This document shows, one piece after another, positions 1 to 21,898 of a DNA stretch of 21,898 bases. This DNA is from a virus. Below the pieces are notes generated by a model. It was not told where the DNA came from. It did no database searches and was given only the letters and a program-made list of their open reading frames with translations. Numbering within the stretch: position 1 is the first letter of the stretch; every line of letters begins with the position of its first letter. Location of the stretch: IMG/VR virus record IMGVR_UViG_3300037963_001753, positions 1 through 21,898 of that record, one strand, 5' to 3'. The position numbers and the translations under genes are program-made.

Positions 1-3000
1 TTTATTAAACTGAAGATCAAAAAAGTCTGCTAAAGTTTTTTCAACCTCTACTACATGTTCAAGCAAAGCTTTTTGGGTACTCGGATCAAAGTTTACATCC
101 TTCAACATTTGTTTAGTGTAATCAATTAGCTTATTTACAAAGCGCATTAGCTCTACACCAAGATCCCTTAAAGGTCTTTCTTTAGTAGGGTCGACATTTT
201 TCCTGTCTGTCCTGACAGATTCAAAAAAAGATTCTGTAGTGAAACGCCCTTTGCGGAGTTGTATCACTTGCCGAACAAACTCGTAAACAATATTAGCAGC
301 AAATAAATCAGATCCCCTAGTCTGTTGTTTGTTTATAATTTTTAATGCTTCGTCTATAAATCTCGGAGAAGTACGATCTAGCTCATTAATTTTACGTAAC
401 ATTCTGTCTGCTTGCTGCCACCTCATATCAGGATCTTTGTAATACATATACTCACCAGCAGCGTCTACTATTTGTTCATTCGTCATATCCATGAACAATC
501 CCTCCATTCTTTTTTTATAAAAAGCACTGAACTCATAAGGCTTTTCAGCTTCTTTACGTCCTTTTATAGAGGATAAAAACTCTTGTCGAATAACAAATTG
601 TTCGTTAGCATGAATTAATTCTTCGGAAATTACACTATACAATGTGTTTTTCCGCTCACCTAACCGAACCTTACTTAGATCACCACTCTGCTGGTCAGGG
701 TTAATCGTGAGTATAATAGACCCTGCGGGAGATATATACTTCCGATTGCCAACCTTTCTCGCCTTTATAAGTAACTCAGAGCTTGTACTCCCTTGTTGAC
801 TAAGCCTTAAATTTTTTCCCGTTCCCGTTAAAATGACTCCAATTTTGTTTAACTTTTCTTTATTACCTTGAGTCCACTGTTTAATTGCTTTTATAACACC
901 TTCTTTTGTTGCTAACTCTTCTTCAGAAACCGTAATGAAATCTTTTTCTTCAGTTCTTGATAAACCTATTCCAATATTTTTAGGGGGTTTTACTGGGTCA
1001 CTCCAAAGATTAGTCCCATACTCAAACTCTCCAGGCAAATAAGTTCCCCGTGGTTTGGGTTCTGGTTCAGCGTCTGGTTCTGGTTCAGCGTCTGGTTCTG
1101 GTTCAGCGTCTGGTTCTGACTTACCCTTGTTCGGATCTTTACCAATCCAAACACCGTCTTCATTTAGTATACCTAATAGTGTTCCGTCTTTAGCTACGTT
1201 AAAGTCTGGGCTTTGTCTAGCGAAGTTTAAATACTCAAACGGAATAACTGGTGGGCTGTTGTTCTCTGGATCGTTTAAAAATTGTTGTAGCTGTTCTATA
1301 TAAATACTTGTTTCCTCTATAGTATTCTCCACAGGGATCTCATCTAAAGGAACTTCAGGTATGTCAGGTTCAGTAGGTTGATCGGTTACCTCTGTAGTCT
1401 GCTCTCTAGCAGCTTGTGTAAATCGCTTACGTAACTCTTCCGCACTCAATGGAGATCCATTCTTCTGCAAATCAGTGATAGCTTTTTCTATTTCCCCAGA
1501 AAGAAATAGGTCAGGGTTTACTGTAGATACACCACGAAGCTTATTAATAGCATCTCTTGAAGCACTTAGAGCAGGGACAGTTCCACCCATAACAGCACCA
1601 ATCTGAGCTGCATGGAACGCTTGCATGATCTTATCTCTCAATGGAGTCTTCTCATCGAGCGCAGAGTCTTGGACAAATGAGTTAACAAATTCGTCCACTC
1701 CTTCTTCGATACCTTCGTTCAACGCATTGGTCATAATCCCTGTAGGGATCAATGACTTTTGAAGTTCGTTGCCTCTTCTTTTAATATACTTCGCTAAAAA
1801 CTCTGCGTGTACCCCACCGCCAACGTCAGTGCCAGCAATTTTATTTAGCACTCTTTTCATGTTGCCGTAAGACATTCCACGTAACAAAACATCTTCGACA
1901 CCACCACGACCAATAGCACTCATGCCAGCGACAATAGATCCAGTCAACGCACCAGCCAGCAATGAATGGCCTAACGCTTTGTCATGCTTCTCTTCATGGG
2001 ACATATCATCAGGCAAAGCTCCGTAGATCGTACCATACATTCCCCCAGCACTTCTATTAGCTGCCGTTAAAAACATACTAGACCGAATGTTGTATCGGTT
2101 TTGGACTAGTTTGTTGTACGCATTTATCGCTGCGGTTGCTCCTTCCTTACCTGACTTATCAATTAAATTCTTAGCAATCTTTATTTCGACTGCTTCTTTT
2201 ACTGACTTACCTGCGGGTACTGTAAACAAACTCCCGACAGCAAGCTTTGCTAAACCTTTGTTAGTTGCCCTTGCTGTAACCCCTGCACCTGTTTTAGCTG
2301 ACGCAAGCATCCCTCCACCGACTCCAGTAAAACGTGATATCAAAGCAGTGGCTGCTAGGTCGGTAACCATAGGAGCTACCGTTGTTGTTATGTCATACCC
2401 TAGCCCTAGCTTGTCTCCAAAGATAGCACCTAACTTCTTTCTCTGTGACTGCTTTCTTTGTTGAGCTACTAAGTAATCTGCTGACTTTTCTCTACCCAAC
2501 AAAGCGGCAAACGAATGTCCAAACCCAAGAACTGCATCTCCTACGGAGCTTTTAAATCCTTCAATCCTATTTGAAACAGCCTTGTAGTTTACTTTCTTTG
2601 CAATAAAGTCATCAATAAAGTCAACTGTGTTATTGTTCCAAGCCCCAGGATTATTTGCTTTTGCAGCATCCCAACTTTTTTCAGTAGCTTTGAACTCAGT
2701 AAATAAAGTATCGAACTCATCAACTCGCCCTTGCATAAACAGTTTTCTCTGCTCTTTGAGCATTTCTTTCTGGCTATCACTAAGTCTGTCATCAGCTTCT
2801 ACGGCTGCATCAAACCTCTTACGTTGTGACATGAGATTGGGGTGAGCAATAACGCTACCCATATCAGTAATCCTAATATTTTTCTTGTCATCTTTAGGGT
2901 CATCGAAGTATTGAAATACACCCTGTAAGTTTGCGTGTCGAGTTGCAATCTCTTTTAAAACACTTTTGATTCTCTCTTCAGAGTAAGTAAACTCTTGCCC

Positions 3001-3951
3001 TAGCAAGCCACGTATTTGATCCTCTGTTTCTACTCCTTGTAAATTTTTCTGTTTGATATACCTATCAAGTAAAAGTTTCTGTACTTTTTCTAGTCCCTCT
3101 CCTTTATCTTCTGCTGTAATAATTTGATCAATACTTTCTGGCCCCTTATCTTCAAACTCTTTTTTAGTTTTAGCGAACCAAGAGTCTGAGGGCTTTATAC
3201 CTTTATACGATTCTAAATCTAAATAAGAAGTTATTAAGTCATTGATCGGCTTGTCTTCTTTGTCTGCCTCTTCTTTTAAAAGTTCATTGAATATTGCGTT
3301 GATCTCATCGTCTTGTCTTATTTGGAAGTTTGTTCTCCCACCCATACCAGCAGACTCTAATCCTTTAGATACTTGCCATAAGTCTCTAGGATCTAATACA
3401 CCACGACCCACAGCTTCTATTGCAGCTCTTTCAGATTGAACTCTTCCAGCACCTTCAAAGTCTTGCTGACCATAATTACCACTACGAACAACACCAAAAC
3501 CTTCTTTCATGGTTATGGTTGCGTATGGGATATCACCTGTATTTAAAAGAATTTCACGAGCTTTATTTGAAGCGTCTAGCTTCTGATCGAAATTACTATT
3601 TAGAAACAGGTTCGCTGCTTGCTCTCCTTGCGTGGCTCTAACTAACTCGATGTCGTCATCAATCGACCTGTTACTAAACGCTGAAGAATTAGAAGCTATC
3701 TGTTGATACTCTTCGTCAGACACTTCTCTGTCCCCAACGATTTGATCTGCATAAAACTCCATCAAAGAAGTCTCTACTTCTTCTGTTAGTTCACCACGTT
3801 TAAAAAACGAAGTTCTAAGATAGTCTACGTAGGAAGGTAGCTTTTCTTCAAAACTTAATGACTCATCACTAAACTGTGTGTTCCAGTCATCAAATGAGTA
3901 AATAGGATCTGAGAGATCAACGGGTGAATCAATAGTGCTGGGATCTGCCAC
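1..3951 (-). CDS. Giant phage virion/polyvalent-like protein, partial (C-terminus outside window)
   Basis: The leftward frame is open from just after the stop of the 421-aa gene to the window edge, giving at least 1317 codons. The first usable start is GTG at 3951-3949 (ATT at 3957-3955 is an alternative); the first ATG is only about 70 codons in, so I take the GTG. The N-terminal third is charged and helical. Around residues 520-560 and 655-680 lie glycine/alanine-rich hydrophobic stretches that could enter a membrane. Near residues 946-963 a proline/acidic linker repeats the unit PDAEPE. At residues 1110-1115 the motif EELIHA resembles a HExxH metallopeptidase site with the first histidine replaced by glutamate. 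Phage proteins of this size next to the terminase are often internal proteins ejected with the DNA, or polyvalent proteins; that role is inferred from size, position and composition. I recognise no lytic transglycosylase motif. Confidence 0.75.
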   Translation of the reverse strand, partial: MADPSTIDSPVDLSDPIYSFDDWNTQFSDESLSFEEKLPSYVDYLRTSFFKRGELTEEVETSLMEFYADQIVGDREVSDEEYQQIASNSSAFSNRSIDDDIELVRATQGEQAANLFLNSNFDQKLDASNKAREILLNTGDIPYATITMKEGFGVVRSGNYGQQDFEGAGRVQSERAAIEAVGRGVLDPRDLWQVSKGLESAGMGGRTNFQIRQDDEINAIFNELLKEEADKEDKPINDLITSYLDLESYKGIKPSDSWFAKTKKEFEDKGPESIDQIITAEDKGEGLEKVQKLLLDRYIKQKNLQGVETEDQIRGLLGQEFTYSEERIKSVLKEIATRHANLQGVFQYFDDPKDDKKNIRITDMGSVIAHPNLMSQRKRFDAAVEADDRLSDSQKEMLKEQRKLFMQGRVDEFDTLFTEFKATEKSWDAAKANNPGAWNNNTVDFIDDFIAKKVNYKAVSNRIEGFKSSVGDAVLGFGHSFAALLGREKSADYLVAQQRKQSQRKKLGAIFGDKLGLGYDITTTVAPMVTDLAATALISRFTGVGGGMLASAKTGAGVTARATNKGLAKLAVGSLFTVPAGKSVKEAVEIKIAKNLIDKSGKEGATAAINAYNKLVQNRYNIRSSMFLTAANRSAGGMYGTIYGALPDDMSHEEKHDKALGHSLLAGALTGSIVAGMSAIGRGGVEDVLLRGMSYGNMKRVLNKIAGTDVGGGVHAEFLAKYIKRRGNELQKSLIPTGIMTNALNEGIEEGVDEFVNSFVQDSALDEKTPLRDKIMQAFHAAQIGAVMGGTVPALSASRDAINKLRGVSTVNPDLFLSGEIEKAITDLQKNGSPLSAEELRKRFTQAAREQTTEVTDQPTEPDIPEVPLDEIPVENTIEETSIYIEQLQQFLNDPENNSPPVIPFEYLNFARQSPDFNVAKDGTLLGILNEDGVWIGKDPNKGKSEPDAEPEPDAEPEPDAEPEPKPRGTYLPGEFEYGTNLWSDPVKPPKNIGIGLSRTEEKDFITVSEEELATKEGVIKAIKQWTQGNKEKLNKIGVILTGTGKNLRLSQQGSTSSELLIKARKVGNRKYISPAGSIILTINPDQQSGDLSKVRLGERKNTLYSVISEELIHANEQFVIRQEFLSSIKGRKEAEKPYEFSAFYKKRMEGLFMDMTNEQIVDAAGEYMYYKDPDMRWQQADRMLRKINELDRTSPRFIDEALKIINKQQTRGSDLFAANIVYEFVRQVIQLRKGRFTTESFFESVRTDRKNVDPTKERPLRDLGVELMRFVNKLIDYTKQMLKDVNFDPSTQKALLEHVVEVEKTLADFFDLQFNK
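1061..1114. repeat. 18-bp tandem repeat, three perfect copies
   Basis: The unit TCTGGTTCAGCGTCTGGT occurs three times head to tail. It lies inside the giant leftward gene and encodes a Pro-Asp-Ala-Glu-Pro-Glu linker. Such in-frame repeats vary easily in copy number by slippage. Confidence 0.9.
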
Positions 3952-3960
3952 GACAATGGT

Positions 3961-5226
3961 TTATTCTGGTTTTGGTTTTATATTAGCTATCTGGTTTATT
4001 CTATTTCTACTCCTCATACTTGGCATAACAGACCTAGTTGTCGTTGTGATTGATTGAGGTAGTGTTCCTCCAGATGAAAGTTCTAACGCAAGTGACTCTG
4101 CTTCTCGTATAGCTTTTTGTGCCGCAGCAACAGTGCTATCTGTAGCATTCCGACTTCCAAAATCTGAACCCATTGATTTACTAGCTTCACCACCAGCGGC
4201 TGACACATCGCTTTTCAAGCCCTCTTGAAGCTCAACGAAAGAAGGAATTACTTTTGGGTCAATACCTAAAGTACGAGCCAGTAGCTCAACTTGGTTAGCT
4301 ACATCTTGTACAGTAGTAATTTTAACTGAACCTTCTATTAGCTTAGACATCGACTTATTAAGTGAAGTAATCTTATTAGTTATTAACTGATTCCTAACTT
4401 TATTCCTATTAGTAGACTGATTTAAATCTCTAGCATCTCTAGCAATAATCTTCAAAGCTTCTTTCTCTGACTCAGGTAATCCCTCGATAGACTCAATGCC
4501 AGAAACAGAATTACTTCTGATGGCAGCGTCTAACGCTATTTGCTGCATCGGATCAAGAGCTTCTTCTCTTGATTTGATTAGCAAAGAATTAGGAATAATA
4601 TTTAATGCGTCTTTAGCTAAGTCAGAACCTTCTTTAGTTCCAAAAAACTTGGGCTTACTTCTTATATATTTAGAAGCCTCTAGGTATTTTTGAGAAGGTT
4701 TTAAAGAGTCGTTAGTTAAAATCTGATCTAAAGCAGAAGCCGCTTCTGGAACCATTGCCTCAGTCTCTCGCTGCTCTCGCATTTTTTTCTGGTTTTCTTC
4801 CAATAACCTTTGCTGCTCTTGAAAAGCAGCATCACTAGCACGTATCCCTTGTAAGGCAGATCTCTCTTTAATGCTTCTGTCAGAGATGTTATCAAACTCT
4901 GCACCATAAGTTGTTGAGATCATTTTCTTTTGATCTTGTGGTAGACCAGATGCTGCTAAATTCCCAAAGAATGCCTGGCGTAGTGGGGCAATATCTTTTT
5001 CATAATCAAAACTTGGGTCAGAAGAAGCAACTCTAGCTGCGTTAGCTAACTCGCCAGCAAACCTTTGCTCTGCACGAAAGGCAGGAGTCATTATAGATGG
5101 TTCATTTAGACGAGCTGTTTCAGCAGCCGCAAACATTTTACCAGCTTCTCCTGAGTAGCCCTTCTTACGAAGTCTCCGAGCTGCTCGTTTTATCTTAGAA
5201 GATTCTCTTCCTACGGGTACAGCCAT
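3961..5226 (-). CDS. Helical phage protein of unknown function, 421 aa (possible internal virion protein)
   Basis: I do not recognise a family. The protein starts with a short basic stretch (KIKRAARRLRKKGYSG) and is then almost entirely helical and charged, with a coiled-coil-like Gln/Glu-rich segment at roughly residues 134-155 (FQEQQRLLEENQKKMREQ). The C-terminal 80 residues are rich in Ser, Thr and Ala and end in Lys-Pro-Lys-Pro-Glu. No transmembrane segment or enzyme motif is visible. The ATG follows the stop of the 428-aa gene by two bases, and its own stop is in frame with, and 9 bases before, the GTG of the giant gene, so the three are surely co-translated. Position and composition suit an internal core, scaffold or ejection protein; this is inference only. 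Confidence 0.8.
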   Translation of the reverse strand: MAVPVGRESSKIKRAARRLRKKGYSGEAGKMFAAAETARLNEPSIMTPAFRAEQRFAGELANAARVASSDPSFDYEKDIAPLRQAFFGNLAASGLPQDQKKMISTTYGAEFDNISDRSIKERSALQGIRASDAAFQEQQRLLEENQKKMREQRETEAMVPEAASALDQILTNDSLKPSQKYLEASKYIRSKPKFFGTKEGSDLAKDALNIIPNSLLIKSREEALDPMQQIALDAAIRSNSVSGIESIEGLPESEKEALKIIARDARDLNQSTNRNKVRNQLITNKITSLNKSMSKLIEGSVKITTVQDVANQVELLARTLGIDPKVIPSFVELQEGLKSDVSAAGGEASKSMGSDFGSRNATDSTVAAAQKAIREAESLALELSSGGTLPQSITTTTRSVMPSMRSRNRINQIANIKPKPE

Positions 5227-5228
5227 AA

Positions 5229-6515
5229 TTACTTCTTGGTTTTTTCTTTATCTTTATCTTGTTTTACTTGTTGAAGCACTGCCCCACGATTAGGATTCAT
5301 GAGACTTGATACTTGAGCGGGAGTTGCATTCCTCAACCCAGAGGACTTCATAAACCTTGCTAAGTTCCTACCTCTTTGAGCAGATGTTGGCATTCCTCGA
5401 CTACTTTCGTATACAGGTTGGTCTAACTTCTCTTCAAGAAATTGTTTAGCTTCAGCACGATCAATGTCTCTACGTCTTTCTTGTGCCGCTGCCCTGTTAT
5501 TTCTAACATAGTTATTAAACTGTTCCGCAGTCACCCCAAGTTTTCTAGCTTTACCGAAAAGCTGTTGTGCAGCTCCACGGTTTTTTCTAAAGTAGTCAGG
5601 GTCTTGCGTCATCAAGTCATCCATCTGTGCAGCTATATCATATTTCTGATTAAGGATGTCGTCTTCACGTTTCTTTGCAGCGGCCTCCTTGTCTTCTACA
5701 GGAGGAGTAGGTGTTTGTTCTGTTGGTTCAGGTTGCTGTTCAGTTTTACCTGTTGAAGCCTCTCCTTCACCTTCACCTTTACCTTTACCTTCACCAAGAA
5801 GTGACTCAACTTTCTTTTTATTTTTATCTTTAGGTTTATCTTCACCTTTATCTTTAAGTTGCTGTTCAGCTTCTTCGAGTTCTTTATTAGTTGGGTTAGC
5901 CATAGAAAGTCCACCCAACCCAACATTTGCCACTTTTCCTTTAAACCCTTTTCCACCTATTCCTAGTGGGTTTACTCGTGCGTCGCTAAGTTCTTGAGCC
6001 TTTTTAGCTTTACCTTGTGCTGTTTTTACAGATGCCCTTCCTTGTTCCCTTGTTTTCTTTAGAACATCTTTTTTACTCGCTAATTCAGAAGAAGCATCTT
6101 CTACCCTCTGTGATTTACTGGGAGATCCTAGTCCTGGGGTTCTTTGCTGTTCTACACCAACTTTTTTCTGCGCTTGTTCTACAGATTCTTTAGCCCCTTT
6201 ATACTGAGAGGCCGAAGTTTGTCTAGCTTTTTTAAGTTGATCAGCCGTTTCTTGTACCGCTTTTGTCGGTTTGTTTGACAATTTAAAAGGCACTTTTCCT
6301 GCTTTTGCTAGTTTTGTAGCTGTGACTCCTTGGCCAAGCCCAGGAATCATTGCTATTGCGGAAGTCCCAGCCTTATCAAATTCACCTTCAGCTGCGTACC
6401 ACAAAGCGTTAGCAGCGTCAGCAAGATTACCTATTGCTGGGAATGTCCCCGCAACGTCAAGAGCTGTATGACCATTTTCTGAAACCCAATCGAATGCTTG
6501 TTTTAAAAAACCCAT
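5229..6515 (-). CDS. Unknown phage protein, 428 aa, with hydrophobic Gly-rich N-terminus and Lys/Glu-rich middle
   Basis: Residues about 18-66 form a Gly/Ala-rich, moderately hydrophobic stretch with the motifs FPAIGNLADAANALWYAA and AIAMIPGLGQG. Similar IPGIG...AD..NA.. stretches are known to me from pre-toxin regions of polymorphic toxins and from phage structural proteins; this is a resemblance, not an assignment. Residues about 75-190 are Lys/Gln-rich helix. The middle (about 210-285) is low-complexity Lys/Glu/Gly then Pro/Thr/Gln. The C-terminal third is charged and helical. There is no signal peptide. It is the first gene after the palindrome-rich gap behind the terminase, and the 421-aa gene follows it after two bases. 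No Shine-Dalgarno site precedes the ATG (upstream is TTTAAATTTAAGTATT). A membrane-active internal virion protein is a plausible guess. Confidence 0.8.
   Translation of the reverse strand: MGFLKQAFDWVSENGHTALDVAGTFPAIGNLADAANALWYAAEGEFDKAGTSAIAMIPGLGQGVTATKLAKAGKVPFKLSNKPTKAVQETADQLKKARQTSASQYKGAKESVEQAQKKVGVEQQRTPGLGSPSKSQRVEDASSELASKKDVLKKTREQGRASVKTAQGKAKKAQELSDARVNPLGIGGKGFKGKVANVGLGGLSMANPTNKELEEAEQQLKDKGEDKPKDKNKKKVESLLGEGKGKGEGEGEASTGKTEQQPEPTEQTPTPPVEDKEAAAKKREDDILNQKYDIAAQMDDLMTQDPDYFRKNRGAAQQLFGKARKLGVTAEQFNNYVRNNRAAAQERRRDIDRAEAKQFLEEKLDQPVYESSRGMPTSAQRGRNLARFMKSSGLRNATPAQVSSLMNPNRGAVLQQVKQDKDKEKTKK
5765..5794. repeat. Hexanucleotide tandem repeat CTTYAC, five copies
   Basis: Five consecutive CTTCAC/CTTTAC units lie inside the 428-aa gene and encode alternating Gly with Lys or Glu (GEGKGKGEGE on the minus strand). 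A Lys-rich A/T-simple stretch follows at about 5815-5860. It is probably a slippage-generated linker. Confidence 0.8.
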
Positions 6516-6547
6516 AATACTTAAATTTAAAGTAATAAAGTTAAGGT

Positions 6548-6587
6548 TTTTATACGGGAAGTCAACGTAGGATTGGGTCGTATAAAA
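6548..6587. repeat. 9-bp inverted repeat, 22-nt loop
   Basis: Left arm TTTTATACG (6548-6556) and right arm CGTATAAAA (6579-6587) are perfect reverse complements. The arms abut the next palindrome directly. The function is unknown; a protein-binding dyad or a weak stem-loop is possible. Confidence 0.6.
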
Positions 6588-6601
6588 GTCTTATGTAAGA
6601 C
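6588..6601. repeat. 6-bp palindrome with 2-nt centre
   Basis: GTCTTA (6588-6593), TG, TAAGAC (6596-6601). On the leftward transcript it is followed by TTTT. It is too weak a stem for a confident terminator and looks more like an operator-sized dyad. Confidence 0.5.
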
Positions 6602-6642
6602 AGTTACTAATTAATTATGTTTTATGTAATTAATTAGTAACT
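6602..6642. repeat. Perfect 16-bp inverted repeat, 9-nt loop
   Basis: Left arm AGTTACTAATTAATTA (6602-6617) pairs without mismatch to 6627-6642; the loop is TGTTTTATG. It lies 17 bases after the terminase stop in the leftward direction. The stem is A/T-rich and no T-run follows immediately, so it is not a textbook intrinsic terminator. A 16-bp perfect stem is unlikely by chance in a sequence this short, so I regard it as functional, with function unknown. Confidence 0.85.
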
Positions 6643-6658
6643 AGGTAAAGAAAAACTT

Positions 6659-8416
6659 TTACCCAAGGGGGTCATCAGATAAAATTGATGTAAGTTTTTT
6701 CATACTTCTTACTGGCCCTCGTTTGTAAGAAGCACCTTCTATCGGTTCAGCAGCGACTAAATTATGGCGTTGTCTAGCAAGATCCAAGCAAAGAAATGCG
6801 GCATCAGCTAAGTCTGGACTACTACCAAAGCGAGATTTAAACTCTACTTTCGGCTCTATTTTAACACGCAAAGAACCACTTTTTACCATTTCATACTTTC
6901 TAGAAGTCATTTCTTTAGCTAATTCACCGCTTATACCGTATAGTTGTTTAGTCCTAATGAGTTCTTTTCCTACCCACCACAGCTCAGATACTCGATTCAT
7001 GTACGTATCACGGCCTACATTCTTAGAGTTGACTGAAACTTTTTTCTCAGAAGCTTTACCACCAAATGAAACACGTAAAAACTGATCAGACCACTCACCT
7101 GCAAGTACATCGCAGAAAGGTGCGCCAGCTCCTGTTGCGTCTACGGCTATGTTTTCAGGGGCTATTTTCCTTTTTATACAAATGTCCTTCACCTGCCTCA
7201 CAATCTGATAAGTCCTGGGAAGCGACTTGTTGGTGGCATCGTCGATAAGGTGTACCGCTTCTTCAAACTGACAGACAAATTGACCATTTGTGTCATATCC
7301 TACTAGACCAGTATATAAAATCGTCCTGTCTCCACCGTTGGTAAAAGCTGGGTCAAGCCCAGCAATAGCAACTGGCTCACCGACCCATGACGCATGACTC
7401 ATTGATCCTGAGTTACTTAACTCTGATTCAGTGTATATGGCATCCGTCTCATCGCTATCGAAGAAGACAGCCCTGACCATTCGCATATAACCTCTAGAGT
7501 TTTCTCCAAGCAAATCTCTATCTTCAGAGATCTTTTCCTCAGTTGGTAGCCAAGGGAACTTAACTTCACCTGCTAATATGTTTGGGCTTCTTTCTCCATC
7601 AAACCTGACATAAGTACCTCCCCATTTAGTAATCCAAGTGTCATCAATCTCATGGTTTACGCTAGACCACCCGTCTGCTGGCTGACTCCAAGAACCAAAT
7701 GCGTCAAACCTACTGTTGGGGTTCGACATACCTATTAAATGAAACTCAGGGTTTTTTGAAAGGTTGGATAGACCAGCTTGTAGAATAGCTTCACTAAGTT
7801 CACTAAGCTCATCACATATAAGAAAAACTCGTTTCTGTTTAATACCTATAAACTTTCCTACAGCTTCCCTTGTTTTTGATTTTTCTGCTGCAATTAGAGA
7901 TAAACCAGCACGTTCAATCAAAGTACCTTGCTCTGTTAAGTACGCTACGTTACCAATAGAGTCTCGAATCTTTAAAGGGAAGTTGTCTATTACAGCTAGT
8001 AATCCAATAACAGAACCCCATATACGTTTACGAGCCTCTCTCAAAGTCGTTGAAGTTAAAAGGATTAGAGTATTCTGAGGATCTGCCATCCAATTTAATA
8101 TTCCCCAAGCGGCCATTGTATGTGACTTACCACTATTAGCTGCACCTCCAATAGCTACATACTTATTTGCTATAACAGCCTGAATCATTTCTACTGCCCA
8201 GGGGTGCTTTACCATCATTGGCTCTGGAAGATCTTCTCGATTCCAAAGCTCATCACATAACCGCCAAAAATAATATTCTTTTGCTTTAGCTTTTTTGTGG
8301 TTAGCCAATCCGTAGAGTAAAGCAGTGTTTAAGTTACACCAAGGGATAACCATCCCTCCAACATTGGTTGTATTGTTTTCTATAAAAGGCTCAAACGCTT
8401 TTTGTTTACGAGTCAT
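6659..8416 (-). CDS. terL: Terminase large subunit (ATPase and nuclease of DNA packaging)
   Basis: This is the motor that cuts the replicated concatemer and pumps DNA into the prohead. At 585 aa it has the usual two-domain layout. ATPase: Walker A-type loop GGAANSGKS at residues 90-98, Walker B VFLICDE with D202 and E203, coupling motif GMSNPN at 229-234. Nuclease (RNase H fold): acidic residues D355 in IAGLDPAF, D426 in IAVDATGAG, and D535/D538 in SSPDLADAA. It is the first gene of the leftward unit; a probable small terminase subunit starts 40 bases away on the other strand. A TAGACA/TATTTT promoter-like pair with 16-bp spacing sits just upstream. No Shine-Dalgarno site is seen. Confident assignment from complete motifs. 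Confidence 0.95.
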   Translation of the reverse strand: MTRKQKAFEPFIENNTTNVGGMVIPWCNLNTALLYGLANHKKAKAKEYYFWRLCDELWNREDLPEPMMVKHPWAVEMIQAVIANKYVAIGGAANSGKSHTMAAWGILNWMADPQNTLILLTSTTLREARKRIWGSVIGLLAVIDNFPLKIRDSIGNVAYLTEQGTLIERAGLSLIAAEKSKTREAVGKFIGIKQKRVFLICDELSELSEAILQAGLSNLSKNPEFHLIGMSNPNSRFDAFGSWSQPADGWSSVNHEIDDTWITKWGGTYVRFDGERSPNILAGEVKFPWLPTEEKISEDRDLLGENSRGYMRMVRAVFFDSDETDAIYTESELSNSGSMSHASWVGEPVAIAGLDPAFTNGGDRTILYTGLVGYDTNGQFVCQFEEAVHLIDDATNKSLPRTYQIVRQVKDICIKRKIAPENIAVDATGAGAPFCDVLAGEWSDQFLRVSFGGKASEKKVSVNSKNVGRDTYMNRVSELWWVGKELIRTKQLYGISGELAKEMTSRKYEMVKSGSLRVKIEPKVEFKSRFGSSPDLADAAFLCLDLARQRHNLVAAEPIEGASYKRGPVRSMKKLTSILSDDPLG

Positions 8417-8420
8417 AAAC

Positions 8421-8448
8421 TTGAATATTTACTAAAAAATAGTACAAT
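8421..8448 (+). promoter_or_regulatory. Putative rightward sigma70-type promoter of the replication module
   Basis: TTGAAT (8421-8426), 16-bp spacer, TACAAT (8443-8448; five of six consensus bases). The expected transcription start is around 8455, two bases before the TTG start of the next gene, which would make the mRNA essentially leaderless. Confidence 0.5.
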
Positions 8449-8463
8449 TAATTAGTTTGTCTA
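8436..8463 (-). promoter_or_regulatory. Putative leftward sigma70-type promoter of the terminase gene
   Basis: On the minus strand TAGACA (8463-8458; five of six) is followed after 16 bp by TATTTT (8441-8436; four of six). The -10 box abuts the -10 box of the rightward promoter, so the two cannot be occupied at once. The expected start is near 8429, about 13 bases before the terminase ATG. Confidence 0.4.
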
Positions 8464-9035
8464 AGTATTCTAAAAAGCAAGAACTCTTGAAAAGGGCTAT
8501 AGCTCTTTATAATCAGGACTATCAATTAACTACAATAAGTAGAGAGTTAGGTATTCACTACGACACTTTAAGGAGGTGGTTAAGAGCTGAAGGGTATAAA
8601 CCAAAGAAGAATCCTCATGGAGCAAACCCTAAGAAAAATAAGAAAAAGCCTGTAGAACCAGAGGAAAAAGAAGTTTCACCATTAGAAGAAGAGTCTTTAA
8701 AAGAAGATGCTGCATTGCAGAAAGCAGAAGAAGTTAATTTAAAGTACGAAGAAACTTATGAAGCTGCAAAGCAGTCACTAAACCCTGGGGCAGCTATCAA
8801 CGAAGCAGCCGCTCAAATCATAGATCAAAAGCTATTTAAGTTTTTGAAAAATAAAGAGATCACAAATTTTAAAGAAGCTGATATTGCTAATCGCATGCGA
8901 AGAGATATGCGTGGTGGCACTAATGCTACAGGCAGTGTTCAGATTGATGTATCAATTCTAAATAAAACGAAAACAATAGAAGCAGACGCTAAAATTATTG
9001 ACGCTGAAACTATAGAGAAACCAAATGATGAGTGA
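8457..9035 (+). CDS. Probable terminase small subunit (HTH DNA-binding protein)
   Basis: Residues about 22-45 form a helix-turn-helix (LTTISRELGIHYDTLRRWLRAEG) of the type used by small terminases and resolvase-like recognisers. A Lys/Glu-rich linker and a helical C-terminal part follow (INEAAAQIIDQKLFKFLKNK...), then an acidic tail. At 192 aa it is in the usual size range for small terminases, which bind the packaging site and recruit the large subunit. It lies back to back with the large subunit gene, which supports the call, although it opens the replication operon instead of the late one. The start is TTG at 8457; later starts would cut into the HTH. A transcription regulator is the main alternative. 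Confidence 0.55.
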   Translation: MSKYSKKQELLKRAIALYNQDYQLTTISRELGIHYDTLRRWLRAEGYKPKKNPHGANPKKNKKKPVEPEEKEVSPLEEESLKEDAALQKAEEVNLKYEETYEAAKQSLNPGAAINEAAAQIIDQKLFKFLKNKEITNFKEADIANRMRRDMRGGTNATGSVQIDVSILNKTKTIEADAKIIDAETIEKPNDE

Positions 9036-9300
9036 TAAGATTAAAACTTATGAAGAACCTGATCAGGTCTTAATGTTATTTGCAGGTTTAGAAGATGCTT
9101 TTATAGGTCAGGCAGAAATGTGTGGGAAACCACCAGTCGCCTGTTACTCAAAAGCTATTACGGTTGAAGTGCTTCAGAAGAAATATGACATTTCTAAAAA
9201 AGAAGCGCAGAAAAAACTTGAGTATGAATATCTACAAACTTCGTTTGGAGATGCAACACCAGTCTTTTTAGATGATGAACTTGCGAAACCTATTCATTGA
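9025..9300 (+). CDS. Small conserved-type phage protein of unknown function, 91 aa
   Basis: This is a soluble acidic protein with no signal peptide or membrane segment. The pattern of an aromatic or acidic start, a segment FAGLEDAFIGQAEMCGKPP, then VACYS, then a C-terminal FGDATPVFL recalls a hypothetical protein I have seen in many phages, but I cannot name its function. The start overlaps the end of the previous gene by 11 bases (ATGATGAGTGA), which implies translational coupling. Two consecutive ATG codons are possible starts. Confidence 0.75.
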   Translation: MMSDKIKTYEEPDQVLMLFAGLEDAFIGQAEMCGKPPVACYSKAITVEVLQKKYDISKKEAQKKLEYEYLQTSFGDATPVFLDDELAKPIH

Positions 9301-9523
9301 TAGGGTTTTAATAAAAGATCCCGTAGTTCTCATAAGGGAGGACATGCCTCGTAATGATTTCAGGTACATATCAGTTATTAAAAGAGGTGATTTTTATATT
9401 GTCAAACCATGCAAGGCAAAAGAAGTTTTTTACATTCAGTTACTTACTAAAGATATCGATAGATTTGTTCCTGCCGAGGGAGAGGGTATTATAGTGACTC
9501 GAAGTTCTATTGAGTTTTTATGA
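9272..9523 (+). CDS. Hypothetical phage protein, 83 aa
   Basis: I do not recognise this protein. It is basic in its N-terminal half and appears beta-rich (VVLIRED, FYIVKPCK, GIIVTRSSIEFL), like a small fold made of strands. It overlaps the preceding gene by 29 bases and the following RuvC-like gene by four (ATGA), so it sits in a tightly coupled run. The start could be either of two adjacent ATGs, or a later codon, since the first residues fall inside the upstream gene. Confidence 0.6.
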   Translation: MMNLRNLFIDRVLIKDPVVLIREDMPRNDFRYISVIKRGDFYIVKPCKAKEVFYIQLLTKDIDRFVPAEGEGIIVTRSSIEFL

Positions 9524-10005
9524 TAATTGGAATCGATAATGGCCTTGATGGTGGGTTAGCTGCTATTTCTAAAACAACAGGTGCATTAATAAACAAAACA
9601 GTAATGCCAACTCTCAAGCGTGGAAGCAAGAGAGAAGTAGATGCTTATAAATTATACCAATGGATATTAGGTTTAGATGAAATGCCGAGCAATTTTGTAA
9701 TTGCAATAGAAGAACCCTTACACCACGCTAAGTCTTCTCAAGCCGTAAGATCAATGGCAATGTCTTTTGGTAAAATAAAAGGATTGTGCGAAATAAAAGA
9801 CTGGCAACATTGTTGTGTTTCAGTCCACAAGTGGCAAAAGAAAATGCTGGGCCATGTTCCAAAAGGCATGACCAAAGAGGCAGCAGCTTGGAAAGCTGAG
9901 TGTCTTGCTCCCGATGAATGTTGGCAAAAAAGTAAAAGAGCAACCAAAGCGCATGACGGAATGATAGATGCTTTTTTAATCGCTAGATACATTAGAGGAA
10001 AATAG
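9520..10005 (+). CDS. RuvC-like Holliday junction resolvase
   Basis: A 161-aa RNase H-fold nuclease expected to resolve four-way junctions and branched DNA before packaging. Visible motifs are D6 in MIIGIDNGLDGG (first strand), E64/E65 in VIAIEEPLHH, and the C-terminal pair D146/D150 in HDGMIDAFLIARY, which together make the four-acid RuvC metal site. The start ATG overlaps the previous stop (ATGA). The gene stands before the helicase/exonuclease pair, as in phage recombination modules. A promoter-like sequence lies just after its stop. Confidence 0.88.
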   Translation: MIIGIDNGLDGGLAAISKTTGALINKTVMPTLKRGSKREVDAYKLYQWILGLDEMPSNFVIAIEEPLHHAKSSQAVRSMAMSFGKIKGLCEIKDWQHCCVSVHKWQKKMLGHVPKGMTKEAAAWKAECLAPDECWQKSKRATKAHDGMIDAFLIARYIRGK

Positions 10006-10008
10006 TCT

Positions 10009-10037
10009 TTGACAAGAACTTGAACAGTTGCTATTAA
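10009..10037 (+). promoter_or_regulatory. Putative internal sigma70-type promoter before the SNF2-type helicase gene
   Basis: TTGACA (10009-10014) is a perfect -35 box; after a 17-bp spacer comes TATTAA (10032-10037; four of six). The expected start is near 10043-10044, some five bases before the ATG at 10049. Confidence 0.55.
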
Positions 10038-10042
10038 CTGTT
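10023..10042. promoter_or_regulatory. 7-bp inverted repeat over the -10 box, possible operator
   Basis: AACAGTT (10023-10029) and AACTGTT (10036-10042) are perfect reverse complements with six bases between. The dyad overlaps the -10 box, a placement typical for a repressor site. I see no repressor gene in the window. Confidence 0.45.
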
Positions 10043-10048
10043 TAAAAA

Positions 10049-11359
10049 ATGAAAAGGTTGTTCTCTAAGCAGGAAGAGGCTTGGTCTTTCTTCGTGTCCA
10101 AGTTGTCTAAAGGCATCAATACTATTGATACATCAAGTGTTGGTACTGGAAAAACAGTAGTCGCAGCAGCTATTGCAAAAGAATTAGATTGTCCTATAGC
10201 GGTCATTTGCCCTAAAGCAGTCATCCCATCATGGACTAGGGAGCTTAAAGACATGGGAGTAGATGACTCTAAAATCTTATTTGTTTACAACTTTGAGCTT
10301 ATACGTCGTGGCAAAAAACCATTTCTTATGAAGCGAGGAAAAAAGATAATGCAGTGGGGTTTGCCAAAAAACACTTTAGTTCTTGTAGATGAAATACATA
10401 AATGCAAAGGGCCGTATACTCAAAACTGCCAGTTAGTCATATCATTAGTACAACAAGGGTATCGAGTACATGGAATGAGTGCAACCGCTTGTGAAGACCC
10501 TACTGAGATGAGATCAATAGGATTTATGTTGGGGTTACATTCTTTAAATAAAAACGAAAGGGGTAAAAAATCTTGGTATAGTTGGATGAAATCAAACGGT
10601 TGTTATCAAGACCAATGGAACCAATGGAGACTTGCAAAGAGAGCGTCGCTAGAAAACGTCAAGAAATCTATATATGGAGTTACTGGTACAAAATTAACAG
10701 TACAAGACTTTCCTGACAGTTTTCGAGATAATAGAGTTTTTATTGAACCAATAAAATTTAAAGATAGTTCTAAGATAATTAAAGTTTATGAAGAACTTGG
10801 GATTACTCCAACCATTATAGAAGACTACATCGAGAATGGCACAGTTACTGAAAGTGAGTTTGTGTTAGTCAATTTGTTAAGAGCTAGACAATTAGCTGAG
10901 TCACTTAAAGTTCCTGATATGGCTGACATAGCACAAGACTTAGTTGATCAAGGAAACTCTGTAGTTTTGTTTGTAAACTTTAAAGATACAATAGAAGCCC
11001 TTTGTGAAAAGTTAGGGCATTCTGTTTGTAAAAGAATTGAAGGAGGTCAATCAGCTAATGAAAGGCAAAATATAGTTGATTCTTTTCAATCTGACGATAT
11101 AAACTTACTCGCAGTAAATATCTCAGCAGGTGGGACGGGCTTATCATTACATGATGTTAATGGAAAAAGACACCGTATTTCTTTGATAAGTCCGTCCTTC
11201 AATGCTAAAGATCACCTGCAAACACTTGGAAGAATCCATCGCAATGGGGCGAAGTCAGATGCCATACAAAAAATTTTGGTAGCAGCAGATTCAATCGAGG
11301 AGGCGGTAATGAAATCAATAAATAAGAAACTAAAAAATTTAGAGGCGTTACATGGATAG
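10049..11359 (+). CDS. Superfamily 2 DNA helicase/translocase, SNF2-like
   Basis: This is an ATP-driven DNA motor, probably acting in replication or recombination with the adjacent exonuclease. N-terminal RecA-like domain: Walker A VGTGKT (residues 31-36), Walker B LVDEIH with D114-H117, motif III MSATA near residue 150. C-terminal domain: motif IV-like VVLFVNF, motif V AVNISAGGTGLSLHD, motif VI QTLGRIHRNG with the arginine finger. The 436-aa length is compact for the family, with no extra DNA-binding or nuclease domain. Its end overlaps the start of the exonuclease gene by eight bases. The ATG is probably used from a near-leaderless transcript. Confidence 0.92.
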   Translation: MKRLFSKQEEAWSFFVSKLSKGINTIDTSSVGTGKTVVAAAIAKELDCPIAVICPKAVIPSWTRELKDMGVDDSKILFVYNFELIRRGKKPFLMKRGKKIMQWGLPKNTLVLVDEIHKCKGPYTQNCQLVISLVQQGYRVHGMSATACEDPTEMRSIGFMLGLHSLNKNERGKKSWYSWMKSNGCYQDQWNQWRLAKRASLENVKKSIYGVTGTKLTVQDFPDSFRDNRVFIEPIKFKDSSKIIKVYEELGITPTIIEDYIENGTVTESEFVLVNLLRARQLAESLKVPDMADIAQDLVDQGNSVVLFVNFKDTIEALCEKLGHSVCKRIEGGQSANERQNIVDSFQSDDINLLAVNISAGGTGLSLHDVNGKRHRISLISPSFNAKDHLQTLGRIHRNGAKSDAIQKILVAADSIEEAVMKSINKKLKNLEALHG

Positions 11360-12467
11360 TCCAGATCATTCAAGCAGAGGACACGCAGAGTTCTCACCAT
11401 CGAGTTTAAAATATGTAGCAGCGTGTCCAGGATTTAAAGGGCGTAGTGGGACGAACGCAGCCGCTGAAATGGGTACACGTATACATGAAGCATTAGAAAT
11501 TAGAGATCCTTCTGCGCTCTACAACGAGAATGAAGTTGAGATATATGAGCAGACTTGTGCAATGGAGGATAAATTTTTAGAGGACAACATAAAGGGAAAA
11601 GACAAAGAGGAGTTTAATGAGATTGTTGTTGATGTTGATCTAGATGGTACATCAACATTTGGTACGTGCGATAGGTTTACTGTCTTTGGAAAGACGGCAA
11701 TAATGGGAGATTATAAAACGGGGGTAAGTGTCATCGATGAACCCACCAAAAACTGGCAAGCAAAAACGTATGCGATTGGGGCTTTCCAAAGGTTTACCGA
11801 AGTGAACAAAATTATATTTGTGTTCTACATACCAGTAAGAAACGAAGTTTTACATGGAGAGTTTAAAAGAAAAGACCTACCTAAAATTATTAAAGAAGTA
11901 TCTGACGTTATTAAAGAAGGGGAAAAAGTAAGACCTCGATGGAATACAGGCACTCCACATATAGATGATCTTGCCCCAAATATAAATTGTCGCTTTTGTG
12001 AGTTTGAAGATAAGTGTCCTGCGTTGGGTGCTGTTGCGTACAGTATCGCCAACAAACTATCAGATGATTCTTTACCCGATATTGATATAGATAATCTTGA
12101 TGATCCTAATACATTAGAGCAACTTTGGGGGATATCTAAGATTCTTGCAAACTGGGCGGCTAGAATAAAAGCGAAAGCCGTAGAAGCGGCTAAAGAAGGC
12201 GTTGAATTTCCTAGCTTAAAGTTGAAAAGTATGGGTGCGGCACGTAAATGCGTAGATAATAATAAGCTCTTAGAAGTAATAAAAGAATTTGACATAGATG
12301 AGGAAGTCATATTAGATCTTGCAAGCTTCCCACTTAAAAAGATAGCCCAGGCAGTAGGGCGTACTGCTCCTGACGGAGATAAAAGAAACAAAGAAGAACA
12401 ATTTATGGAAGCTGTACAAGCAGCTGATATAATAGAAACGTCAGACACAAGATATACTTTGAGCTGA
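11352..12467 (+). CDS. Cas4/RecB-like PD-(D/E)XK exonuclease with Fe-S cysteines (DUF2800-like)
   Basis: A 371-aa nuclease that probably resects DNA ends for recombination. The N-terminus has FSPSSLKYVAACPGF with C25, then GTRIHEALE with H45. The nuclease core shows D106 (FGTCDRF) and the D120-x-K122 motif in MGDYKTG. C213, C216 and C222 (NCRFCEFEDKC) together with C25 give the one-plus-three cysteine pattern of the 4Fe-4S staple in AddB/Cas4-type nucleases. It follows the SNF2-type helicase with an eight-base overlap, a pairing that suggests joint work on DNA ends. AGAGG nine bases before the ATG is one of the few plausible ribosome-binding sites here. It is not a CRISPR protein: no array or cas genes are present. 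Confidence 0.88.
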   Translation: MDSPDHSSRGHAEFSPSSLKYVAACPGFKGRSGTNAAAEMGTRIHEALEIRDPSALYNENEVEIYEQTCAMEDKFLEDNIKGKDKEEFNEIVVDVDLDGTSTFGTCDRFTVFGKTAIMGDYKTGVSVIDEPTKNWQAKTYAIGAFQRFTEVNKIIFVFYIPVRNEVLHGEFKRKDLPKIIKEVSDVIKEGEKVRPRWNTGTPHIDDLAPNINCRFCEFEDKCPALGAVAYSIANKLSDDSLPDIDIDNLDDPNTLEQLWGISKILANWAARIKAKAVEAAKEGVEFPSLKLKSMGAARKCVDNNKLLEVIKEFDIDEEVILDLASFPLKKIAQAVGRTAPDGDKRNKEEQFMEAVQAADIIETSDTRYTLS

Positions 12468-12471
12468 CATA

Positions 12472-12496
12472 ATTAGAACAATAGAACATTAGAACA
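12472..12496. repeat. Three tandem ATTAGAACA-like repeats before the 223-aa gene
   Basis: ATTAGAACA (12472-12480), ATAGAACA (12481-12488) and ATTAGAACA (12488-12496) fill almost the whole 30-base gap and end one base before the GTG start. They could be a protein-binding site on DNA or mRNA. Confidence 0.6.
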
Positions 12497-12497
12497 A

Positions 12498-13169
12498 GTG
12501 AGCAAAACTAAAACAAAAGTAAAAGAAGAAATAGTAGAAGTTAATCAAGAACTTAGTACACCAGCCCCTGAATTTGTATTTGATCTTACAAAGATGGATA
12601 TACCTTATTATTCCATCAAATGTAGTCAGTCAAAATATGAAGCAGGAGAAGATGGTGACGTGGTACATGATAAAACTTACGTCGTGGCAAAAGCTGAAAC
12701 TCCAACTGACATAAGCTTTTTAAAGTTTAGACAAGGTTGGCGAGAGAAAGCTCCATTTGGAGAAGAAAGAGAAACGGTATGGACTCAAGACGAGGCTGAA
12801 GAGCTTGCGGCTAGATCTCCATATTGCAGAAACGACAAGGTCAGTGAACTTGAAGAGTTTGCTTTATTGTGGTTTGCGATTGAAATGCCTGACGATGGTG
12901 ATTTTCAAGCGTTCCCTCATCCAATAGGTGATTCAATGTATTGTCTAGGAGTTATGGATGTAAAAAACTTAGGTTTTAAAAATACATACAAACGTCTATA
13001 TACACACTGGGGTCTTAATCAAGGGGCAAACCTTGGTGCAAAAAAGTGGTCTTTGATCACAAGACATCATAGCGGTACAAAATCTGATTATTGGAGTCCA
13101 GAGATACACATCTCAAAAGGTGAGTCTTCTAAAGAGATTCAAGAACTAGCGATGAAATTTAATTCATAG
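12498..13169 (+). CDS. Unknown replication-module protein, 223 aa (possible ssDNA-binding protein)
   Basis: I see no named domain. The protein begins with a charged stretch, then a body rich in aromatic and beta-prone residues (IPYYSIK, FLKFRQGWREKAPFG, LLWFAIEM, KRLYTHWGLNQGAN, DYWSPEIHIS) and ends in a short charged helix. Phage ssDNA-binding proteins usually sit between recombination exonuclease and polymerase and are of this size, so I infer that role from position; they more often end in a strongly acidic tail, which is only weakly present here. The start is GTG at 12498. The leader consists of three short direct repeats. A structural prediction for an OB fold would decide. Confidence 0.4.
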   Translation: MSKTKTKVKEEIVEVNQELSTPAPEFVFDLTKMDIPYYSIKCSQSKYEAGEDGDVVHDKTYVVAKAETPTDISFLKFRQGWREKAPFGEERETVWTQDEAEELAARSPYCRNDKVSELEEFALLWFAIEMPDDGDFQAFPHPIGDSMYCLGVMDVKNLGFKNTYKRLYTHWGLNQGANLGAKKWSLITRHHSGTKSDYWSPEIHISKGESSKEIQELAMKFNS

Positions 13170-13173
13170 AGCT

Positions 13174-13353
13174 ATGGATCAAGAAACAATAGAAGCTGTA
13201 ATTGCAGCATGCCAAAAAGAAAAAGAGATTGCTGATAGACTAATTGAGCAAGGTAAAGATGAACTAAAGGCTATGGAGCAGACTCTTCAACGAGTAACTC
13301 TTATGTCTCAACTATACCAACGTGAGTTAGATCGACTGCAATCAGATAAGTAA
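13174..13353 (+). CDS. Small coiled-coil protein, 59 aa
   Basis: The protein begins MDQETIEAVIAACQKEKEI and is one continuous charged helix with heptad-like hydrophobic spacing, ending RELDRLQSDK. There is no signal peptide or membrane segment. It starts four bases after the stop of the 223-aa gene, with AGAG just upstream of the ATG, and fills the space before the hairpin in front of the polymerase gene. Frame and composition suit a real gene; the function is unknown. Confidence 0.6.
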   Translation: MDQETIEAVIAACQKEKEIADRLIEQGKDELKAMEQTLQRVTLMSQLYQRELDRLQSDK

Positions 13354-13382
13354 CTTTGTTAGGTTAGTCCCTAACTGCTGAC

Positions 13383-13434
13383 GCTTTAGCGGCACTAAGT
13401 TTTTTTTACCTTTCTTTCTTAGTGCCGTTAAAGC
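13383..13434. repeat. 17-bp inverted repeat (one G-U pair) in front of the polymerase gene
   Basis: Left arm 13383-13399 (GCTTTAGCGGCACTAAG) pairs with 13418-13434, with a single G-T position that would be a G-U pair in RNA. The 18-nt loop begins with eight T residues. The T-run is inside the loop, not after the stem, so it is not a standard intrinsic terminator. Two smaller stems (GTTAGG/CCTAAC at 13359-13376 and CGCT/AGCG at 13382-13391) lie alongside and would compete for folding. A transcription or translation control element for the polymerase is possible. Confidence 0.75.
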
Positions 13435-13445
13435 ACCTCACGGCT

Positions 13446-15224
13446 ATGTCTAAAAATACAAATCATAAAAATACTTTTGCGGTCGACTTTGAAACCTATT
13501 ACGACAAAGACTGCTCTATAACAACCCTGGGGACTCTAGGGTATTTCTCTCATCCTGATTTTGATGCATACATGGTATCAGTTGTGGGAGACGAAGGTAC
13601 TTATTGGGTCGGGCATCCAAAAGAGTTTAACTGGTCATGTCTTAAAGGGCAGATTGTGCTTTCACACAACGCTTCTTTTGATGAGACATTATATTTATAT
13701 GGGGTTAGTAAAGGGTGGTGGGACGAAGTACATCCTTACAAATGGTATTGCACGGCTGATTTAGCCGCTTTCTGTGGGCTTCCCAGATCCTTAAAAGGAG
13801 CTTCTGTAGAACTCCTGGACATTGAGGTTTCTAAAGAAACTAGAAACAATATGATGGGTAAGCGTTGGGAGAACATGGAGCCTGACTTTAGGAAAGAAGT
13901 AGAAGAGTATGCTCTAAAAGACTCTGACCTTTGTTTGGAATTATGGATGAAACTTAAATCCAGGTGGCCAGAATCAGAAAGAATGATTTCTGAAGTGAAT
14001 AGAAAGTGCGTTCAAAAAGGTATTCCGATTGATGTTGATTTACTTAAAGAGCAAAAAGAAAAGGTTGCTCAGTATTTATTTGAAGCTGAGAACTCAATAC
14101 CGTGGATTGAGGAGTTCAGACCGTTATCTAGAAAAGCTTTTAATGACGAGTGTCGTAAATGTGGACTAGAACCACCTGCGAGTTTAGCCCTATCGAATGA
14201 AGAGGCTAATGAGTGGATTGCTAAACATGGAGAAGAATATCCTTGGATAAAAGCAGTGCGAGATTACAGAAGAATAAATGCTCTAAAAAGAAAGCTTGAG
14301 AGCTTTGATGTAGCGACTATGTCAGACGGTCGTTTTTATGGTGGTATCATGTACATGGGCGCACATACTGGTAGATTCAGCGGCAGTGGTGGTAATTTAA
14401 ATTTACAGAATCTCCCAAGAGGAGAAATGTTTGGGTCTAATCTAAGGCATCTTATCAGCCCAAAAGATGGAAAGAAACTTATTGTAGCTGATTTGTCTCA
14501 GATAGAAGTTAGAACTTTATGTTGGTTAGCTGATGACCATGCTACTCTCAAAGAGATAGAGAACTCTGATGATATATACGAAGCTTTTGCTATTAGATTT
14601 AATAAATGGGATTCTTCTAAAGGTGTTTTAAAAGACGAAGATCCTAAAACAAGACACATGGTCAAAGCTATGGTTCTTGGTTGCGGCTATGGAGCGTCTG
14701 CTAATAAATTCTCTATAATATCTGGCATGCCTCTAGATGAGGCACAAAATGCCGTTTCTCTTTACAGGAATAAATTGCAAAAAGTTGTAAAGCTTTGGAA
14801 TGATTTACAAAGAAAGATGCACGTCGCATACAGCCAAGACATTGATTTTGTTTTAGACCTACCATCAGGCAGGTCTTTAAACTATAAAAAGATAAGTACA
14901 GCAATTCAGTCAGGAAGAAGAAGTTATATCTCTATGCTTACAAAAGGATCTAAAAAGATACCTGTAAGACTATGGGGTGGTTTGTTGGCTGAGAATATGT
15001 CGCAAGCACTTGCTAGAGATATTTTTTCAGACATGCTTGTTAGAATAGTTGGACTAGGTGCAGATGTTATATTTCATGTGCATGACGAAGTTGTCATTGA
15101 AGTCGATGAAGACAAAGCAGAGGCAACACTAGAAAAGGTAATATCAACGATGTCAGAACCGCCTTCCTGGATCGATATCCCACTTGATGCTGAAGGCAAA
15201 ATTATAGAAAGGTACGAAAAATGA
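13446..15224 (+). CDS. DNA polymerase, family A, with 3'-5' exonuclease
   Basis: This is the replicative polymerase. With the ATG at 13446 it has 592 aa, shorter than the roughly 700 of T7 gp5. Exonuclease: D14/E16 in FAVDFET (Exo I), HNASFDE with D79 (Exo II), Y155/D159 in YALKD (Exo III). Polymerase: TGRFSGSGGNLNLQNLPR, motif A VADLSQIE with D349, motif B RHMVKAMVLGCGYG with K407 and Y415, motif C HVHDEV with D547. The residue at the position of E. coli Pol I F762 is leucine (L411). A GTG at 13422 in the same frame would add eight residues, but it lies in the right arm of the hairpin, so I reject it. The stop overlaps the primase-helicase start (ATGA). Confidence 0.95.
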   Translation: MSKNTNHKNTFAVDFETYYDKDCSITTLGTLGYFSHPDFDAYMVSVVGDEGTYWVGHPKEFNWSCLKGQIVLSHNASFDETLYLYGVSKGWWDEVHPYKWYCTADLAAFCGLPRSLKGASVELLDIEVSKETRNNMMGKRWENMEPDFRKEVEEYALKDSDLCLELWMKLKSRWPESERMISEVNRKCVQKGIPIDVDLLKEQKEKVAQYLFEAENSIPWIEEFRPLSRKAFNDECRKCGLEPPASLALSNEEANEWIAKHGEEYPWIKAVRDYRRINALKRKLESFDVATMSDGRFYGGIMYMGAHTGRFSGSGGNLNLQNLPRGEMFGSNLRHLISPKDGKKLIVADLSQIEVRTLCWLADDHATLKEIENSDDIYEAFAIRFNKWDSSKGVLKDEDPKTRHMVKAMVLGCGYGASANKFSIISGMPLDEAQNAVSLYRNKLQKVVKLWNDLQRKMHVAYSQDIDFVLDLPSGRSLNYKKISTAIQSGRRSYISMLTKGSKKIPVRLWGGLLAENMSQALARDIFSDMLVRIVGLGADVIFHVHDEVVIEVDEDKAEATLEKVISTMSEPPSWIDIPLDAEGKIIERYEK

Positions 15225-17377
15225 AGTATAGGTTTTTGAAAAACCATAAAGAGACAAAAGTATTTAAAGCAGACTCTTTATTTAACAAATCGACAAATAA
15301 ACCTAAGTTTGCGTCCAAAGCCAAGTTTAGAGAATGGTGTGCGGATACAGCAACGGATCATGTTTTTTATAGCCTCTGTGAAGGAGACAATCCAAATATC
15401 CGTATAAGTAATGAGAACCCCGTAAACATGATACATGGTGTTGTTGCGGATTATGATGCTCCACTGGACTGGGATGTTGTTGATAAACTAATCCAAGCAC
15501 AATGTAAAGAATATCAACCAACATGGAGAACTAAAACTAATTCAGGGTACATAAGACTTATTTGGGAGTTTGAAGAAAGGATGCCTATTTCTCAAGAGCT
15601 GTATGAGCCATTTATCAAAAGGCTTTTCACAGAGATGGGTGTAGAAAGGCTTTTTGCAGGTTTTGATTCAGCGTCATATAAAGCTAGTCAGTATTTTGAG
15701 ATTGGTGAAGATTGGGTAAAAATAGATGCTCCTTTATCAAAAGCTGTTTATAGAACGTGTCTAATAAAAGCAGCTAATGATAAACCGCCAGGGTCATCAG
15801 AAACGTCCATCCCGATGGAGGTTTTAGAAAAAGAGGTACACGAGCAATTTCCTAATAGATGGAATGGACAATTTACTGTAGGAGCGAGAGGGCCGTTGTT
15901 TTGGATCGGAGATGGTATTGAAAGAGAAGGATGTCAGGTCATTGAAGACGGGATGATTTGTTATAGTGACCGAGCTGGTAAGGGCTTTCTTACATGGAAA
16001 GAAATTTTTGGGTCTACTTTTGTTAAAGATTATGAAACAAAAAAGATGGGTTCTTTGTTAGATCAATATTGGTTTAATGGCAAAGTACATTATACAATAT
16101 TGCACGGAGCTGCCGAACAGATCCCTAAAGAACAACTTGAGTTGGAGTTACGCCAAATGGGTTTTTCTCCTGCGAGGAAAAAAGGACAACCTCTATCTGA
16201 GTTAGAAGTTGCTAAACTTACAATAGCCAAACAGAACAGGATAAATGAAGTAGCTCCTGTTGTTTTTAGTAAAGAAAGAGTTGTGGAGTACAACAGTCAT
16301 CGCATACTAAATAATGCGAACATTACTCCTGTAGAACCTGCTGATAATGGTGACATTGCTAATTGGACATTTGTTCATACTTGGCTGAATCAGTTGTTCG
16401 CAGGTAAACAAACAATAAATTATTTTTATGCCTGGATGAAACGGTTTTACGAAGCGGTTCACGAAAGAAAGTTTGCACAAGGGCAAGCTTTGATTTTAGT
16501 AGGGTCTACTAATAAAGGAAAATCTCTTTTATCAAATAGAGTTATCTCTGCTTTAGTTGGTGGCTTTGCGGATGCTTCAGATTATTTAAGTGGTCAGACG
16601 AATTTTAACAAAGACTTAGCTCGTGTCGCTGCCTGGGTTATTGATGATACGACTTCTGCTGCGTCTTTCCAAGACAGACGGAGGGCAACTGAACTTATTA
16701 AAAGAAGTGTTGCTAACCCCAGGATTGAATACCATGCAAAGTATGTAGACGCTGTATCTATTCCGTGGACTGGACGAGTTATTCTTTCTCTAAACGAAGA
16801 TGCAAACAGTCTTTCTGTTATACCTGCTCTAGATTCTAGCAACAAAGACAAATTGATGGCTTTGAGAATATCTAAAAAAGCTACGAGTAAGTTCCCTTCA
16901 AATGATGTTGTAGAAGATACTATAAATAAAGAACTCCCTTATTTTGCTAAATGGCTTATGGAATGGCAAATGCCAAAAGAAATAGCAGGGGACTCCAGGT
17001 TTGGAGTTGAGTCTTATATAGACCCTCAAATTGCCACAGCAGCTTACGATAACTCTAGCCGATCTACCGTAGCGGAATTAGTAGAGTTCTTTGTTAAGAG
17101 AGCTAGAGATCATTTCACACGACCAAAGTGGGTTGGCACTCTTACAGAGTTTCAAGGATGTATACACTTGTTTAACAATGGTAGGAATATAGGAGTATCT
17201 GGAAGTATGGAGTTTATGCGAACAGGTTTTCACACACTAGAAGAGACAAGTAAAGGAAGTAAAAAAGCTCGTCCAATTAGATCTATTGGGTCAGGACAAG
17301 GTAAAACTTGGGAGATTGATTTAGACGAAAAGTATGATATTGATAAAGAAGCAATTACTGAAATCATAGAAGTATGA
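15221..17377 (+). CDS. Primase-helicase: AEP-like primase fused to SF3/D5-like helicase
   Basis: A 718-aa protein expected to unwind the fork and make primers. N-terminal part: VADYDAP with D77/D79 fits the hhhDhD motif of archaeo-eukaryotic primases; SGYIRLIW (108-115) and GFDSASYKASQYFEIG (147-162) match the following strands, though the usual motif II histidine is not evident, so primase activity is less certain than the fold. C-terminal helicase: Walker A GSTNKGKS (428-435), Walker B VIDD with D475/D476, and VILSLNED with the sensor asparagine, the SF3 order also seen in DUF5906-type phage proteins. AAAGG before the ATG may be a ribosome-binding site. It overlaps the polymerase stop by four bases. 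Confidence 0.82.
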   Translation: MKYRFLKNHKETKVFKADSLFNKSTNKPKFASKAKFREWCADTATDHVFYSLCEGDNPNIRISNENPVNMIHGVVADYDAPLDWDVVDKLIQAQCKEYQPTWRTKTNSGYIRLIWEFEERMPISQELYEPFIKRLFTEMGVERLFAGFDSASYKASQYFEIGEDWVKIDAPLSKAVYRTCLIKAANDKPPGSSETSIPMEVLEKEVHEQFPNRWNGQFTVGARGPLFWIGDGIEREGCQVIEDGMICYSDRAGKGFLTWKEIFGSTFVKDYETKKMGSLLDQYWFNGKVHYTILHGAAEQIPKEQLELELRQMGFSPARKKGQPLSELEVAKLTIAKQNRINEVAPVVFSKERVVEYNSHRILNNANITPVEPADNGDIANWTFVHTWLNQLFAGKQTINYFYAWMKRFYEAVHERKFAQGQALILVGSTNKGKSLLSNRVISALVGGFADASDYLSGQTNFNKDLARVAAWVIDDTTSAASFQDRRRATELIKRSVANPRIEYHAKYVDAVSIPWTGRVILSLNEDANSLSVIPALDSSNKDKLMALRISKKATSKFPSNDVVEDTINKELPYFAKWLMEWQMPKEIAGDSRFGVESYIDPQIATAAYDNSSRSTVAELVEFFVKRARDHFTRPKWVGTLTEFQGCIHLFNNGRNIGVSGSMEFMRTGFHTLEETSKGSKKARPIRSIGSGQGKTWEIDLDEKYDIDKEAITEIIEV

Positions 17378-17562
17378 CCGCTAATCAATTAATCAAACAA
17401 AGAGACGAACTATTATCTTTAACTAAAGATATTCTTAGCTATCTAACTGATGTTAGTGAAGATATTAACGACCAAGAAATGATGGAAAAGTCTGAAGACT
17501 TTCAAGAGCGATTAAATGAGTTAATTCAACTCGATGAATTAGCTGACAGCTCTTATGGCTAA
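17374..17562 (+). CDS. Small acidic helical protein, 62 aa
   Basis: Begins MTANQLIKQRDELLSL; strongly acidic and helical with coiled-coil-like spacing; ends ELADSSYG. No recognisable domain. The ATG overlaps the primase-helicase stop (ATGA), so it is translationally coupled and last in the rightward operon. Its stop overlaps the stop of the opposite-strand nuclease gene. AGAAG directly before the start is at best a weak ribosome-binding site. Confidence 0.65.
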   Translation: MTANQLIKQRDELLSLTKDILSYLTDVSEDINDQEMMEKSEDFQERLNELIQLDELADSSYG

Positions 17563-18089
17563 TAAAACGATTTTACAGTATTTAATTTTTTTATAGGTAT
17601 GTGAAGACCTGAAGTTTTAAACGTAAAGCCGCCTTTATCTTTATCTCCCTTTTTAACAAACCTGGCTTTCTTCAATAGTTTAGTTGTAGGTAACCAACCA
17701 ACTATCCAAACTATCATTAAATCTTTACGAACTCTTGTGAAGAAATAAACATCATTATTTAGCTCTGGTTTTTTAGAACAGTTTACAAAAGCACTGTATT
17801 CTGGCAAAGGGGTTGAACTGCATATTTTAGATTTAACCTCTACTTCTTTATTTTTATAAATAAGGTCACAGTTATATAAAACATCACCAACATATTTACT
17901 TCTAGGTAAATATTTATGTACAGCAATCTCACCTAAACAACCTGTCATACGCCCAAAACCTTGCGTGTATGAATTTGGTAGTACACCCATGCTTTTAGCT
18001 CTGCGGTGCGCTAAACAAACGTCTTCACCAGATGGACAAAATTCAACAAAGTCTTCAGTTTTGTTGAACTGCTTTTTGTTTTTTCCCAT
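17559..18089 (-). CDS. PD-(D/E)XK superfamily nuclease, 176 aa
   Basis: The motifs GCLGEIAVHKYL (E54), YNCDLIYKN (D75) and EVEVKSK (E84-x-K86) give the E...D...ExK order of restriction-endonuclease-like folds. The remainder alternates strands (DVYFFTRVRKDLMIVWIVGWL) and ends in a basic tail. It is the last gene of the late leftward unit, eight bases after the peptidase-like gene. Possible roles are host DNA degradation, trimming of concatemers during packaging, or resolving branches in late infection; the sequence does not distinguish these. Its stop overlaps the stop of the convergent gene. Confidence 0.72.
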   Translation of the reverse strand: MGKNKKQFNKTEDFVEFCPSGEDVCLAHRRAKSMGVLPNSYTQGFGRMTGCLGEIAVHKYLPRSKYVGDVLYNCDLIYKNKEVEVKSKICSSTPLPEYSAFVNCSKKPELNNDVYFFTRVRKDLMIVWIVGWLPTTKLLKKARFVKKGDKDKGGFTFKTSGLHIPIKKLNTVKSFY

Positions 18090-18097
18090 TATGTGTA

Positions 18098-18400
18098 TTA
18101 AGATTTAGAAACCCTCTTTAAAAAAGTCTCCCAAGCAGGAAAAAATATTTCTTCCATACAACGAACTACTGCTTCTTGATCATAAGATTCAAGCCACCCA
18201 ACTCCACTTAGAAGTAGACTAGCTTCCATCATTTCATGTCTAATCGTGTTTAAAAGCTCTTTACCTTTTAGCCCTTTATTTATTTGAATTAATTTTTTAT
18301 CGTGAAAGTAAAGACCGTAGTCTGGAGAATCTCCGCTAAGAGGAACTACTTCGAGCCGTATACGTCGACCAGCAATAGAGATTGTCTTTGGAAGAGTCAT
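18098..18400 (-). CDS. Zinc-metallopeptidase-like phage protein with HExxE motif, 100 aa
   Basis: The segment LLNTIRHEMMEASLLLSG has the form of the HExxH helix found in small phage SprT/M78-like proteins, but the second histidine is glutamate (H55, E56, E59). A downstream YDQEAVVRCMEE (E76) fits the third-ligand helix of such proteins. The N-terminal half (ISIAGRRIRLEVVP..., YGLYFHDKKLIQI) makes the usual beta strands before the helix. Activity is uncertain because of the substitution. It lies between amidase and nuclease genes, six bases after the amidase stop, so it is co-expressed with lysis functions. Confidence 0.6.
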   Translation of the reverse strand: MTLPKTISIAGRRIRLEVVPLSGDSPDYGLYFHDKKLIQINKGLKGKELLNTIRHEMMEASLLLSGVGWLESYDQEAVVRCMEEIFFPAWETFLKRVSKS

Positions 18401-18406
18401 TTTTCA

Positions 18407-18961
18407 TTACCAATTACAAGAAATATCGTTGTAAAGTCTTAGTCCTGCGGCAATAGATTCAGCAATTCCTTTCTTATGCTTCACAGCAAAATCCCACTCT
18501 TGCTCGTTTGTTCCAAAAAACGGCTCGACAATACAAGCTGGCATGCTTGTTTTCCTTAAAAACATTGCTCCTCTACTTCCTTTTTTCCTACCTTTTATAC
18601 CTCGACTAACGGCTTGAGGAAACGAGTCTTCAAAAGAATCTCTTAATGCCCTGGCTAATAGTCTGCCTTGTTCTGAGCTGTGCCAATATAGCCATTCATG
18701 TCCTTCCGCTTTAGGGCTTGCGGCATTAAAATGCAACTCAATAGCGGTTTTAATATTGTCTTGGTCTAATTTACGAGCCAACCACCGAATTGCAGATACG
18801 TATCCAGCACCTTGGTATGTTGAGTAAACTTTATACGGCTCGTCTAAACTAGAGCCGATCATCTCGGCTAGTTCTGAATTATAATCCCACTCGCTAACTC
18901 CAGTTACAGAAGCTGCTCCTGAATCATTTGGTCGGCTGTGTCCCACGCATATTGCTATCAT
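18407..18961 (-). CDS. N-acetylmuramoyl-L-alanine amidase (endolysin), Amidase_3 type
   Basis: This enzyme cleaves the amide bond between MurNAc and the stem peptide to lyse the host. The 184 aa are just the catalytic domain. Zinc ligands H8 (AICVGHS), E24 (GVSEWDYN) and H77 (AIELHFNA), and catalytic E146 (CIVEPFFGT), are all present. There is no signal peptide or cell-wall-binding domain, so export must rely on a holin. The ATG overlaps the lipoprotein gene by 38 bases; GGAG touches the ATG directly, unusually close for a Shine-Dalgarno site. The neighbours (spanin-like pair, holin-like genes) confirm a lysis cassette and point to a Gram-negative host. Confidence 0.9.
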   Translation of the reverse strand: MIAICVGHSRPNDSGAASVTGVSEWDYNSELAEMIGSSLDEPYKVYSTYQGAGYVSAIRWLARKLDQDNIKTAIELHFNAASPKAEGHEWLYWHSSEQGRLLARALRDSFEDSFPQAVSRGIKGRKKGSRGAMFLRKTSMPACIVEPFFGTNEQEWDFAVKHKKGIAESIAAGLRLYNDISCNW

Positions 18962-19193
18962 CTCCTATTATTATAGCACGTCTGTAGGAAAAATCACTGT
19001 GGAACTTCTGACCACGACCCATGAGATTACCCTCTTTGAATGGATAATCGTACCCTGGTACTAGGGTAATTGTAGGAGGATCATATATTGCGCTTTCGTT
19101 CAAGCTGGAGTCGCCCGCTAAGTCGCTCAAGTTGCAACTTGGCAGCAGGGCTACCATCAGCAGCGAGCTTATCAATTTTATCTTCCAAGTCAT
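18924..19193 (-). CDS. Small lipoprotein, probable outer-membrane spanin (Rz1-like)
   Basis: The N-terminus KIKLISSLLMVALLPSC is a lipoprotein signal peptide with cleavage before C20 (lipobox LLPS-C). The mature 70 residues are polar, with a PPTITLVPGYDY segment. The gene starts inside the 64-aa membrane-protein gene upstream in another frame and runs on past its end, the arrangement known for Rz/Rz1 spanins, and overlaps the amidase start. Outer spanins fuse the two membranes at the last step of lysis. The mature part is not as proline-rich as in lambda Rz1, so another phage lipoprotein remains possible. Confidence 0.6.
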   Translation of the reverse strand: MTWKIKLISSLLMVALLPSCNLSDLAGDSSLNESAIYDPPTITLVPGYDYPFKEGNLMGRGQKFHSDFSYRRAIIIGDDSNMRGTQPTK

Positions 19194-19275
19194 AAAGGTA
19201 TCTGCGTTGTTTGCCTTTAGTGTAGTTCACATAAGCTTCTAACGCTAATACAATTATGCGAAAAAAATGCCTCAC
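19081..19275 (-). CDS. Small membrane-anchored coiled-coil protein, probable inner-membrane spanin (Rz-like)
   Basis: A short N-terminal hydrophobic stretch (FFRIIVLALEAYV) is followed by a charged helix with heptad spacing (YLYDLEDKIDKLAADG, LQLERLSGRLQLERK), the pattern of an inner-membrane spanin anchored by its N-terminus. The start is GTG, overlapping the TGA of the preceding holin-like gene (GTGA). The downstream lipoprotein gene starts within it. The hydrophobic segment is short for a membrane anchor, so the call rests mainly on the paired architecture. Confidence 0.55.
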   Translation of the reverse strand: MRHFFRIIVLALEAYVNYTKGKQRRYLYDLEDKIDKLAADGSPAAKLQLERLSGRLQLERKRNI

Positions 19276-19436
19276 TTCTTTTTAGACAGTATAGACCAAA
19301 TAACGCCTACTAAAGTAACCGCAGCAGACACACCAGTAGTAACTTCTTCACCAGAAGCTAACCCATTCTGAGTCATGAAACCCCCACCGAAAGTAAGGAT
19401 ATGACGTATGATTCCTAATATTGCTTGTTTGTTCAT
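19272..19436 (-). CDS. Holin-like protein, 54 aa (Pam3_gp28-type resemblance)
   Basis: Begins MNKQAILGIIRHILTFGGGF and has a second hydrophobic helix (VSAAVTLVGVIWSIL) before a Lys tail (SKKK). The RHxLTxxGG motif with a following helix and basic end is what I remember for a small putative phage holin family. Holins form the membrane lesion that releases the endolysin. Its ATG overlaps the stop of the gene before it (ATGA), and its TGA overlaps the next GTG, so it is coupled on both sides. Confidence 0.68.
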   Translation of the reverse strand: MNKQAILGIIRHILTFGGGFMTQNGLASGEEVTTGVSAAVTLVGVIWSILSKKK

Positions 19437-19627
19437 TTTTTTTTCTTAATTAAATTGTATAAAGTTATAATAGCTACGGTAATACCCAGGAGTCCTCCAA
19501 CGACTTGAATACCCCATTGGATAACTTCCGCATACGGAATCGTGACTGCTATTAAAGAGCCAGTCACTCCTGTAACCCCTTTAGCTACTATTTCGCTATT
19601 GCTCATAAATCGAGCAATATACCACAT
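19433..19627 (-). CDS. Small membrane protein, possible second holin or antiholin, 64 aa
   Basis: An N-terminal polar stretch is followed by two hydrophobic helices (residues about 16-32, VTGVTGSLIAVTIPYAE; and about 39-59, GGLLGITVAIITLYNLI) and a KKKK end, i.e. a two-helix holin shape. An internal ATG at residue 8 (MSNSEIV) could give a shorter form. It precedes the 54-aa holin-like gene with an ATGA overlap. Two adjacent small membrane proteins may work as holin and antiholin; which is which cannot be told from the sequence. Confidence 0.62.
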   Translation of the reverse strand: MWYIARFMSNSEIVAKGVTGVTGSLIAVTIPYAEVIQWGIQVVGGLLGITVAIITLYNLIKKKK

Positions 19628-19629
19628 AA

Positions 19630-19845
19630 TTATTCAGAATCCACCTCTGGATCAGGGTCATTTGTGTGGCTGTCTGCCACATCACTCACTGTCTCCCACC
19701 CCTTGGCTCTCAAGGCTTTATAGTCCTCATAAGAGATGGCAGTGCGTGTATCGTTCTTTCCCTCGTTAATTCCATCCGCTTCAGGGACAGGATTAAACAT
19801 CCAATGTGGCTTAAACTCTTCTTCAGATAAGTCTAAATCAGGCAT
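19630..19845 (-). CDS. Hypothetical acidic protein, 71 aa
   Basis: Unrecognised. Very acidic at both ends (MPDLDLSEEEF, DPDPEVDSE), with one helical segment (ISYEDYKALRAKGWETVSD) in the middle; no membrane or signal segment. Its ATG overlaps the stop of the upstream gene by one base (TAATG) and its stop is two bases from the next start, so it is part of the late operon. Confidence 0.62.
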   Translation of the reverse strand: MPDLDLSEEEFKPHWMFNPVPEADGINEGKNDTRTAISYEDYKALRAKGWETVSDVADSHTNDPDPEVDSE

Positions 19846-20054
19846 TATTCTGCGCTTTCTTCAGTAGTTTCTGTGGCTGGAGCCTCTGCTGGTGCAGGAG
19901 GTTGTTCTCCAGTTTGTTTAGCAATTTCCTTGGCAACTACCACAAGAGCTTCAGCACCATTCAACCCTACTTGTTTTGTAGCGATGTCTAGTGCTTGATA
20001 AATAACTTGTACGAATTGTGTCGGAATTTCAATTTTAACTGTTTCTTCGGCCAT
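19845..20054 (-). CDS. Hypothetical protein, 69 aa, helical with Pro/Ala/Glu tail
   Basis: Unrecognised. Residues 1-48 look helical (QFVQVIYQALDIATKQVG, ALVVVAKEIAKQ); the last 20 are Pro, Ala, Thr and Glu and look disordered. It is the first gene after the tail fibre and the first with a promoter-like sequence immediately upstream. The ATG would be at or next to the predicted transcription start. Confidence 0.65.
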   Translation of the reverse strand: MAEETVKIEIPTQFVQVIYQALDIATKQVGLNGAEALVVVAKEIAKQTGEQPPAPAEAPATETTEESAE

Positions 20055-20060
20055 ACCGAC

Positions 20061-20088
20061 AGAATAGGTAGAATACGTTAAGATTCAA
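20061..20088 (-). promoter_or_regulatory. Putative leftward promoter of the lysis operon
   Basis: On the minus strand TTGAAT (20088-20083), 16-bp spacer, TATTCT (20066-20061; four of six). The -35 box and spacing are the same as at 8421-8448. The expected start coincides with the ATG at 20054, giving a leaderless transcript. Confidence 0.4.
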
Positions 20089-20103
20089 GTGATTTTTGTA
20101 ACT

Positions 20104-21898
20104 TTATGCGTCTTCTACAACGACTACTTTATCCCCTTTTCGCTCACCATTTACAGTATAATAGTAGTTCAAAGGCTCATCAGTGTTACTTCCAACATGG
20201 ATATTACCATCTTCGTCTATGTGATCTACATATATGTTCTGATTGGGGCCAATAGCTGTAAGCTGTACCGTTACAGAATCCTCTTCAACTAGACCCATCC
20301 AGTATTCAGGACATTCTATAATGCTATCTGAAGACTTACCCCTAAAGTAAACTCCGTGTTCTGGCCCCTCTAAACAACCATGTCTTAACTTCTTACCTTC
20401 TTGAGTTGGGTGATCTATTAAGAAACTCTTGTATGTTCCCTCTAAGTAGTAGGCAACAATGTTTTGGCTAGAGGCATCTACGTTTTTAGAAAACTTAATG
20501 TCTGTAGCAGATCCATCTAGTGTTATATAAGCTGTTACCCCTCCGCTACCATCATCAGATCTGAGTATAACATCCTTATCATTGGCATTGTTATCTATGT
20601 AGAAATCTCCAGTGAAGTTAGCGTGGTAAGAGTTTGTCCCATCATGGTAATGGTAGAAGTCGCCACTAGTTCCTAAAGCTAGTATAGAGTTGTCAGGGAA
20701 CTTAGTAACTGGATTGCCACTGGATACTGACCCATCTAAGAAGAAATAGGTTTCTGTGCCTCCAGAGCCGTCGTCTGATTGGAAATAAATATCACAATCA
20801 TTAGCAGTGTTTTGAATATAAAGGTGACGAGTATTTTCACGGATATACGAATCTGCGCTATCATTAAATATTTGTAAATCACCGCCTGTTCCAAACTGAA
20901 GTGTTGAGTTGTCTGGAAAAGTTGTCCTTGGATTTGGTGCAGCAGATCCGTCTAAAGAAAAATAGGTTGTTACACCACCAGAGCCATCATCGCAATAAAA
21001 AACAATGTCTTTATCGTCGGCTCTATTAATAATATTAAGATGCCCAACATAATTATTAATATTGGTATCAGTTCCATTATGAGCTATAACTAAATCTCTG
21101 CCGTCGCCAAAACATAAAGAAGAATCATCTGGGAAAACTGTTATTGGATAATTGCCAGAATTTAGGGAACCGTCTAAATAAAAGTAGGTTTCAACTCCAC
21201 CGCTTCCGTTGTCGCATCTAAATATAATGTCCTTATCGTCAGCCGTGTTATTTATATAAAGATCCCCTGTAATATTCTCAATGTAGGAATTATTAGAAGT
21301 GTGCTTAATATCTAAATCTCCAGAAGATCCGACCTGTAACTTAACGTCATCTTGCGCTCTGAAGTTTCTATATGATCTGGTTAAAGCACCACCTCCATCT
21401 AGTTGTAAATAGGTTGTTACCCCGCCAGAACCGTTATCACACTCAAGAATAATATCACCGTCATTAGTGTTCTGCGTAATGTATAGATCTCCAGTCTGAT
21501 TACGAATTTTTGAATCTGTACCATCGTGGTGAATAGTCATATCACCGCCACCACTACCAAAGGTTAAGATAGAGTCATCTGGGAATACTGTATATGGACT
21601 ACCACCAGAAAGAGAGCCATCTAAATAGAAGTAGGTTTCTGTTCCACCGCTACCGTCATCGGCTTTGAAAATGATATCTTTATCTGCTACTGTTTGACGG
21701 ATGTAAAAATCACCTGAGTAATTTGTTAAGTAGGTATCGCCTGTGTGTTTGATTCTAAAATCTCTACTATCTCCAAAAGCGAGTTCACTAAGGTCAGGGA
21801 AGACTGTGAAAGGGTTGCCAGAAGAAGCAGATCCATCTAAAAAGAAATAGGTTTCATTCCCACCAGAGCCATCATCGCTTCGGAAAATAATATCTTTG
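20104..21898 (-). CDS. Tail fibre/receptor-binding protein with tandem 72-74-aa repeats, partial (N-terminus outside window)
   Basis: The frame is open from 20104 to the right edge (598 codons); an internal ATG at 21540 is not the true start because the same repeats continue upstream of it. The visible part consists of seven copies of a beta-rich repeat. Each has D(D/N)GSGG.(E/T)TYF.LDGS, then usually FPD.S.L.FG, then a strand pair ending TGDLYI...A.DKDI. Measured periods are 72 and 74 residues. The C-terminal 120 residues are a different domain with FLIDHP, LRHGCLEGPEHGVYFRG and ECPEYWMGLVEED, an end I associate with marine phage tail-fibre-like proteins. It likely makes a trimeric fibre that binds the host surface. 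It is followed by the lysis operon. Confidence 0.85.
   Translation of the reverse strand, partial: KDIIFRSDDGSGGNETYFFLDGSASSGNPFTVFPDLSELAFGDSRDFRIKHTGDTYLTNYSGDFYIRQTVADKDIIFKADDGSGGTETYFYLDGSLSGGSPYTVFPDDSILTFGSGGGDMTIHHDGTDSKIRNQTGDLYITQNTNDGDIILECDNGSGGVTTYLQLDGGGALTRSYRNFRAQDDVKLQVGSSGDLDIKHTSNNSYIENITGDLYINNTADDKDIIFRCDNGSGGVETYFYLDGSLNSGNYPITVFPDDSSLCFGDGRDLVIAHNGTDTNINNYVGHLNIINRADDKDIVFYCDDGSGGVTTYFSLDGSAAPNPRTTFPDNSTLQFGTGGDLQIFNDSADSYIRENTRHLYIQNTANDCDIYFQSDDGSGGTETYFFLDGSVSSGNPVTKFPDNSILALGTSGDFYHYHDGTNSYHANFTGDFYIDNNANDKDVILRSDDGSGGVTAYITLDGSATDIKFSKNVDASSQNIVAYYLEGTYKSFLIDHPTQEGKKLRHGCLEGPEHGVYFRGKSSDSIIECPEYWMGLVEEDSVTVQLTAIGPNQNIYVDHIDEDGNIHVGSNTDEPLNYYYTVNGERKGDKVVVVEDA

Follow-up and report, generated by a model that had tools for sequence, protein, structure and literature searches.

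The window analyzed here, the whole of a 21,898-base virus record, carries at one end the 5′ part of a giant gene (Table 1). The frame, on the minus strand from 3951 to 1, starts with GTG and comprises 1317 codons without a stop before it runs off the end of the contig; the frame of at least 1317 codons described in the first-pass annotation is thus real. In relatives, the complete genes are single frames coding for 2725 to 5946 aa, i.e., two to four and a half times the length visible in the window.

Table 1 Features of the giant gene and of the genes upstream of it in the window
Feature	Position	Strand	Basis or remark
Giant gene, 5′ 1317 codons	1..3951	-	GTG start; open at contig end; full-length relatives 2725-5946 aa
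N-terminal block, residues 1 to ~870, common to all relatives	1342..3951	-	BLAST and alignment A1
Gly-rich, weakly hydrophobic patch, residues 520-560	2272..2394	-	Kyte-Doolittle
Conserved DDMSHEEKHDKALGH stretch preceding the hydrophobic patch, contains HEEKH	1966..2010	-	
Hydrophobic patch, residues 663-682	1906..1965	-	Kyte-Doolittle
Acidic Pro-Asp-Ala-Glu repeat linker, residues about 941-968, EPDAEPEPDAEP...	1048..1131	-	
Zincin-like domain, family C, residues 1013-1312	16..915	-	HMM; family B homologue by hhalign, E=5e-9
EELIH motif at HExxH position, residues 1110-1114	610..624	-	
Glu1224 (IVYEFVRQ), candidate third metal ligand	280..282	-	Glu in 21/21, B+C alignment
421-aa gene directly upstream of the giant	3961..5226	-	No family match; candidate ejection partner
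428-aa gene	5229..6515	-	No family match; candidate ejection partner
Terminase large subunit (TerL)	6659-8416	-	phrog_2, E=1.7e-16

Searching for related loci gave 14 with the giant and 70 with TerL, and the sampling behind the family comparisons amounts to tens of contigs; scans with four zincin regions yielded few extra loci, and alignment A1 was too diverged to serve for pattern scans. Relative L002 is collinear with the window fragment across all 1317 aa, at 45% identity. BLAST comparisons of the relatives with each other delineated three zones, an N-terminal block (N-block), a variable middle, in which the zincin-like domains are located, and a C-terminal block (C-block) of ~1100 aa. The window covers the N-block and the beginning of the variable middle, and a C-block is predicted for its gene from the relatives, because the 3′ half of the gene lies beyond the contig. 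A tblastn search of 50,697 phages with the window fragment gave no match, and no host was assigned because no relative emerged from a TerL-based pattern scan across genomes of bacteria and archaea. Contigs of this uncultured phage lineage reach about 67 kb; in relative L097, the 5946-aa gene alone accounts for about 28% of the contig (63,679 bases).

Two hydrophobic patches had initially been proposed for the window protein. The second one is clear, as residues 663-682 are the sole patch above 1.5 (Kyte-Doolittle, 19-residue window), but the first, Gly-rich one stays below this threshold in the window protein; it exceeds it in L002 (residues 532-552). With these patches, the N-block would interact with the channel or the inner membrane while the DNA is delivered. 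The HEEKH sequence of the N-block was rejected as a metal site, being a look-alike outside the zincin domain that is not conserved as such a site. The repeated acidic linker noted previously is present, and it is responsible for the matches of the giant to Trypan_PARP and phrog_33317, which are not real family matches. Searches of the window giant against Pfam, PHROGs and PDB sequences gave no real match.

The first-pass description of the gene as terminase-linked holds, with TerL 2.7 kb upstream and two genes in between. The giant frame starts 1859 to 3380 bp after TerL in 26/26 loci measured, i.e., in a packaging context; the portal was not located, and no portal or capsid genes were recognized downstream of the giant in the two relatives scanned. 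The 428-aa, 421-aa and giant genes are consecutive, with gaps of 2 and 9 bases, and comparison of the two smaller ones with known ejection proteins in Pfam and PHROGs revealed no homology. In T7- and P22-like phages, the genes for the ejection proteins form a small operon that ends with the largest of them (PMC8954989), and N4 gp50-gp51-gp52 represent one ejection cassette (PMC12633501). The run of three genes in the window resembles both in layout. The giant gene closes a block, TerL followed by two genes and the giant, whose order is like that of three-gene ejection operons and whose function may be alike as well.

A large protein with hydrophobic patches, encoded next to the terminase, might also be a tape-measure or other ordinary tail protein, in which the motif described below would be incidental. 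However, the tape-measure or other tail match sought as evidence against the non-tail reading of the first-pass annotation was found neither in Pfam nor in PHROGs, the length of the protein varies widely in related phages (2725 to 5946 aa), and domains are shared with polyvalent proteins and with the zincin of the N4 virion RNA polymerase (vRNAP; see below). We give hardly any credence to a tail protein.

The stretch of variable middle present in the window contains a zincin-like domain that we assigned to family C. It is homologous to family B, the second zincin of larger relatives (hhalign E=5e-9), and the family B HMM detects the family C domain of L002 at 6e-5. Family A, the first zincin of larger relatives, was treated apart from family B because hhalign did not join the two. 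The MPTase-PolyVal profile PF18818 matched 0/8 related records at E<=1. The EELIHA sequence pointed out at the outset is present at residues 1110-1115. About 0.08 [HE]ExxH motifs are expected by chance in a protein of this composition, and in close relatives the aligned position holds an intact HExxH (HELIH in L004 and L005, HEMVH in L093, HELLH in L104, HEIIH in L099), showing that EELIH is more than a chance occurrence. Of the features of gluzincins, an HExxH with both His ligands is absent from the window protein, and a downstream Glu as third ligand is present (Glu1224; 21/21 in the B+C alignment). In the window domain, Glu stands in place of the first metal-ligand His, with E2, H5 and the third-ligand Glu remaining. 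What had been called a mutated HExxH-type motif is indeed a variant in a zincin-like domain, as indicated by homologs with HExxH and by the model of a homologous EExxH domain.

That model came from the family B domain of L012, which has an EELAH motif (pLDDT 80.5, pTM 0.75). Its predicted elements, in which a helix is followed by three strands, the helix with the motif and, later on, a helix carrying Glu, come in the order given for the zincin core by Iyer et al. (PMC5512222). Foldseek returned no significant match of the model in the PDB. In VIA, a re-ranking of Foldseek's list in which a Z of 6 is moderate, its best five rows were all gluzincins (projannalysin and proabylysin, Z 6.0; selecase, 5.6/5.3; ArdC, 5.2). 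These matches are moderate when taken alone but coherent with the motif and with the sequence homology to HExxH domains. The minigluzincins proabylysin, projannalysin and selecase and the metallopeptidase domain of ArdC are thus the best structural matches of the L012 EExxH model (Z 5.2-6.0), but ligand 1 is Glu or His in families B and C, the Z scores are moderate, and there is no sequence match. The AlphaFold model of the window's own slice (residues 985-1317, pLDDT 70.6) was poorer; in the fold check proposed in the first-pass annotation, it had no zincin match in Foldseek or VIA and nothing significant in Foldseek. The globins and helical bundles found for it by VIA (Z<=4.5) were taken as common helix arrangements, and a list made up of these is compatible with a zincin fold.

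N4 gp50 is an ejected protein composed of an N-terminal domain, an RNA polymerase (RNAP), a C1 HExxH domain and a large helical C2 (PMC12633501). Family A matched the C1 domains of nine N4-like sequences with hhalign E values of 1e-12 to 1e-13, compared with 0.07 for a reversed control, and reciprocal HMM matches were obtained at the family A sites in the frames of eight relatives. These sequence profiles establish homology between the family A zincin and C1, the HExxH domain of N4-like virion RNA polymerases. The family C domain of the window matched N4-like C1 with p values of 0.0007-0.003 and a probability of 10%. Matches of the N-block to the N-terminal domain of gp50 (p 0.007) and of the C-block to C2 (p 0.0045) were weak, with reversed or crossed controls at 0.12-0.88, so that homology to gp50 along the whole length is suggestive.

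The giants and gp50 (Schitoviridae) are alike in the family A zincin of the relatives, in layout, in giant size and in the adjoining of the giant gene to smaller genes of one block. They differ in that the N- and C-blocks are only weakly similar, in that the window zincin belongs to family C/B with EExxH whereas all nine N4-like C1 domains have HExxH, and in that no RNAP was found in the giants. The last difference bears on whether the window gene might encode a true N4-type vRNAP with its RNAP part beyond the window. The presence of an N4-type zincin in the relatives (E about 1e-12), a comparable layout of N-block, middle, zincin and ~1100-aa C-block, and the weak N-to-N and C-to-C profile matches would all fit this proposal. 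Nevertheless, an RNAP profile of the nine N4-like proteins detected no convincing RNAP in any of the giants searched, the best match (i-E 0.006) covering 54 positions inside the C-block. We regard a true N4-type polymerase as very unlikely.

Similarities to polyvalent proteins were found as well. Relative L088 combines disparate enzyme-like domains in one polypeptide, as polyvalent proteins do, with an ART-PolyVal domain above the cut-off (7.6e-13) between its two zincins; in the window fragment, the one zincin-like domain is the only effector- or enzyme-like domain recognized. The C-block of the relatives matched the Pseudoalteromonas phage vB_Pun_Y3 protein WPJ21803 (tblastn 4e-11; C-block HMM 7e-78 in a 16-protein set), which itself has ART-PolyVal at 2.3e-6, below the cut-off. 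WPJ21802, encoded beside it, has ddrB-ParB, LPD5, LPD1 and ART-PolyVal, all above the cut-offs. ART-PolyVal, ddrB-ParB and LPD domains are characteristic of the polyvalent proteins of Iyer et al. 2017 (PMC5512222). Entry into the host together with the DNA is proposed for these proteins, in part on the basis of known examples like N4 vRNAP. Like the polyvalent proteins of phages and conjugative elements, the giants are very large polypeptides near the terminase with one or two zincin-like domains per protein, with ART-PolyVal in L088 and with a C-block shared with the neighbor of a ddrB-ParB/LPD protein. Unlike them, the window protein lacks LPD and ddrB domains and has an EExxH motif, which the peptidase section of the same paper does not mention, and PF18818 has no match in the eight related records. 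The multidomain phage protein design recognized in the first-pass annotation belongs with polyvalent-type proteins, as indicated by ART-PolyVal and zincins in the relatives, but several of its parts are not, as suggested there, undescribed: one zincin family corresponds to that of N4 vRNAP, and ART-PolyVal occurs in one relative.

We hold with fair confidence that the window encodes a giant protein of the polyvalent type that is ejected and contains a module derived from a zincin. The frame would be the 5′ part of a gene for a giant multidomain virion protein of the polyvalent or N4 gp50-like type in an uncultured tailed phage lineage, and the protein is probably packaged in the virion and delivered to the host along with the DNA. 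The variable middle carries exchangeable modules identified by sequence, among them zincin-like domains and an ADP-ribosyltransferase domain found in one relative. After delivery, these modules would have proteins of the host or the giant itself as their targets. The large conserved C-block, a common module of the relatives, could serve packaging or regulation. These similarities link an uncultured phage lineage to N4-type ejected giant proteins and to polyvalent proteins.

Motif counts from HMM alignment without a motif filter revealed how position 1 varies across the zincin families. It is His in 14 and Glu in 5 of the family A domains (n=19), Glu in 15 and His in 4 of those of family B, which also includes three decayed copies (R, R, N; n=22), and His in 5 and Glu in 2 of those of family C (n=7). 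Among the 45 domains keeping ExxH, position 1 is His in 23 and Glu in 22, with no other residue, and its codons are CAY or GAR, with no others. E2 and H5 are present in 25/25 non-redundant B+C domains and the distal Glu in 21/21. The window motif is thus a recurrent state of the family in which the other site residues are kept, not a one-off mutation. In families B and C, the N-block tree requires at least 4 His/Glu switches and the poorly resolved domain tree at least 5; family A requires at least 2. According to a substitution matrix, Glu is expected in about 8% of changes from His and the reverse in 3.5%, which makes repeated switching between these two residues unlikely by drift, although this back-of-the-envelope estimate leaves relatedness and sampling outside the model.

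These patterns bear on the initial proposal that the module is inactive or uses another metal set. Random decay is disfavored, as position 1 is His or Glu only and decayed copies lose the site residues together: in the second (B) copies of L002, L093 and L099, position 1, E2 and H5 are all lost, as is mostly the third Glu. The EExxH module looks re-tooled rather than broken, and the best reading of the window zincin from the aligned residues is a retained Glu/His/Glu metal site, possibly tuned to a non-zinc metal. Of the two original options, an alternative metal site is favored and simple inactivity is not, since Glu recurs and the other site residues are kept. We put the chance that an EExxH domain forms a working alternative metal site just short of even.

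The same ejected giant might instead carry the EExxH domain as a pseudoenzyme, a structural or binding module without metal binding in which Glu1 is tolerated or structurally favored. The fully decayed B copies show that loss happens in the family, and the canonical site appears dispensable, as L095 has EExxH copies only and L002 has no HExxH inside any zincin domain. H1 to E is also one of the substitutions described as recurring in zincins, frequently in those of the M2 peptidases, with a role that is unknown and the variants thought inactive (Lenart et al., PMC3650047). Nevertheless, the EExxH class retains E2, H5 and the third-ligand Glu across highly diverged domains, position 1 is restricted to His or Glu where ExxH is kept, and His to Glu requires two base changes, with no Gln or Asp intermediate among those domains. 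We consider a pseudoenzyme plausible but short of probable. The fullest form of the metal site reading, in which EExxH would be a real, recurrently evolved Glu/His/Glu metal center in a zincin fold, active with a non-zinc metal and delivered by a phage lineage within ejected giants that reach 5946 aa, strikes us as rather unlikely. With homologous domains of the same fold in both the His and Glu states and several switches between them, the substituted zincins, a long-noted oddity of unknown role, become directly testable. An analogy for metal tuning is found in ZIP8 and ZIP14, in which EEXXH rather than HEXXH is linked to Mn transport (PMC10457451); these proteins have the same His-to-Glu change at the first position of the metal motif, but they are transporters of unrelated fold and not relatives.

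Together with the giant gene, the two genes that precede it in the window form an arrangement reminiscent of the three-gene ejection operons T7 gp14-15-16 and N4 gp50-51-52.

Window genes discussed here
Feature	Window position	Strand	Gap to downstream neighbor	Match (E value)
Gene without family match	3961-5226	-	9 bases	
Gene without family match	5229-6515	-	2 bases	
100-aa protein	18098-18400	-		phrog_1233 (5e-5)
Tail-fibre-like protein	20104-21897	-		phrog_17490

Among related phage contigs, the second zincin (family B) is fully decayed in L002, L093 and L099, which belong to the window's own clade. This clade carries family C instead, in what looks like substitution of one module by another. 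The L088 giant contains ART-PolyVal at residues 3081-3274, flanked by two zincins; its near relative L013 (P0003) yielded no Pfam match to that domain. One frame of 5946 aa covers ~28% of the 63,679-base contig 3300030102_005966 (L097).

The giant frame of L104, and also that of L007, is split by one in-frame TAG (1971 + 737 aa), compared with a single 2725-aa frame in its relative L005; this may reflect a sequencing error, a pseudogene or stop readthrough. A frameshift divides the L014/L089 giant (3065 + 1229 aa) and is likely an assembly error, the near-identical L013/L012 frame being unbroken at that site.

The 100-aa protein contains RHEMMEA, an HExxE variant of a zincin-like motif. The tail-fibre-like protein has DGSGG.ETYF.LDGS repeat units and a conserved C-terminal end, to which phrog_17490 corresponds.
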